This document shows positions 1-64,000 of a stretch of 64,000 bases of DNA, in pieces; positions within the stretch are counted from its first letter, which is position 1, and every line of letters begins with the position of its first letter. The notes beneath the pieces were generated by a model. The model was not told the origin of the DNA. It saw only the letters and a list, made by a program, of their open reading frames with translations, and ran no database searches. Location of the stretch: positions 1 to 64,000 of the forward strand of contig JAUNUJ010000002.1 in the NCBI GenBank assembly GCA_030538235.1, read 5' to 3'. This DNA is from Alcaligenaceae bacterium. Lineage in GTDB: Bacteria; Pseudomonadota; Gammaproteobacteria; Burkholderiales; Burkholderiaceae_B. The position numbers and the translations under genes are program-made.

Positions 1-387
1 GTGATCGTCGTGATCGTGAATGTCATCAAACTCAAGTGGCTTAATGCCTTCACTTACGACAATGGTCTTACCTTTAAATCCTGAAGACTCCTTGATTTGC
101 TCTACCCAAGGCTCAAGCTCAAGACCATTTATAAAGAGCAATTTAACGCCTTCGGCTTCAGTTAGCTTTTTAACATCACTGGGTTTAGGTTCGAAATGGT
201 GCAGATCCACGTTGTGACCGGCTAAGTTGCTGACTGTAACATGATCGCCGCCAACATTTTCCACCATATCGCCAATAATCGTGAAACTACTTACCACCTT
301 GAGTTGTTCTGCTTGGGCTACACTTAAATGAGTAAAACTAAAGACTGAACCTGCTGCCAATGCCGTTACTATGCGTGAGAATTTCAT
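1..387 (-). CDS. Zinc/manganese ABC transporter periplasmic binding protein, C-terminus outside window
   Basis: Only the first 129 residues lie in the window. A signal peptide (Lys near the start, hydrophobic stretch, VAQA cleavage region around residue 27) leads into the start of the cluster A-I metal-binding fold. The motif HHFEPKPSDV carries the family's first metal-ligand His. The visible end is rich in Asp and His (DDIHDHDDH), the beginning of the His-rich loop typical of zinc-type binding proteins. Codons run in frame to base 1. It would deliver Zn (or Mn) in the periplasm to the permease encoded 42 bases upstream in the same operon. Zinc is favoured by the His-rich loop and the divergent zur; ZnuA or AztC-like are both possible names. 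Confidence 0.85.
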   Translation of the reverse strand, partial: MKFSRIVTALAAGSVFSFTHLSVAQAEQLKVVSSFTIIGDMVENVGGDHVTVSNLAGHNVDLHHFEPKPSDVKKLTEAEGVKLLFINGLELEPWVEQIKESSGFKGKTIVVSEGIKPLEFDDIHDHDDH

Positions 388-429
388 ACTTACTCCATGT
401 TTTAAACCGCTGTCGGTTATTAAGATTCT

Positions 430-1278
430 TTAAGATTGATAACGCTTACGAGCACTCCCATAAGGGCCGAATAACATCGCGAAAACAGCAACAATGCCAT
501 TTAATAAAATAATGGTGGCCGAGGCCGGTAAATCATAGGCATATGAAGTCACCAAACCGATATACTGACAAAGCACACCAACAGTGGGCGCGACAATCAA
601 CTGCATACCCAAGGTTCTTCCAAAAAAACGAGCCGTAATCGCCGGCAAAATCACCACGCCCACCACCATCAAGGTGCCAAGTATTTGGAAACCGGCCACT
701 AAATTTACGACTAACAACACCATAAAGATATTGAAGACCCATGAACGTCTGCCTAGCTCAACCTGTAAAAACACCGGGTCAAAGCAATCAAGCACCAATG
801 GTCTATAGATCAAAGCCAACACCAAAATTGACACACTGCTAATCACCATCGTGGTTAATAATGATTCATCGCTAATGGAAAGTATCGATCCGAACAGCAC
901 GTGCATCAGGTCGACACTGGTGCCGCGCATTGAGATCAGCAAGACGCCCAATCCCAAAGAAATCAGGTAAAAGGCAGCAAAACTGGCATCTTCTTTGAGA
1001 CTGGTATGACGCGCAATAAAACCGGCCATTAAGGCCACAATTAAACCAGTTGCTAAGCCACCAAAAAGCATCGCTATGATGGAATTACCGGCCCAGAAAA
1101 AACCTATAGCAACACCAGGTAAGATAGCGTGTGTCATCGCATCGCCAACCAGACTCAATCGTCTTAAGATGAGAAAAATACCCAGTGGCGCGGCGATTAA
1201 AGACAAAAAGATCGCGCCAAATAAGGCACGTCGCATAAATGCATAATCAATAAACGGTTGTACTAAAAACTCAAACAC
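430..1278 (-). CDS. Metal ABC transporter permease (ABC-3 family, ZnuB-like)
   Basis: A 282-residue, highly hydrophobic protein with about eight membrane segments. It has the ABC-3 (ZnuB/MntB/AztB) signatures: LRRLSLVGDAMTHA near residue 40 and GTLMVVGVVILPA near residue 205. It forms the inner-membrane channel for the metal handed over by the periplasmic binding protein. The start is GTG, preceded by AGGGGA at a suitable distance; it begins 9 bases after the stop of the ATPase gene, so the two are probably translated together. Metal specificity cannot be read from the permease; zinc is inferred from zur and the CobW GTPase nearby. Confidence 0.88.
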   Translation of the reverse strand: MFEFLVQPFIDYAFMRRALFGAIFLSLIAAPLGIFLILRRLSLVGDAMTHAILPGVAIGFFWAGNSIIAMLFGGLATGLIVALMAGFIARHTSLKEDASFAAFYLISLGLGVLLISMRGTSVDLMHVLFGSILSISDESLLTTMVISSVSILVLALIYRPLVLDCFDPVFLQVELGRRSWVFNIFMVLLVVNLVAGFQILGTLMVVGVVILPAITARFFGRTLGMQLIVAPTVGVLCQYIGLVTSYAYDLPASATIILLNGIVAVFAMLFGPYGSARKRYQS

Positions 1279-1287
1279 AGCCGTCCC

Positions 1288-2001
1288 CTACAAAGTCACT
1301 CGACATAAACGCTGAGCCTGTTGCATATTGTCAGCGGTATAAACTTCAGCTGTCGGCCCCCATGCCACCACCCCGCGACCGAGAATTAGCGTCTCGGGCA
1401 CCAGTTTTTTGACTAATTGTTCGTCATGTAAGACTACCAGTATGGTGCGCCCTTCTGCATGCCACTGTTTGAGAATTGGCAATAGACCTTCTTGAGTCCC
1501 CTCATCGACCGCCGCAAAGGGCTCATCCAAAATAATGACTTGCGCATTGCGCACCAGTAAGCGAGCAAAAAATGCCCGTTGTAACTGCCCACCCGACAAA
1601 CTGCCAATCAAGTCTTGCGCTTGCTCTACCAACCCAACCTGCACTAAAGCCTGCATAATCTGATGACGTTGAGCTGAAGACAAGGATCGAAACGGACCTA
1701 AATCACACCACACCCCCATACTCACCAAATCAAACGTGGTCATGGGAAAATCTCGATCTAAATCGGTTTGTTGCGGCAATAAGGACAATTCACGCTTAAA
1801 CTCATCGGCCAAAACAATCTCACCGGACTTCAAAGGTAACTGTCCGGCAATAGCTTTAATTAAAGTCGATTTGCCCGCGCCATTTGGTCCCACAATAGCG
1901 GTAAATGAACCCTTTTTAAAACTGCCGTTAATATCCTTTAGGATGGTTTTATTACCCCATGCCAATGTCACATTATTTAGGCGCAAGACATCACTGCTCA
2001 T
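1288..2001 (-). CDS. Metal ABC transporter ATPase (ZnuC/AztA-like)
   Basis: A 237-residue ABC ATPase. Walker A is GPNGAGKST (about residues 38-46), the signature is LSGGQLQR, Walker B is VIILDEPF, and the switch His is in VVLHDE. Its length and the order ATPase-permease-binding protein match zinc and manganese uptake systems. It powers metal import at the inner membrane. AGGGA lies 5 bases before the ATG. A 58-residue membrane protein gene lies just upstream on the same strand, separated by a hairpin with a T-run that may lower transporter expression relative to the small protein. Confidence 0.9.
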   Translation of the reverse strand: MSSDVLRLNNVTLAWGNKTILKDINGSFKKGSFTAIVGPNGAGKSTLIKAIAGQLPLKSGEIVLADEFKRELSLLPQQTDLDRDFPMTTFDLVSMGVWCDLGPFRSLSSAQRHQIMQALVQVGLVEQAQDLIGSLSGGQLQRAFFARLLVRNAQVIILDEPFAAVDEGTQEGLLPILKQWHAEGRTILVVLHDEQLVKKLVPETLILGRGVVAWGPTAEVYTADNMQQAQRLCRVTL

Positions 2002-2035
2002 AAATCCCTATAAGCTTAAAATAAAAATTTGAATT

Positions 2036-2064
2036 TAAAAAAAGACACTTAGTAAATACTAAGG
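2036..2064 (-). terminator. Possible weak terminator or attenuator before the ATPase gene
   Basis: On the minus strand a hairpin CTTAGT-loop-ACTAAG is followed by TGTC and seven T residues. It sits between the small membrane protein gene and the transporter ATPase gene. The stem is only 6 bp and AT-rich, so partial termination is more plausible than a full stop. Confidence 0.35.
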
Positions 2065-2082
2065 GTATTATCTGAAAAAAGA

Positions 2083-2259
2083 TTAAAAGAAGCGGGTTAA
2101 ATCCCAACCCATGGCAACGAATACCGTCACCCAAAGAAAAACCAACAAGAGGAAAACCGCTGCGGTGCGCTTCAAAGCCGACATGGACAAGCACGAACGA
2201 CAACGACAACCGATATCATGGACTTGCTGGGCGGTAAAAACTCTTTCCGAAGGATTCAT
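2083..2259 (-). CDS. 58-residue Cys-rich single-pass membrane microprotein
   Basis: A short reading frame of 58 codons from ATG to TAA at the head of the metal transporter operon. The N-terminal half contains QQVHDIGCRCRSC (three cysteines, one histidine in about 12 residues), then SMSALKR and one strongly hydrophobic segment (AAVFLLLVFLWVTVF) ending in a short polar tail. This fits a small inner-membrane protein with a cytoplasmic metal- or redox-sensitive Cys cluster. It lies between Zur-like operator sequence and the transporter, so a role in zinc sensing, or as a small transporter subunit, is inferred. I do not recognise the family. The ribosome-binding site is weak (AAGAG). Confidence 0.55.
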   Translation of the reverse strand: MNPSERVFTAQQVHDIGCRCRSCLSMSALKRTAAVFLLLVFLWVTVFVAMGWDLTRFF

Positions 2260-2281
2260 ATCAACTCTTAAATAATTGCAA

Positions 2282-2337
2282 TAATATAATGTTATTATAC
2301 ATAGATTAAGCTCTATTTGTTATGTTATAACATTATT
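2282..2337. promoter_or_regulatory. Divergent zinc-operon/zur control region with Zur-type palindromes
   Basis: The AT-rich gap between the microprotein gene and zur contains the perfect palindrome ATGTTATAACAT (2322-2333), close to the core of proteobacterial Zur boxes (TGTTATAATATAACA). A looser copy, TAATGTTATTATA, lies at 2287-2299. Two sites between divergent genes would let Zur repress the importer and itself. The sequence match is direct; binding by the adjacent Zur is inferred. Confidence 0.6.
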
Positions 2338-2384
2338 TGGCTTTTATCAATTCCTAACTTACACATATTTCACTATACAAACCT

Positions 2385-2855
2385 ATGGTTCAGACTAAGC
2401 CTGTGCAATCTCTTGAAGATTTCCTCAAGCAAGCCGAGACAATTTGCCAATCACGAGCTAAGCGCATGACGCCGATTCGCAAGCAAGTTCTTGCCATCAT
2501 TGCTGCAGATGACCGCTGCATGAAGGCCTATGAAATCCTTGAACTGATGCAGCAAGATTTTCCTAACGCCAAGCCTGCTACTGTTTATCGTGCACTGGAA
2601 TTTCTCGAAACCGAAGGTTTTATTCACCGCTTGGACGCTTTAAACGGTTGGACTGCCTGCAATGACATTGACCTGCACGGCCACGATCACAACTTATTAA
2701 TTGTTTGCACTCAGTGCGGCTTAGTGTCGGAAGTGGACGCACCAGAGGTCAGTCATAAATTACAAGCCCTAATGATGCACACCGGTTTCGTACAAAAAAG
2801 TGCCCAAACCGAGATTCGTGCCACTTGCAAAAAGTGCGATCTCAGCAATGCTTAA
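2385..2855 (+). CDS. zur: Zinc uptake regulator of the Fur family
   Basis: A 156-residue Fur-family repressor. The N-terminal winged helix includes the recognition region PATVYRALEFLE (about residues 64-75). The dimerisation domain has the metal-site HGHDH (98-102) and two structural zinc pairs, C108-x2-C111 and C148-x2-C151. Zur rather than Fur is supported by divergence from a zinc-type ABC importer, by the palindromes in between and by the downstream CobW GTPase. It represses importer genes when cytoplasmic zinc is sufficient. The first ATG is used; no strong ribosome-binding site is visible. Confidence 0.85.
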   Translation: MVQTKPVQSLEDFLKQAETICQSRAKRMTPIRKQVLAIIAADDRCMKAYEILELMQQDFPNAKPATVYRALEFLETEGFIHRLDALNGWTACNDIDLHGHDHNLLIVCTQCGLVSEVDAPEVSHKLQALMMHTGFVQKSAQTEIRATCKKCDLSNA

Positions 2856-3041
2856 TAAGCAGCTAAACCTTATTCGTCCTCTTCGTTTTACAAGTATAAA
2901 CCCTTAATTTTAAGAATTTATTACGAAATTATTACTTTATCTCAAGTATTTTTATCTTTATTAGGGCTATTTTGTTTGCTATAAATGCAAAGCTGTGATG
3001 TAATCTTTTATTAATTTTTGACTCTCTGAAGAAGATTTTCT

Positions 3042-4130
3042 ATGGCTGTTACTGCAAAGCAAGCAGATCGTATGGTACCCGTAACCATTCTTACCGGCTT
3101 TTTAGGCGCCGGCAAGACCACATTGCTTAAACGCATTTTGACCGAATTTCACGGTCAGCGTATTGCCGTGATTGAAAATGAATTCGGACCTGAAAGCATT
3201 GACAATGAGCTATTAGTCCAAGAGAGTGATGAGCAAATCATCGAACTCAATAATGGTTGTATTTGCTGCACAGTGCGCGGTGATTTGATGCGCACCTTAA
3301 GTGATTTACGAAGCAAGCGCGAAAGCGGTGAGATTCATTTTGACCGCGTTGTTATTGAAACCACCGGTATGGCCAATCCCGGTCCGGTGTGTCAGACCTT
3401 CTTCATGGACGACTATGTAGCAGAGTACTACCGCTTAGACGGCGTGATTACGATAGTCGACGCTAAGCACGGTATGGAAATCCTCGACCGCCAAACAGAG
3501 GCACAAGCTCAAGTCGGTTTTGCTGACCGTATTTTGATTTCTAAAAAAGACCTCGTTAGTGAGGCCGAATACGAATCTTTACGTCATCGCCTAATCAAAA
3601 TGAACCCTCGCGTCAGCATCAGTGCAGTTCATTTTGGCGATGCCGATTTAAACGAACTCTTAGACATGAAGGGCTTTAATCTAAACTCCGCGTTAGAAAT
3701 TGACCCCGACTTCCTAAAGATAGAGGAAGATGCTCACGCTCACCACGATCACCACCATCATCACGAACACGACCATGATCATGAATGTGATGAGCACTGT
3801 GGCCATGAGCATCACCATCACCATCATCACGATGATGAAATTGGCGCCTTTGTATTTAATTCTGACCAGCCCTTTGATCCATATAAATTGGATGATTTCT
3901 TAGCCGGTCTGGTGCAGTTTTACGGTCCGGATATGTACCGTTACAAAGGCATTTTATATATAAAAGGTATCCGTCAACGTATGTTACTCCAAGGCGTTCA
4001 TATGTTATTAGGGACCGAACCGGGCAAAGCTTGGGGTTCAGAAAAACCGTATAATAAACTAGTTTTTATCGGTAAAAAGCTACCAAAAGATATTTTTCTT
4101 GCGGGCCTCAAGAATTGTTTGACGAAATAA
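3042..4130 (+). CDS. CobW/G3E-family GTPase, probable zinc metallochaperone (ZigA-like)
   Basis: A 362-residue G3E GTPase. Walker A is GFLGAGKTT (19-27), the metal-binding motif of the COG0523 group is GCICC (72-76), and a guanine-specificity SKKD follows. A very His-rich insert at about residues 230-268 alternates His and Asp and includes two cysteines. The CobW C-terminal domain follows. COG0523 proteins with GCICC and His-rich loops transfer zinc to client enzymes under scarcity. The position between zur and a zinc-independent DksA supports that role. No clear Zur box is visible directly upstream. Confidence 0.85.
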
Positions 4131-4164
4131 ACTAAGATTGACTATTAGCTGGGAGATTAGCGTA

Positions 4165-4620
4165 ATGGCCAAAGCAAATAAAACAACACCTGACACCTTA
4201 GAAGAGCAAGCAGCTGCATTAACTGAAGAGCAGTTATTAGCGATGTCTGAAGATGATTATATGAATGATCTTCAATTGGCTTTTTTCAAGAATCGCCTAA
4301 GAACCTTAGAAAACGAAATCCTTGACAATGCCAACGCGACCACTGATAATCTACGCGAAACTCAGTTTGTGCCGGATCCTGCTGACCGCGCAACCATCGA
4401 GGAGGAGCACGCATTAGAACTCCGTACTCGTGACCGTGAGCGCAAACTCCTCAAAAAGGTACAGCAATCCCTAGCCTCCATTGATGAAGGCGATTACGGC
4501 TGGTGCGAAGAAACCGGTGAAGCTATCGGCATACCGCGTTTATTAGCCCGCCCTACGGCGAATTTATCGCTAGAAGCACAAGAGCGTCGCGAAAAGCGTC
4601 AAAAGCAATTCGGCGATTAA
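4165..4620 (+). CDS. dksA: RNA polymerase-binding factor DksA, cysteine-poor zinc-finger type
   Basis: A 151-residue DksA. The acidic coiled-coil tip D71-P-A-D74 that reaches into the RNA polymerase secondary channel is intact, and so is the C-terminal fold. Of the four zinc-ligand positions only C114 is cysteine; the other three are T117, S135 and A138, so a bound structural zinc is unlikely. Related single-Cys forms are known in alpha- and betaproteobacteria. The start at 4165 is preferred over an upstream in-frame codon because GGGAG precedes it at about 9 bases. It sits 34 bases after the CobW GTPase and ahead of hslVU, an order seen in Burkholderiales. Confidence 0.88.
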   Translation: MAKANKTTPDTLEEQAAALTEEQLLAMSEDDYMNDLQLAFFKNRLRTLENEILDNANATTDNLRETQFVPDPADRATIEEEHALELRTRDRERKLLKKVQQSLASIDEGDYGWCEETGEAIGIPRLLARPTANLSLEAQERREKRQKQFGD

Positions 4621-4737
4621 TTCACTCGACCGTAGTTTGAACGACTGTTGTTTTCTTTAAGACGACAGGCGCATAGGTGTCCGCATCATTTAATTGAAGC
4701 GGGCATTTATTTTTTTAAGAACAGATAAATTTTCGCT

Positions 4738-4765
4738 CTTGAAAAAAATCTTAACAACACCATAT
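4738..4765 (+). promoter_or_regulatory. Sigma-32 (heat-shock) type promoter of hslVU
   Basis: CTTGAA (4738-4743) is followed after 14 bases by CACCATAT (4758-4765). The sigma-32 consensus is CTTGAA, 13-15 bases, CCCCATnT; the downstream element has one mismatch. It lies about 39 bases before the hslV start, as expected for the heat-shock protease operon. Confidence 0.7.
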
Positions 4766-4803
4766 ATCACTGAATCCTTTTTTATAAAAAGCAGAAAGAT
4801 ATT

Positions 4804-5337
4804 ATGGAACAATTTCACGCTACAACAATCATCTGTGTTCGCCGCGGCAATGACGTTGCTATTGGCGGCGACGGTCAAGTCACCCTTGGCAATATCGTCA
4901 TGAAGGGTTCTGCCCGTAAAATCCGCAAATTACATAATGACACCGTACTGGCAGGCTTTGCCGGTGCGACAGCTGATGCCTTTACGCTGATTGAGCGCTT
5001 TGAAGCCAAATTAGTTAAACACTCCGGTCACTTAATGCGTGCTGCCGTTGAGCTAACCCGTGACTGGCGAACTGACCGCATGCTACGTCGTTTGGAAGCG
5101 ATGCTGATCGTCGCCGATAAAGACCACACCCTAGTTTTAACGGGCAATGGCGATGTACTGGAACCTGAACACAGCCTAGCTGCTATCGGTTCAGGTGGTG
5201 CCTATGCACAATCCGCCGGTCTAGCCTTACTACACAACACTGATTTATCCCCTGCCGAGATCGTGAAAAAATCACTGGAAATCGCAGGTGACTTATGTAT
5301 TTACACCAACCAGAATCACGTGGTTGAAACTCTTTAA
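4804..5337 (+). CDS. hslV: ATP-dependent protease peptidase subunit HslV
   Basis: A 177-residue proteasome-like threonine peptidase. The mature N-terminus TTIICVRR is preceded by a six-residue propeptide, MEQFHA, so Thr7 of the precursor should be the nucleophile; in E. coli only Met is removed. GDGQVTLG and the lysine in MKGSARKIR match the active site. It forms two hexameric rings capped by HslU and degrades unfolded and regulatory proteins in the cytoplasm. hslU follows 21 bases downstream and a heat-shock type promoter precedes it. Confidence 0.95.
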
Positions 5338-5358
5338 ATCCAAATCGAATTTCCTACA

Positions 5359-6705
5359 ATGACTACAAACATGAACGAAAGCGTAATGACTCCCCAGGAG
5401 ATTGTCTCTGAGTTAGACAAAAACATTGTCGGCCAAAACAAAGCCAAACGCTCGGTGGCTGTGGCACTAAGAAACCGCTGGCGTCGCCAACAAGTACCTG
5501 AGCCTTTACGCCATGAAATTGCCCCGAAAAACATCCTAATGATCGGCCCTACCGGCGTCGGTAAAACTGAGATTGCCCGTCGTCTGGCCAAGCTCGCTAA
5601 TGCACCATTCATTAAAGTTGAGGCCACTAAATTCACCGAAGTCGGTTATGTCGGACGTGACGTCGAAACCATCATTCGCGATCTCGTTGATATGTCGGTA
5701 AAACAAACTCGTGAGCAAGAAATGCAGCGCGTACGTACACAAGCAGAAGAAGCGGCTGAAGAGCGCATTTTAGATGCGATTATCCCGCCGGCTCGTGACG
5801 CTCAAAGTCAGCCTATCCGTGAAGAAGGCGTGGCCCGTCAAAACTTCCGTAAGCGTTTACGCGAAGGACAGATTGACGACATGGAAATCGACATTGCTGT
5901 TGCCAATACAGCTCAATCACTGGATATCATGGGCCCTCCGGGCATGGAAGAAATGACCGAGCAACTACGTACGATGTTCGCCGGTTTGCAACGTGACAAC
6001 ACCAAGCCCAAGAAAATGACGGTTCGCAATGCCTTTAAACTCTTAGTCGAAGAGGAAGCCGCTAAGCGCGTTAACGAAGAAGAGATTCGTAATGTCGCAA
6101 TTCAAAACGCCGAGCAAAATGGGATCGTTTTCCTCGATGAGATTGACAAAATCGCCGCTCGCCAAGAAAGCCAAGGGGCTGATGTATCACGTCAGGGTGT
6201 ACAGCGTGACCTACTGCCTCTAGTTGAGGGCACCACGGTGAACACCAAGTACGGCATCATCAAAACAGACCATATCCTCTTTGTGGCTTCCGGTGCATTC
6301 CACCTATCACGACCTTCGGACTTAATTCCTGAGTTACAGGGTCGTTTCCCGATTCGTGTGGAACTGGACTCCCTAAGCACCGAAGATTTTGTACAAATTC
6401 TGTCGGCAACCGATGCCTCGCTAACTAAGCAGTACAAAGCCCTAATGATTACCGAGGGCGTGGAGTTAGACTTCACTGAGAACGGCATCAGACGCTTGGC
6501 TGAAATTGCCTTTGATGTAAATGAGACCACTGAAAACATCGGTGCCCGTCGTCTGTACACGGTGATGGAAAAACTCCTTGAGGACTTATCCTTTAGTGCG
6601 ACAGCCGCTCAATCCGGTACAGTAGTCAAAATCGACACCGACTATGTTAATGACAAGTTAGATCAAACAGCAGCCGATCAGGACTTGGCTCGCTACGTAC
6701 TATAA
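5359..6705 (+). CDS. hslU: ATP-dependent protease ATPase subunit HslU
   Basis: A 448-residue AAA+ unfoldase. Walker A is GPTGVGKTE (about residues 60-68), the pore loop is GYVG, Walker B is FLDEIDKI. The central helical I-domain (about 110-240) is present and the C-terminus LARYVL is the tail that inserts into HslV. It unfolds substrates and feeds them to HslV. Start codons at 5359, 5371 and 5386 are all in frame and none has a strong ribosome-binding site; the first is kept. A rho-independent terminator follows. Confidence 0.95.
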
Positions 6706-6744
6706 TTAACGATTGGTGCTAAGTGATTAGTGCCATTAAGTACA

Positions 6745-6786
6745 AAATCCGCCATCGCTATTTAAGCAATATGGCGGATTTTTTTG
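6745..6786 (+). terminator. Rho-independent terminator of hslVU
   Basis: AATCCGCCAT pairs with ATGGCGGATT, followed by a run of T residues, 40 bases after the hslU stop. Confidence 0.85.
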
Positions 6787-6836
6787 TCTCTATTTTGTCT
6801 CTACTAAATGACTGTTAAAGTGCTTAGGCGCCGGTC

Positions 6837-7127
6837 CTATTTTTTAAGCTCAATCACTTCATAGGTGTTGTTTTCGTGACGCACCTTGAAGCGCACCTGG
6901 TCACCCGGTTCAATGCCTTGTAAAAGCGCAGCATCTGCCTCATAGACCAAGGTCATCGCCGGTAAGTTCAAGTCCGTAATGGCGCCATGCTTAATAGTTA
7001 TCGTCCCCTTAGTCAGATCAAGACGACGCACCTCACCCTTGGCAGAGGCTTCATCCTGAGCAGTACTGACTGAAGCGATTCCAAAAACACTTAGGCCTAG
7101 CAAAAGACCCGTTAAAAACTTTCTCAT
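6837..7127 (-). CDS. Periplasmic copper-binding protein of the CusF type, ligand set incomplete
   Basis: A 96-residue protein with a signal peptide (cleavage near VSTAQ, residue 24) and one CusF-like OB-fold. The core motif is HGAITDLNLPAMTL. In CusF the Cu(I)/Ag(I) site uses His36, Trp44, Met47 and Met49. Here H47 and M58 remain, but the Trp position is L55 and the second Met is L60. Metal affinity may be weaker or the role changed. No copper exporter gene lies beside it; it is divergent from the cobalamin adenosyltransferase gene. Confidence 0.75.
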   Translation of the reverse strand: MRKFLTGLLLGLSVFGIASVSTAQDEASAKGEVRRLDLTKGTITIKHGAITDLNLPAMTLVYEADAALLQGIEPGDQVRFKVRHENNTYEVIELKK

Positions 7128-7230
7128 TACAATTACTCCTTTTAGTCTTGCACGTATTTTAACTCTTCAAACGCTTAGCTATAATGGATTAGTTTTAAAA
7201 TTACACCCTTTAACAAATTGATTAATAAAT

Positions 7231-7797
7231 ATGACTGATCGCCTGAGCACCATTGTGACCAAAACCGGGGATGCCGGAACCACCGGATTGGCTGATGGCC
7301 AACGCTTAATTAAAAGCCATCCTCGTATCTGCGCCATTGGTGAGATTGATGAGTTAAATAGTCACATCGGCCTGCTAATCAGCAAAATCCAACTCATGAA
7401 CACTCTTGAGGCGAAGAATCATCTAAACTTACTCTCAACAATTCAACACTCCTTATTTGACCTGGGAAGTGAGCTCGCAGTTCCAGGATACAACGCCTTA
7501 AATCCTCAACTCCTTAGTACATTAGAGCAAAGCATTGAAAATATGCTTGAACAACTACCGCCACTTAGAGAGTTTATTCTGCCGGGGGGTTGCCCACAGG
7601 CAGCTCAGGCACATATTTGTCGGAGCGTCAGTCGTCGGAGCGAACGCGCTTTAGTTTCACTTAATAGCCAAGAACCGATCAGCGATTTGTCGATGCAGCT
7701 GATTAATCGTCTGTCGGATTATTTCTTTGTCTTAGCACGTGATTTAAACCGCCTCGAACAACAGTCAGATATTTTCTGGCAAAAAAGTGACGATTAG
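7231..7797 (+). CDS. Cob(I)alamin adenosyltransferase, PduO/MMAB type
   Basis: A 188-residue protein with TKTGDAGTTGLADG (residues 10-23), the ATP-binding motif of PduO-type corrinoid adenosyltransferases, then GEIDELNSHIG, and VSRRSERALV near the C-terminus where the conserved Arg and Glu bind ATP. It converts cob(I)alamin and ATP to adenosylcobalamin in the cytoplasm. No other cobalamin genes or cobalamin riboswitch are visible, so it probably serves salvaged B12. TATAAT at 7180-7185 may be its -10 element; no convincing -35 is seen. Confidence 0.92.
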   Translation: MTDRLSTIVTKTGDAGTTGLADGQRLIKSHPRICAIGEIDELNSHIGLLISKIQLMNTLEAKNHLNLLSTIQHSLFDLGSELAVPGYNALNPQLLSTLEQSIENMLEQLPPLREFILPGGCPQAAQAHICRSVSRRSERALVSLNSQEPISDLSMQLINRLSDYFFVLARDLNRLEQQSDIFWQKSDD

Positions 7798-7871
7798 ATT
7801 GATTTTGAACTAATAACCCGCAAGTAACTCTTAAAGCATTAGCTTATTTTTAACGCCCAATAAATGACCAC

Positions 7872-8663
7872 ATGATTATTCAACACCCACAATTTGACCC
7901 CGTCGCCATTTCTCTAGGCCCTCTGCAAGTGCATTGGTATGGACTCATGTACCTACTGGCTTTTGGCATTGCTTGGTTCTTAGGTCGGCATCGCATTAAA
8001 CAGGGCTATTTGGATATTAGCCAGAAACGCTTTGAAGACTTGCTGTTCTACGGCATTGTCGGGGTCGTGGTCGGCGGTCGTCTGGGCTATGTGCTGTTTT
8101 ATCAGTTAGGCTACTATCTACATCACCCCTTGGAGATATTCGCAGTCTGGGACGGCGGCATGGCCTTTCATGGCGGTTTAATCGGTGTGTTGGTGGCAAT
8201 GCTCTACTTCGCTCACAAAGAGGGTAAGACCTTTTTCCAACTCGGTGATTTTGTCGCACCACTAATTCCACTCGGTCTCGCTGTGGGTCGTTGGGGCAAT
8301 TTCATGAATGGTGAGCTTTGGGGGCGTCCCACCAATGGCAACTGGGGCATGATTTTCCCCATGGCCGACCATCTGCCGCGCCACCCTTCACAACTCTATC
8401 AAATGGCCCTAGAGGGTATCTTATTGTTTGTGGTACTGTGGTTTTACTCAAAAAAACCACGCCCCACCGGCTATGTGAGCGCGGTTTTCTTGATCGGTTA
8501 TGGCTTGTTTCGCTTTATTGCCGAATTTGGGCGCGAGCCGGATAGTCATTTAGGCTTATTGACCATGAATCTCAGTATGGGTCAATGGCTCTCTTTACCA
8601 ATGATTATTGCCGGCATCATCCTCTTTATTGTTAGTACAAAGCAATCTGGCCAGTCACAGTAA
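7872..8663 (+). CDS. lgt: Prolipoprotein diacylglyceryl transferase
   Basis: A 263-residue integral membrane protein with about seven membrane segments. [10 protein letters not shown], the HGG motif in [10 protein letters not shown] and the Lgt signature [14 protein letters not shown] are all present. It transfers diacylglycerol from phosphatidylglycerol to the lipobox cysteine of prolipoproteins at the inner membrane. Its last 32 bases overlap the 3' end of the convergent SIMPL gene, so the two transcripts are complementary at their ends. Confidence 0.96.
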
Positions 8664-9372
8664 TCGTTACGCGCTCCTTGCCGGCTGCTAAATCAGGGCC
8701 AGCAAAGGCCGCACCCTGCGCCATCTCTGCCTTCACCATGTTGAGACGCGGCACCGGCGCATAGACTGAGCTTGAATCATTGAGTTGCACGAATTTAATA
8801 TCGTAATTATCAAACCCAAATTCTCTAGAGACAGCGCGTGCTTTGTCCTGGAAAGCTTGTATCGCTTCGGCACGAATGTCATTTTCAATCTGACGACGCA
8901 GCTCAGTGGTCATTGCAAAAGCAATATTGGATAAATTCATCTGATCGCTCACCTGCTCTACAAAGCGGGTAGCTTCGAGCATATCGCTCGAATTGACAAT
9001 CACCTCACCATTTACCACATAGGTGGTTTTACCAGTCCGCTTACCATTTTCATCATATTCTTGCTGTGGCCAAAGGTTATAAGCACCACTTTTAAGCTCC
9101 AGCTTTGCATTGCCTTTGCCACTTTCCATGACCGCGTTGATGGCTTTATTTACCTCATCTGCCAAAGCCTTAGATTCTTCGCCGCGCGCCTCTTTTGACA
9201 AAGTCAAAATCACTCGATCCTGCTGCACCTCTCTGTAGGCATCTGCCGCCAAACTGATAATCGTTCTGTCATCGTCTTTACTAACACTCGCTACGTCGAC
9301 AGCGGTCTGTGCAATACTGAGCTGCGAAGCAAAAAGAGCAGATAAGACAAAAGCTAAATGTGGGAGCTTCAT
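8632..9372 (-). CDS. SIMPL-domain (DUF541) periplasmic protein, copy 2
   Basis: A 246-residue secreted protein with a signal peptide (cleavage near SIAQT, residue 22) and one SIMPL/DUF541 domain. The domain begins with the strand [21 protein letters not shown] and ends in [12 protein letters not shown]. The family includes YggE and BP26, which form ring-shaped periplasmic oligomers; YggE has been linked to oxidative stress. GGAG precedes the ATG. It lies 25 bases after a paralogue of the same layout, so the pair probably arose by tandem duplication and may form a mixed complex. The 3' end overlaps lgt. Confidence 0.85.
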
Positions 9373-9397
9373 ATGTTTTCTCCAAAAGGGTATGACA

Positions 9398-10150
9398 TTA
9401 TTTTAAAATAATCTGACCGGACACCGAGACCCTAACCATTTGCTTACCACCCTCTAGAGGCGGTGCCGCACTTGGCGTAGGCGCTTTAACACTGGCTGTA
9501 TCAAGACTCATGGTCATTGAGCGCAGCGGTCGGATAGGTGAAGAGGACTCAGAGTCACTGACCTCGATATTACGCACCTCAAAACGCTCATAACCCAAGC
9601 CCGTGGCAATGGTCTCAGCCTTCACTCTAAAAGCCTCGATCGCCTCTTCGAGAATTTCTTCTTCGACAGAACGGCGTAAATCAGTGGATAAATCAAAGTG
9701 GATATTACCGACCAACATATCTTCATGGGCCGCTTCGACAAATGCTAATAATTCATCAAAATTCTTTGATCGTACAATCACCTGACCTATGGCAGTGTAA
9801 GTGATTTTTTCTATTTTAGTGGTATCTTTTTTATACTGAATATTTTTGCGAAGGGAGTAATTGCCGGTTTCTAATTCCAGTTCGGGATTGTCCTTCCCGA
9901 GTTCGACCACATTGCGCATGGCCAAATTAATATCGCGCATCAATTGACGCTGATCTTCACCATCCAACTCTTTAGAAAGAGTGACATTGGCGCGATCCTC
10001 ACGAACTTCACGATAGGCCTCGGCCCCTACCCGCACAAAAGACTCGGGCTCAGGTCTAAAAAAGCGTTGAGTGTCCTCAGCACTCTGAGCAAAAACCAAC
10101 GTACTACTTAACAGTAAGGGCAGAAAAACGGTGCGACGGAGTAACTTCAT
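9398..10150 (-). CDS. SIMPL-domain (DUF541) periplasmic protein, copy 1
   Basis: A 250-residue secreted protein, first gene of the tandem pair. The signal peptide cleaves near VFAQS (residue 22). It shares the block VGAEAYREVREDRANVTLSK and the C-terminal VRVSVSGQI with its neighbour. It carries a Pro/Ala-rich stretch (about residues 225-240) before the last strand. GGATGAG lies 5 bases before ATG. The family is periplasmic; biochemical function is not established. Confidence 0.85.
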   Translation of the reverse strand: MKLLRRTVFLPLLLSSTLVFAQSAEDTQRFFRPEPESFVRVGAEAYREVREDRANVTLSKELDGEDQRQLMRDINLAMRNVVELGKDNPELELETGNYSLRKNIQYKKDTTKIEKITYTAIGQVIVRSKNFDELLAFVEAAHEDMLVGNIHFDLSTDLRRSVEEEILEEAIEAFRVKAETIATGLGYERFEVRNIEVSDSESSSPIRPLRSMTMSLDTASVKAPTPSAAPPLEGGKQMVRVSVSGQIILK

Positions 10151-10210
10151 ATCTCATCCTTTTTTAAGTATTTGTTCTTAGAGTGAGATATAAGCTAAAT
10201 AGTTCGAAAA

Positions 10211-10822
10211 CTATCGCTTACGAGCAATTAACTGAACCACTGCCGACATCCCGGAATGCGCTTCGCCCTCTTGAATCTCACGCTCTAGTTCCTCCAAATG
10301 GATAATGTCCATATCGATAAAATCGTGCTCAAGCTCTTCTATCGTGTAAAGTAAATCGACATTGCCGGGACCACCGGTTTTGAATTCCAACTGCCTGGTG
10401 CTATAGCATTCGAAAATAACCAGACCACCGCTTTTGAGACCGTTTTTAATTTGCTGATGAAAAGCCGGTCGCAGTGATTTATGCATATGACAAAAGATAT
10501 TGATCGCCGCATCCCAAGCACTGGCTTCTAATGGGTACTCACTGAGATCAGCATGCACAGTTGCTACTTTGACCCCTCGCCCCTCTGCCAACTTGGTGAC
10601 TTTTTCTAGACCCGATAAAGCCATGTCAACCGCCGTCACCTGATGACCCTGTTCGGCTAGAAAAACAGCATTACGACCCTCACCCTCACCTAGAGAAATG
10701 ACCGTACTACCCACAGGAATGTAATTACTTGCTTGTTTTAAAAAGTCATTTGGGGCAGTACCGTAATAATACTCATCATTGCTATAACGCTGATGCCACA
10801 TATTATCTTTGAGATTGCTCAT
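10211..10822 (-). CDS. Class I SAM-dependent methyltransferase (TehB-like)
   Basis: A 203-residue Rossmann methyltransferase. Motif I is ISLGEGEGRNAVFLA (about 42-56); AVDMALSG follows as the acidic loop and HADLSEY as motif II. The N-terminal WHQRYSNDEYYYGTAPNDFL resembles thiopurine/tellurite-type small-molecule methyltransferases. The substrate cannot be assigned from sequence. It is isolated from the upstream 6S RNA gene by a terminator 20 bases before its start, so it should have its own promoter. Confidence 0.78.
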   Translation of the reverse strand: MSNLKDNMWHQRYSNDEYYYGTAPNDFLKQASNYIPVGSTVISLGEGEGRNAVFLAEQGHQVTAVDMALSGLEKVTKLAEGRGVKVATVHADLSEYPLEASAWDAAINIFCHMHKSLRPAFHQQIKNGLKSGGLVIFECYSTRQLEFKTGGPGNVDLLYTIEELEHDFIDMDIIHLEELEREIQEGEAHSGMSAVVQLIARKR

Positions 10823-10842
10823 TGCCAGTTCCTGAGATAGAT

Positions 10843-10882
10843 TGAAAAAAACCCAATACCTAAATAAATAAGTATTGGGTAA
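10843..10882 (-). terminator. Rho-independent terminator after 6S RNA
   Basis: On the minus strand ACCCAATACTTA pairs with TAGGTATTGGGT around a short loop, followed by seven T residues. It lies 30 bases beyond the 3' end of the 6S RNA gene. Confidence 0.85.
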
Positions 10883-10911
10883 TTTCGTACTTAAGGAGAA
10901 TACAACTAAAT

Positions 10912-11086
10912 ACCCGCGGTACCGTCAAGGTCGGCATCTCGAACCCTAAAGTTCAAGTTGGCGGTCGGCCCATAAAGGCGCTCCGGGATCCTCTGACTAG
11001 AGAGGTTCACACCTGCGCCTGAGCTGACTACCTTAGCCATAAGCATCGGTAAGAGATGTAGGACCAAGGTCACGAATACCGCAGGA
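10912..11086 (-). ncRNA. ssrS: 6S RNA (RNA polymerase regulator)
   Basis: A gene-free stretch directly downstream of zapA, the usual site of 6S RNA in beta- and gammaproteobacteria. On the minus strand the ends pair: CCTGCGGTA (5') with TACCGCGGG (3') gives a 9-bp closing stem. The 3' half has TTGAACTTTAGGGTTCGAGATGCC, cut here as TTGAACTTTAGGGTTCG then AGATGCC, matching the 6S block TTGAACCAAGGGTTCAAG...GGCATC. The length is about 175 nt. 6S RNA mimics an open promoter and sequesters sigma-70 holoenzyme in stationary phase. Exact ends are estimated from the stem. Confidence 0.82.
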
Positions 11087-11194
11087 AAACTTTTAAAGCG
11101 ATGTCGCTTTGTTGAAACTAGTATAGCACTTTTTCTATCGGACTTCAAAGCTCAAAACAGTGAAAACACACTGCTTAAACGACAAAAATAAGGA

Positions 11195-11494
11195 CTATTT
11201 TAGCTGGTTGATGCCATTGTCCAGCAAGGCATTAATATGGTCGACTTTGTTTTTATAATCACCATAAGACACCCCCTGGAAAGGACCGTCAGTCGATTCA
11301 GCGGACAGCAATTGAGAAGCCAACTGTATACATGCCATAAATGCCACGCGCTCGTTATTCATATTGCCGGAACTCTTGATCATGGTCATCAGATCATTGG
11401 CCTGCTTGACTGCGGCTAATAACTTTTCTTTTTCGCTAGGTTCACAGGCGAGGGTCAGTTCTTTATCTAAAATAGTAACTTCTAAGTGTTCCAT
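11195..11494 (-). CDS. zapA: Cell division protein ZapA
   Basis: A 99-residue protein of ZapA size and pattern. The N-terminal strand EHLEVTILDKELTLACEPSEKEKLLAAVKQAND (shown from residue 2; key elements TILDKE and CEPSEKEKL) is followed by the helical region MNNERVAFMACIQLASQLL. ZapA promotes FtsZ bundling at midcell. GGAGGGTG lies inside the end of the upstream gene and the ATG follows its stop immediately, so translation is probably coupled. 6S RNA follows downstream. Confidence 0.88.
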   Translation of the reverse strand: MEHLEVTILDKELTLACEPSEKEKLLAAVKQANDLMTMIKSSGNMNNERVAFMACIQLASQLLSAESTDGPFQGVSYGDYKNKVDHINALLDNGINQLK

Positions 11495-11908
11495 CTATAC
11501 ACCCTCCTGTGTTGCGCCACCCGGTAGATTGGCTAAAACATGAGTCACACGCTCTTTAGCATGATTAACGCCGGCCTTTAATTGTTCGGATTGAGCTCTC
11601 AGCTGCTGTAATTCCGCTGTCGCCGCACTTAATTCGGATTGAGCAGTTTCGAGTTGATGCTTTAATTGTTGATTTTCATGGTTAATCTGCTGCTGCTCAC
11701 TAAGCGCAGATTGCTTAATCTCAACAAGCTGAGCACTAAGGCTCTGATGCGATTCGCTTTCAGTAGCGAGCTGATTTTGAGTGTTTGATAGTTGAGTACG
11801 AAGCGCTTCCAGCTGCTGATTGAGCTCATCACGGTCAGTCACTAAGCGCTCACTTAGCTGAACTAACAACTCGACGCGCGCGGCCAATTGATCAAGGTCT
11901 TGTAACAT
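11495..11908 (-). CDS. Coiled-coil protein upstream of zapA (ZapB/TIGR02449-like)
   Basis: A 137-residue protein that is almost entirely coiled coil, with heptads of Leu separated by Gln, Glu and Ser. It begins LQDLDQLAARVELLVQLSERL, and the short C-terminal part has VLANLPGG. Short coiled-coil proteins sit before zapA in many beta- and gammaproteobacteria and are thought to act in cell division like ZapB. It abuts zapA with no gap. ZapB identity is inferred from position and composition, not from a specific motif; the protein is longer than E. coli ZapB (about 80 residues). Confidence 0.65.
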   Translation of the reverse strand: MLQDLDQLAARVELLVQLSERLVTDRDELNQQLEALRTQLSNTQNQLATESESHQSLSAQLVEIKQSALSEQQQINHENQQLKHQLETAQSELSAATAELQQLRAQSEQLKAGVNHAKERVTHVLANLPGGATQEGV

Positions 11909-12045
11909 AATGGACGTCTAAAAATTAAATAAGCAATTCGCTTATAAGTTTAACTTAACCATGCCGCGGTGCAAAGCAGTCACGACAAGCGTGATAACAA
12001 TCCTGTGCTCAGCATGGGGAGTTGGTATTAATGCTTGTGCTTTTC

Positions 12046-12095
12046 TGAAAAAATTAAGCTCAAGAGTTATTTATACTACACCCTTGAGCTTAATT
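12046..12095 (-). terminator. Rho-independent terminator of the cytochrome c5 gene
   Basis: A 13-bp perfect inverted repeat, AATTAAGCTCAAG and CTTGAGCTTAATT (12052-12064 and 12083-12095). On the minus strand it is followed by TTTTTT, 40 bases after the cytochrome gene stop. Confidence 0.85.
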
Positions 12096-12135
12096 AAGAT
12101 TTTAATAAGCGACTATTTTTAATTTATTTTAAAAA

Positions 12136-13158
12136 TTAGTTGCTGGTAGCACTAGCAGGATCTTGAGTCTGTGTTGGACTAACTGTTCCGGCCGCACTAT
12201 CCTGCTCTAATACCTGCTGGTTTAATGGCACCTCTTCGGTAACAGCGGCGGTTTCTTCAACGACTGCTTCAACAGTAGCAGCAGCTTCGCTTGTCGCTTC
12301 TTCAATTTTTGCTGCAGCCTCTTCAGCGGCTTCGGTTGTAGCTTCCACTGTGGCGTCGACACTTTGTTCTGCGCTTTCTACAGCAGTTTCCGCAGCTTCA
12401 GTCGCTTCTTCTACTGCAGTTTCAGCATTTGCGGCAGCTTCTTGTGTAGCCGTCTCAACCGCTGTGGCGGTTTCAGCAATCGCTTCCTCTGTTTCTGCTA
12501 CTGCGTTCTCAACCACTTCAGATGCCGTTGTTTCTTCGGCAGCTGGTGACTCTTCAACCGCAGGGGTTTCCTCTACTGTGGCAGCTTCTTCAGCGGCAGG
12601 AGCACTTTCTTCTGCGGCTGAGGCTTCTTCTACCGGGGCTTCTTCTTCAGCAGGAGCAGCATCAGCACCACCGTCGGCAGAGATATTGCCACCGGAAGCA
12701 TTGACCATAAAGACGACAGCATTTTTCACTTCATCATCAGATAAAGACAAGTCGCCACCCTTGGCAGGCATCGCATTGAAACCCTCTAAAGAATGCTTGA
12801 ATAGAACATCAGCGCCTTGAGCAATACGCGGAGCCCACATCTCGGTATTACCCTTGATAGGAGAGTCAGTTAAACCAGTATCATGACAGGTCATACAGAG
12901 TTTGTTGTACACCTGTTCGCCGGTTAAAGGCTCGGCAGATTTTGGTTGCGCTAGCGGGGCGCCGGTATTGTAGTGAGCTACCGGAGCGATACGACTTAAT
13001 ACCATCTCGGGGGCCATGGACTGCCTATCAGTACCGCCACTGCCAAGATTCATATTAATCAGGAATATAATCACAGCTATCGGCACAATAAAAACTAAAG
13101 CGCCAACTTTTAACATTTCTCCGGGTGTTTTTGACCCTTGTCTATTGGTAGAACTCAT
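12136..13158 (-). CDS. Membrane-anchored cytochrome c5 family protein with a long Ala/Glu-rich tail
   Basis: A 340-residue protein. Residues 16-34 are a single membrane anchor. Residues 78-155 form one class I cytochrome c domain with C88-M-T-C91-H92 haem attachment and distal Met130 in NAMPAKGG. From about residue 160 to the end it is low-complexity Ala/Glu/Val/Thr, with repeated AAEEA, VEEA and TEAAETAVE blocks and no second CxxCH. Betaproteobacterial c5 proteins often carry two haem domains, so this looks like a mono-haem form with a large acidic tail. It probably shuttles electrons in the periplasm near terminal oxidases. Confidence 0.8.
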   Translation of the reverse strand: MSSTNRQGSKTPGEMLKVGALVFIVPIAVIIFLINMNLGSGGTDRQSMAPEMVLSRIAPVAHYNTGAPLAQPKSAEPLTGEQVYNKLCMTCHDTGLTDSPIKGNTEMWAPRIAQGADVLFKHSLEGFNAMPAKGGDLSLSDDEVKNAVVFMVNASGGNISADGGADAAPAEEEAPVEEASAAEESAPAAEEAATVEETPAVEESPAAEETTASEVVENAVAETEEAIAETATAVETATQEAAANAETAVEEATEAAETAVESAEQSVDATVEATTEAAEEAAAKIEEATSEAAATVEAVVEETAAVTEEVPLNQQVLEQDSAAGTVSPTQTQDPASATSN

Positions 13159-13516
13159 ATGCGTTTCCTAGATATCACTAAATAATTATTAGAAAATTTA
13201 TCCACTAAAAACAAACAGCGATTGGGAAATAAGCCACTGAAGCCAACTCAACTTCCCTCTCCCTTTCCTCTTAACAGGCTATTATAACGATATCCATAAA
13301 TTTTGTAGGATTTTGTTACCCTGAATTTTAAGATACGAGGCATAGAAGTCTATATTTACTGCAATAGCTGTCGAATGATAAGCAAAGTAGTTAATAAACG
13401 TCAAAAGACTCTAGGATTAACCCTAGGCTTTGTGAGTAAGAAATAACATTATTTGATTAAACTCCAAGCCTAAATAGGCTAAAATGGCATGCTTAAAGTT
13501 TAAGTTTTACCAAAAA
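13159..13516. other. Non-coding gap between the cytochrome gene and tRNA-Arg
   Basis: No reading frame with coding character. It must hold the promoter of the leftward cytochrome gene and that of the rightward tRNA. A small hairpin CTAGG-loop-CCTAG is present near 13410-13427. No recognisable repeat or mobile element is seen. Confidence 0.4.
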
Positions 13517-13591
13517 GTCGCCGTAGTTCAATGGATAGAATTAGAGTTTCCGAAGCTCTCGATACAGGTTCGATTCCTGTCGGCGACGCCA
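13517..13591 (+). tRNA. tRNA-Arg (anticodon CCG)
   Basis: The acceptor stem GTCGCCG pairs with CGGCGAC, followed by discriminator G and encoded CCA. The anticodon stem AGAGT/GCTCT closes the loop TTCCGAA, giving anticodon CCG (reads CGG, Arg). The T-arm is ACAGG-TTCGATT-CCTGT. An integrase gene starts 195 bases downstream in the same direction, so this is the likely attachment locus of an island. Confidence 0.95.
13569..13591 (+). other. Presumed att core in the 3' end of tRNA-Arg
   Basis: The T-loop and acceptor end of a tRNA next to a P4-type integrase is the usual att core. No second copy of this 3' sequence was found downstream in the window, so the other attachment site is absent or decayed. 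Confidence 0.4.
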
Positions 13592-13786
13592 TACCTAGAT
13601 TTTCTAACCAACTCTAAATCATGCTTATCTAGCCAGAACCCATTATAAACAAAGGCCTTAGAGAAAATCACATAATCTAAACAATTCTTAGTAATGCTTG
13701 ATTACGCAAGAAAAAGGCAGCATATTTGACAGTATAGACAAACACTAATGGCATAAACCATTAAGCAAGTACTTTAAATTACTGAC

Positions 13787-15019
13787 ATGAAACTAAAAGA
13801 CAGTGTAATCAAGCACGCTCAACCTAGGGAAAAGCAGTACAGGCTCACTGATGGGGGCGGCCTTTATATCCTGATACATCAAAACGGCGGTAAATATTGG
13901 CGACTTGATTACCGCCATAACAGCACTCGAAAAACGCTAGCTATTGGCGTATATCCTGAGGTGACACTTGCTGAAGCCAGAAAGGCCAGAGAAGATGCTA
14001 AAGAGCTACTAAGACAAGGGATTGATCCTAGCCAGCATAAGCAAGAAACCCAAAAAGCTAAGACCGGCAGCACAGCAGATAACAGCTTAAGAGCCTTAGC
14101 TAACGAATGGCTAGATATTAAAAAACCCGAATGGAGCGACAAGCACATTATAAAAATAACGGGTTTACTAAACAATCACATCTTACCGGCTTTAGGTAAT
14201 AAGCCAATTGATGATATTAGCGGCAAAGAAGCCTTAGACCTTGCAAAGCTAAAAGAAAGTGAGGGGTACAAATCAATACAGAATCTTTTACTTCAAACAC
14301 TTGCCCAAGTCGCACGTTATGGAATAGCCACACAAAGAGCCAATAATAACCCCTTTGTAGGGCTATCTAGCTATCTACAAAGCCAGATTGAAGAACACCA
14401 TAGACATATATCAGTAAATCAACTAGAAAGCCTTTTAAAAGCCATTGATGGCTATACAGGCAGCCCAATAACCATAATGGCTTGTAAGCTCACCATGCTA
14501 GTTTTTTTAAGAAGCAACGAGCTAAGACATGGCAGATGGGAACATATTGACTGGAAAAATAAAACATGGACAGTACCAAGCGAACAAATGAAAGGCCGAA
14601 AAATAGCTAAAGAGAGCGGCATGCTTACCCACGTTGTACCACTGGCTGACCAAACCATAAAGATACTTAAAGAACTTCACTTGTTGACCGGCAAAGGTGT
14701 AAACATGTTTCCTAGCCAGCGGGGTGAAGGCAAAGTTATAAGCGACGGAACAATTAACAAAATGCTAAAGACTATAGGCTTTCACGACGCACAGACCACA
14801 CACGGCTTTAGAGGCCTAGTTAGCACCGTATTAAACGAGAGCCAGCTATTTAACCAAGACATCATTGAACGTCAATTAGCCCATAAAAAACGAAATAAAG
14901 TAAGGCGTGCTTATAACCATGCTGAGTACTTAGAAGAGCGCCGAAAGTTAATGCAGTATTGGGCTGATTATTTAACCGAGCATGGGCTAAAAACTAAGAT
15001 ATTAAACGGCAATAATTAG
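13787..15019 (+). CDS. Tyrosine recombinase/integrase of the P4 type (DUF4102 N-terminus)
   Basis: A 410-residue integrase. The N-terminal arm-binding domain (about 1-85) has LTDGGGLYILI and the repeat-like TLAIGVYPEVTLAEARKA. A core-binding SAM-like domain spans about 100-190. The catalytic domain has R242 (RSNELRHGRW), H339-x-x-R342, H366 and nucleophile Y376 (RAYNHAEYLEERR). All key residues are intact, so it may be active. It follows tRNA-Arg, the target of such enzymes. Cargo genes are missing: only about 450 bases of non-coding DNA follow before a housekeeping-type gene. Codon use is more A-rich than neighbours, consistent with transfer. Confidence 0.93.
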   Translation: MKLKDSVIKHAQPREKQYRLTDGGGLYILIHQNGGKYWRLDYRHNSTRKTLAIGVYPEVTLAEARKAREDAKELLRQGIDPSQHKQETQKAKTGSTADNSLRALANEWLDIKKPEWSDKHIIKITGLLNNHILPALGNKPIDDISGKEALDLAKLKESEGYKSIQNLLLQTLAQVARYGIATQRANNNPFVGLSSYLQSQIEEHHRHISVNQLESLLKAIDGYTGSPITIMACKLTMLVFLRSNELRHGRWEHIDWKNKTWTVPSEQMKGRKIAKESGMLTHVVPLADQTIKILKELHLLTGKGVNMFPSQRGEGKVISDGTINKMLKTIGFHDAQTTHGFRGLVSTVLNESQLFNQDIIERQLAHKKRNKVRRAYNHAEYLEERRKLMQYWADYLTEHGLKTKILNGNN

Positions 15020-15470
15020 TTAGACGGGTTTGTGTTTGTGGTTTTTTCATAGTCACAACGGTTACAGCGGTTACAGCCTTTATTTATGCGACTCACAGGA
15101 GAGAAAATCAATCATTGAAGACGTGCTAGGCGATGATTAGCACGCCATTATGGACGGTATAGGTGCGCTGAGTGACGAAGCGCTAGATGTCCCCCGCTTT
15201 CACGACAAGACTAAAATCGCTTGCCTTGGCTTGTCTTTCATCGGCAGCGTGTGCTTTGCCGGTGCTACGACGTGAAATTTTATCAGCGCAGATCTTATTC
15301 AGGCCAGGGAGTCTCCACCCTGGCACCACTTCAATCAACGCGCGCAAGCACGCAAGGTTATCAGGGATAGTTACCCACCACTCACTTTCCTTAACCAAGC
15401 ACCCGATGCGCTAGAGCAAAAAGCCCGTATACACTATAATTATCTTTTGAAATTTTATGGGACAACTTAC
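15020..15470 (+). other. Decayed DNA downstream of the integrase, likely island remnant
   Basis: No intact gene is supported. One forward frame from about 15150 stays open with a single stop near 15274 and runs without further stops into the chaC frame. It includes HHFNQRAQARK and DSYPPLTFLNQAPDALEQKA, which I do not recognise. CGGTTACAG is repeated in tandem near 15058-15075. This suggests the decayed end of a mobile-element gene abutting chaC. The TATAAT at 15435-15440 may serve chaC. Confidence 0.35.
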
Positions 15471-16136
15471 GTGACACCTCTTAATCGAGAGTCTCTAATT
15501 AATGGTCATTATTTGAAATCATTTAAGGAAACGCCAGGTATTGACTGGTGGTCCGAAGAGCGAATCGTTGCCTCTATGCAGGCGACCTTAGCCAAGCGTT
15601 CGCACCAAGAACCTGTCTGGCTGTTTGCTTATGGCTCACTTATCTGGAATCCACAATTTCATTTTGTGGAAAAAGCGCCGGCACTGTTAGAGGGATGGCG
15701 GCGCAGTTTCTGCATGCGATTAATTGCAGGACGCGGTTGTCTGGAGCAGCCCGGCCGCATGTTGTCATTAGCTCCCGGTGGTCAGACTCAGGGGCTTGCC
15801 TTACGCTTAGCCGAAGAAACACTGGAACAAGAGCTCTTAATGGTCTGGCTTCGCGAAATGGTCGGCGGTTCCTATCAACCGGATTGGGCTACGTTGAGAC
15901 TGGATGATGGCCGTCAAGCCTCAGCCATTATTTTTAGAGCCGATCCCCAAGGTGCATTTCACGAAGACGACGATAGCATTGAGACCATCAGTCCATTAAT
16001 CACCTCAGCACATGGCATCTTAGGAAGTAATAAGGACTACGTCTTTCAGCTCGAAGCGGCTTTAAACGAGCATAAATTCCGTGATGATTATGTGCACGCA
16101 CTAGCCGCTCACTTAAAACAAATCAAGTCTGCGTAG
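15471..16136 (+). CDS. Glutathione-specific gamma-glutamylcyclotransferase (ChaC family)
   Basis: A 221-residue protein from the GTG at 15471; a TTG at 15447 is possible but lies only 7 bases after a TATAAT-like element. The ChaC signature FAYGSLIW (substrate loop) occurs at about residue 45. WRRSFCMR and an acidic FHEDDDS segment follow the family pattern. ChaC enzymes cleave cytosolic glutathione into 5-oxoproline and Cys-Gly. It lies directly after the decayed island end and converges with the DUF4298 gene, whose stop lies 2 bases away. Confidence 0.85.
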   Translation: MTPLNRESLINGHYLKSFKETPGIDWWSEERIVASMQATLAKRSHQEPVWLFAYGSLIWNPQFHFVEKAPALLEGWRRSFCMRLIAGRGCLEQPGRMLSLAPGGQTQGLALRLAEETLEQELLMVWLREMVGGSYQPDWATLRLDDGRQASAIIFRADPQGAFHEDDDSIETISPLITSAHGILGSNKDYVFQLEAALNEHKFRDDYVHALAAHLKQIKSA

Positions 16137-16138
16137 AA

Positions 16139-16477
16139 CTACAAGGACTCCGCCAAGAGCTTCAAGAGTTTAATTCTCTCAGCATATAAGTCCTGAGCAG
16201 CATTCCAAATCGCATCCTGACTGGTACAGTAAAAATGCTCTTCAGGATCTTGCTTGTCAGCGTCAATGATTCTGAGCACTTCGTAAGCATCGACATCATC
16301 CATCCACTCACCCAGATAGTAGTTTTCAAGCGCTTTACGATTTTCTTCGATCGCTTCAAATCGGGTAATCAGCTGTTGCATTTGCTCCAAGTCCTGCTCA
16401 GCCTGACGTGTTCTCACGTCCATTTCGCTAAAAATTCGGCGCAATTGCTCTAAGCTTTTTTGATTGTCATTACTCAT
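16139..16477 (-). CDS. DUF4298 protein
   Basis: A 112-residue, mostly helical, acidic soluble protein. An N-terminal coiled-coil half (RIFSEMDVRTRQAEQDLEQM) is followed by LENYYLGEWMDDVDAYE, matching the DUF4298 pattern. No signal peptide or membrane segment is present. Function is unknown. It is convergent with chaC; a small hairpin-like GC-rich segment lies between it and the SDR gene. Confidence 0.7.
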   Translation of the reverse strand: MSNDNQKSLEQLRRIFSEMDVRTRQAEQDLEQMQQLITRFEAIEENRKALENYYLGEWMDDVDAYEVLRIIDADKQDPEEHFYCTSQDAIWNAAQDLYAERIKLLKLLAESL

Positions 16478-16574
16478 AAAAACTGCCTTTATATATAGTT
16501 AAAATCCCAAATAGACACTACTTTGATTAAGCGGGCGGCATGACTAACCTGCTCGCTCGCGCTACAAACATAGC

Positions 16575-17339
16575 CTAACTCAACATACCACCATCAATAC
16601 GGAACTGCGAACCGGTCACAAAGCTGGATTTATCGCTGGCCAAGTACAACACCATATTGGCAATATCTTCAGCCTCTGCATAACGCCCCAGAGGAATACC
16701 TTTGGCAATATCCTCTTGTGAAACGCCGGAACCCTGTTCTAGAGAGCGCATCATCTGCGTATTAACCGGCGATGGGTGAATTGAATTTACGCGCACTTGA
16801 TAAGCTGCCGCTTCATTAGCCACCACACGGGTCAGACCATGTACAGCGAATTTGGAGGTGACATAAGGAGACACCGGCATAGGTCCGGAAACTAGACCAC
16901 CAATCGATGAGGAGTTAATCACACTACCCGATTTTTGGGCGTACATCACCGGTAACACGTACTTCAAACCCAACCAACTGCCGCGCACATTAATCGCCAT
17001 CACACGATCGAAGTCTTCAACGCTCTGCTCAACGATTGGTGCAACCTTGCCCTCGATACCGGCATTATTAAAAAACACATCAATGGTACCAAAGGCCGCA
17101 ACGGTCTCATTCACATAACGCTTAACGTCGTCTTCTTTGGAAACGTCAGCCACAATCGCAATCAAACGATCGGAATCAGCACCTAAATCGGCGGTTGTCT
17201 TAGCTAGTGCATCGGCAGAAATATCCACAATGACTACCTTACAACCTTCAGCTAAAAAGGCTTTGGCAGCCTCTGCACCTAAACCGGCTGCACCACCGGT
17301 CACTAAAGCTACTTTATTTGCCAAGTCGGGGTAAGTCAT
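16575..17339 (-). CDS. Short-chain dehydrogenase/reductase
   Basis: A 254-residue classical SDR. The cofactor motif is TGGAAGLG (about residues 13-20), and the Asp after strand 2 (VVIVDIS) predicts NAD(H) preference. NNAG and the catalytic Ser-Tyr-Lys set (SSSIGG and Y-V-T-S-K) are present, and the C-terminal VTGSQFRIDGGM is typical. The start at 17339 is preferred over an in-frame GTG two codons upstream. The substrate cannot be read from sequence. Confidence 0.88.
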   Translation of the reverse strand: MTYPDLANKVALVTGGAAGLGAEAAKAFLAEGCKVVIVDISADALAKTTADLGADSDRLIAIVADVSKEDDVKRYVNETVAAFGTIDVFFNNAGIEGKVAPIVEQSVEDFDRVMAINVRGSWLGLKYVLPVMYAQKSGSVINSSSIGGLVSGPMPVSPYVTSKFAVHGLTRVVANEAAAYQVRVNSIHPSPVNTQMMRSLEQGSGVSQEDIAKGIPLGRYAEAEDIANMVLYLASDKSSFVTGSQFRIDGGMLS

Positions 17340-17584
17340 AAACACGTTTTTCCTAAAAAAAATTAATCCAACGCCGGACGCTCGCCATCTCAGTTTCGCT
17401 TGCTACATAAGCGCTATCGAAGCTTCTATCCATAGCAAATTATAAGCCTTACAAAAAACTTTCTCTAGGCAAGGATCAATTCAAAGCAGCTCAATCAGGG
17501 CAGATGCGTTTTTACCTTGAATCCACCGGTTTATTTGCTATATTAAAACCTCGACCGATTTAATAAGGCAATCGCCATCCTCAT

Positions 17585-18520
17585 ATGAGCTACCCCATCG
17601 ACAAAAAACTGGTTATTGCGATTTCATCTAGCGCCCTCTTTGACTTGAGCGATTCACATCAAGTTTTTTTAGAGAAAGGCATGGATGACTATCGTCGCCA
17701 TCAGGAACAGCACCTAGACACCCCTTTTGGTCAAGGGGTTGCCTTTCCCTTTATTCGGCGTTTCTTGAAAATCAATGAGGCATTTCCTGAAAAGCAACCA
17801 GTCGAGGTCGTGTTACTTTCACGCAATTCACCGGAAACCGGTTTACGAATTTTCCGTTCAATCGAGCACTATCAATTAAATATCAGCCGAGCAGCCTTTA
17901 TGGGTGGTAATTCGCCACACTCCTATCTTGAAGCTTTCAATGCCTCTTTATTCCTAAGCGCCAATGAAGGGGATGTACACAATGCCATTCGTGATGGTTT
18001 ACCGGCCGGTGTGGTGCTACCTAGTACAGCAGAAGACGACCCTAATGACTACGAACTGCGTGTCGCCTTTGACTTTGACGGAGTGATCGCCGACGATGAG
18101 GCGGAAAGTATTTATAAGCAATCGGGAGATTTAAATCAATTTATGGCGCATGAACGGGAAAAACAGCATATTCCACACAATCCCGGCCCTCTGGCTAAGC
18201 TGTTCCGCCGACTGGCCGCTTTGCAAGAATTAGAACGGCAAAAACTAATAGATAACCCGGATTATCAAAAAATAATACGTGTCGCCATTGTGACCGCGCG
18301 CAATGCCCCGGCCCATGAACGGGTCATTACCACGCTCAAAGATTGGGGTGTGTTTCTGGATGAAGCGTTTTTCCTGGGTGGGATGCAAAAAGCACGCGTC
18401 CTTCAGGTATTAAAACCACACCTATTTTTAGATGATCAATTACATCACTTGGATACTGCAGCCGGTGCTACGCCGATGGTGCATGTGCCTTTTGGTATTG
18501 CTAATCAACTAAAATCTTAG
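17585..18520 (+). CDS. Cytosolic 5'-nucleotidase of the cN-I (NT5C1) family
   Basis: A 311-residue protein matching the 5'-nucleotidase (PF06189) pattern. It has LSRNSPETGLR and FMGGNSPHSYLEAF in the N-terminal half, FDFDGVIADDEAE as the phosphatase nucleophile motif (about residue 160) and FLDDQ near the end. The family dephosphorylates nucleoside monophosphates in the cytoplasm. It has its own promoter region and no close operon partner. Specificity for AMP or IMP is not determined. Confidence 0.85.
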   Translation: MSYPIDKKLVIAISSSALFDLSDSHQVFLEKGMDDYRRHQEQHLDTPFGQGVAFPFIRRFLKINEAFPEKQPVEVVLLSRNSPETGLRIFRSIEHYQLNISRAAFMGGNSPHSYLEAFNASLFLSANEGDVHNAIRDGLPAGVVLPSTAEDDPNDYELRVAFDFDGVIADDEAESIYKQSGDLNQFMAHEREKQHIPHNPGPLAKLFRRLAALQELERQKLIDNPDYQKIIRVAIVTARNAPAHERVITTLKDWGVFLDEAFFLGGMQKARVLQVLKPHLFLDDQLHHLDTAAGATPMVHVPFGIANQLKS

Positions 18521-19444
18521 GTGTTTTTACGTTAAAAACTCATTTTAAAAATTAATAATTACTATATAGCGCATTGATGTCATCGAGCGATAGTATTTCG
18601 TGGATAGAAAGACGTTGATTGCTCCGGGTGATAGAGGAACTTGTTCCCGAAGCAACTCACAAGAAATACTTATTAGTTCGAACTGTAGGCAAGCGAAAAG
18701 TCAAACACCTTTTCGACCACAACAACACTAACTTATGCTTAATGGTTCAGCTTTCCATGCCAGTGAATTTTCTCGCTTGAGCAACAGGGCAGTTATCTCT
18801 TAGTTATCGATATCAACATATTGGTTGAAACTCTAGAGGATAAACAGTCGTGGTTGATGTTTTTGGTGGGAATAATTAATTATTATTCATGCAGGGTTAT
18901 CATTTAGCTACTTTATGATTGCTTTATTTTTTGATAAAAATACTTGTTCGCTGTGGCATGAATAGAAAGTGACCTTGCTAACTTAAGCTACACCCCATAT
19001 CCGAAGACTCTCGAGCCCATCCAAAATACCTTCGCATAGCCTAGCTCAGTCATTGTTTTACCTGATTCGAAAAACCACCTCACCGACTCAAGGATTTGAG
19101 CTCTTCGCAACAGTCCGCGTGCCTAGAATACGTCATTTCATCACTTCAATTGACGCTAAGCTTGGGACCCACGATAGACCCACGTTAAAACATAAATACT
19201 GAGATCTTTGCAATAACACAGCAAATTATTTTATATTCAAACTAATGCCTTTTTGTTAATCTCTTAAGAGTTAACCAATCAATTATCTCTCAATAATTTC
19301 TCGCTTTTTGGCCAAAATTTAATTAGCTAAACAGCCTTTTACAACTCGAAGTAACCCCCAAAGGTCGCTTTACAGGCGTCGAACTTTATGGGGATACTTC
19401 ATTGATTGACTCAAGGGTGTTCTGTCTACTTGGCAAGATCTTAG
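18521..19444. other. Gene-free stretch of about 0.9 kb
   Basis: No coding frame of normal character was found on either strand. Base composition is AT-rich with many stops in all frames. The only hint of past coding is the short minus-strand fragment at 18988-19122, listed separately. This is unusually long empty DNA for a compact chromosome and suggests a decayed insertion or lost genes. Confidence 0.5.
18988..19122 (-). pseudogene. Possible transposase OrfA remnant
   Basis: A 44-codon open stretch on the minus strand contains ILESVRWFFESGKTMTELGY. That resembles the IS150/IS3-type OrfA helix-turn-helix pattern (SGKT, ELGYPSR). There is a stop directly upstream and the frame ends shortly after. 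No inverted repeats were seen. The similarity is by eye and weak. Confidence 0.22.
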
Positions 19445-20860
19445 TTACTTATCTTGTGGCACAAGCCCTAAAGGATAGGGACTCGGCTCCATTTTCCGAG
19501 CAATGTCTTGAACCGCGGACTGTACCATTTCTTCAACTACCGGATGGTAAAAAGGCACTGCCAGTAGTTCATGGACTGTCATTTTCTGCGCAACGGCAAG
19601 CGCCAAGAATTGCGCAATGTGCTCAGCCCGAGTACCAATCATGCTGGCTCCCAGTAATTTACCATCGCTTTTATCAGCATAAATACGCAATATGCCTTTG
19701 CTACTCGAAAGGATACGGCTACGACCATCACTCTCAGTATAAGCAGCACCAATTAGAATTTGTGCCTCATCAAGGCTATCAAAACTTGCACCGACGCTGA
19801 TAATATCAGGCTGGGTAAAAGCAATGGCTAATGACGTTTTACGAGCAAAGGCTTGTTCGGTGTCGCGACTCGCATTAAAGCCTGCCATCGCCCCCTCAGC
19901 GGCAGCCTCATGCATCAAAGTGCGATAAGCATTGGCATCACCCACCAAATACACTGGATGATTGTCGATTTTCAAGGTGTTTTGGTCAAAACTTGGCATA
20001 CCCTTAGCATCCAATGCAAACCCTGCTTCCGCTAGATTAAGTTGGTCAATATTTGAGCGACGACCCAAGGCCACTAGCACCTTATCGACAGTTACATGAT
20101 GCTCACCACTGATTAACTGCACGCCCTGTTCGGCTTTTTCTAAGTTGGCCTCTTGCCCCAAATACATAGGGAAACTATCCACAAAGGCTTCATTAGCAAA
20201 TTTCGCTACCTCAGGGTCACGAATACCACCAACGGCATCTGCCATATCAGCACCAACCACTTTAACGCCTAGGCGATGCATAGCCAAACCCATTTCCAAA
20301 CCAATGGCCCCTAAACCCAAGACGCCCAAGCGTTCGGGTAACTCTTCTAGTTCAAACAACTCATCTGTGGTAATCAAAAAGTCTTTAAACTCACTTAAAA
20401 AGCCGGGAACCACAGGACGAGAACCAACCGCGATAATGACGGATTTAGCTTTAATGCGTTGTGTACTCTCTTCACCCGTCACCTCAATTACGGTAGGCTC
20501 GATAAATTTCGCTTGACCCATGATCAAATGGTCACCAGCTGCTTTTTTAGCATTATTTGCCGCACCACCGGCAAAACCATCACGCATCTCACGAACTTTC
20601 GCCCAAGCCGATTTGCGATCAATCTCTAGTTTTTGCGTACTGGAAATACCATAGTTTTTTTGCTCCTCGCGCATCGACCAAAGCTCGGCAGCGTGGAGAG
20701 CGACCTTTGAGGGCATGCAACCCACACGCGCACAAGTGGTTCCCAACGGCCCTCGATCAATTAGCACAAAACTTTTGTCAGCACGCTTGACCTCTCGTAA
20801 TGCATATAGGCCGGCACTACCGGCACCGATAATGGCAACATCAACTTGGCGTTCTTTCAT
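19445..20860 (-). CDS. Dihydrolipoamide dehydrogenase-like flavoprotein
   Basis: A 471-residue FAD/NAD pyridine nucleotide-disulphide oxidoreductase. The FAD motif is GAGSAGLYA near the N-terminus, the redox disulphide is C-A-R-V-G-C in TTCARVGCMPSK, and the NAD-binding motif is GLGAIGLEMG. The catalytic base region is HPVVEE rather than the usual HPTxSE; His and the following Glu are kept. It is a stand-alone gene without E1/E2 subunits. The start at 20860 is preferred over an upstream ATG because GAGG precedes it. A 42-base palindrome lies 20 bases upstream. Confidence 0.85.
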   Translation of the reverse strand: MKERQVDVAIIGAGSAGLYALREVKRADKSFVLIDRGPLGTTCARVGCMPSKVALHAAELWSMREEQKNYGISSTQKLEIDRKSAWAKVREMRDGFAGGAANNAKKAAGDHLIMGQAKFIEPTVIEVTGEESTQRIKAKSVIIAVGSRPVVPGFLSEFKDFLITTDELFELEELPERLGVLGLGAIGLEMGLAMHRLGVKVVGADMADAVGGIRDPEVAKFANEAFVDSFPMYLGQEANLEKAEQGVQLISGEHHVTVDKVLVALGRRSNIDQLNLAEAGFALDAKGMPSFDQNTLKIDNHPVYLVGDANAYRTLMHEAAAEGAMAGFNASRDTEQAFARKTSLAIAFTQPDIISVGASFDSLDEAQILIGAAYTESDGRSRILSSSKGILRIYADKSDGKLLGASMIGTRAEHIAQFLALAVAQKMTVHELLAVPFYHPVVEEMVQSAVQDIARKMEPSPYPLGLVPQDK

Positions 20861-20879
20861 GATTAACCTCATTGTTTAT

Positions 20880-20921
20880 TTATGTGTTATATATTAGCTA
20901 CTACTAATGTATAACACATAA
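20880..20921. promoter_or_regulatory. Large palindrome upstream of the lipoamide dehydrogenase-like gene
   Basis: Arms TTATGTGTTATATATTAG and CTAATGTATAACACATAA match over 18 bp with a single mismatch around a 6-base spacer. There is no T-run, so it is not a normal terminator. Position just before the start codon suggests an operator or a 5' hairpin. Confidence 0.6.
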
Positions 20922-20968
20922 TAGATTCTTCTCCAACACAAGATTGCTACAAAAGTTGAAGATTTACT

Positions 20969-21481
20969 TTAAACCTCAAACGCCTGTACCACAATATTAA
21001 TCACTTCTTGCGGATCGTTGACCTGACAGCCATGAAAGATTAAAGACTTACCACCTGCTTTCAAAAAGGGATCGACACTTTTGCTGCGGTCATCTAATAA
21101 CAAAGCCTTTTCATAAGCATAACGAGCTTTGTGTTCACTTTTATTAACAAAATTACTGACAATATCATTGCTCACATGCTCCGCTAACCAAGCTTGCTTT
21201 TGCTTAATCACGCGCTCCGGGTAGAGTTCACCGACTGAGCTAAGTATCTCAACTTGATAGCCTAGCTTTTTCAACTGTTTCAGTGCAGTGATGACTTTGG
21301 TAAAGGGTCGAAGCTCTCGATAAAATCGGCCATTACCGTCAATCTCCATTCGATAAATATCTTGTTCTTTTCTAGTGAGCGCATTGTATTCACTATAGGC
21401 AATCGTCGGAAATAGCGCTTCAAAGCCACTAACCCAATCGGCCAAAACCCCATCCATATCAAAATACACTGTCTTAATCAC
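20969..21481 (-). CDS. HAD-family 5'(3')-deoxyribonucleotidase-like phosphatase
   Basis: A 170-residue HAD hydrolase from the GTG at 21481. A longer in-frame start would run through the terminator of the upstream gene, and GGGA precedes this GTG. The nucleophile motif is VYFDMDGVLADW at residues 4-15, ILSSVGE supplies motif II, and the acidic LLLDDRSKSV is motif IV. The NT5C-like family dephosphorylates deoxyribonucleotides or related small substrates. It probably has its own promoter. Confidence 0.78.
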   Translation of the reverse strand: MIKTVYFDMDGVLADWVSGFEALFPTIAYSEYNALTRKEQDIYRMEIDGNGRFYRELRPFTKVITALKQLKKLGYQVEILSSVGELYPERVIKQKQAWLAEHVSNDIVSNFVNKSEHKARYAYEKALLLDDRSKSVDPFLKAGGKSLIFHGCQVNDPQEVINIVVQAFEV

Positions 21482-21542
21482 AAAAAATCCCTTTTTAAAA
21501 CTGCTTATGAGTTTCAATTCTAGTCTATTGATCGCAGGCATT

Positions 21543-21571
21543 AAAAAAGGGACGTTTCGCAACGCCCCCTT
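21543..21571 (-). terminator. Rho-independent terminator of the acyl-CoA synthetase gene
   Basis: On the minus strand GGGGCGTT-GCGA-AACGTCCC is followed by six T residues, 37 bases past the synthetase stop. Confidence 0.85.
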
Positions 21572-21607
21572 GACTCTCTAGATACTAAAAAGCTCTAACG
21601 CCACAGA

Positions 21608-23293
21608 CTAAGAATTATCCTTAGTCGCTTCAAGCTCTTCGATCATCATTTCACGAATTTTGAACTTCTGAATCTTACCACTGGCAGTCATCGGGAATTC
21701 GCTGGCAAATCGGATGTAGCGCGGGATCTTTTGACGAGAGATCTGACCCTCACAATACTCACGCAATTCTTTTTCACCTAAATTGACGCCGTCTTTGAGC
21801 ATCACCCAGGCACATAGCTCTTCACCATAAATACTATCCGGCACGCCAACCACTTGAACGTCCTGAATGCTCGGGTGGCTGTAAAAGAACTCCTCAATCT
21901 CACGTGGGAAAAGGTTTTCACCACCACGAATCACGAGATCTTTAATGCGACCAACGATATTGCAATAACCATCCTCGTCCATCACCGCCAAATCACCGGT
22001 GTGCATCCAACGCGCTTTATCAATCACCTCAGCAGTTAAATCAGGCTCTCCCCAATAACCCTGCATAACCGAGTAACCGCGGGTACAAAGCTCACCGGAC
22101 ACGCCACGCGGCACGATGCGACCCATATCATCAATGATTTTCACTTCCACATGTGGGTGAATACGGCCGACGGTACTGACACGCTTATCTAATGGATCAT
22201 CCACATCAGACTGCATGCTCACCGGCGAAGTTTCAGTCATGCCATAGCAAATGGTCACTTCGCTCATGTTCATCTTATCAACAACACGACGCATGACTTC
22301 CATCGGACAAACGGAACCGGCCATCACACCGGTACGTAAAGTGCTTAAATCAAACGAATCAAACTCAGGATGCTCCAACAGGGCAATAAACATGGTTGGC
22401 ACACCATAAGCGGCAGTACACTTTTCTTCGGTAATCACCTTTAGATTATCGGTCGGATTAAACACCGGACCATGATAGATCATCGCCGCACCGTGAGAGG
22501 TACAAGCCAGATTACCAATCACCATACCAAAACAGTGAAATAAGGGCACCGCGATGGACACTCTATCAGCAGATGTTAACTTGATTTTCTCACCGATAAA
22601 AAAGCCATTATTTAAAATATTATGGTGAGTTAAGGTCGTGCCTTTGGGAGAACCGGTGGTACCGGAAGTAAATTGAATATTGATCGGATCATCAAACTGC
22701 AGCTCGTCACCCAAGGCCTGTAACTCTGCCAATTCCTCAGCAGTGGGCTCAGCCAATAGGGCTTTGTAATTCAACATACCCGCGCTAGGATCGTCCTCTA
22801 ACTTAATCACATAGCGTAAGCTAGGTACTTTTTCAGCGCGCAGCTCACCAATTGTCGAGTCTTTAAGTTCAGGAGTCACATCGTAAACCATCGACTCGTA
22901 GTCGCTGTCCTTAAAAGAAGAAATCAGCACTAAACCGGCACAACCCACTTTATTTAATGAATACTCCAACTCAGTACGGCGGTACGAAGGATTCATGGTA
23001 ACCAGAATAATACCGGCTTTAGCTGTGGCATATTGAATCACTGTCCACTCAGCACAGTTGGTTGCCCATAAACCTAGACGGTCGCCTTTACGAAAACCAA
23101 GACGACGCAGACTGCAAGCGACACGATCTACCTGATCACGCAATTCACGGTAGGTATAGCGAATGCCCTGATGACGTGAGACTAAGGCTAAATCATCACC
23201 GTATTTCTCTGTTGCCTGATCAAAGTTTTGACCAATAGTCTGACCTAATAGTGGCGTATCAACTGCTCCGTGTACATAGCTCAATAAAGTCAT
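21608..23293 (-). CDS. AMP-dependent fatty-acyl-CoA synthetase family protein
   Basis: A 561-residue ANL-superfamily ligase. The AMP-binding P-loop is [16 protein letters not shown], the adenine motif is [11 protein letters not shown], the hinge has [12 protein letters not shown], and the C-terminal catalytic Lys is in [13 protein letters not shown]. The length and pattern suit medium- or long-chain acyl-CoA ligases. It activates a carboxylic acid through an acyl-AMP to the CoA thioester. Single gene with its own terminator; substrate chain length is unresolved. Confidence 0.88.
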
Positions 23294-23632
23294 GTGTCTC
23301 CCCTAAATGAATTTCTGTAGGTTTCAATTATTAAACAATATCGTGTTTGACGATAACGCTAGCAATATAATAATCGATAATCAAGTCTTATATAAGACCT
23401 AAGGTGACATTTGGAGCTAAAAATGAACCAAAAGATGAGTTAAAACAAAGTATTAGAATAAATTTATACCGTCTATCCACTTAACGTAACGTCAAGTTTT
23501 GCAAAAAACCAGTGTCAGCTTAGGCTCTTAAAATCGCTCCAAAACATGCTAGGATTAAAATAGCTAAATGAGTTTCTGAGCAAAATCTCATGTATCGAAA
23601 CACGCTATTTTTTAATTAAGAGAATTTATATT
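23294..23632. other. Divergent intergenic region before the ArsC-like gene
   Basis: No gene. It must contain the leftward synthetase promoter and the rightward arsC promoter. ATAGC...GCTATTTTTT with an internal ATGAG...CTCAT pair (about 23561-23613) could form a nested hairpin with a T-run just before the arsC start, hinting at attenuation. Confidence 0.35.
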
Positions 23633-24001
23633 ATGAGCCATATCACGATTTACCATAACCCTCGTTGCGGCACATCGCGCAACACTCTCGAATTAATCAA
23701 AAACACCGGTCAGGATGTCGAGATTATCGAATACCTCAAAACACCACCAAGCAAAGAGGTACTACAAAAACTAGTGCAGGACTCGGGACTAGCCATTCGC
23801 GACTTTATGCGCCAAAAAGAAGCCATTTATCAAGAAAATGACTTAAATAACGCCAAATGGTCAGATGACGAGTTACTTGATTGGATGGTTAAGGAGCCGA
23901 TTCTGATGAATCGCCCGGTGGTAGTAACAGCTAATGGCACGCGCCTTTGTCGTCCTAAAGAGGTGCTATTTGAAATTTTGCCTGAAGCGCAAGTTGAGTA
24001 A
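23633..24001 (+). CDS. arsC: Arsenate reductase, glutaredoxin-coupled ArsC family
   Basis: A 122-residue thioredoxin-fold protein. The catalytic Cys is in HNPRCGTSRNTL (about residue 12), and the arsenate-binding arginines are in RDFMRQKE and in NRPVVVT...RLCRPKE. It reduces arsenate to arsenite with glutathione and glutaredoxin. No arsB or arsR gene is nearby, so it may be a housekeeping copy. YffB-like relatives look similar, but the triad of Arg residues supports ArsC. It converges with the HNH gene. Confidence 0.87.
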   Translation: MSHITIYHNPRCGTSRNTLELIKNTGQDVEIIEYLKTPPSKEVLQKLVQDSGLAIRDFMRQKEAIYQENDLNNAKWSDDELLDWMVKEPILMNRPVVVTANGTRLCRPKEVLFEILPEAQVE

Positions 24002-24032
24002 TCCAATCCTCTTAGCACAGTAATATATCAAA

Positions 24033-25058
24033 TCAAAAAATGGCACTACCCCTAGGGGTTGGTTGCCATTTTTGATGTGCACCCATATGTAAGGTGGCAC
24101 AGTTATAGGCATCTTGAAGGAATTTTCTCCTGTCCTTTTCCTGAAAACCAGTTTGGCTAATTAAAGTTTCTCGCAAGGGGTGGTGACTCGTTATCAGGTA
24201 TTCATTGCGATGATGTAAACGCTCTAACAAGTCAACCGAAGGTAACTGATCAAATTTGCCTCTGACGCCGCGATTGCATTCAGGGCAAGATAAGACTAGA
24301 TTAGCCACGCCATTGACAGGTTTTTGATTATCACACTCTCGTAATTTATGAGGAAAAAAGTGATCCACATCAGCCGACAGCTCAAAGCAATCCGCAATAG
24401 TGATGGGTGCATAACAATAAAAACAACGACTTTTCTGATAGCCATTAAGAGCAGCTCTAGCTGATGTCACATTCACTCGCCTAATCTTGTTATCTGCAAT
24501 CAAAATTCCATGATCATCGTGTTGAATTTGAACTAACTGCTTTGGCAAACTCATGCCCCAAGCAGTTTCAACCAATCGCCATCTAGCTTCAGTTTCATCA
24601 ATCAAATCTTGAGCATGCTGCGGTTCAAATAACTGATATATCTCATCGGTCAAAATAATACCTTGTTGAGTTTTACGTGCATCCTCAAAAAAGCGCTTGG
24701 GAATCTCGCTATTATGTACATTATGAAAAGCATCAATCACATTGTTAAAACCCGATTGCACGGTTGTTTCAATTAGATCAGCTTGTGTTAGAGCGCCAGC
24801 ATTATAAGCACGACAAGTATCTAAAAATTTACTCGAAGCTGAAGTTGACTGTTTATTCGACAACTTCAAATGCTCACAAATATGTCGACTAAATGGCTCA
24901 GCCAATTGAGCCAAAGTCACTAAGGTATTGCCCAGATCCTTTACCTCATAAAGAGATTTAGCTAAGGCAAATTTATAAGACGCGACATTACGACCAAACA
25001 AAATAATGGCACGCCAATAATTTTCTAGTGATGGTTCTATTTCATAAAACTGGGACAT
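24033..25058 (-). CDS. HNH endonuclease-domain protein
   Basis: A 341-residue protein. The N-terminal 200 residues are helical and unrecognised. A zinc-finger HNH module follows: C212-x2-C215, D230-V-D232-H233 as the catalytic strand, N253 and C258-x2-C261. The C-terminal 75 residues are basic. This is a metal-dependent nuclease fold of the kind found in defence and mobile elements. It lies 16 bases downstream of a small SAM methyltransferase in the same direction, so the two are probably co-transcribed. Confidence 0.8.
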   Translation of the reverse strand: MSQFYEIEPSLENYWRAIILFGRNVASYKFALAKSLYEVKDLGNTLVTLAQLAEPFSRHICEHLKLSNKQSTSASSKFLDTCRAYNAGALTQADLIETTVQSGFNNVIDAFHNVHNSEIPKRFFEDARKTQQGIILTDEIYQLFEPQHAQDLIDETEARWRLVETAWGMSLPKQLVQIQHDDHGILIADNKIRRVNVTSARAALNGYQKSRCFYCYAPITIADCFELSADVDHFFPHKLRECDNQKPVNGVANLVLSCPECNRGVRGKFDQLPSVDLLERLHHRNEYLITSHHPLRETLISQTGFQEKDRRKFLQDAYNCATLHMGAHQKWQPTPRGSAIF

Positions 25059-25074
25059 AAGATGTTTCTATCCG

Positions 25075-25659
25075 TTATTGTGTTTTTTTGAGCAAGAGAT
25101 TTAACCACTCTTCTTGGCGATCAGGACGTTGATCCATCGTGATCCATTGCTTTAACAGTGAAGCATTTGCTAATTTCTCTAGTATTTCTTGGGCCTGCTG
25201 CTCATTTAAGTCAGTAAAGCAACGGCCATCTTTTTCTCTATCGCTGTCGCCATATTTAAATGACATGTAGATCACGCCATTCGTTTTGGTTGCTCTCAAC
25301 ATTTTATTGAGCACTTCAATTAATCGTTCGCGCTCGCAATGAAGCAGTGAAGCACATGCCCAAATACCGTCGTAAACTTCGATTTCATCCAGTTCATAGA
25401 AACTTTGATGCCTAACCTGGATACCGGTGCGTTCTGTAGCCTGCTTAACCAATGCTTCGGAATAATCGATGGCTTCAACGTGATAGCCTTTATTCTTGAA
25501 AGCCAGACTATCTCGACCTGAGCCACAACCCAAATCCAATATACGAGCAGGAAATGGCAATCGCTCTAGAAACGGTAGGTACAAGTTTTCCATATCTACG
25601 TCAAACGTAGACTCCGCAAAATCTACTGCATGCTTGTTGTAATAATCTATTGTTTTCAT
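25075..25659 (-). CDS. Class I SAM-dependent methyltransferase paired with the HNH nuclease
   Basis: A 194-residue methyltransferase. Motif I is ILDLGCGSGRDSLAF (about 40-54), the acidic loop is AIDYSEALV, and WACASLLHC occupies the motif IV region. That lacks the NPPY or DPPY motif of DNA amino-methyltransferases. A small-molecule or protein substrate is therefore more likely than DNA. Co-orientation with the HNH gene 16 bases downstream suggests a functional pair. Alone, it would be an ordinary UbiE/TehB-like enzyme. Confidence 0.78.
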   Translation of the reverse strand: MKTIDYYNKHAVDFAESTFDVDMENLYLPFLERLPFPARILDLGCGSGRDSLAFKNKGYHVEAIDYSEALVKQATERTGIQVRHQSFYELDEIEVYDGIWACASLLHCERERLIEVLNKMLRATKTNGVIYMSFKYGDSDREKDGRCFTDLNEQQAQEILEKLANASLLKQWITMDQRPDRQEEWLNLLLKKTQ

Positions 25660-25821
25660 TGTTCTACGTACACATGTTGCAATTTAACTAGTCTACTAAA
25701 ATTAGTGACTAAGAAGTAGCAATTAGCATAAACAGGAGCCATTCATTGCCTGTAGGTCTGTCCTAATACTTAAAGAATCAAGAATCAGGCATAATGAGCA
25801 AAACAATGGCGGGAGTTTATT

Positions 25822-27051
25822 ATGGCTTTAAACATAATCTGGATGTTTTTCTTTTTCATCACTTTCGGAGTGGCAATAATCAAGTTGCTCAGTGGTGATG
25901 TCGATGTCTTTCAAAATATTGTCAATTCACTTTTTGATAGCTCACAAACTGCCGCCTCTATTTCCCTTGGTCTAATCGGCATTATGGCTTTTGCGCTCGG
26001 CATTATGAAAATCGGTGAAAGAGCCGGCGTGATCGACTTACTATCGCGCATGGTGAACCCCTTTTTCCAGCATCTCTTTCCAGGCATACCGAAAAACCAC
26101 CCTGCCATGGGCTCAATTTTGATGAACTTCTCAGCCAATGCCCTGGGTTTGGACAATGCTGCTACGCCATTGGGTTTAAAGGCCATGAAAGAGCTGCAAA
26201 CACTGAATAACAATCCGGATACGGCGACCAATGCGCAGATCATGTTCATTACGCTTAACGCCTCTAGCCTCACGCTACTGCCTATTTCAATCTTGGCACT
26301 GCGTCAACAAGCCGGGGCGCTCTATCCAGCAGATGTGTTTTTGCCGATTCTGATCGCTACCTTCTTCTCCACCTTGACGGCTTTACTGGTGGTGTCTTTT
26401 TATCAAAAAATCAATCTCTTTAATCGCACCGTGATGCTCTATCTAGGCGGTCTGACGGTCGCAGTGATTGGCACCTTAATCTACTTTACGACCTTAGAAC
26501 CCGAAGAAATTAATGTCATTTCTAAGGTCTTTGGTAATCTCATACTCTTTGGTATTTTTACTTCCTTTATTTTTATGGCTTTTGTCAAAAAAATAAATGC
26601 CTACGAGGCGTTTGTGGAAGGTGCTAAAGAAGGGTTTGAGGTGGCGGTAAAAATCATCCCTTACTTGGTAGCGATTCTGGTGGCTGTCTCTGTCTTTAGA
26701 AGCTCAGGCACCATGGACTATATTGTCAATGGCATCCGTTTCGTGGTGGAGGGTCTGGGTTTTGATAGTCGATTTGTCGAGGCACTACCGGTGGCGCTGA
26801 TGAAACCGCTGAGTGGTTCGGGGGCGCGTGGCCTGATGGTAGAACTAATGAATGCCCGTGGTGCCGATGATTTTGCCGCTCGCGCCGCTGCCATTATCCA
26901 AGGATCGACTGAGACGACTTTCTATGTATTAGCGGTGTATTTTGGTTCGGTGGCCATTAAAAATACCCGCCACGCCTTACCTTGCGCCTTAATCGCAGAA
27001 TTAGCCGGTGTGGTTGCCGCGATTTTCATGACCTATTTATTCTTTGGCTAG
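25822..27051 (+). CDS. SpmA-SpmB-like fusion, nucleoside-recognition (Gate domain) membrane protein
   Basis: A 409-residue membrane protein with two Gate (nucleoside recognition) domains in tandem. The first (about 40-150) has LGLDNAATPLGLKAM; the second (about 270-390) has SGSGARGLMVELM and GSTETTFYVLAVYFG. In Bacillus the two halves are SpmA and SpmB, encoded separately. Fusions occur in non-sporulating bacteria, where the role is unknown and transport is assumed. It is monocistronic; the next gene is unrelated. Confidence 0.85.
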   Translation: MALNIIWMFFFFITFGVAIIKLLSGDVDVFQNIVNSLFDSSQTAASISLGLIGIMAFALGIMKIGERAGVIDLLSRMVNPFFQHLFPGIPKNHPAMGSILMNFSANALGLDNAATPLGLKAMKELQTLNNNPDTATNAQIMFITLNASSLTLLPISILALRQQAGALYPADVFLPILIATFFSTLTALLVVSFYQKINLFNRTVMLYLGGLTVAVIGTLIYFTTLEPEEINVISKVFGNLILFGIFTSFIFMAFVKKINAYEAFVEGAKEGFEVAVKIIPYLVAILVAVSVFRSSGTMDYIVNGIRFVVEGLGFDSRFVEALPVALMKPLSGSGARGLMVELMNARGADDFAARAAAIIQGSTETTFYVLAVYFGSVAIKNTRHALPCALIAELAGVVAAIFMTYLFFG

Positions 27052-27149
27052 GATTTACAATTTAGCAAAATTAGCAATCATCCCTAACTTTTAACCGAGT
27101 CCACAATACGTACAATGGATTCACTAATTAAAAGAGACAGGAGTTGTAG

Positions 27150-27587
27150 ATGAAAATTATCGCCCCTACCCAAGCGCAGATTCAACGAGTTTTATTGACC
27201 TCGGCACTTAGCTTTGGTTTAGTACTAGGTGCCTATAGCATAAGTCATGCACAAGTACGACAAGCGACAAATGATCAGCAGATCAGCTATCAAACTGGTG
27301 GCGTTGGTCAGGAGGAACTTGACCAATTGCGTCAACACGAAGCGAACTACAATACCCAACTTAGTTTTGCCAATGCCTCTGATCGCGCTTATTTGAATAA
27401 CCTCCAAGTACAAGTCTTAGATGCTGAGCAACAAATCATTTTCGAAGACGATAACGTTGGTCCGCTGCTTTATTTGCAATTAGCACCTGGCACTTATGAA
27501 GTAAAGGCCATTAGTAATGGCGTTGAAAAGCAACAGAAATTTACCGCCAAAGCAGACGCGACCTATAGTGAAGTCCTGACATGGTAA
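27150..27587 (+). CDS. Secreted protein of unknown function with a carboxypeptidase-regulatory-like fold
   Basis: A 145-residue protein with a signal peptide ending near ISHAQ (residue 35). A Gln-rich linker (TGGVGQEELDQLRQ) is followed by a small beta-rich domain with LAPGTYEVKAISNG, a pattern typical of carboxypeptidase-regulatory-like or transthyretin-like domains. GACAGGAG precedes the start. Periplasmic location is likely. I do not recognise a specific family. A terminator follows. Confidence 0.6.
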   Translation: MKIIAPTQAQIQRVLLTSALSFGLVLGAYSISHAQVRQATNDQQISYQTGGVGQEELDQLRQHEANYNTQLSFANASDRAYLNNLQVQVLDAEQQIIFEDDNVGPLLYLQLAPGTYEVKAISNGVEKQQKFTAKADATYSEVLTW

Positions 27588-27620
27588 ATTAAGTTTAGTT
27601 CTTTTTAAATTTAAACTCTT

Positions 27621-27655
27621 AAAAGTCTGTGAGTGATCAAATTCACAGACTTTTG
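27621..27655 (+). terminator. Rho-independent terminator
   Basis: AAAGTCTGTGA pairs with TCACAGACTTT, followed by T residues, 34 bases after the secreted protein gene. It also rules out the GTG at 27633 as a start for the next gene. Confidence 0.8.
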
Positions 27656-27677
27656 TCATTTCCAAACCATTCAACCC

Positions 27678-28922
27678 ATGAGCGAACAAAAAACCAAGGA
27701 GCAACAATTACGCTTCCACAAAGCTCGTGCCACCGGTCTTTTAGTGCTGATGGCGGTCGTTTTTATTGTCAGCAGCACATACCAAACTACTGATTCTCTG
27801 ACTTGGCTCGCTTATGTACGTGCCTTTTCTGAAGCGGCCATGGTGGGCGCTTTGGCAGATTGGTATGCGGTGACGGCACTTTTTCATCATCCCTTGGGTT
27901 TAAAAATACCGCACACCAATATTATTAGAAAAAAGAAAAATCAAATTGGTGATAATTTAGGCGAATTTATTGTCGACAAATTTCTTAGTGACGAAAATGT
28001 TCGACCCTATATTGAGAAGTTACAGCCCTCTAAAGTTGTTGGTGATTGGTTAGCTAAAAAAACAACCCAAGAAGTCGTCGTTCACGAAAGTAGCAAATTG
28101 ATTCAGGAGACGCTCCATAAAATGGACGACCGAGAAGTCGTTGCCTTTATCAAAAAGCAAATCAAGGCAATGAGTGAGGGCCTGGAAGCGCATAAAGTGG
28201 CCGCTACGGCTATTGATTTTGTCTTGGATAAACAATGGCATCAAACGCTAATCACGACCATTTCACGCGAAATCAGAAACTATATCGTATACAACCACAA
28301 AAATATTTACGAATTGGTGCAGGAAAAAAGCCACAAACTGGTGCCGGATGTTATCGATAGAAAAATTGCTAAGGAAATCACCATTTCGTTAATCAGTTAT
28401 TTATTGGAAATGGAAAATGACCCCAAGCACCCGGTGTATCGGGAAATGCCTCAAAAACTTTGGGAGTTGAGACAGCAAATTCTAAACAATCGTGAATGGC
28501 AGGAAAAACTAAACTCTCTTAAAGACGAGTTTATTCAGGACGACAAACTGGAGCGCTTTGCTTATGACATCTGGTATGCCATCAAAAACACTGCTAACAC
28601 TGCAGTTGATGGTGAGGAGTCGGTGCTGCATAAACACTTGAGACGACAGATCGCTAAATTCGCTGACGAGCTTCAACAAAGCAACACCTTACAAGAAAAA
28701 CTGGATCCTTGGATTCACAAAACAACTTATCGATATTTCCGTAAAAACCGCCATTTAATCGCACAATTTATCAGCTCCACCGTCGGTAATTGGGAAGCCG
28801 ATAGATTGAACCGCACCTTGGAGTTGGAAGTCGGCAAAGACCTGCAATACATTCGCATTAATGGCACGATCATTGGTGGCTTGGTAGGTGTGATTATTCA
28901 CTTTGTGGGAACGTTGCTTTAA
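27678..28922 (+). CDS. DUF445 membrane protein (YjiN-like)
   Basis: A 414-residue protein. One membrane segment near the N-terminus (residues 18-34) and one at the very C-terminus (GTIIGGLVGVIIHFVG) bracket a long helical soluble region. The signature RAFSEAAMVGALADWYAVTALFHHPLG (quoted in part: EAAMVGALADWYAV) identifies DUF445. Function is unknown. The ATG at 27678 is preferred because an upstream GTG lies inside a terminator hairpin. Confidence 0.85.
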   Translation: MSEQKTKEQQLRFHKARATGLLVLMAVVFIVSSTYQTTDSLTWLAYVRAFSEAAMVGALADWYAVTALFHHPLGLKIPHTNIIRKKKNQIGDNLGEFIVDKFLSDENVRPYIEKLQPSKVVGDWLAKKTTQEVVVHESSKLIQETLHKMDDREVVAFIKKQIKAMSEGLEAHKVAATAIDFVLDKQWHQTLITTISREIRNYIVYNHKNIYELVQEKSHKLVPDVIDRKIAKEITISLISYLLEMENDPKHPVYREMPQKLWELRQQILNNREWQEKLNSLKDEFIQDDKLERFAYDIWYAIKNTANTAVDGEESVLHKHLRRQIAKFADELQQSNTLQEKLDPWIHKTTYRYFRKNRHLIAQFISSTVGNWEADRLNRTLELEVGKDLQYIRINGTIIGGLVGVIIHFVGTLL

Positions 28923-29063
28923 GATTAAATTACTGTGCAGTCAGACCCAATTCTTTCAGCAACTCATAACGAACAGGACGTGTTTTCTTATGAAACAAGA
29001 GTATTGTGGCTTGCATCACTTCATCATATTTCATTCTTAATCACCCTGTTCTCGCACGCTGAC

Positions 29064-29498
29064 TCACCTACTCTGCGGAATCGCATAAGTCCCAACCACA
29101 TGACACACTGCCTTATCCTCCTGACCCTCCGAATAAATGTAGACCTCACCTACTGCCAGCGTACGGCCAAGTTTCAACAGTCGACAATCAGCAATCAGAT
29201 TTTTTTCACCATCAGGTTTTCTTAGAAAAGACACATTTAAATTGGTCGTGACTGCTAAAGGCACAATACCGATTTCACCCAAAATAGCGATATAAAGTGC
29301 CACGTCAGCCAAGCCCATCATGCACGGACCGGAGATTGTGCCGCCGGGACGCAAATCCTTCGCGGTAACGATATGGCGGACTCGCGCTTCGCCGTCACCG
29401 ACACGAATTACCTCCACCGGCATTTGCGGAAAGTCTCTTGCCAAGAAACTCACAATTTCATCAATTCCGGCTTTATCAAGTTCAAAGTTACTACTCAT
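29064..29498 (-). CDS. PaaI-type hotdog thioesterase
   Basis: A 144-residue hotdog-fold protein. RPGGTISGPCMMGLADVALY matches the PaaI/YdiI helix region with the catalytic Asp, and NLNVSFLRKP forms the following strand. It would hydrolyse acyl-CoA thioesters in the cytoplasm. Divergent from the DUF485-actP operon. Specific substrate unknown. Confidence 0.83.
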   Translation of the reverse strand: MSSNFELDKAGIDEIVSFLARDFPQMPVEVIRVGDGEARVRHIVTAKDLRPGGTISGPCMMGLADVALYIAILGEIGIVPLAVTTNLNVSFLRKPDGEKNLIADCRLLKLGRTLAVGEVYIYSEGQEDKAVCHVVGTYAIPQSR

Positions 29499-29726
29499 CT
29501 TAAACCCCTATAGCGTTTACCCTGTTATTTCCTGTAAGCTACGTATTTACTAGCTTTGGAGAGAGTTTACTTTAAGTCTAATACCAAAGTCTTGTATAAA
29601 AAAATGGCAACTAAAAGTATATTAATCATCAGTGTGCTATTAGAGCGCCTTTTATTGCTAATAGCAATAGTTCAACCATCAATTAAAACACTATACAAAA
29701 CAATAACTATTACCCAGGAGACAATT

Positions 29727-30041
29727 ATGACTACTTCTAGCGACCATGTCGCCAAGCTGATAGCCAGTCCTAAGTATCAGGAGTTGGTACAAAAAAGGAA
29801 CCGTATTAATAATACGTTCTTTATTATCATGCTGGTGGTTTATGCCGGCTTCATCTTCTTAGTCGCCTTTGCGAATAATTTGATGCAGCAACCTATTGGC
29901 AATATGACCATGAGTGTTGGTGTGGCATTAGGTACTTTAGTGCTTGTGAGCGCCAGTATTATGATCGTTCTGTACACCATCATTTGTAACAGAACCATCG
30001 ACCCTTTGCTTAAAGAAGTTCTCAAGGAGGTTCAAGAATGA
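29727..30041 (+). CDS. yjcH: DUF485 small membrane protein (YjcH-like)
   Basis: A 104-residue protein with two membrane segments and the DUF485 pattern: polar N-terminus with [11 protein letters not shown], two hydrophobic helices, then [19 protein letters not shown] precedes the ATG at 29727; an upstream in-frame start lacks one. It overlaps actP by 4 bases (ATGA), as yjcH does with actP in enterobacteria, so the two are translationally coupled. Confidence 0.88.
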
Positions 30042-31699
30042 GCAAGTTATTTACGACCCTCTTTCTTTTAGCCGGCTCCAGCTCTTTAGCTCACGCCGCT
30101 ACGGCCGGCCCTAGTAAGCCTGCAATCATCATGTTCTTGGCCTTTATTGTGGCCACCATGGGTATTACTTGGTGGGCTGCTCGCCGAACTCAATCAACTT
30201 CAGACTTCTACACCGCCGGTGGTGGTATTTCAGGTTTCCAAAACGGCCTAGCGATTGCCGGTGATTACCTATCCGCAGCGTCCTTCTTAGGGATTGCCGG
30301 TATGGTATATGTGAGCGGTTTCGACGGCATGGTTTACGCCATCGGCTTTATGTTCGGTTGGCCAACTGTGATGTTCTTAATCGCTGAGCGTTTACGTAAC
30401 CTGGGTAAGTACAACTTCGCCGACGTTACTGCTTTCCGTTTAAAGCAAACACAAATGCGTACCCTAGCAGCTAGTGCTTCACTACTCATCATCTGTTTAT
30501 ACTTGATTGCTCAAATGGTTGGTGCCGGTAAGCTAATCGTCTTGCTATTCGGTATTAACTACAAATTAGCTGTCGTGATTGTTGGTGCCCTTATGATGGT
30601 CTACGTGGCCTTTGGTGGTATGACTGCCACGACCTGGGTACAAATCATTAAAGCCGTACTCATGCTATTTGGTGCTACTTTAATGACCTTCTTGGTACTT
30701 AAAGGCTTTAATTTCAACATCGACTTCATGTTAGAAAAAGCCGTTGAGATTCACCGCGATGGTCGTAGTATTTTGGCACCGGGTGACAGTTTAATTTCTA
30801 ATCCAATTAATGCCTTATCACTCGGTTTAGCCCTAGCTTTAGGTACAGCGGGTTTACCGCACATCTTGATGCGCTTCTTTACGGTAGCTAACGCTCAAGA
30901 AGCTCGTAAGTCTGTGATTTGGGCTAGTAGCTTTATCGGTTACTTCTATCTCTTGACCTTCATCATCGGTTTCGGTGCTATCTGGTTCTTGAGCCAAAAC
31001 CCTGAGTTATTCAACCGTGGTCCTGACGGTAACTTCGACCTAATCAAAGACCTTATCGGTGGCACGAACATGGTAGCGGTTCACTTAGCTAGCGCAGTGG
31101 GCGGTGAGTTATTACTAGGCTTCTTGGCGGCAGTTACCTTTGCAACCATTGTTGCGGTAGTAGCTGGTCTATCTCTAGCCGGTGCGGCAGCCATTTCTCA
31201 TGACTTATACGACAACGTTATCGCTAAAGGCAATGTTACCGAAGAGCAGAAAATGCGCTTATCACGCCTATCTTCTATCGGCCTAGGTGTCCTAGCGATT
31301 ATTTTAGGTATCGTGTTTGAGAACCAAAACGTTGCCTTCATGGTTGGTTTAGCCTTTGCGATTGCTGCAAGCTCTAACTTCCCGGTATTGGTTTTATCTA
31401 TTTCTTGGCGTGGTTGTACTACTCGCGGTGCCACTATCGGCGGCTTCATCGGGTTAATCACAGCAACGGTATGGGTTGTATTGAGTAAGACGGTTTGGGT
31501 TGATGTATTTGGCTTTGCTGAGCCAATCACACCATTCCCTAACCCGGGTATTCTTTCTATCCCATTAGCGTTTATCTCAATCTGGTTCTTCTCTATTACT
31601 GATAAGAGCGCCGATGCTGAAGCTGAAAAAGCGGCTTTCGATGCACTAAGCGTACGCTCTCAGACCGGTCTCGGTATCAGCAAGGCAGAAGCTCACTAA
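30038..31699 (+). CDS. actP: Acetate permease, sodium:solute symporter family
   Basis: A 553-residue transporter. A cleavable signal peptide (ending near LAHA) precedes about 13 membrane segments; a signal peptide and the order DUF485-actP are hallmarks of ActP. SSS signatures include [15 protein letters not shown] and [19 protein letters not shown]. It imports acetate and glycolate-like short acids. A terminator separates it from the CrbR-like regulator that probably controls it. Confidence 0.92.
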
Positions 31700-31748
31700 T
31701 TTTGCTATCGCTAAAACCTCACATTTAATTTAATAAATGTGCCTATAA

Positions 31749-31780
31749 TAAAGGGGGTCTCTTAGTAGACCCCCTTTTGT
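31749..31780 (+). terminator. Rho-independent terminator of actP
   Basis: AAAGGGGGTCT-CTTAGT-AGACCCCCTTTT, a GC-rich stem with a T-run, 50 bases after the actP stop. Confidence 0.92.
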
Positions 31781-31796
31781 ATATTTGGGGTTTTAG

Positions 31797-32468
31797 ATGA
31801 ACGAATTATTGATAGCTGATGACCATCCATTATTTCGTGAGGCATTACGAGGCCTTATTTCCAAGCATTATCCCAACACTAAAATTTACGAAGCTGAAAA
31901 TTCAGACTCGCTTTTTGCTTTAGTCGATGATCACGCAGATGCGGATTTATTATTGTTGGACTTAAATATGCCAGGAGCCGAGGGCTACAGTTCGCTCGTG
32001 TTTTTGCGTTCTCATCACCCTCAATTACCCATTGCTATTATTTCTGCACACGAGGATCCCACCTTGATGCGCAGAGCCGTAGATCACGGCGCTATGGGTT
32101 ATATCCCCAAGTCAGCCGATATCGATACACTCTGTAGCGCCATCGATCAAATCCTCTCGGGTGAGATCTGGTTGCCACAAAATGCTCGGAAAACACCGGC
32201 TGTCACTCTCAAGGAAAAAGAAGCCGCCAAATTAGTCAGTGAGCTCACACCTCAACAATTTCGCGTACTCCAAATGGTCACTCGCGGTCGTTTAAATAAG
32301 CAAATCGCCTATGATTTGGGGGTTTCAGAAACCACGATTAAGACTCATATGACCGCTATTTTGCGTAAGCTCGGGGTGAGCAATCGTACTCAAGCAGTAC
32401 TTCTGGCGTATGAACTTGATTTGCAGAGCAAGGGCGAAAGTGATCTACAAGAATTTCTAGGCGACTAA
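31797..32468 (+). CDS. LuxR/NarL-family response regulator (CrbR-like)
   Basis: A 223-residue response regulator. The receiver has the acidic pair ADDH, phospho-acceptor Asp in LLLDLNMPG (about residue 57) and Lys in YIPKSAD. The LuxR-type DNA-binding domain begins LTPQQFRVLQMVTRG with NKQIAYDLGVSETTIKTHM as the recognition region. In other proteobacteria CrbR (also ErdR) with the sensor CrbS controls acetyl-CoA synthetase and actP. The neighbouring actP and SSS-type sensor support that role here. Confidence 0.87.
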   Translation: MNELLIADDHPLFREALRGLISKHYPNTKIYEAENSDSLFALVDDHADADLLLLDLNMPGAEGYSSLVFLRSHHPQLPIAIISAHEDPTLMRRAVDHGAMGYIPKSADIDTLCSAIDQILSGEIWLPQNARKTPAVTLKEKEAAKLVSELTPQQFRVLQMVTRGRLNKQIAYDLGVSETTIKTHMTAILRKLGVSNRTQAVLLAYELDLQSKGESDLQEFLGD

Positions 32469-32563
32469 ACGCCTAAAATAACTGTGTCTATTTAGAGCCG
32501 CAAAATAATCACCAACTTGCAGTGGCCCCCTCTCAGGCCTTGCTAATCCTAAGCGACTAAACG

Positions 32564-35500
32564 CTATTTCAAAACAGAATCATCAAACTTCGGTTTGGTA
32601 CTTTCATATTGAGCTGACAAAAAGGCTCGTAATCTAGCCGGCTTTATTGGTTTCGTCAGTACTAGATAGCCACGTTGTCTGGCTTTTTTACGCAACTCAT
32701 CGCTGCCATCGGCGGTTAATAAGGCACCATGCAGATAGCGCGCATTCTCACGTAAGGCATCCAGACTATCCAGCCCATCCAAGCGATCATGCAAATGATA
32801 ATCAGCTAACAACACATGCGGTTTTTGCGCCATCTTAACTAAAGCTTCATCAATGGTTGTTGCCGTAATCACCACAACACCCCACTGACCTAATAGGATC
32901 TGCATACCGCGAATAATTTCTACGTCATTATCCAGACAGAGAACGCGCATGCCTGCCAAAGGTAGATCGGAACTTGTCTTCAGGATCTGGTTAGGTCTAA
33001 CCGCCTCCTCTTTGGAAGCAATCGGCACTCTGACACTGAACATACTGCCCTTGCCGACCTCAGAGCGCACCGCTAACTGATGCTCCAATAACACTGATAT
33101 ACGCTGACAAATAGACAGGCCCAAGCCTAAACCACGCTCACCCCAATCAAAATTTTGCTCATAGCGTTGGAACTCGTCAAATATTCTTTCTAAGTGATTG
33201 TTAGGAATTCCCTGTCCACTATCCCAAACCTGAAATTCAATCTCATTACCACGTACCCGACCACCCAGTATAATCCGACCTTCTTGCGTGTAACGCAAGG
33301 CATTAGCCAAGAAATTCTGCAAAATACGACGCAATAAACGCATATCACTACGCACATAGACCGGTCGCATATAAACACTTAAGCGAAGCTTCCGGCGCTT
33401 GGCTGATGGTGCATATTGTTGATACAAATCTTCTAATAATTCTTTGGCATTAAAGACCTGGATTTCGGCTTGCAAACCGCCCGAATCAAGTTGAGAAACA
33501 TCCAACAAACCCTCTAACAATTCCTCTGCAGCGCGCAATGAGGTGTCCACTCGTTCTGCCAAATGACGCATCTCCTCAACATCTTCCGACGAGTCATGCA
33601 AAGCGGAAGCAAAGAGTCTCGCGGCGTTGATTGGCTGCAGAACGTCGTGACTCACTGCGGTCAAGAAATAACTGCGTGATTGCTGAGCTTTTTCAGCCTC
33701 TTCGGTGCGTTCAGCAACGCGTTGCTCCAAATGCACGTTAATTTCCAGCAATTCCTTTTCAACTCGCTTGAACTCGGTGACATCGGTGTAACTGGTGACA
33801 TAGCCACCGCCCGGCAGTGGTCGACCACGCAACTGAATGACTTGCCCCTCGCCAATGATACGTTGCGCTGAATAAGAACGCCCTTCAAGCATATAATTCA
33901 GGCGGCGCTCAATCGATTCAGTCACATTGACGCCGTCGACCATACGCAATCTGCCACGTTCCGCATTAAAATGCATAATCTCCGCAACCGGTTGACCGAC
34001 ACGCAACATTCTGAGGGGAATATCCAGAAATTCTTCGTAGCGCTGATTCCAAGCCACCAGACACATATCCGCATCAACCACACTAATGCCTTGCTCAAGA
34101 TTTTCTAAGGTAGAGACTAGAACATCGCGATTAAAACTTAGCTCCTGTCGCGCCTCATCCAACACCGAAACAATCGCATCAACCTCAACCCCTGAGCCAC
34201 GTAAGGCGCTACTTAAGACCAATCTAGCTGACGCAGCACCAACCACCGCAGCTAACATCAGCTCAGCAAATTGAATCCATTGGGCATCCGCTCGTAAATC
34301 CTTGCTGAGCTCCTGCTCCCTTTCTTTGGCATGACTCTCAAATGACCACGTCGCTTTGGCCTCACCGACAATACGCCCGCTAATCACTAGCAAGTCTTGA
34401 ACCAATAAATTACTCGGCACGTTCATGGATTCGAGACTACGATGTTGCGCATAAGGCTCCAAGAAAGGTCGCGCTCTTAACCTTTCGCCTAGGCTAGGGG
34501 CTTTGATCAAGGAGAAAATCAGGAAAAAACTGGTATTAAACAGTAATGACCAAAAGGTACCGTGGGTTAAAGGATCCATGCCACCCAAGCCGAAAAGTTG
34601 GTGCGGCATCAACCAGTCTATGCCGAAAGGCCCGCTTTCAACCCAATCGCCGGAAAACCAACCAAAGTCTGCCAAAGACGGTAGCAGCAAGGTATAAGCC
34701 CAGACCAGAGAACCCACTGCCAAGCCCGCCTCCACACCACGACGACTGGCACCCATCCAGCTTAAACCACCAATTAAGCCGGGCGCAAACTGCACTACCG
34801 CAGCAAATGCCATTAAGCCATAAGCTGATAAGGCCGTTTCAGAGCCGGTTCCGGCATGATAACCGTAAGCCGCCATGACCAAAATAAAAACCGCGGCCCG
34901 CCGCATCCATAACAAGGACTTTGAATAATCGCTGTGGCCACCATCAGCCCAACCACGACGAAGTAAAAACGGCATAATTAAGTCATTACTCACCATGGTT
35001 GCTAAGGCCACACTGGTCACAATCATCATGCCTGTCGCAGCGGAGAATCCACCGATATAAACCAATAATGCCAAGGTGGTTTGCTCTTTATGGAGTGGCA
35101 GAACTAAGACATAACTATCCACCGCACCGGCTGCCGTATCGCCAAAAATATTGAGTGACACCACGGCTATTGGCAAGACCATCAAAGCGATCAACACCAA
35201 ATAAAGACAAAACATCCAACGCGCATAACGAATATCGCGCACATCACCGCACTCAACGATAGCCACATGGAATTGACGCGGCAAACAAACCACGGCAGCA
35301 AAAGCCAATAAGGTCTGTCCCACAAAACTCATTGAACTGGTGTGTTGAGTCAGGGTTTGAAGCGCTCCTGTCGCATTTAGATTTTCAGCATTGGCCCACA
35401 TAAAAGCGAAAACACCGACCGCGATCAAGGCAATTAGCTTAACCAACGACTCAAAAGCGATGGCTAACATCAGGCCAGGGCGGTGTTCAGTCGCATCAGC

Positions 35501-36031
35501 CTGACGCGTACCGAATACAATCACAAACAAGGCCATTAAAGCCGCTACATAAAGTGCCGGATCACCAAAAACAATAGTGGAAATCTCCTGACCGATAAAA
35601 ACCCCGATACTCATGGTCACCGCCTTAAACTGCAAGGCTAAATAAGGTACCACCGCAATCAACGCAACAATAGTGACCAGTCCGGCCAAACGTTGGGAGC
35701 GCTCGTATCGACTGGCCATAAAGTCAGAGATAGAAACGATCTTCTGCGTCTGAGCCGCCAGCGCTAGACGCTCAAGAAAGCGACCGAAAAAAACAAAGAG
35801 CAGAAATGGCCCTAAGTAAATCGGTACATAGCTCCAACCATAACGCACAGCACTCCCTACCGCACCATAGAAAGTCCATGATGAACAGTAAACCGCCAAA
35901 GCCAGACTATAAACAGCAGGCCTTAGCCAAGGGCGCTTTTCATATAAAGGGTAACGATCACCGATCCAAGCTATTCCGAACAAAATAGCTAAATAAACAA
36001 ATGACGCCAAAATGACCCATGTTGGGGACAT
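32564..36031 (-). CDS. Hybrid sensor kinase with a sodium:solute symporter domain (CrbS/MxtR-like)
   Basis: An 1155-residue protein. Residues 1-500 form a sodium:solute symporter domain with about 12 membrane segments. A PAS domain (about 640-750) has LVAWNQRYEEFLDIP. The kinase core follows, with phospho-acceptor His in VSHDVLQPINAARLF (near residue 795) and ATP-binding NALRYTQEG and GLGLGLSI. A C-terminal receiver has Asp in LLADYHLHD. CrbS-type sensors link acetate or related transport to acetate metabolism. It converges with the CrbR-like regulator. Confidence 0.88.
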   Translation of the reverse strand: MSPTWVILASFVYLAILFGIAWIGDRYPLYEKRPWLRPAVYSLALAVYCSSWTFYGAVGSAVRYGWSYVPIYLGPFLLFVFFGRFLERLALAAQTQKIVSISDFMASRYERSQRLAGLVTIVALIAVVPYLALQFKAVTMSIGVFIGQEISTIVFGDPALYVAALMALFVIVFGTRQADATEHRPGLMLAIAFESLVKLIALIAVGVFAFMWANAENLNATGALQTLTQHTSSMSFVGQTLLAFAAVVCLPRQFHVAIVECGDVRDIRYARWMFCLYLVLIALMVLPIAVVSLNIFGDTAAGAVDSYVLVLPLHKEQTTLALLVYIGGFSAATGMMIVTSVALATMVSNDLIMPFLLRRGWADGGHSDYSKSLLWMRRAAVFILVMAAYGYHAGTGSETALSAYGLMAFAAVVQFAPGLIGGLSWMGASRRGVEAGLAVGSLVWAYTLLLPSLADFGWFSGDWVESGPFGIDWLMPHQLFGLGGMDPLTHGTFWSLLFNTSFFLIFSLIKAPSLGERLRARPFLEPYAQHRSLESMNVPSNLLVQDLLVISGRIVGEAKATWSFESHAKEREQELSKDLRADAQWIQFAELMLAAVVGAASARLVLSSALRGSGVEVDAIVSVLDEARQELSFNRDVLVSTLENLEQGISVVDADMCLVAWNQRYEEFLDIPLRMLRVGQPVAEIMHFNAERGRLRMVDGVNVTESIERRLNYMLEGRSYSAQRIIGEGQVIQLRGRPLPGGGYVTSYTDVTEFKRVEKELLEINVHLEQRVAERTEEAEKAQQSRSYFLTAVSHDVLQPINAARLFASALHDSSEDVEEMRHLAERVDTSLRAAEELLEGLLDVSQLDSGGLQAEIQVFNAKELLEDLYQQYAPSAKRRKLRLSVYMRPVYVRSDMRLLRRILQNFLANALRYTQEGRIILGGRVRGNEIEFQVWDSGQGIPNNHLERIFDEFQRYEQNFDWGERGLGLGLSICQRISVLLEHQLAVRSEVGKGSMFSVRVPIASKEEAVRPNQILKTSSDLPLAGMRVLCLDNDVEIIRGMQILLGQWGVVVITATTIDEALVKMAQKPHVLLADYHLHDRLDGLDSLDALRENARYLHGALLTADGSDELRKKARQRGYLVLTKPIKPARLRAFLSAQYESTKPKFDDSVLK

Positions 36032-36260
36032 ATGCCCTCCTACTTTAGTAGCGTCTTATCTTTTTAAGCGCTTTTTGGATGTATATTATAGTCATGATAA
36101 TAAAAGCTCACTGGTTTTACTAACTTTTACACTTTTAGTTAGTGTTATCGATAAGTTCTTTCTTTTAGAGCTTAATCCATAATCAAATCATCAACACGAG
36201 CTCTAAAAACATCAGAATTTAAAACTTTGTTAATTGAAGCAAAAAAACCATGGAGACATT

Positions 36261-37970
36261 ATGGCTAATTCAGACTTAAACTTTGACAAATACCCTCAAA
36301 AACCTCACGGTGGTGTGTTAGTTAACCAGATAGTACCGGAGGAAAAGCGCGCCTCTGAAATCGAGCGTGCGCGTTCTCTACCGAGTATTCGTGTCGACTT
36401 AGAAGCGGTCATCACGATTGAGATGATTTGTACCGGCGTATTATCGCCGATCAAGGGCTTCATGAAAGAAGACGATTACCTATCCGTCCTCGCAAGCGGT
36501 CGCCTCAAAGACGGCACCATCTGGCCGGTACCAATCAGCTTTGCACCTATCGGTGAGCGCAACTCACAAGTTATTGCTGAGCTTAAAGTAGGCGGTGAAG
36601 TCGCTTTGACCGACTCTTCAAATGAACCCGTCGCTATTTTAGCTATTGAGGATATTTTTGATTACGATAAAGAGCACCGTGCTCAGAGCTTATTCGGCAC
36701 AACTGATCGCAATCACCCGGGCGTTGACTCGATCCATCGTCGTATGGGTAACAAATCACTCGGCGGTACCTTACATTTATTGCAACGCGCCGATTGGGGT
36801 CCTTTCGAGAAGTTACGTCTAGAGCCTAGAGACACTTGGAAAATGTTCTACGAAGAGCGTGGCTTCAATAGCGTAGCCGGCTTTATTACCGGTGCGAACC
36901 CATTACACCGTGGTCACGAGTACATTCACCGCAATGCCCTCGAAGAGGTTGACGGCGTTTTCTTACAGCCGCTAGTTGAGATGGCTAAGCGTGAGTACGT
37001 GCGCCATGAGTACCGTATGTTGGCTTATCGTAACGTACTTGATACTTACTATCCAAAAGAGCGCGCCATTTTAGGGCCACTACGTGTGACCTATATTTTT
37101 GCAGGCCCACGTGAAGCCGTTCTACACGTCTTACTGATGAAAAACTACGGTTGTACTCACGCCCTAATCGGTCGTGACCATGCGGGTACCGGTAGTTACT
37201 ACGATAAGTACGCAGCGCACAGTATCTTCGATGAGTACACGCCTGAAGAGATGGGTATCGATGTTCGCTTCTTCCACGAAGTCTTCTATTGCACCCGTTG
37301 TGCTAGCCATGCGACACCGCACAGCTGTCCACATGACGAGCGCTTCCGCTTGAACATTTCGGGTACCGGTATTCGCGAGATGTTGCGCTACGGTTTCGTC
37401 CCTCCTAAAGAAGTTATTCGCCCTGAATCTGCACTCGCTGCTATGCAAGGCGTACAGCCTAAGGGTGTAGATAATGAGGGCAAAGCTCTCTTATCAGTAG
37501 GTAGTGTGATTAAAAGTATGTACCCTTACTATACTCACTACACCCGTTTAGGCGGTTCTGAGCGTCCGGTGCCTTTAAAAGTTGAGGACTTGACCCTACT
37601 CGATCTGGAGCAAGCAACATTTGATGCTCGTTACCACTCAACGGATATCTACAAAGATGTTTACGGTGAGTACACAGCACTACTTGACCATAACCGCACC
37701 TTGCAGCCTGCCTGGCGTGGTGATGCTCGTCGCGATATGGCTCGTATGCAAGAGCGCACTATCTCTGACTTAGAGGAGAAATTAGCACTTGCACCTGAGA
37801 CCACCTCTGATGAGTTCATGTATCAAGACCGTGCCGAAGTCGAGCATGAGTTAGAGGTTGCTCAGAAGTTGCTACGTGATGCCCCGTCAGCACTAGACAC
37901 CACAACGCTTGACGAACGCTGCTGGAATGTCTTGCCGTACAAACGCTATCGCGGCGCTGACAATGACTAG
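36261..37970 (+). CDS. sat: ATP sulfurylase (sulfate adenylyltransferase), with C-terminal extension
   Basis: A 569-residue protein. The N-terminal PUA-like domain (about 1-165) is followed by the catalytic domain with NPLHRGHEYIHR, QPLVEMAKR, GRDHAGTGSYYDKYA and a zinc-type cluster CTRC...CPHDERF before SGTGIREMLR. It makes adenosine 5'-phosphosulfate from sulfate and ATP, or the reverse in sulfur oxidation. About 140 residues after the catalytic core are acidic and helical and are not part of the minimal enzyme. GGAG lies 5 bases before the ATG at 36261; an upstream TTG is less likely. No other sulfur genes are adjacent. Confidence 0.85.
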   Translation: MANSDLNFDKYPQKPHGGVLVNQIVPEEKRASEIERARSLPSIRVDLEAVITIEMICTGVLSPIKGFMKEDDYLSVLASGRLKDGTIWPVPISFAPIGERNSQVIAELKVGGEVALTDSSNEPVAILAIEDIFDYDKEHRAQSLFGTTDRNHPGVDSIHRRMGNKSLGGTLHLLQRADWGPFEKLRLEPRDTWKMFYEERGFNSVAGFITGANPLHRGHEYIHRNALEEVDGVFLQPLVEMAKREYVRHEYRMLAYRNVLDTYYPKERAILGPLRVTYIFAGPREAVLHVLLMKNYGCTHALIGRDHAGTGSYYDKYAAHSIFDEYTPEEMGIDVRFFHEVFYCTRCASHATPHSCPHDERFRLNISGTGIREMLRYGFVPPKEVIRPESALAAMQGVQPKGVDNEGKALLSVGSVIKSMYPYYTHYTRLGGSERPVPLKVEDLTLLDLEQATFDARYHSTDIYKDVYGEYTALLDHNRTLQPAWRGDARRDMARMQERTISDLEEKLALAPETTSDEFMYQDRAEVEHELEVAQKLLRDAPSALDTTTLDERCWNVLPYKRYRGADND

Positions 37971-38059
37971 TAGTAACAAGCACTGGCAAGGCGCTCGGCG
38001 CCACTAAACGCCGGTCTCTGCCCCCTGCCTTGTTGCAGGGGCTTCTGCTTAAGCAACAA

Positions 38060-38096
38060 GCGTAACCAGTCTACAAATTACTGGTTACGCTTTTTT
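38060..38096 (+). terminator. Rho-independent terminator of the sulfurylase gene
   Basis: GCGTAACCAGT pairs with ACTGGTTACGC, followed by six T residues. A second hairpin, CCCCTGC-loop-GCAGGGG, lies just upstream at about 38022-38041. Confidence 0.9.
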
Positions 38097-38148
38097 GCAC
38101 TTAAGACAGCCAAACAATTCAGATATTAATTATTAATTGAGGTGGGCC

Positions 38149-40032
38149 ATGGATGATGTAATTCGTGCAACGATCAATCATTTACAGCAATTTTATCCGT
38201 TTCAGAAAATGGAGATGCCGTTTTTGGAGTTACTTGCTAAGCATTGCGAAACCAACTACTTTAAAGCTGGCGAAGTTATCTTGGATATTACTGAAGATGG
38301 CCCTCCCGACACTTTTATCATTATTAAGCAAGGCTTTGTTGAAAGCGAACTAGTCGGCAAAGAAGCAAAAAACCATAAAAATGTCTTTGAGTATGAGGAA
38401 GGCGATGCCTTTCCCTACGGTCCGTTAATTTCTAATCAACCGAATACCATTCGATTTATCGCCATTGCCGATAGTTTTGTTTATCAAGTGCCGGCTGAGA
38501 TTTTCCACCGCCTCCGCGATGAGTGTCCGGTCTTTAGAAGCTTTTGTGAGGCTCGTCTCGCGTCTTTGCTGGAAGAATCCAAGCGCATGATTCACAATCA
38601 GCAAACCCATTCGCAAACTAGCGAGCAACCCTTATCGCTTGAGCTCGGTGAAGTGCTTAAGCGCGAAGTCATTACTTGCGGCCCTGAAAAGCCTTTAAGA
38701 GATGTGCTGACCATTTTGGCTGAGACTTATATCGGCTCAATGGCTATTGTCAACGAAGACAAACAGCCCTTGGGGATCTTTACACTTAATGACGTACTAC
38801 GTCGCGTCGCGCTTCCGGAGGCTGATCTGGATCGGCCTATCTATGATTTTATGACTCCCAACCCGATTGCCTTAAACAGCAATGACTTGGCTTATGAGGC
38901 CGCCTTAATTATGGCTAAACATGGCTTTAGACATATTTTTGTGATTGACGATAATAAAAAATTACTCGGCGTGATTTCAGAGCGTGACCTCTTTGCACTG
39001 CAACGCATCGGCCTGACAGATATTGCTCAAGGCATTGAAACCGCAAAAAACCTAGATGATTTAAGTCTAAGTCTCGTTCAGATTAAAAATTTAGCTAAAA
39101 ACATGATGGCTCAAGGTGTCGCCATTGATCAACTAACACACCTTACTTCACACTTAAATGATCGAATTGTTCGCTCTGTTATTAATTTACGCTTCAAGGA
39201 TCACCCTGAAGTCGAAAACATTGATTTTGCTTGGATAGCGATGGGCTCTGAAGGACGTGAAGAGCAGTTATTTTATACCGATCAGGACAATGGCATTATC
39301 TTCAAGGATACGGATAATCGTGCTCACACACGCGCTACCCTACTGGCTTTTGCTAAAGATGTAAATCATGATCTGGATAAGCTGGGTTTCCCGCTTTGCA
39401 CCGGCAACATCATGGCCATGAATCCTGAGTGCTGCCTGAGTGATGCTGAGTGGAGACAACGCTTTAGCCAATGGATTAACAACCCGGACCCGGAAGCGCT
39501 ATTAAATGCCACTATTTTCTTTGATTTTAAAGGGATCGCCGGCAACATCACCCTAGCTGAGCAATTAAGAAACTGGTTAACTCAGTATACCGCTAGTCAG
39601 GATTTATTCCTCCGCTTCCTGACTCAAAATGCGCTGCGGAATCGCCCGCCTTTGGGCTTAATCAAAGACTTCTCGACACGAGACGATGGCACCATCAATT
39701 TAAAATTCAATGGTGCTGCCATTATTGTTGATATCGCCCGTATTTTGGCTCTGGAACACGGCGCTACCGCCACGAATACATTGGAACGACTGACTGCTGT
39801 CATGGACAAGTCTGATCTGCAAAAAAAGCAATTGCAAGGCTGTATAGATACCTTTGCCTTTATTCAGTTGATTCGCATGAAGCTTCACTTTGAGTTAGAG
39901 GACAAGGGTCTTGAGCTCAGTAATAATATCGACCCCAAACAACTCAATGCTTTAAGTACCCGAGTGTTAAGAGAGGGCTTTCGCTTGATGCGTAATATTC
40001 AAAACACTCTGGCTCATAAATATAGACTCTAA
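38149..40032 (+). CDS. DUF294 nucleotidyltransferase with cyclic-nucleotide-binding and CBS domains
   Basis: A 627-residue cytoplasmic protein. A cNMP-binding-like domain (about 15-130) is followed by two CBS repeats (about 175-290), the DUF294 nucleotidyltransferase domain with GSEGREEQLFYTDQDNG (about residue 365) and a DUF294 C-terminal helical domain. This layout is often encoded beside acetate-type symporters and a DnaQ-like exonuclease, as here. The substrate of nucleotidyl transfer is unknown. GAGG lies 6 bases before the ATG at 38149. The exonuclease gene follows after 10 bases. Confidence 0.87.
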   Translation: MDDVIRATINHLQQFYPFQKMEMPFLELLAKHCETNYFKAGEVILDITEDGPPDTFIIIKQGFVESELVGKEAKNHKNVFEYEEGDAFPYGPLISNQPNTIRFIAIADSFVYQVPAEIFHRLRDECPVFRSFCEARLASLLEESKRMIHNQQTHSQTSEQPLSLELGEVLKREVITCGPEKPLRDVLTILAETYIGSMAIVNEDKQPLGIFTLNDVLRRVALPEADLDRPIYDFMTPNPIALNSNDLAYEAALIMAKHGFRHIFVIDDNKKLLGVISERDLFALQRIGLTDIAQGIETAKNLDDLSLSLVQIKNLAKNMMAQGVAIDQLTHLTSHLNDRIVRSVINLRFKDHPEVENIDFAWIAMGSEGREEQLFYTDQDNGIIFKDTDNRAHTRATLLAFAKDVNHDLDKLGFPLCTGNIMAMNPECCLSDAEWRQRFSQWINNPDPEALLNATIFFDFKGIAGNITLAEQLRNWLTQYTASQDLFLRFLTQNALRNRPPLGLIKDFSTRDDGTINLKFNGAAIIVDIARILALEHGATATNTLERLTAVMDKSDLQKKQLQGCIDTFAFIQLIRMKLHFELEDKGLELSNNIDPKQLNALSTRVLREGFRLMRNIQNTLAHKYRL

Positions 40033-40042
40033 AGGGATTGAT

Positions 40043-40807
40043 ATGTCATTTCTACAATCACTCTCATCACTTTTTAAGTCTAATAACACTGACTCGGTGC
40101 CGATCCTTAGTGCGGATATTAAAAGTAGGCTTGAGCATTGGCAGAATCTGCCGAGTCCGGACTTGAGTAGGCCCTTTATTAATACGGATTGTGTGGTTTT
40201 GGATTTAGAAACCAGCGGTTTTTCATTTAAAAATGATCATCTAATTGCTATCGGCGCATGTCGTCTACAAAACGGTCTGATACCGCTTGGTGATTCCTTT
40301 CAAATTATTTTGCGACAAGATCAAAGTAGCAGCAAGGAAAATATCCTTATCCATCATATTGGTGACAGTGATCAACGCTCAGGCATCGACCCAGCAGAAG
40401 CGCTTATGCAATTCTTGGAGTATATGGGCAAAGCGCCTTTGATTGTTTATCATGTCGGTTTCGACCAACCCATGCTGGATAAGGCCTTAAAGCAGTATTT
40501 AGGCATCGAACTCAAGCAGCATATTTGGTTAGATGTGGCGTTTATTGCGCCGATGTTTCTACCTACGGTTGCAACTAAGCGTCAAAACTTGGATTTCTGG
40601 ACTAAATATTTTCAGATTAACAATCCCAATCGACATAGTGCGGTCTTTGATGCGGTCTCAACCGCTGAAGTGATGCAAGCCGTGATGAAGCAACCGGTTA
40701 AGGATCACAGCGGCCTCTGCGTAGGTAAAAGTCTGCCACTGCAGACTATCTGCAAGATGCAGGCGCGCGCCGTCAAGATTCATCGCCAGCTTTACGGTGG
40801 TCGCTAG
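40043..40807 (+). CDS. DnaQ-like 3'-5' exonuclease (DEDDh)
   Basis: A 254-residue protein. DEDDh motifs are visible: Exo I D-L-E-T in VVLDLETSGF, Exo II in VYHVGFDQPML, and Exo III H-x4-D in RHSAVFDAVS. The N-terminal 45 residues are an unassigned extension. AAAGGGATTG precedes the ATG. Close coupling to the DUF294 gene suggests a shared role in nucleotide signalling or RNA/DNA processing linked to carbon transport, which is inferred. Confidence 0.87.
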   Translation: MSFLQSLSSLFKSNNTDSVPILSADIKSRLEHWQNLPSPDLSRPFINTDCVVLDLETSGFSFKNDHLIAIGACRLQNGLIPLGDSFQIILRQDQSSSKENILIHHIGDSDQRSGIDPAEALMQFLEYMGKAPLIVYHVGFDQPMLDKALKQYLGIELKQHIWLDVAFIAPMFLPTVATKRQNLDFWTKYFQINNPNRHSAVFDAVSTAEVMQAVMKQPVKDHSGLCVGKSLPLQTICKMQARAVKIHRQLYGGR

Positions 40808-40827
40808 GGTCAACATCAATTAATCAC

Positions 40828-40861
40828 GCAGGATGGGATACAAGCAACGCCACCCTGCTTT
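40828..40861. terminator. Possible bidirectional terminator between exonuclease and ArsA-type genes
   Basis: GCAGGATGG pairs with CCACCCTGC with one mismatch, followed by TTT on the plus strand. It lies between two convergent genes. Confidence 0.4.
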
Positions 40862-40887
40862 AAGCTGCTGTTAGCATGTCTACCGAG

Positions 40888-41898
40888 TTAAAGCACAGTC
40901 GTGTGTTTAGTAGCGCTGGCGCCGAAATCCTTTAAGGCCTCAAGTCCACGAATATCCTTTGCCTGCAAGCCGTAGTAATAACGATCTTGTTTAGGAAAAT
41001 CCTTTTCGATGGCCTCAAGAATACTCGCTTGGCGAGCATAACGACTCTGCCAAAATGCATTATCCGTCTCGGGTTCAGGTAACACCTGATTAATAATCAA
41101 ATGACGACATGGCATATTAAAATGTGCCAACTGATGCACGGCTCGACGCGTTTCCGCTAAAGGCAACATCTCCGGAATCATCACTAACACAATACTGCAC
41201 TTCTCCTGATTATCAAGAATATGTCCGGCCTTGTGAAACAAACTTTGACGCTTTTTGAGGATGTCCAACGCTTGCTGCCAACGACTGTCTTTTTCATCAC
41301 TCATCAAGGCCGTTTGCTCGACGTTCTTCTTGTCCCAAAAAGGCTTGGCTGCTTCACGCATTTTTTGCTGACGACCTTGCTGACTCATGAGGCCCTCGGT
41401 CCAAGCATTCATCAACTTAGGCAGTTCGAGTAAACGCAAAGTATGACCGGTCGGTGCCGTATCAAAGACCACATGCTCATAACCCATCGCAGGAGCATGC
41501 ACAATATAATTGCACATCGCCTCCAACATCGCTGCTTCCTCTGCGCCCGGAGAGCTTTTAGAGGCTTCGATATGCTCTTTCAGTTTAGGTAACATCTCGG
41601 GACGCGCATAGGCTTTGATGGTAGTGATGACTTGGGCAAAATGCTCATCGACCATCTTGTGTGGACTCATTTCAAGCGCAGACAGATTGTCGGTGAGCTG
41701 AGTGATCTCCCCACTCAACTCCGTATTAAGCACATCACCTAAACTATGCGCCGGGTCAGTGGAAATAATCAGTACCTTTTTGCCAGATGCTGCTAGGCGC
41801 GCTGCCAGTGAAGCGGCATGAGTGGTCTTACCAACCCCGCCTTTACCACCGACAAAAATAACTGATTTATTTGAGAGGTCTTTTAATAATTCATCCAT
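40888..41898 (-). CDS. ArsA/GET3-family ATPase of the cstA cluster
   Basis: A 336-residue P-loop ATPase. The deviant Walker A is GGKGGVGKTTHAA (about 17-29), switch I contains DPAHSLGD, and FDTAPTGHTLRLL is switch II. All are ArsA/GET3 hallmarks. Arsenite-export genes are absent. It follows a small cory-CC-star gene and cstA in the same direction, so it probably serves that system, perhaps in membrane insertion or maturation. The ATG at 41898 is preferred over an upstream TTG. Confidence 0.87.
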   Translation of the reverse strand: MDELLKDLSNKSVIFVGGKGGVGKTTHAASLAARLAASGKKVLIISTDPAHSLGDVLNTELSGEITQLTDNLSALEMSPHKMVDEHFAQVITTIKAYARPEMLPKLKEHIEASKSSPGAEEAAMLEAMCNYIVHAPAMGYEHVVFDTAPTGHTLRLLELPKLMNAWTEGLMSQQGRQQKMREAAKPFWDKKNVEQTALMSDEKDSRWQQALDILKKRQSLFHKAGHILDNQEKCSIVLVMIPEMLPLAETRRAVHQLAHFNMPCRHLIINQVLPEPETDNAFWQSRYARQASILEAIEKDFPKQDRYYYGLQAKDIRGLEALKDFGASATKHTTVL

Positions 41899-41916
41899 AG
41901 TGTATCCAATCAAAAA

Positions 41917-42180
41917 CTAGCAACAACCAAAACGATCCATGGGTGAATGCTCCATCCCCATGCGCAAATGCCATTCGTGGAATTCCTCCATCAATAGCGG
42001 CTGTAATTCCATCGTATAGTAGGTCATGCTATTAGGAACTCCGAGACTTTCGGCAAAGACAATTAACATAAACAAGTCCTGCTCATCTCGATAAGCGCGA
42101 CTCAAGGTTTGTCGATACGGCGCATGATAAAACTCATCCAGTCCGTCAAAAAATGCGTTGATTTTTTCTTTAAAAGACAT
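41917..42180 (-). CDS. Cory-CC-star family small protein
   Basis: An 87-residue protein ending in Cys-Cys followed directly by the stop, with the core PNSMTYYTMELQPLLMEEFHEWH and tail MDRFGCC. The family is named for its conserved terminal CC and is encoded beside CstA and ArsA-type ATPases. GGAGG lies 6 bases before the ATG. The terminal cysteines may be lipidated or bind metal; that is inference. Confidence 0.8.
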   Translation of the reverse strand: MSFKEKINAFFDGLDEFYHAPYRQTLSRAYRDEQDLFMLIVFAESLGVPNSMTYYTMELQPLLMEEFHEWHLRMGMEHSPMDRFGCC

Positions 42181-42197
42181 GATCAACCTCCTATTGA

Positions 42198-42240
42198 CAA
42201 CATAAGCCTTGACCCATGACAGAGTGCAAGGCTTATGTTG
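42198..42240 (-). repeat. 14-bp perfect inverted repeat between cstA and the cory-CC-star gene
   Basis: CAACATAAGCCTTG (42198-42211) and CAAGGCTTATGTTG (42227-42240) are perfect complements around a 15-base loop. No T-run follows, so it is probably an mRNA-stabilising hairpin or partial processing site rather than a full terminator. Confidence 0.6.
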
Positions 42241-42258
42241 ATGATTTACTCTTTAGAT

Positions 42259-43938
42259 TTAGCTTCGAACAATATCGCCTTTTTTAGGCCAGTAGCGCTT
42301 AAGAGTTGCAACACTCTCAAGAATTACTAAAACCGAACAAACTAAAATAATAATATCCATGGTGATGAGTAACCAGTTACCCTCATCATAGAACTGCTTT
42401 AATTGCAACAATAAAGCAATCACAGTCATGAATAATAAAAACACCATTGGGATTAGAGTAAACCAAACTCTACGGCCGGCTTTTAATAGCATCACACTCA
42501 CGACTAACAGTGTTAAGCCCGCCATAATTTGGTTAGTGGTACCGAATAAAGGCCAGATTTTCATGCCGCCATCGCCACTTAATCCGCCGGCACCGAAAGC
42601 AAGCAGCACACACGTACCGACAGCTAGCAAGGTTGCTATAGAGCCATTTTGGAAGCTCTTGATATTGTACTGCTCGCCCCATTCTTGGAAGATATAGCGC
42701 TGTAAACGCACCCCCGTATCCATGGTAGTACCCGCAAACAACGCAGCCATCACCGTCAGCATGGTAGCTGACAATTCAGGACTAATACCAAGACCCTCGT
42801 GCATTACACTGGCGCCACCTTTAATAAAGGCCCCTGCACCACCTTGGCCAAAGCTATAGTAAACAGTTTGCCAGTCAACTAAGGTAGCGAAACCGGCAGT
42901 CGCTGCCAGAATTGATGCGAGCGCTAACATACCCTCACCAACCGCCCCGAAGTAACCGACAAAACGAGCGTCAGTTTCTTTGTTGAGTTGCTTAGAGGAA
43001 GTACCGGTGGAGACCAGACCGTGGAAACCGGATATTGCACCGCAGGCAATGGTCACAAATAACAGAGGCATAATCGGTGGCGTACCTGGCGGAACATCCG
43101 GGTTAAACGCCGGTGCCACAATGGTCGGTTGCACAATCAAGAAGGAGATATACAGAACGAACAAACCGACAAATAGCTGCAAGCCATTAATGTAGTCACG
43201 AGGCTGCAACAACATCCAGACCGGTAGCATTGAAGCGATGGCTGCATAAACAAAGAGGAAGATAATCCACCAAGCATTAGCTGGTAAACCAATCATGCTA
43301 TCAGGTAGAGCAACCGGTACCATGGGACCAATGTAGATCAATATATACAGGGCGACGACACCAATCAACGACACCAACGGTAGATTTAGCTTCCAGCGAT
43401 AAATTGACTGACCGATAAAGAAGGCCACAACTAAGGCTCCCCAGACAGGCACTACCGAGGACGGTGTATTAATCATCATACCGGCGATTACCACGGCAAA
43501 GACCGCGTTAACCATCAATAGCAATAAGAAAATCACCACTGAAAAAAGAACACGGGCACGTTTGCTAATCACAATACCTGAGACCGCACCAATGGATAAA
43601 CCCTTATTGCGCACGCTCGCCCAAACTGCGGACATATCGTGAACGCCAGCAAAGAAGATAGTACCGAAAACCACCCACAAGAAAGCCGGGACCCAACCCC
43701 AAATCACTGCAATCGCAGGACCAACAATGGGTGCTGCTCCCGCCACTGAAGTAAAGTGATGGCCCCAAAGTACATACTTATTAGTTGGCACAAAATCGAC
43801 CCCGTCATTAAACTCGTGGGCAGGAGTTTTATAGTCGGGGTCAAGAGATAGAATTTTTTGGGAGATAAAGCGCGCGTACACAAAGTACCCGAGCGACATC
43901 AACACCAAACCTAGAATCAAAATAATGACTGAGTTCAT
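42259..43938 (-). CDS. cstA: Carbon starvation protein CstA-family transporter
   Basis: A 559-residue membrane protein with about 14 segments, shorter than E. coli CstA (about 700). Signatures include GHHFTSVAGAAPIVGPAIAV near residue 60, VWGWVPAFLW and GFHGLVSTGTSSKQL. The family imports pyruvate or peptides on carbon starvation. GGAG lies 8 bases before the ATG at 43938; an upstream in-frame start is less likely. First gene of a cstA-CCstar-ArsA operon. Confidence 0.9.
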   Translation of the reverse strand: MNSVIILILGLVLMSLGYFVYARFISQKILSLDPDYKTPAHEFNDGVDFVPTNKYVLWGHHFTSVAGAAPIVGPAIAVIWGWVPAFLWVVFGTIFFAGVHDMSAVWASVRNKGLSIGAVSGIVISKRARVLFSVVIFLLLLMVNAVFAVVIAGMMINTPSSVVPVWGALVVAFFIGQSIYRWKLNLPLVSLIGVVALYILIYIGPMVPVALPDSMIGLPANAWWIIFLFVYAAIASMLPVWMLLQPRDYINGLQLFVGLFVLYISFLIVQPTIVAPAFNPDVPPGTPPIMPLLFVTIACGAISGFHGLVSTGTSSKQLNKETDARFVGYFGAVGEGMLALASILAATAGFATLVDWQTVYYSFGQGGAGAFIKGGASVMHEGLGISPELSATMLTVMAALFAGTTMDTGVRLQRYIFQEWGEQYNIKSFQNGSIATLLAVGTCVLLAFGAGGLSGDGGMKIWPLFGTTNQIMAGLTLLVVSVMLLKAGRRVWFTLIPMVFLLFMTVIALLLQLKQFYDEGNWLLITMDIIILVCSVLVILESVATLKRYWPKKGDIVRS

Positions 43939-44138
43939 GTTTACGCTCCAAAAAAGAAACAAATGACATGAGTTGACTGAGAAGTCGATGAACAAGACTT
44001 AAGCTATGCGAAGAAACTAAGCACTTCAATAGCTTAAAGCTTGAACATTACTCACTTGTGTCATTTTATAACAAGTGGTAGCTTTTTAAAAACATAAACT
44101 CGCTCTGATTCAGTAAAACTAAGGGTTTGTCCTATGCT

Positions 44139-45422
44139 TTAAGTATCAAGCGATGCAGCGTCTTCACTTGTTTCAGCTGTTGCTTTATTGTCATCAATGC
44201 GTTTAATACGATCGCGATAAAGCCAAAGCAGGAACAAACCGGGGAAAGCAATCACAACGGTAAGCAAATAGAAGGTCGGCCAACCAAAGGCTTCAACCAG
44301 AGGTGGTGTCAAGGGCCCCGCTAAAAAGACACGGCCCACGCTGGCCAAGGCGGTTAATAGGGCAAACTGAGTCGCTGTGTAACGTATATCACACAGCCCC
44401 ATCACAAGCGCCACAAAGGCGGCCGTTCCCAAGCCGCCACAGATATTTTCAATCCCCACTGCGATCGCCATGATCGGGACATTGCCTGGCAACATGGCGA
44501 CCACGTAATAACCGAAATTTGACACGGCCTGTAACAGACCGAAGATCATCAAGGCACGGTAAGTACCCCATTGACTCATCAGGGAGCCACCGATCAGAGC
44601 ACCGATAATTGTCGCAATGACCGCTAAAATCTTATTCACTGTACCTATCAGTTCCGGGGCAAAGCCGGCACCACGGATTAAGAAAGTGGTCGATAAGGCA
44701 CCGGCAAAGGCGTCACCTAATTTATAAAAAACAATCAGGAGCAGCAAGGCCCAAGCTTCAGGACGCGAAAAGAATTCCTTAAAGGGCAATACAAAAGCCT
44801 CTTCTAGACTACGTGGTTTTTGCACCTCCCCAGGCTCCGGAGCTAAAAAACTGACCACCGCACAGGCCGCCATGATCAAGCCCATAAACATATAGGTACC
44901 GCCCCAACCCAACCATAAAGGAGCAATAATCAAAGCCAAACCACCGGAGATGATCATGCCGACGCGATAGCCTAGAGTACGGATCGCCGCCCCCGCTGCC
45001 CGCTCATCCGGTGGTAAAACCTCGGTACTATAAGCATCAAAAGCAATGTCTTGGGTCGCTGATAAAAAAGCTAGCAGCGTTGCCAACAAAGCTAACAACA
45101 ACAGATGCTCAGCCGGATTCAACCAACCCATCATCACTAGCACGCCAGCCAATCCAAGCTGAGTTAAAGCCATCCAGCCTCGTCTACGCCCCATAAACGG
45201 TGGCACATAGCGGTCAATAAAAGGTGCCCATAAAAACTTAAAGGTATATGCCATCCCTACCAAAGTCAAAAAGCCAATCTGCTGCAGAGACACATCGGAG
45301 ACTGTCGCCCAAGCTTGAAAGGTACCGCCTGACAATGCTAAAGGTAAGCCACTGGCAATACCTAACAAAAACAATGGCAAAACGCGAGGACTTAGATAGG
45401 GCTGTATATACTTGTAAAACAC
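44139..45422 (-). CDS. ampG: AmpG-type muropeptide permease (MFS)
   Basis: A 427-residue major facilitator with 12 or more membrane segments. AmpG features are LFLLGIASGLPLAL at the N-terminus, GMAYTFKFLWAPFIDR, and ATQDIAFDAYSTEVL. It imports anhydro-muropeptides for cell-wall recycling. It follows metW by 9 bases, completing a metX-metW-ampG order seen in Burkholderiales. Confidence 0.9.
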   Translation of the reverse strand: MFYKYIQPYLSPRVLPLFLLGIASGLPLALSGGTFQAWATVSDVSLQQIGFLTLVGMAYTFKFLWAPFIDRYVPPFMGRRRGWMALTQLGLAGVLVMMGWLNPAEHLLLLALLATLLAFLSATQDIAFDAYSTEVLPPDERAAGAAIRTLGYRVGMIISGGLALIIAPLWLGWGGTYMFMGLIMAACAVVSFLAPEPGEVQKPRSLEEAFVLPFKEFFSRPEAWALLLLIVFYKLGDAFAGALSTTFLIRGAGFAPELIGTVNKILAVIATIIGALIGGSLMSQWGTYRALMIFGLLQAVSNFGYYVVAMLPGNVPIMAIAVGIENICGGLGTAAFVALVMGLCDIRYTATQFALLTALASVGRVFLAGPLTPPLVEAFGWPTFYLLTVVIAFPGLFLLWLYRDRIKRIDDNKATAETSEDAASLDT

Positions 45423-45431
45423 ACTGATTCC

Positions 45432-46076
45432 TTAGGCAGCAGAACGTTCTGTCGTCTCTGCTGCCGGCGACCCGGCGAGTGCGCGAGGTGTTTTAAAATA
45501 ATAAACAGCTAGGGAACTGCGCCAACTCGGTAAGAAATCGACTTCTTTGCCATTGTTATAAGTAGAGCGCTTGATGATATGCAAACCTAAGCGCTCGGCT
45601 AAATCCTCAAAGTCCTTGAGCGTACAAAGGTGGATATTTGGCGTGTTATACCACTCATAAGGCATTTGCCCCGTGACCGGCATGCGGCCCTGAAAAATCG
45701 ACCACCAGTGAGTCCAGTGACCAAAATTCGGAAAGGACACGATACCATAATCCGCCACCCGCGCCATTTCCTTAAGAATATGCTCGGTATTGACCATGGC
45801 CTGTAAGGTCTGCGACAACACCACCACATCAAATTGCTTACAATCAAACAGCGCCAAACCGTCCTCAAGGTTTTGTTGCACCACCGGCACACCCTTTTGT
45901 ACACAACTGACCACGCGATCATTGTCGATTTCGACACCGACCGCGGTGACATTTTTATTGTTTTGCAAGTAATTAAGCAAATCGCCGGTACCACAACCTA
46001 AGTCGAGTACGCGACTATTACTGGGAATCCAGTCAGCCATTTCCTTTAGGTCAACACGAATACCATGTTGTGTCAT
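45432..46076 (-). CDS. metW: Methionine biosynthesis protein MetW
   Basis: A 214-residue methyltransferase-like protein. Motif I is [15 protein letters not shown] (about 23-37), with [10 protein letters not shown] and [10 protein letters not shown] typical of MetW. It forms a complex with MetX and is needed for full homoserine acetyl/succinyltransferase activity in several bacteria. Its start overlaps the metX stop by 4 bases. The C-terminal 30 residues are variable and Ala/Thr-rich. Confidence 0.92.
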
Positions 46077-47233
46077 AAAGCACGCTCCTTGGCAATTTTG
46101 TCAAAATAACCGCGCACTACGCCGTGGTAAGTCGGATTATCCAATAAAAAGGCATCATGACCATGAGGCGCGTCGATTTCAGCATAAGTCACCTCATGTT
46201 GATTTTTTAATAAAGCTTGAACTAAATCTCGCGTCATTGACGGTGGGAAACGCCAGTCAGTGGTAAAAGACACCGCGAGGAAACGTGACTGCAAATGCGC
46301 TAGGGCTTTGGCCAGATCACCGTCACCATATCGTCGAGCCGGATCAAAGTAATCCAAAGCACGGGTAATTAATAAATAGGTATTGGCATCAAAGTATTTA
46401 GAGAATTTCTCACCTTGATAACGCAGATAAGACTCAACCTCAAACTCCACGTCAAAACCGTAGTTATAACGACCATCTTCGGCAAAGTTGCGACGCTCAC
46501 GGCCGAATTTCAAGGCCATATCATCATCAGATAAATAGGTGATATGACCCAACATACGTGCCACCGACAAACCGGAACTAGGCACCGTATCATAGGCGTA
46601 GAAATTACCGTGATGAAAATCAGGATCCGTGGTGATGGCGCGACGGGCGACTTCATTGAAGGCGATATTTTGCGCAGACAAACTGGGGGTACTGGCAATC
46701 ACCACACAATGCTCCACCCGCTCCGGCCATTGGATAGCCCAACTTAAGGCCTGCATACCGCCCAGAGAACCACCCATCACAGCGGCAAATTGCTTAATAC
46801 CGAAATAATCCGCTAAACGAGCCTGGGCATTGACCCAGTCCTCCACGGTCACCATCGGGAAAGAGGCCCCCCAGGGTTTATCAGTGCGTGGATTAATACT
46901 CGCAGGCCCGGTTGAGCCGAAGCAAGAACCTAGATTATTAATCCCTATAACGTAGAACTTATTAGTGTCCACCGGCTTACCAGGACCCACCATATTGTCC
47001 CACCAGCCAATGTCCTTAGGATCATCAGCATTAATGCCGGCCACATGATGCGAGGCATTAAGGGCATGACAGATTAAGACAGCATTTGAGCGCTCGTCAT
47101 TTAATTTGCCGTAGGTCTCGACTGCCAAGGTGTACTCGGGCAGGGACTTGCCACTACTTAAAACTAGGGGTTCACTAAAAGAAATATATTCCGGCCGTAC
47201 TGGACCAACTGAAGATTGGGGACTGCTGTTTGA
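46073..47233 (-). CDS. metX: Homoserine O-acyltransferase MetX
   Basis: A 386-residue alpha/beta hydrolase. The nucleophile elbow is [10 protein letters not shown] (about residue 152), with the catalytic Asp/His region [11 protein letters not shown] near the C-terminus. Signatures include [11 protein letters not shown] and [14 protein letters not shown]. It acylates homoserine, the first committed step to methionine. The start at 47233 is preferred because upstream in-frame codons lie in the leader. The 140-base leader holds GC hairpins but no SAM-riboswitch pattern I can recognise. Confidence 0.93.
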
Positions 47234-47371
47234 CATATAAATTAAAACCTTTTTTAGCGGGATTTTTAGACGCCCGCAAGCAAACAAATCGGCGTCACAA
47301 ATAAAGTATTATGGTCTAGGGTCAAGCAAAATGACCCGAGTTGTCGGGAAAATTACAATTTCCGGATGCAA

Positions 47372-47968
47372 TCAGTCGATTGTAGCACCAATTTTTAGCT
47401 CCTCAAAAAAGCGCTGACTTTGCTTTAGGAAGTTTTTATCGCCTTCGGGGCCTGCCGTATAAAGCTGTACAATTAAACGCCCCTCTTGTAAGACTTTAGC
47501 GCTAGCCACCAGATGCTTACTATCAGCTCCGATAGACACCCTAAACTGCTCACCCAAAGCAGGCAAGTCCTGTTCGTACTCTTCTACAAACTGTGGCGGA
47601 GCAGTCAGCAAGCGTGGATCACGCTTTAAACTCATACTACGAAGCAACTCGTTAACCACAAGCGCCGGGTCCAAGTGCGCCGGCACCAATAAGTAGCTCA
47701 GATTAAAGCTATTTTCTCCCACCGCGGCAAACCATTGCACCATCGTCATGGGCTCTTCGCTCTGCTCATCTAACAATTGATAGGGCCGCTCGAGCATCAT
47801 GGGCTGGTTAGGAAATTGAGCCTCTATGCTGAAGCCCTCCGGGTTCAACTGCAGAACATGCCATGTTTTATCCTGACAAGCAGTCAACAACATAGCTAGA
47901 CACAGTGTCAAAAGCACATAACACGTTTTTAAAAGATTTCTTTTTTGAACGCTATTCACCGGAAGCAC
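47372..47968 (-). CDS. Putative lipoprotein of unknown function
   Basis: A 198-residue protein with a lipoprotein signal: basic N-terminus, hydrophobic stretch and lipobox LLTAC with Cys at about residue 31. The mature part has SIEAQFPNQPMMLERPY and LVVNELLRSM, with no family I recognise. It would be anchored in the inner or outer membrane facing the periplasm. It lies between metX and gshA and is divergent from gshA. Confidence 0.7.
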   Translation of the reverse strand: MLPVNSVQKRNLLKTCYVLLTLCLAMLLTACQDKTWHVLQLNPEGFSIEAQFPNQPMMLERPYQLLDEQSEEPMTMVQWFAAVGENSFNLSYLLVPAHLDPALVVNELLRSMSLKRDPRLLTAPPQFVEEYEQDLPALGEQFRVSIGADSKHLVASAKVLQEGRLIVQLYTAGPEGDKNFLKQSQRFFEELKIGATID

Positions 47969-48119
47969 CCTAGAAGAAAGCTAAAATTATTAGCCTTGGT
48001 AGATTGAATAAAAAACCCACAAGGAGATAAAGAATTACAATGAGTCTAAGCTAATAAGGCTAACATATGCACAAAATACTATTTTATTTTTTGTTTGAAG
48101 AAAATCACAGGATCTAATT

Positions 48120-49691
48120 GTGTCTAAATTTACAACAATAAAAGCGCAGCAGGACTTACTAGCGCATATCGGCAGAGGGATTGAGCGAGAGACGCTTCGT
48201 ATTGATGCCCGTGGCGAATACGCATTGGATTCACACCCAAGAGCGCTGGGCTCCACCTTAACGCACCCCCATATTACGACTGATTACTCCGAAGCGCTGA
48301 TGGAGTTAGTAACTAAGCCCTATCATGAGGTAGGCGCCTTATTTAAAAACCTACAGTATATACACAGTTTTGTATTGCAAAACATTGGCGAGCAATCACT
48401 TTGGATGCAGTCTATACCCTGTGAACTACCACCCGAAGAGCATATTCCGATTGCTTGGTACGGTAACTCCAACGACGGCATGATGAAGTATGTCTATCGT
48501 CGTGGTCTCGCTGAGCGCTATGGCAAGTCCATGCAATGCATTGCCGGTATTCACTATAATTTCTCCTTGCCTGAGGAAATCTGGCAACACCTAGAGCCGA
48601 CAATAGACGATCCTAAAGAGCGCCAATCGGTCGGTTATATGAGCTTAATCCGTAACTTTAAGCGCAAAAGCTGGTTGTTAATGTATTTATTTGGAGCCTC
48701 TCCGATCGTCAACCGTAGTTTTGTCGAGGGCGTCGAGCATGGTTTAGACACCTTTGATAGAGACAGCCTCTATTTACCTTATGCCACCAGCTTGCGCATG
48801 AGTGATTTAGGCTACACCAGTGAGGCACAATCAAATATCCGCACCTGTTATAACCGCGTCGAAAGCTATGTTTCCCTTATTTATAACGCAGTGACACGAC
48901 CTTGGCCGGCCTATGTAGAAATCGGCACGCACCGTGATGGTGAGTGGATTCAACTCAACACCAGCATGCTGCAAATCGAAAACGAATACTACGCCAGTAT
49001 CAGACCCAAACGCACGGCTAAACTCGGTGAGCGTCCAAATAACGCCTTAATTAATCGAGGGGTTCAGTATATCGAGGTGCGCTGCCTGGATATTGACCCC
49101 TTTGAACCCTTAGGCATCAGCCCTGAAAGCGCCTATTTTTTGGATACTTTCCTGCTCTACTGCGCCTCTCAGAACAGTCCCTTGTTTAACGATAAGGATG
49201 ACTGTGAAGAAACCGACAAAAACTTTGCCAACGTAGTGATTGAAGGGCGTAAACCCGGATTGGCGCTAAAGCGCTTAGGTCAATCCATCGATTTAAAAGT
49301 ATGGGGTTTAGAGATTATAGAAAATCTTAGCCCTTATGCCGCGTTACTGGATGAGGTTCACCAGACCGACGCCCATAGTAAATCCCTAGCGACTCAAAAA
49401 GCTAAACTCGAAGATGTTTCACTAACCCCATCTGCGCGTTACTTAAAAGCTGTGTCCGATAGTGGTTTAAGCTTTAATGAATTCACTAAGCAAAATAGCT
49501 TTAAACACTCTGAGGCATTGCGCGATCTCGAACTCCCGTCAGATATTGAAGCGGCCTTTGTTGCCGAATCTGAACGTTCTTTACAAGCACAATTGGAGCG
49601 TGAAAAAAGCGATACCATCAGTTTTGAAGAGTATATGAGACGCTTTGAAAACAGCCTAATGGAGCCGGAGGGAGAACCTGAAGCATTATAA
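48120..49691 (+). CDS. gshA: Glutamate-cysteine ligase
   Basis: A 523-residue enzyme of the proteobacterial GshA type. GIERETLRID (about residues 18-27) and TTDYSEALMELVT are the diagnostic N-terminal motifs, and YVEIGTHRDGEW and NRGVQYIEVRCLDIDPF follow. It makes gamma-glutamylcysteine, first step of glutathione synthesis. GTG start with AGGA upstream. gshB is not in the window. Confidence 0.94.
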   Translation: MSKFTTIKAQQDLLAHIGRGIERETLRIDARGEYALDSHPRALGSTLTHPHITTDYSEALMELVTKPYHEVGALFKNLQYIHSFVLQNIGEQSLWMQSIPCELPPEEHIPIAWYGNSNDGMMKYVYRRGLAERYGKSMQCIAGIHYNFSLPEEIWQHLEPTIDDPKERQSVGYMSLIRNFKRKSWLLMYLFGASPIVNRSFVEGVEHGLDTFDRDSLYLPYATSLRMSDLGYTSEAQSNIRTCYNRVESYVSLIYNAVTRPWPAYVEIGTHRDGEWIQLNTSMLQIENEYYASIRPKRTAKLGERPNNALINRGVQYIEVRCLDIDPFEPLGISPESAYFLDTFLLYCASQNSPLFNDKDDCEETDKNFANVVIEGRKPGLALKRLGQSIDLKVWGLEIIENLSPYAALLDEVHQTDAHSKSLATQKAKLEDVSLTPSARYLKAVSDSGLSFNEFTKQNSFKHSEALRDLELPSDIEAAFVAESERSLQAQLEREKSDTISFEEYMRRFENSLMEPEGEPEAL

Positions 49692-49739
49692 ATCGCTTCT
49701 ATGAACCTATTTGTTCCATACTAAAGATACGCTTAACTC

Positions 49740-50708
49740 ATGAAAAAATCTTGGCTCTTTATACTAGTACTACTTATCGCCGCCGGTGGCGGTGCCTATT
49801 ATTACAACCAACAACAATTGGATCGCGAGCCTGAGGGCCTTGCTCGCTCCAATGGCCGTCTACAACTAGAACGTGTCGATGTGGCCGGGCTGTTTGCCGG
49901 TCGCGTAGAAAATGTCTATGTGCGAGAAGGCGATAAAGTACAAAAAGACGCTGAACTCGTGAGCCTTTCTTCCGATCAATACGATAGCCAACTTGATGCT
50001 GCCATTGCCCAACGCACCCAGGCAGAAAAGGCCGTAGCCCAAGCCGAAGCAGAGATTAAGGCACGGCAGGAACAATTACGTCTGGCCCAGGTAGAATTAT
50101 CTAATGCCAACACCTTACGGCGCGATCGTTTGATTTCTGCAACCGAATTAAATAAACGACAAATTGCCGTGAGCGCGCAGCAGGCCGCGGTTGAGGCAGC
50201 CGAAGCCGGTAAAGCTCAAGCCGAAGCAGCGGTTATGCAAGCACAAGCACAAATTGATGCTTCCAGAGCCACCACTCGTGACTTAGTGATCAAAGCGCCG
50301 ATAGATGGTACCGTCGAATACCGCTTTGCTCACCCGGGCAATGTCGTTGCTGCCGGCCATCCGGTGGTCAGCCTACTGGATCCAAGTGATACTCGTATGT
50401 TCATCTATTTACCGACAGAAGTCATCGGGCAAATCACCTTAGGTGAGGAAGCTCGCTTGCAGTTGGATGGTCAACACTATATCTGGCCGGCTTATATCAG
50501 CTTTATTTCCGCACAAGCGCAATTCACTCCAAAAACCGTTGAGACAACCGAAGAGCGACAGAAACTCATGTACCGCGTTGAATTGCGAATCCCGTCAGAA
50601 ACAGCAATTGCTCACCAAGATTATTTAAAAAGCGGCCTGACCGGTATGGGCTATGTAAAAACCGGCGCAGAACATTGGCCTACCGAGCTTGAGGTGACAC
50701 TACCTTAA
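49740..50708 (+). CDS. HlyD-type periplasmic adaptor (YhiI-like)
   Basis: A 322-residue membrane fusion protein. One N-terminal membrane anchor (residues 5-21) is followed by a lipoyl-like half motif with AGRVENVYVREGDKV, a long Ala/Gln/Glu coiled-coil hairpin (about 75-180), and IKAPIDGTVEYRFAHPGNVV as the second half. It links the inner-membrane ABC complex to the outer-membrane factor. It heads a four-gene operon with an RbbA-like ABC protein, a YhhJ-like permease and an OMF. Confidence 0.88.
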   Translation: MKKSWLFILVLLIAAGGGAYYYNQQQLDREPEGLARSNGRLQLERVDVAGLFAGRVENVYVREGDKVQKDAELVSLSSDQYDSQLDAAIAQRTQAEKAVAQAEAEIKARQEQLRLAQVELSNANTLRRDRLISATELNKRQIAVSAQQAAVEAAEAGKAQAEAAVMQAQAQIDASRATTRDLVIKAPIDGTVEYRFAHPGNVVAAGHPVVSLLDPSDTRMFIYLPTEVIGQITLGEEARLQLDGQHYIWPAYISFISAQAQFTPKTVETTEERQKLMYRVELRIPSETAIAHQDYLKSGLTGMGYVKTGAEHWPTELEVTLP

Positions 50709-50739
50709 GCCATCTCAACTATGTCAGCACATTAACAGC

Positions 50740-53574
50740 ATGTTTAATCCAACCGACTCCTCGAATGACAGACAGTTTGCCGTTGAGGTTGAGGGTGTCA
50801 ATCATCACTATGGCAAAACTCACGCCTTAAAAAATGTCAGTCTCAAAATTGAGCGCGGTCAGACGGTCGGTTTGATCGGTCCTGACGGCGTCGGCAAGTC
50901 CACCTTGCTCTCATTGATTGCCGGGGTTAAGGTGCTACAAAGCGGTCACATAACAGTCTTAAGCAATGATGTCGCGAAACGCCGCGAACGTGAAGACAAT
51001 GCCTATAAAGTTGCCTTTATGCCCCAAGGTTTGGGCAAGAACCTCTACCCCACCCTCAGCATCAAAGAAAATATCGAATTCCATGCCAATTTATACGGTT
51101 TGGGTCGCCGCGAACGCGAAGAAAAAATTGCTCGCCTTCTTAAAGCAACCGCCCTCGATCCCTTCCCGGACCGGCCGGCCGGCAAACTATCCGGCGGCAT
51201 GAAACAAAAGCTAAGTCTTTGTTGTGCACTCATTAATGATCCGGAATTATTAATTCTGGATGAACCCACCACCGGCGTGGATCCCTTGTCTCGCCGCCAG
51301 TTTTGGGATTTAGTTGAAGAATTGCGGACAGAATTCGAGGGTATGACGGTGATCGTCTCCACCGCTTACATTGAAGAAGCCGAGCAGTTTGACTATTTGC
51401 TCGCCATGAATGCCGGTGAGCTGTTGGCAGCCGATCCTACCACCAAGGTACTCAAAGACACTAACAGCAAAACACTGGAAGAAGCCTACGTAAGACTGCT
51501 ACCCAAGCGCGATCATTATTTTGATTTTGACAATATCCCACCCTTTGAACCCATTCCTAATGAAGCACCTGCCATCAAAGCTGAAAATCTAAGTAAGAAA
51601 TTCGGTAATTTCACAGCGGTTGACAATGTTAGTTTTGAAATCCCGCGTGGCGAAATTTTCGGCTTCTTGGGCTCCAATGGTTGCGGTAAATCCACCACCA
51701 TGAAGATGTTGACCGGACTCCTAGAGCCAAGCTCGGGTAGTGCGGAGTTACTGGGTCAAGCGACCGATGCCAACGACATCAAAACTCGTTTGCGCGTGGG
51801 CTACATGTCACAAAGTTTTTCTTTATATGAAGAGCTAAGCGTAAGAGCTAATCTAGAATTACACGCTAAGCTCTACCAATTAGGTGACAAAGCCGGCGAT
51901 GACGCGGTCGAAGAATCACTTCAAAAGTTCAAGATTAAAGAATATGAAGATGAATTACCACCCGCGCTGTCTTTGGGCTTAAGGCAACGCCTGCAACTGG
52001 CCGCCGCTTGTCTACATAAGCCCGAGGTATTGATTCTGGATGAGCCGACCTCCGGCGTCGATCCGGCGGCACGCGATATGTTCTGGGATTATTTAATCAA
52101 TCTCTCGCGCCATGACAGAATTACCATTTTTGTCTCCACTCACTTTATGAATGAAGCGGGATGGTGCGACCGCATCTCCTTTATGCACCAAGGCAAGGTG
52201 CTGGCGCAGGATAAACCGCAGGAACTGGTTAAGGCGCAAAATGCGGCCAATCTGGAAGAGGCTTTTATTGCCTATTTGGAACAAGCCGAGGCCGAGGATA
52301 ACGCTGACACTGAAGCAAGCAGAAGAGAGCTTGACATCGAGCGTCCCACCAGCGAATCTGCAGACCCCACAAACTCCGAAGACGCAAGCACAAACATAGA
52401 CATAAGCAACGCCAGCTCAAGCAACAAACGTCGTGAAGCAAACAAGCACTCAGCTAATTCTTTAAACAATATTCTGGCCTTTGCAGCGCGCGAAAACAAG
52501 GAATTACTGCGCGATCCGGTACGCCTAGTTTTTGTTCTTTTCGGACCGGTTATCTTAGTCTTTTTCTCCGCTCTGGGCATTACCTTTGATGTACGCAATA
52601 TCGGCTATGCCATTTATGACCAAGACCAAAGCCAAATCAGTCGCGAACTGACCTCTCAATTCAGTAGCTCGCCTTACTTCAAAGAACTTGCTATTTTGCA
52701 CAGTGATGAGGATTTCGAACAGATAATAAAAACTGGTAAAATCCGCTTAGTGGTTGAAATACCGCCGGATTTTGGTCGTCAATTACTGCTGCAACGTAAG
52801 CCGGAACTGTCTTTTTACGTTGATGGCTCCATGCCCTTTACGGGGGAAAACATTAAGGGCTATATCCTCGGTATCATGACCGAGTATAGTCAAGATCTGG
52901 CCCAAAGAAAAGGCTATGGGCCGGGACCTGCCGGTCAATTGCAAACTCGCTTTGTCTACAACCAGGACTTTAACAGCATCAGCTCAATCACCCCCGGCAT
53001 GATGATGATGGCAATGGTTTTAATTCCGGCCATGATGACGGCGCTAGGCGTAGTCCGTGAGCGTGAAATTGGTTCAATCATGAACTTATACGGCTCACCG
53101 GCCACCGTGATGCAATTTTTGATTGGTAAGCAAATTCCATATATCTTTATGGCGCTGCTAAGCTTCTATATTTTGACCCTAATCTCGGTCTTAATATTGC
53201 AAGTGCCGGTGACAGGATCCTTTAGCGCTCTCTTTTTTGGTGCCTTTTGTATTGCTTGGGCTGCCACATCACTGGGTTTGTTGGTGTCATGTTTTGCGAC
53301 TTCTCAAGTGGCGGCTATTTTCGGTTCCGCTATTTTGGCCATGATCCCCTCCTTGAACTTCTCGGGCTTACTAACCCCGGTATCCTCTCTGGAAGGGGCA
53401 AATGCTCTGATTTCACAATTCTTTCCTAGCTCTTGGTTCCATAAAATCGTGATCGGCGCTTTTGCCAAAGGCCTTTCTTGGACCGACTTCATAAATTACT
53501 ATGTGATCCTGGCTGCTTTTGCCATTAGCTATTTATTATTAGCTAATATCTTTTTAAAAAAGCAGGAGACATAA
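50740..53574 (+). CDS. ABC transporter with two fused ATPases and a permease domain (RbbA-like)
   Basis: A 944-residue protein. ATPase 1 (about 7-245) has Walker A GPDGVGKST, signature LSGGMKQKL and Walker B LLILDEPTTG. ATPase 2 (about 270-505) has GSNGCGKST, Walker B VLILDEPTSG, but the signature region reads LSLGLRQRL, lacking the second Gly-Gly. A polar Ser/Asn/Glu linker (515-575) leads into an ABC-2 permease half with about six membrane segments and a large periplasmic loop. E. coli RbbA has this architecture and is also described as ribosome-associated; in this operon an export role is likely. Confidence 0.88.
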   Translation: MFNPTDSSNDRQFAVEVEGVNHHYGKTHALKNVSLKIERGQTVGLIGPDGVGKSTLLSLIAGVKVLQSGHITVLSNDVAKRREREDNAYKVAFMPQGLGKNLYPTLSIKENIEFHANLYGLGRREREEKIARLLKATALDPFPDRPAGKLSGGMKQKLSLCCALINDPELLILDEPTTGVDPLSRRQFWDLVEELRTEFEGMTVIVSTAYIEEAEQFDYLLAMNAGELLAADPTTKVLKDTNSKTLEEAYVRLLPKRDHYFDFDNIPPFEPIPNEAPAIKAENLSKKFGNFTAVDNVSFEIPRGEIFGFLGSNGCGKSTTMKMLTGLLEPSSGSAELLGQATDANDIKTRLRVGYMSQSFSLYEELSVRANLELHAKLYQLGDKAGDDAVEESLQKFKIKEYEDELPPALSLGLRQRLQLAAACLHKPEVLILDEPTSGVDPAARDMFWDYLINLSRHDRITIFVSTHFMNEAGWCDRISFMHQGKVLAQDKPQELVKAQNAANLEEAFIAYLEQAEAEDNADTEASRRELDIERPTSESADPTNSEDASTNIDISNASSSNKRREANKHSANSLNNILAFAARENKELLRDPVRLVFVLFGPVILVFFSALGITFDVRNIGYAIYDQDQSQISRELTSQFSSSPYFKELAILHSDEDFEQIIKTGKIRLVVEIPPDFGRQLLLQRKPELSFYVDGSMPFTGENIKGYILGIMTEYSQDLAQRKGYGPGPAGQLQTRFVYNQDFNSISSITPGMMMMAMVLIPAMMTALGVVREREIGSIMNLYGSPATVMQFLIGKQIPYIFMALLSFYILTLISVLILQVPVTGSFSALFFGAFCIAWAATSLGLLVSCFATSQVAAIFGSAILAMIPSLNFSGLLTPVSSLEGANALISQFFPSSWFHKIVIGAFAKGLSWTDFINYYVILAAFAISYLLLANIFLKKQET

Positions 53575-53578
53575 CGCC

Positions 53579-54706
53579 ATGTGGATTACTCTCAAAAACA
53601 TCTGGTACCTCTGCTTAAAAGAATTTAAAAGCGTGCTCAGCGATTATGTCTTGATGGGCTTAATTGTGGTGATGTTTTCAGTGGCCACTTATTCGGTTTC
53701 CAAAGGCATGGCCGTTGAAGTAAAAAATGGCTCTGTGGCTGTGATTAACGAAGACCAGTCTGCTTTATCTTGGCGTATTATTGACGCCTTAAAAGCCCCC
53801 CATTTTCAAAAACCTGTGCTGATTAATCACGACGAAATTAACGAACTTATGGACCGCGGTCAATATACCTTTGTACTGGTAATTCCCAAGGATTATGAAA
53901 AAGACCTGCTTCAGCGATATGCTCCGGACTTACAATTACTTATTGATGCCACTGCGGTAAGCCAATCAGGGCTTGGCGCTTCCTTTATACAGCAAGTGGT
54001 GGTTGCAGAAACCGCGGCTTATTTTTTAAAAGAAAACCCCTTGGCTGACTTGCCAATGAATATGGTCACCAAGGTCTTATTTAATCCTAATGCCGATTAC
54101 ACCTGGTTTGCCGGCCCCATGCAAATCGTCTCTAATGCTGCCTTACTGGCCATGCTATTAGTCGGTGCAGCCATTATCCGAGAAAAAGAACGCGGTACCA
54201 TTGAGCATTTACTAGTGATGCCGGTACGAGCCTTTGAAATCGCTCTTGCAAAAGTCATCAGCAACGCCATGGTGATTACCGTGGCCTCCATCGTCTCGCT
54301 GTACTTAGTCATTCACCTCTGGCTAGGCGTCCCCCTCGTCGGCTCAGTGCCTTTGTTTATACTGAGTCTAATTATTTTCTTATTTGCGGTCGGTTCTTTG
54401 GGTATATTATTAAGCACCTTTGCGCCGACGATGCCGCAATTCGGCTTGTTAGTGATACCGGTGTATATGATTATGCGCTTATTATCCGGCGGTGAGTCAC
54501 CCCGAGAAGGGATGCCGGATTGGGTGCAATTTATGACCTCATTTTCCCCACAAACACAATTTGTGCAGACCACTCAAAACCTTTTGACTCGCCAAGCAGG
54601 TTTGGAAACCATCTGGCCAAATCTTATTTATATGAGTATTATGGCCATTGTATTTTTTGCCTTAGCCCTCTCGCGTTTCAAAAAAATGCTGGCTAATCAA
54701 GGTTAA
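53579..54706 (+). CDS. ABC-2 type permease (YhhJ-like)
   Basis: A 375-residue permease with one N-terminal membrane segment, a large periplasmic domain (about 50-180) and five or six C-terminal segments. The ABC-2 motif is IREKERGTIEHLLVMPV. It begins 4 bases after the RbbA-like gene and probably pairs with that protein's permease half to form the channel. Substrate unknown. Confidence 0.87.
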   Translation: MWITLKNIWYLCLKEFKSVLSDYVLMGLIVVMFSVATYSVSKGMAVEVKNGSVAVINEDQSALSWRIIDALKAPHFQKPVLINHDEINELMDRGQYTFVLVIPKDYEKDLLQRYAPDLQLLIDATAVSQSGLGASFIQQVVVAETAAYFLKENPLADLPMNMVTKVLFNPNADYTWFAGPMQIVSNAALLAMLLVGAAIIREKERGTIEHLLVMPVRAFEIALAKVISNAMVITVASIVSLYLVIHLWLGVPLVGSVPLFILSLIIFLFAVGSLGILLSTFAPTMPQFGLLVIPVYMIMRLLSGGESPREGMPDWVQFMTSFSPQTQFVQTTQNLLTRQAGLETIWPNLIYMSIMAIVFFALALSRFKKMLANQG

Positions 54707-54713
54707 GCACGCC

Positions 54714-56243
54714 ATGAATTACTTTAATTTCAAACTTTCCACTATCCTCCTCAGCAGCGCTCTACTCGTGGCCTGCTCTGGCACGCAGATGAATCTACAA
54801 AGCGAGGTCGAGTTACCGGTCGCTTTTGAACAGTATCAAGGCGATGCGCTAGTTGAACTGGATCGTTGGTGGTTAAGCTGGAACGATCCGGAATTGACCC
54901 GTTTAATTGACATGGCGCTAAGCAATAACAAAGAACTGGCAGCGACTAGGGCGCGACTGGAAGAAGCCAGAGCGATGGCGCGTGCGGCCAGAGCCAATAT
55001 GGGTCCGGAAGTCGGTGCCTCGGCAAATGCCATGGGTATGAACACACGCCTACGCAACCCCGTAGATGACAGGATGCGCAATGTCCTCGGCGCCATGGGG
55101 AGTGATTTAGGTGATAAGTACCTAACAGCGGATGGTATGGGTTTAAGCGGCGGTATTGCGGCTAGTTGGGAGCCTGATTTTTTTGGTCATAAACAAGCCG
55201 ATGTTGATGCCGCCACCCAAGGTGCCATCGCCCGAGCCGAACAATGGCATGCCGCGCAAATGCTTTTAAGCACTGATATTGCCGATTACTACAGTCAATG
55301 GCTGTATTTTGGTGAGAAACAAGCTCTCACCGCACAACAAATTCAACATTTGCAAGACCTACTACGGTATGCCAATGGCCGCTTTAATGCCGGCCAAGCA
55401 ACGGCCTATGATGTGCTGAAGATTGAAACACAAATTCAGGCAGCCACCGCCGCTCGAGTTATGTTGGAAGCGCAAAAGGCCAATGCAGAACGTCGTCTTG
55501 CTGTTCTCACTGCTCAGGTTCCGCAGCACTTTAAACTAAGCCCCAGCAAACGCCGCTTAGCGAATCAGACTCCGCCCATGCCAAGAGGTCAGACACCGGC
55601 TAACGTTTTAAATCGTCGACCGGATATACGCGCCAATCAAGCATTGGTTTATGCCGCATCAGCACAATTAGCCAGTGCCCGAGCCGACTTATTGCCACGT
55701 TTTAAAATTAACTTTTTAGGCCAAGGTGGCGTTGTCAGTCTCGATAGCGATATGCCTAATATGGGAGGCCTGTCCAACTTGATCAGCGTGGGTGTGCAAT
55801 TGCCGATATTTACCGCCGGTCGTATCCAAGCCAATATCGACAGCAAAGACGCCAAGCTCCAAGCCGCTTTGTTGGACTACGATCACTCTGTACTTTCTGC
55901 CTTGGCTGATGTAGACAGCGCCTACCAAGCGCAATATCACTTAAGAGCTCAAGAAAATCAATTTCAACAAGCCCTTAACAGCTCACGTCAGCAAGTCGGG
56001 GCGTCTGAAAAACTCTTTAAATATGGTGAGGCCACGCTCGATCGCACACTGGAAGCGCGTCTGCAACTGAATGAATTGCAAACTCAACTTTTGGATCTGA
56101 ATTTGGCCAAAAGTCAGGCCATGCTGAATTTATATAAGGCGCTCGGAGGGGGTTGGCAAGCCGATGAAACAAAGGCCCAAACCGAGTCCGGACTGCTCAA
56201 CGACGGTGCCTTTACGCCAACCACCAGAAGCACTGATAGTTAG
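54714..56243 (+). CDS. Outer-membrane efflux lipoprotein (NodT/OprM family)
   Basis: A 509-residue TolC-like factor. It has a lipobox LLVAC (Cys at about residue 21), [15 protein letters not shown] as in NodT proteins, and two long coiled-coil repeats, with [28 protein letters not shown] (short form RRPDIR) marking the second. Three such chains form an outer-membrane channel for the upstream ABC pump. It starts 7 bases after the permease gene. Its last 4 bases overlap the end of rppH, which runs convergently. Confidence 0.9.
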
Positions 56244-56938
56244 TCAGAGGCCTTATTTTTATCTGAACGCGCCTGATTTCGTCGTCGTAAATAGTTTTGA
56301 TTGCGTCTGCTACTTTTAGAGGCGGTCTTTTTAGAGGCGCGCTGAGTTTTTTGCGCTTGGCCTTGATTCTGCTCAGCACTACTTAGCCGAAGTTCAACTT
56401 TTGTGGTGGTGACACTCACTGAACTCAGCCTATAGTGAAAACTGCGAGGCCTGCGACGAACCATATCCTGCGGTAAAAGAGGCACGAGCTCATCCAATGC
56501 ATCACGATAAACCGTACGTTTGAACTCGATCACTGCCTCTAGCGGCACCCAGAACGGATGCCACATCCATGCATCAAACTCCGGCGTCGCACTGGTTCTA
56601 AGATTAATGTACGACTCACGAGCAACTAAGCGCAGCAAAAACCAAATCTGTTTTTGTCCCTTATAAATTCCTTTTGAGTCCCGACGAATAAAATGGTCGG
56701 GCACGTTATATCGTAACCAAGTACGCGTACGCCCTAAAATCTTTACATGCTCAGGTTTTAAGCCGATTTCCTCATAAAGCTCACGATACATTGCTTTAGT
56801 GGGACTTTCACCATGTTGAATGCCACCCTGAGGAAATTGCCAAGATTTTTCTCTTATTCGCTTGGCCCAAAAAACCTCATTATTTTGGTTGAGTAAAATA
56901 ATCCCAACATTAGGGCGGTAACCTTCGCGATCTAGCAT
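56240..56938 (-). CDS. rppH: RNA pyrophosphohydrolase RppH
   Basis: A 232-residue Nudix enzyme. [12 protein letters not shown] opens the domain, and the Nudix box [23 protein letters not shown] (key residues REL-EE) is complete. It removes pyrophosphate from RNA 5' ends and starts mRNA decay. The core matches E. coli RppH (about 176 residues); the last 60 residues are a basic, Arg/Lys/Gln-rich extension common in betaproteobacteria, likely binding RNA. Divergent from proS. Confidence 0.92.
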
Positions 56939-57174
56939 GAGGTTCCACCTATAATAAATTTACTAACCCTAAATTATACGGTTCTTTTACAAAAGGTCTT
57001 AAAAACTGCCATAAAAGAGAAATTTAAAGCATCTTAACTTTCTCTTAGCGGCGCGTTAAGGCGCTATCTTTTTTTAGATTCTGACCCCCACTAACGCACT
57101 CGCGGCTTGATTATAAATACAATGTAAAATTCGGTCTAAACTACTGATCTAAGGCAATTAATCAAAAATTATCT

Positions 57175-58914
57175 ATGTTAGCGTCAAAATTTCATATTAA
57201 TACTTTAAAAGAAGCACCTGCAGAGGCAGAGGTTGTTAGCCATAAGCTGATGATCCGCGCCGGCATGATTCGTCGCTTGGCTGGCGGTATCTATACTTAT
57301 ATGCCGTTAGCGCTTAAATCACTACGCAAGGTTGAGAAAATCGTGCGCGAAGAAATGGATCGCGCAGGCGCCTTGGAATTATTGATGCCGGTGGTGCAAC
57401 CGGCTGAACTATGGCAAGAATCAGGTCGTTGGGATGCCTACGGTCTGGAATTACTACGCATCAAGGATCGCCATAACCGCGATTTTGTATTACAACCGAC
57501 CTCCGAAGAGGTAGTAACCGACATTGCCCGCAATGAGATTCAAAGCTGGCGCCAGTTGCCGGTTAATTTCTACCATATCCAGACTAAATTCCGTGACGAA
57601 CGTCGTCCGCGCTTCGGTTTAATGCGTGGTCGTGAATTTACCATGAAGGACGCTTATTCCTTTGACAAAGACGAGGCCGGTGCCGCCGCGTCCTACGACA
57701 ATATGTACGATGCCTATGTGCGTATTTTTACTCGTCTGGGTCTAAATTTCCGCGCCGTGGCAGCGGATACCGGCTCGATTGGCGGTTCACGCAGTCACGA
57801 ATTCCAGGTTATTGCCGACACCGGTGAAGACGAAATCGTTTACTCACCAAACTCAGATTACGCCGCTAATATCGAATTAGCCGAGGCCACCTGCTTAATC
57901 GCCGAGCGTGGCCAACCGAGCGAGAATTTAGCCGAAGTCCATACGCCGGGCGCAAACAAGTGTGAATTGGTTGCGGGTCAACTCGAAATCCCTTTATCCC
58001 AAACAGTTAAATCCGTGGTCTATCACACCACCGACGAGCAAGGTCAGGATCAAATCTGTTTATTATTAGTTCGTGGTGATCACGAGGTTAACGAAGTCAA
58101 AGCCTCCAAACTACCGGCGCTCAAAAATGACTACCGCCTCGCCAACGAAGCGGAAATCCTAGAGCACTTTGGTTCCAATCCGGGCTTCTTGGGTCCTGTT
58201 AACACCCTCAAACCGGTACATGTAATTGCTGATCGCACGGTTGCCAATATGCATGACTGGGTTTGCGGCGCCAACAAGGAAGATTATCACTTACGTGGCG
58301 TTAACTGGGGACGTGATCTACCTGAGCCTGAAGTCGCTGATATTCGCAACGTCGTTGCCGGTGACCCGACCATTGACGGCAGTGGCACATTGGCCATTCA
58401 ACGCGGTATCGAGGTCGGCCATGTTTTCTTCTTGGGTGATATTTACTCCAAAGCGTTAAACGCCACTTTCTTAAATGAAGACGGCAAAGCCGAAGCGTTG
58501 CAGATGGGTTGTTACGGCATTGGTGTGAGCCGTATCGTCGCTGCCGCCATTGAGCAAAACCACGATGATAAAGGGATTATCTGGCCGATGAGCATTGCGC
58601 CATTTGAAGTAGTAATTTGTCCTATTGGTTGGGCTAAGAGTGAAGCCGTACGCGAACAAGCAACTCAACTTTACAATACACTGTTAGAAGCAGGGGTCGA
58701 GGTCATTCTCGACGATCGCGATGTGCGTCCCGGGGTCATGTTCTCCGAATGGGAGCTTATCGGTGTACCCATCCGCGTAACCATTGGTGACCGTGGTTTG
58801 GCCAATCAAGAGGTTGAGGTACAAGCGCGCTCTGCCTCTGAATCACAAAAGGTCAATCTAACTGATTTAAATACTTACGTTTTGAACCTTTATCAAAACT
58901 TAAAAAATCAGTAA
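57175..58914 (+). CDS. proS: Prolyl-tRNA synthetase
   Basis: A 579-residue class II synthetase of the bacterial type with an inserted editing domain. [18 protein letters not shown] and the [21 protein letters not shown] motif 2 region (key FRDE and GLMRGREF) are diagnostic. The YbaK-like editing insert spans about residues 225-385, and the anticodon-binding domain starts near 470 with [11 protein letters not shown]. It charges tRNA-Pro. A terminator follows. Confidence 0.96.
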
Positions 58915-58936
58915 TATAGGCCTTTGTTTGCACAAC

Positions 58937-58972
58937 AAGTCTACCCTTGGCGCCAGTCAGGTGTAGACTTTT
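58937..58972 (+). terminator. Rho-independent terminator of proS
   Basis: AAGTCTAC pairs with GTAGACTT, with an internal CCTTGGC region able to pair, and TTTT follows. It separates proS from the ybgC-tol operon. Confidence 0.65.
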
Positions 58973-58993
58973 ACACTATTTATCATCCTTCCT

Positions 58994-59434
58994 ATGAACG
59001 ATACTCAATCAAATCAGGACAATAGCAAAGACTTTGTTCTTCCGGTGCGAGTCTATTATGAAGACACCGATGCCGGGGGCGTGGTCTTTTACGCAAACTA
59101 TTTAAAGTTTTTTGAGCGTGGCCGCACCGAGTGGTTGCGCAACTTAGGCGTTAATCAAGCACAACTTGCCGATAAGCACCAGCGTATTTTTGTGGTGGTT
59201 GGCACACAAGTCCGCTATCGTAGCCCGGCACGCCTTGATGACGTTTTGGAAATCAGAACCAGACTAAGTAAAGTCGGCAATTCCTCCAGCAGCTTTGAAC
59301 AAGTTGCGGAACGAAACGGCGAAATCCTTGTCGAAAGTTCTATTCAAATTTGCTGTGTAGATACCCAAAGCTTCAAACCGGCCCCTATCCCGGATGATAT
59401 TCGTAGTTTATTTCTTTCTGTTCAGGATATTTAA
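58994..59434 (+). CDS. ybgC: Tol-Pal-associated acyl-CoA thioesterase YbgC
   Basis: A 146-residue 4-hydroxybenzoyl-CoA thioesterase-like hotdog protein. VYYEDTDAGGVVFYANYLKFFERGRTEWLR contains the catalytic Asp in TDAGG and the helical YANYL-RGRTEWL. YbgC hydrolyses short acyl-CoA or acyl-ACP and is encoded first in tol operons. tolQ starts 5 bases after its stop. Confidence 0.93.
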   Translation: MNDTQSNQDNSKDFVLPVRVYYEDTDAGGVVFYANYLKFFERGRTEWLRNLGVNQAQLADKHQRIFVVVGTQVRYRSPARLDDVLEIRTRLSKVGNSSSSFEQVAERNGEILVESSIQICCVDTQSFKPAPIPDDIRSLFLSVQDI

Positions 59435-59439
59435 TCGCT

Positions 59440-60126
59440 ATGCCACCGATCGAAACACACGACACTATGTCGGTTACCTCCTTAATTCTTAATGCCAGTT
59501 TACCTGTGCAAATTATTATGCTGATTTTAGTCATTGCCTCAGTAGCATCTTGGGCGATTATGATTAGCAAGTACTTTCAAGTTAAACGCGCCATGAGTCA
59601 GACTCGCGAGTTTGAAGAGAGCTTCTGGCAAAGCAAAGAGCTATCCGATCTACACCAGAGTGTGGGCAAGGACTTGGACCAAAGCGGTCCTTTGGCGCGA
59701 ATTTTTAACTCCGGCATGACCGAGTTTTTGCGCAGTCGACGTAGCGGCCAAACCGATAGCGAGCGCATTATTGATGGTACTTACCGCGCCATGCAGGCCA
59801 CCTACCAACGCGAAGTTGACAGCTTAGACTCCAAGCTGAACTTCTTAGCCTCTACCGGTTCAGTCAGCCCTTATATCGGCCTGCTCGGTACGGTTTGGGG
59901 TATTATGCACTCATTTATCGGTCTCACCACTGCTGTCAACGCAACGCTTAGCGCAGTTGCCCCGGGTATTGCCGAAGCACTGATTGCTACTGCCATCGGT
60001 TTATTTGCCGCCATTCCGGCTGTCTTGGGTTATAACTATTTCACTACTCAAAATGACAAAATCGCCGGCCGTTTCGACAGTTTCTCTGATGAACTTTTAA
60101 ATATTTTACAACGCCAGCTCCGCTAA
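59440..60126 (+). CDS. tolQ: Tol-Pal system proton channel subunit TolQ
   Basis: A 228-residue membrane protein with three segments (about 20-40, 135-155 and 175-195). LASTGSVSPYIGLLGTVWGIM and PGIAEALIATAIGLFAAIPAV are the ExbB/TolQ signatures. Five copies around a TolR dimer form the proton-driven motor that energises TolA. tolR starts 1 base after its stop. Confidence 0.95.
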   Translation: MPPIETHDTMSVTSLILNASLPVQIIMLILVIASVASWAIMISKYFQVKRAMSQTREFEESFWQSKELSDLHQSVGKDLDQSGPLARIFNSGMTEFLRSRRSGQTDSERIIDGTYRAMQATYQREVDSLDSKLNFLASTGSVSPYIGLLGTVWGIMHSFIGLTTAVNATLSAVAPGIAEALIATAIGLFAAIPAVLGYNYFTTQNDKIAGRFDSFSDELLNILQRQLR

Positions 60127-60127
60127 G

Positions 60128-60568
60128 ATGAAAACATACCAACGTCGCCGCCGGCGCGGCTCACGCCGTACAAATGAAATTAATGTAGTGCCCTACATTG
60201 ATGTCATGCTAGTGCTGTTAGTGATCTTTATGGTGACTGCTCCCATGATTACTCCGGGAGTGGTTAATCTGCCTTCAGTCGGCCAAGCCACTGAAGTGCC
60301 TTCGACGCCGGTAGAAATTCAGATTTCTGAAGACGGCAGCTTTGGCATTCGTCTGCGCAATGCCGGTGCCACCTTCCAAGACATTTCTAAAGAAGCGCTT
60401 CTGAGCGAGGTTCAAATGCTGGTGCAACAGCCTGACACGCCGGTGGTTATTGCCGCCGATGGCAAGGTGCCCTACGAGGAAGTGATGCAAGTGATGGATA
60501 CCTTACGTTCTAACGGTGTCACTCGCTTAGCTTTGATGGTAAACCAAACAAAAAGTAGTAACCAATAG
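60128..60568 (+). CDS. tolR: Tol-Pal system subunit TolR
   Basis: A 146-residue protein with a basic, Arg-rich N-terminus, one membrane segment with the proton-conducting Asp in VVPYIDVMLVLLVIFM, and a periplasmic domain ending near RLALMVNQTK. It couples proton flow through TolQ to TolA. It sits directly between tolQ and tolA. Confidence 0.95.
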   Translation: MKTYQRRRRRGSRRTNEINVVPYIDVMLVLLVIFMVTAPMITPGVVNLPSVGQATEVPSTPVEIQISEDGSFGIRLRNAGATFQDISKEALLSEVQMLVQQPDTPVVIAADGKVPYEEVMQVMDTLRSNGVTRLALMVNQTKSSNQ

Positions 60569-60579
60569 TCTATTAGTCA

Positions 60580-61797
60580 ATGATTAAGTTTGAGAATCCT
60601 AACGAGTTCTACGAGAGCAGTGATAACACCAAAGGCCTGATTGGTTCTTTGGCGTTTCACATGGCTATTGTGGTGCTTGTCATCGCCAGTCTCTTTATGA
60701 CGACCGAGCAAGCCGCCGGCCCGATTCAGCTCGAGCTGTGGGCCGAAGGTACAGAGCAGATTCTCAAAGCGCCGACTGAAACAGCCACTATGAATCCGGC
60801 TGACGAAGATACCATCAACGAAGATGAAATGGATCCGGAACCAGAGCCCGAACCTGAACCCGTTCCTGAACCGGAGCCCGAGCCCGAACCTGAACCAACG
60901 CCGGAACCGGAAACCGAAGCCCCGGCTCCTGAGCCTGAACCAGTAGTAACGCCTCCGGTGGCCCAAACCCCACCGCCTGTACAGCAAGAAGATCCTGAAA
61001 TCGCTCTTGAGAAAAAACGCGAAGAAGAACGCTTGAAGCGTGAGGAGGAAAAGCGCCAACAGGAATTAGCTCGCCAAGAGGAAGAACGCCAACAGCGTGA
61101 AGCCGAAGAAAAGCGTCAGCAAGAGCTCGCCCGTCAGGAAGAACAACGCAAAAAAGAAGAGGCCGAAGAAAAACGCCAGCAAGAGCTCGCCCGCCAGGAA
61201 GAGCAACGCAAAAAAGAAGAAGCCGAGCGCCAGCGCAAACAAGAACTTGCTAAGCAGGAAGAGGAGCGCAAAAAGCGTGAAGCCGAAGAAAAACGCAAGC
61301 AAGAGCTCGCTCGCCAAGAGCAAGAACGCAAAGCAGCCGCAGAGAAAAAGCGTTTAGCCGAACTTGAAGCCAAGAAAAAGGCCGATGCTAAAGCTGCTGC
61401 TGATGCTCGCGCTGCTGCCCAAACCAAAGCTCAGGCTAATCGCCAAGGACCTGACGTGCGTGGCGCCATGCGTGGTGATATTGCCAGCATTGCCGGCATC
61501 CCGGGTGGTCGCAACGCCCAGAATCAACGAGGCGGTGGCGGTGGTAATAGCGCAGTGATTCAAGCGATTCAACGTTGCGTACAGCCTTTGCTACGCTTTG
61601 GTGGCGGACAGCGCTTAACAGCGCATTATGAAGTGAGCATTGACGCTAATTTACGGGCGACAAATGCCAGAATTACTCGTCGTTCGGGTAATGCGGCTTT
61701 TGATAATGCCGTGGTCAATGCCTTAAAAGCATGTCAAAAGTACCCGGCGGCCATTCGCAACTCAAAGTTTAACGGTCACTTTAATTACACGCGTTAA
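60580..61797 (+). CDS. tolA: Tol-Pal system protein TolA
   Basis: A 405-residue protein. Domain I is a single anchor (about 22-42, starting SLAFHMAIVVLVIASL). It is followed by a Pro-Glu rod (about 85-125), then a long charged coiled coil of repeated EEKRQQELARQEE units (about 145-290), and domain III (about 325-405) with IQRCVQPLLRF, LTAHYEVSIDANL and KACQKYP, whose two Cys should form the conserved disulphide. It spans the periplasm and contacts TolB and Pal. The Pro-Glu rod is more typical of TonB than TolA. Domain III is duplicated in the next gene. Confidence 0.93.
   Translation: MIKFENPNEFYESSDNTKGLIGSLAFHMAIVVLVIASLFMTTEQAAGPIQLELWAEGTEQILKAPTETATMNPADEDTINEDEMDPEPEPEPEPVPEPEPEPEPEPTPEPETEAPAPEPEPVVTPPVAQTPPPVQQEDPEIALEKKREEERLKREEEKRQQELARQEEERQQREAEEKRQQELARQEEQRKKEEAEEKRQQELARQEEQRKKEEAERQRKQELAKQEEERKKREAEEKRKQELARQEQERKAAAEKKRLAELEAKKKADAKAAADARAAAQTKAQANRQGPDVRGAMRGDIASIAGIPGGRNAQNQRGGGGGNSAVIQAIQRCVQPLLRFGGGQRLTAHYEVSIDANLRATNARITRRSGNAAFDNAVVNALKACQKYPAAIRNSKFNGHFNYTR
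61036..61345 (+). repeat. Tandem ~57-60 base repeats in the tolA coiled coil
   Basis: About five successive units encode variants of EEKRQQELARQEEQRKKE (18-20 residues each). The second and third units (about 61105-61220) are nearly identical at DNA level. Such repeats can change copy number by slippage and so alter TolA length. Confidence 0.75.
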
Positions 61798-62509
61798 TCG
61801 CAAATTAAAGTACTTGTGTTAACGTAGATTGAACTTAACAAAGTATTTGAGTTTATAGACTCTTTTGACTTAGGAGATAAATTGCTATGACAAGTACATT
61901 ACTCTTAGGCAGAGCTAAAAGCCTGCAATCAAGTGCATTTTTTACCATCAAAACCCTAGTCAGCTCATTAACTCTGAGCTTAGTTATGATCAATGGCCTC
62001 GCTCATGCGCAAAGTAAAGACCTAGATCCCTTGTCGGCAGAGATTAAAAACTCACAACTAAATGACGCAATACAGCAGTGCGCCCGTGCCAAACTGCACT
62101 TTGCTTATAGACAAGAAAATCTGACTGCCCACTATGCAGTAACTGTAGATAATGATTTGCATGTAAGCGATGCTAAGATCACTCACCCCTCCGGCGATAA
62201 AGCCTTTGATCATGCTGTGCTCAATGCCTTGACGGAATGCCCGGAATACCCCGAAGAACTGCGCAACTCAAGCTTCGAAGGCATCTTTAATTACACTCGT
62301 TAAGAGTCCTTTAAAAATTTTTGTGTTAACTTAATTAAAATTCACCCATTTATCAAAGACTCTAATTCAGGAGATGACGTGCTATGACTTCAGCATTATT
62401 TCCACGCAGAACTAAAAACCTGCGCTCAAGCATTTACCGTGTGATCGGTACGGTTGTTACCTCACTCGCTTTAACTCTCGGCATGAGCAGTGCTCACGCC
62501 GATCTTTAT
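61552..62509 (+). repeat. Tandem duplication spanning the tolA 3' end, spacer and tolB 5' end
   Basis: Copy 1 runs from the tolA domain III coding region through the spacer 61798-61886 into the chimera's first 42 codons. Copy 2 runs from the chimera's domain III region through spacer 62304-62383 into the tolB start. The spacers share TTGTGTTAAC, AGACTCT and AGGAGA in the same order. The new junction lies inside the chimera at about 62015-62050. Divergence is substantial, so the event is old. Confidence 0.75.
61887..62303 (+). CDS. Chimeric secreted TolA domain III protein (TolB-like signal + TolA C-terminus)
   Basis: A 138-residue protein between tolA and tolB. Residues 1-42 resemble the TolB start: MTS-L...R-K-L-SS, then a hydrophobic stretch ending GLAHAQ, against TolB MTSALFPRRTKNLRSS...SAHA. 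Residues 53-138 match TolA domain III, including IQQCAR, LTAHYAVTVDNDL, KAFDHAVLNALTEC and the identical ending FNYTR; both disulphide cysteines are kept. There is no membrane anchor or coiled coil, so the product should be soluble in the periplasm. AGGAGA precedes the ATG as in tolB. Probable action: binding TolB, Pal or TolA partners as a competitor or helper, which is inference. Confidence 0.85.
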   Translation: MTSTLLLGRAKSLQSSAFFTIKTLVSSLTLSLVMINGLAHAQSKDLDPLSAEIKNSQLNDAIQQCARAKLHFAYRQENLTAHYAVTVDNDLHVSDAKITHPSGDKAFDHAVLNALTECPEYPEELRNSSFEGIFNYTR

Positions 62510-63667
62510 GTACCGCTTTCGTCTAGCGGTCAGGAAAACTTTAAATTCCCGATTACGGTAGCGGACTTCGCCGGTCCTAACGGCAAAGAAATTGCCGATA
62601 TTGTGGCTGCCGACTTGATTCGCTCAGGTGAGTTTGAGGTAAATCGTGTTGAAGCCGTTACCTCCGATTCCGCCGGCACCCCTAACTGGGAGGCGATTAA
62701 CGCTTTAGAAATCGCCAGCCCATTAGCCTATGGTTCAAGCACCGGTAGCGCGGTCAATTATGGCCTACTGGATCCGGTTCAACAAAGCACCATTGAAAGC
62801 AAAACCTTGACCGGTAGCAACCTGCGTCGTCAAGCGCATCGTGTTGCCGATGCCATTTACGAAAACCAAACCGGTGTCCGTGGTATTTTTTCCACACGTC
62901 TTGCCTATGTCGCCGGTAACCAATTGTATGTAGCTGATGCAGATGGTCAAGGCGCTCAAGTCGTGGCGTCTTCTAACTCATCAATTATTTCGCCTAAATG
63001 GTCACCCGATGGTCAACGATTAGCTTATGTAAGTTTCGAGAGTGGCAAACCGGTAGTCTATGTACAAAATCTGGCTAGTGGCGGTCGTATCGTCGCCGCT
63101 AATTTCCATGGCAATAACAGTGCGCCGGCTTGGTCACCTGACGGCAGCCAGTTAGCGGTTGCTCTTAGTAGAAGTGGTCTCTCCAACATCTTCTTGATTA
63201 ATGCCGGCGGTGGTGAGAGCGCTCGTCAAATCACTAATTCTCCGGAAATTGATACAGAGCCCTACTTCTTTCCTAATGGTAGCGGTATTATTTTTACCAG
63301 TGACCGTGGTGGTAGCCCTCAAATATACCGCTCCGGCTTAGGAGGCGGTGGTGCTAGTCGTATTACTTTCAATGGTTCACAAAACGTCTCCGGTGCTATT
63401 TCTCCTGACGGTCTACGTCTCGTTAACTCCAGCCTAAGAGGCGGTGCTTACTCGATTGCACTGACTAATTTAGGTGGTGGCGGCGATCAACTACTGACTA
63501 ATGGTCCAAACGATCTGTCGCCTAGTTTTGCAGCTAATGGCATGCAAGTTTTGTATGTTTCGGGCTCAAACTTGGCCTTAGTAAATATCGATGGCAGTAA
63601 TCAACAAATCATCCCGACCTCTTCTGGTGGTATTAGCAGTGCTGCTTGGGGACCATTTGTAGAGTAA
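62384..63667 (+). CDS. tolB: Tol-Pal system periplasmic protein TolB
   Basis: A 427-residue secreted protein. The signal peptide ends at SAHA (residue 38), the mature N-terminus DLYVPLSSSGQ is the TolA-box region, an N-terminal alpha/beta domain (about 45-160) follows, and a six-bladed propeller carries repeated PKWSPDGQRLAY, PAWSPDGSQLAV and FTSDRGGSPQIYR motifs. It binds Pal and TolA and regulates Pal at the septum. Confidence 0.96.
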   Translation: MTSALFPRRTKNLRSSIYRVIGTVVTSLALTLGMSSAHADLYVPLSSSGQENFKFPITVADFAGPNGKEIADIVAADLIRSGEFEVNRVEAVTSDSAGTPNWEAINALEIASPLAYGSSTGSAVNYGLLDPVQQSTIESKTLTGSNLRRQAHRVADAIYENQTGVRGIFSTRLAYVAGNQLYVADADGQGAQVVASSNSSIISPKWSPDGQRLAYVSFESGKPVVYVQNLASGGRIVAANFHGNNSAPAWSPDGSQLAVALSRSGLSNIFLINAGGGESARQITNSPEIDTEPYFFPNGSGIIFTSDRGGSPQIYRSGLGGGGASRITFNGSQNVSGAISPDGLRLVNSSLRGGAYSIALTNLGGGGDQLLTNGPNDLSPSFAANGMQVLYVSGSNLALVNIDGSNQQIIPTSSGGISSAAWGPFVE

Positions 63668-63957
63668 GTAGCAAGCGACTCTGATTAAGCAGTGGATAAA
63701 GAGTGTCATTTTTAGTTGGCAAATAAAGATTTACTTGCACGGAGTCGCAAAATGTTTCAGGTTTTATTTCACGAAATGCTTTAAACCTGTTATATTCTTA
63801 TCTTAAGAGGTAGTGCGCGCTCTATAGCATAATCCAGCTTTGGGGAAGGCAGTGAGCAACATCTCACGTTGAGGAGTTAGCGAACTGTCTTCGAACTTTG
63901 CTACCATATTGGTAGTAATTATAAAATTTCGATTAATTAAAAAAGAGGAGCTTTCCC
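63668..63957 (+). other. tolB-pal spacer with palindromes and possible promoter
   Basis: No gene. It contains the perfect palindrome CTACCA-TAT-TGGTAG (63901-63915), an AGGTTT...AAACCT pair near 63756-63789 and TATATT near 63791 that could be a -10 element. The long spacer suggests pal has its own promoter and a structured 5' leader. Confidence 0.4.
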
Positions 63958-64000
63958 ATGAAATCTCGTATCGTAAAAGCATTCGCTATTGCTGCTTTAG
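63958..64000 (+). CDS. pal: Start of peptidoglycan-associated lipoprotein Pal, C-terminus outside window
   Basis: Only 14 codons are visible, reading MKSRIVKAFAIAAL, the basic and hydrophobic start of a lipoprotein signal. AGAGGAG precedes the ATG. The assignment rests on position after tolB and the signal-like start. Confidence 0.7.
   Translation, partial: MKSRIVKAFAIAAL

Follow-up and report, generated by a model that had tools for sequence, protein, structure and literature searches.

Within the window, that is, the whole stretch of 64,000 nucleotides that was analysed, the tol operon contains a short reading frame, here called X, between tolA and tolB. How did this frame arise, is it maintained, and what could its product do? 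Profile searches gave a complete tolQ-tolR-tolA-X-tolB order at 59440-63667, and the coordinates of tolA, X, and tolB in the original prediction were right (Table 1). The tolA product, an envelope-stabilising protein, consists of an anchor followed by a long charged domain II and domain III; in TolB, the first 39 residues form a long signal peptide, and this is the part which X resembles. A cpoB-like gene, named by eye, is also present downstream of pal. No promoter-like site was found in 61500-62600, and the Rfam search of the locus gave no match; the operon position suggests that X is co-expressed with tolB. Both spacers flanking X carry a GTGTTAAC-T/G-TA motif (61807-61826 and 62314-62333), and GTTAAC motifs of a similar kind were seen in the tolA-tolB spacers of several relatives.

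Table 1. Features of the tol locus in the window and of the probable lipoprotein genes of family f202 (L101 to L106 are loci of that family).
Feature	Position	Strand	Length	Remarks
tolQ	59440..60126	+		TIGR02796, 283.7 bits (cut-off 221)
tolR	60128..60568	+		TIGR02801, 130.4 bits (cut-off 127.3)
tolA	60580..61797	+	405 aa	TIGR02794, 91.6 bits (cut-off 59.45)
TolA domain III	61546..61797	+		very probably the domain that was duplicated; final three bases are the stop
Spacer 1	61798..61886	+	89 nt	very probable copy of the tolA-tolB spacer; carries GTGTTAAC motif and AGGAGAT
X	61887..62303	+	138 aa	free TolA domain III, predicted to be periplasmic
Sec signal peptide of X, predicted	61887..62009	+	41 aa	...AHA/QS; TolB-like; cleavage site by eye
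TolA-domain-III part of X	62049..62300	+		two Cys and C-terminal FNYTR strand
Spacer 2	62304..62383	+	80 nt	present-day spacer upstream of tolB
tolB	62384..63667	+	427 aa	TIGR02800, 368.1 bits (cut-off 343.15)
f202 probable lipoprotein	L101:2984-3490
f202 probable lipoprotein	L102:2945-3451
f202 probable lipoprotein	L106:891-1361
f202 probable lipoprotein	L103:4589-5038	-
f202 probable lipoprotein	L104:4202-4669	-
f202 probable lipoprotein	L105:4209-4667	-

Domain content and origin of X

Residues 55-138 of X aligned with the end of TolA at 52% identity over 84 residues (E = 8.7e-21). X scored above the gathering cut-off of TonB_2 (PF13103; 30.5 versus 22 bits, match at residues 72-122) and below the curated cut-off of the full TolA model TIGR02794 (19.2 versus 59.45 bits). 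The domain is preceded by 54 signal-like residues, with neither an inner-membrane anchor nor domain II; no TolB_N domain or beta-propeller was matched in X at E 0.001, the signal region alone being common to X and TolB. In all four genomes carrying X its product shows a charged start, a hydrophobic stretch, and A-x-A (judged by eye), and its export to the periplasm is considered likely. Judged from its sequence, X is a freed TolA domain III lacking TolA's anchor and predicted to be exported, as had been proposed. The retention of both cysteines was also borne out, as they are invariant in the four X and in the TolA domains compared.

At the DNA level, spacer 1 aligned with spacer 2 with a score of 21 (shuffle mean 10.0, reached by 0/300 shuffles, z = 6.1) and the N-terminal part of X with that of tolB with a score of 23 (shuffle mean 9.5, 0/300, z = 8.6). 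The domain III regions of tolA and X gave z = 24.6, and the whole duplicated unit aligned to its copy z = 39.1. At the protein level, residues 1-55 of X scored 72 against residues 1-60 of TolB, and residues 43-138 scored 210 against TolA, with 0/1000 shuffles reaching either score. In addition, AGGAGAT is located 15 bases 5' of the start of both X and tolB. A tolB-like start, ribosome-binding site, and spacer joined to a TolA end are explained by one tandem duplication, and X almost certainly arose in this way from the tolA 3' end, the spacer, and the tolB 5' end. The original prediction had claimed as much for the two spacers, for both ends of X, and for the single duplication; a likeness of spacers and N-termini no better than chance, named there as contrary evidence, was not what we found.

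As signal peptides share composition, the N-terminus was also ranked against unrelated starts. A set of 1,939 candidate starts served as this stricter control. They came from 363.8 kb of contig C10 in the genome that contains the window (G000), and each frame of about 100 aa or longer could contribute several. For X of G000, the tolB start was the best non-self match (71; best unrelated start 45), and tolB likewise came first for X of G003 (48, against 37 for the best unrelated start). For X of G001, an internal start in the tolB signal region scored 43, the start of tolB itself 39, and the best unrelated start 36; for X of G006, tolB was not the top match (30 versus 36 for the best unrelated start). 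Ranking at the DNA level, tested in G000 and G003, put tolB first after X itself in G000 (23, next 19); in G003, tolB was absent from the top five. The TolB-like N-terminus is hence clear in two of the four species; G001 and G006 have a shorter signal peptide, whose likeness to that of TolB is weak or absent.

The spacers vary in a similar manner. No unrelated upstream region (0/400) reached the score of spacer 1 of G000 against its own spacer 2. Spacer 1 of G003 matched spacer 2 of G001 (0/400 unrelated regions as good), while its likeness to its own spacer 2 was weak, with 11/400 unrelated regions and 27/300 shuffles reaching the score. Spacer 1 of G006 matched the G001 spacer 2 only (1/400), and that of G001 was at chance level; in these two genomes spacer 1 is apparently largely decayed. 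Compared with genomes lacking X, spacer 1 of G000 resembled the single tolA-tolB spacer of G002 (0/400 unrelated regions as alike) and, to a lesser degree, that of G004 (2/400), with no resemblance to that of G005. Spacer 1 of G003 showed a weak likeness to the spacer of G002 (4/400) and none better than chance to that of G004 (66/400). A remnant of the mature TolB N-terminus at the X junction was also considered; in G000 it was not significant (410/2000 shuffles reached it), and the other three X were at chance level.

Occurrence in Oligella and selection on X

Four of the eight genomes of the genus Oligella (G000, G001, G003, and G006) carry an intact X. In three (G002, G004, and G005) tolA is directly followed by tolB, and the remaining assembly (G007) gave no match to X/TolA III or to TolB. 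Among the genomes searched, X is limited to part of one genus. The order tolA-X-tolB, for which related genomes were to be searched, is thus present in three further Oligella genomes; their X frames are open and not disrupted, and X lies beside tolB in 4/4. In G001 and G006 the profile match extends upstream over one stop, beyond the frame start. In G005, a 315-aa TonB/TolA-like gene was observed between proS and a ybgC-like gene, upstream of tolQ (L018:9320-10267, minus strand).

The X domains of the four genomes are monophyletic, forming one clade (100/100) beside the Oligella TolA domains. A protein tree of seven genes (alaS, gyrA, rpoB, proS, tolQ, tolR, and tolB, several of them partial; without rpoB for G000, gyrA for G003, and the tol genes and proS for G007 and the outgroups) united G000, G003, G001, G006, and G007 (support 80), with G004 outside this clade (80) and G002 outside the clade plus G004 (97). 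A four-gene protein tree also split the X-bearing from the X-less genomes (65). With G002 and G004 outside, no loss is needed, and a single gain of X without loss fits best, although the position of G004 is not firm. X could instead be older and have been lost by repeat recombination in G004, perhaps also in G002. Tandem repeats can collapse cleanly, and a three-gene protein tree without tol genes (alaS, gyrA, and rpoB) placed G004 weakly with G000 (56), and a nucleotide tree joined it at low support (46) to the G003 group; against the seven-gene and four-gene trees, however, such a loss appears unlikely. The G000 assembly gave no rpoB match, though all ten other genomes searched had one.

Selection was assessed with our own codon model. 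The X domain had an omega of 0.091 (2dlnL 131.6 against 1) and X as a whole one of 0.168; the N-terminal part of X gave 0.46 (2dlnL 6.1). In the same species, omega of TolA III was 0.029, and X was less constrained than TolA III (2dlnL 12.2, joint tree). Synonymous sites among the X are near saturation (pS 0.63-0.84); the robust statement is therefore the uncorrected pN/pS, which was 0.17-0.28 in 6/6 pairs. The earlier claim that X is under selection agrees with these values, and X is now almost surely under purifying selection, as read from its codons. On the branch leading to X, omega was 2.09, not different from 1 (2dlnL 0.46; joint tree) but above that of the later X branches (2dlnL 14.6; joint tree). 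The high stem value and the low later values indicate a relaxed or adaptive phase, followed by constraint. Ten sites are fixed differently in the four X and six TolA, and KLHFAYRQ is invariant in X.

X might also be a decaying by-product of the duplication without function. Its N-terminal part does evolve fast, and three related genomes manage without X; the omega and likelihood gain over the domain and the open frame in 4/4 genomes nevertheless make this very improbable, and the conservation of X already largely refutes it. The locus clearly illustrates the birth of a chimeric gene for a probably secreted product, very probably from one tandem duplication, in which the source genes, relatives free of the duplication (G002, G004, and G005), and the later constraint are all visible.

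Possible functions of X

The force of the Tol motor is applied at the contact of TolA III with TolB. X belongs to the same family as TolAIII of Escherichia coli and Pseudomonas aeruginosa (TonB_2 / TolA C-terminal), but differs in having no membrane helix or domain II, and therefore cannot be pulled by TolQ-TolR. PMC4339652 assigns the site for TolB, g3p, and ColN on E. coli TolA III to strand beta3, which lies C-terminally, and PMC7066135 gives the same beta3 site for the TolB complex. The affinity of TolA for TolB is weak even in E. coli, with a Kd of about 40 uM in both reports. The last strand of X was equated with beta3 by position and family alignment; among solved TolA structures, X gave no significant match (E 0.1 to 0.16). 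Relative to Oligella TolA, this terminal strand keeps F-G-F-Y-R in all four X, and the four X-bearing species share one and the same mature N-terminus of TolB (LYVPLSSSGQENFK).

A laboratory parallel exists for an exported domain III. The construct pTA3Y, a ribose-binding-protein signal fused to TolAIII, makes E. coli release periplasmic protein, according to PMC6195910, and shares with X the architecture of signal peptide plus TolA III. The expectation that exported TolA domain III disturbs E. coli thus has a real counterpart in this fusion (PMC6195910). Unlike the engineered fusion, X occurs naturally, is conserved across four genomes, and apparently uses a signal borrowed from tolB. As the terminal strand is kept, the TolB N-terminus is the same, and exported TolAIII makes E. 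coli leak, we favor the reading that X would compete for the N-terminus of TolB, or buffer it, without being coupled to the motor. It might then slow or tune the pull of TolA on TolB-Pal, and hence the delivery of Pal to the septum. From sequence, competition of X with TolA at TolB is possible rather than probable, and the explanation as a whole, joining origin, selection, export, and TolB competition, stays tentative.

The charge of X complicates this picture. TolA III has a net charge of +9, X of -4 to +1 (46-51% identity to the TolA III of the same genome in the tree alignment), and mature TolB is acidic, from -4 to -10 (the G004 sequence being partial). As X is much less basic than its own Oligella TolA III and TolB is acidic, the apparent electrostatic match is lost, which weakens the simple view of a TolA III copy binding TolB. 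The charge loss was rejected as a sign of selection, because drift suffices: 23% of 4,000 neutral simulations reached a charge of -2 or less. It may equally mean another partner, and the ten X-specific fixed sites fit a new partner as well.

Neofunctionalisation of X for a partner other than the N-terminus of TolB, such as CpoB, Pal, TolA itself, or a TonB-box-like peptide from another protein of the envelope, would accord with the stem omega, which exceeds that of the later X branches though it is not different from 1, with the ten fixed sites and the invariant KLHFAYRQ, and with the charge shift. We consider it rather unlikely, since X adjoins tolB in 4/4 genomes and keeps the terminal strand, and the sequence points to no candidate. 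X could also act as a decoy, capturing those proteins of bacteriocins or filamentous phages which depend on TolA III; in E. coli, the strand bound by TolB is also the one to which colicin N and phage g3p attach (PMC4339652). The Zot family, one phage marker, was however matched in 0/8 genus genomes, so that a phage decoy gains no support, and X had no significant match in phage, plasmid, PHROG, and PADLOC collections (best PHROG E 0.16). A decoy role is accordingly quite improbable. In the preferred reading as a competitor at TolB, X may tune how cells hold the outer membrane together.

To our knowledge, the only free TolA III described so far are laboratory constructs. The PMC literature searched described no natural one in a tol operon, which is not proof of absence in print, and contained no paper combining tolA, tolB, and Oligella. 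CpoB/YbgF is, like X, a periplasmic accessory protein encoded in the tol-pal operon, but its fold is unrelated to TolA III. A conserved natural free TolA III in the operon means that some bacteria tolerate or use the free domain, and X gives a handle on the regulation of the TolA-TolB cycle.

A second case in family f202

In a search of the order with query A3, 106 of 399 genomes, drawn from a larger group, gave a match, and paired domain-III matches were found in one other family, f202. Here a TolA III protein is encoded between tolA and tolB in 6/10 genomes and absent in four. The protein has 149-168 aa and consists of a lipobox (L-x-x-C-A in 6/6), a mostly proline-rich linker, and TolA III; its gene overlaps tolA or starts 4-8 bases after it. 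In E. coli, alanine at position +2 directs a lipoprotein to the outer membrane, and by this rule the +2 alanine would send the f202 protein there. Omega of the f202 domain was 0.081 versus 0.114 for TolA III of the same genomes (assumed topology).

The f202 protein and X are thus both free TolA III encoded between tolA and tolB and under purifying selection, but the former has a lipobox where X has a soluble signal. Its charge is +10 to +11 (versus 0 to +5), a shift opposite to that of X, so the two proteins need not do the same thing. As the f202 protein shares 37-49% identity with TolA III from the same genome and 21-27% with X of G000, an independent origin of the two appears to be the best reading; in a joint tree, a single long branch, placed among the f202 proteins at weak support (34-57), carried all Oligella TolA and X. 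On a wider view, the Tol-Pal machine might include a free TolA III as a dedicated motor-free subunit, buffering TolB and setting the strength of motor action on Pal, with at least two independent origins in one order, soluble with a tolB signal in Oligella and a probable lipoprotein in f202. We regard this generalisation as doubtful.

Outside Oligella, the order search listed ten frames shorter than 200 aa, and each of them was opened. Six are the f202 cases. Two candidates (G928 and G032) were rejected as their frames are cut by contig ends, and one (G922) as it looks like a broken tolA frame. The tenth, in G708, is a separate gene, an isolated lipoprotein-like frame (LLAGC; TonB_2 56.4 bits; L114:2953-3447) that adjoins a gene resembling ubiA (judged by eye) and lies apart from the tol genes. 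A family search with query A1 gave a match in 101/268 genomes, frames of 223-290 aa being left out; the candidates under 200 aa outside the genus (G234, G237, and G105) are tolA fragments directly before tolB. With PF13103, 353/369 genomes of the class matched, and among the matches listed the short frames of G537, G603, and G583 were rejected as cut-off or broken tolA. These three were the short frames opened in the class search, those near contig starts (G387, G312, and G637) being set aside, and further cases are possible.

The f202 loci contain a further frame of 291-299 aa (370 aa in L105) between tolQ and tolR. It was seen in nine loci (L101-L105 and L107-L110), L106 beginning too late to tell, and in most of them it has an LLGS-I/V-H stretch near the start.
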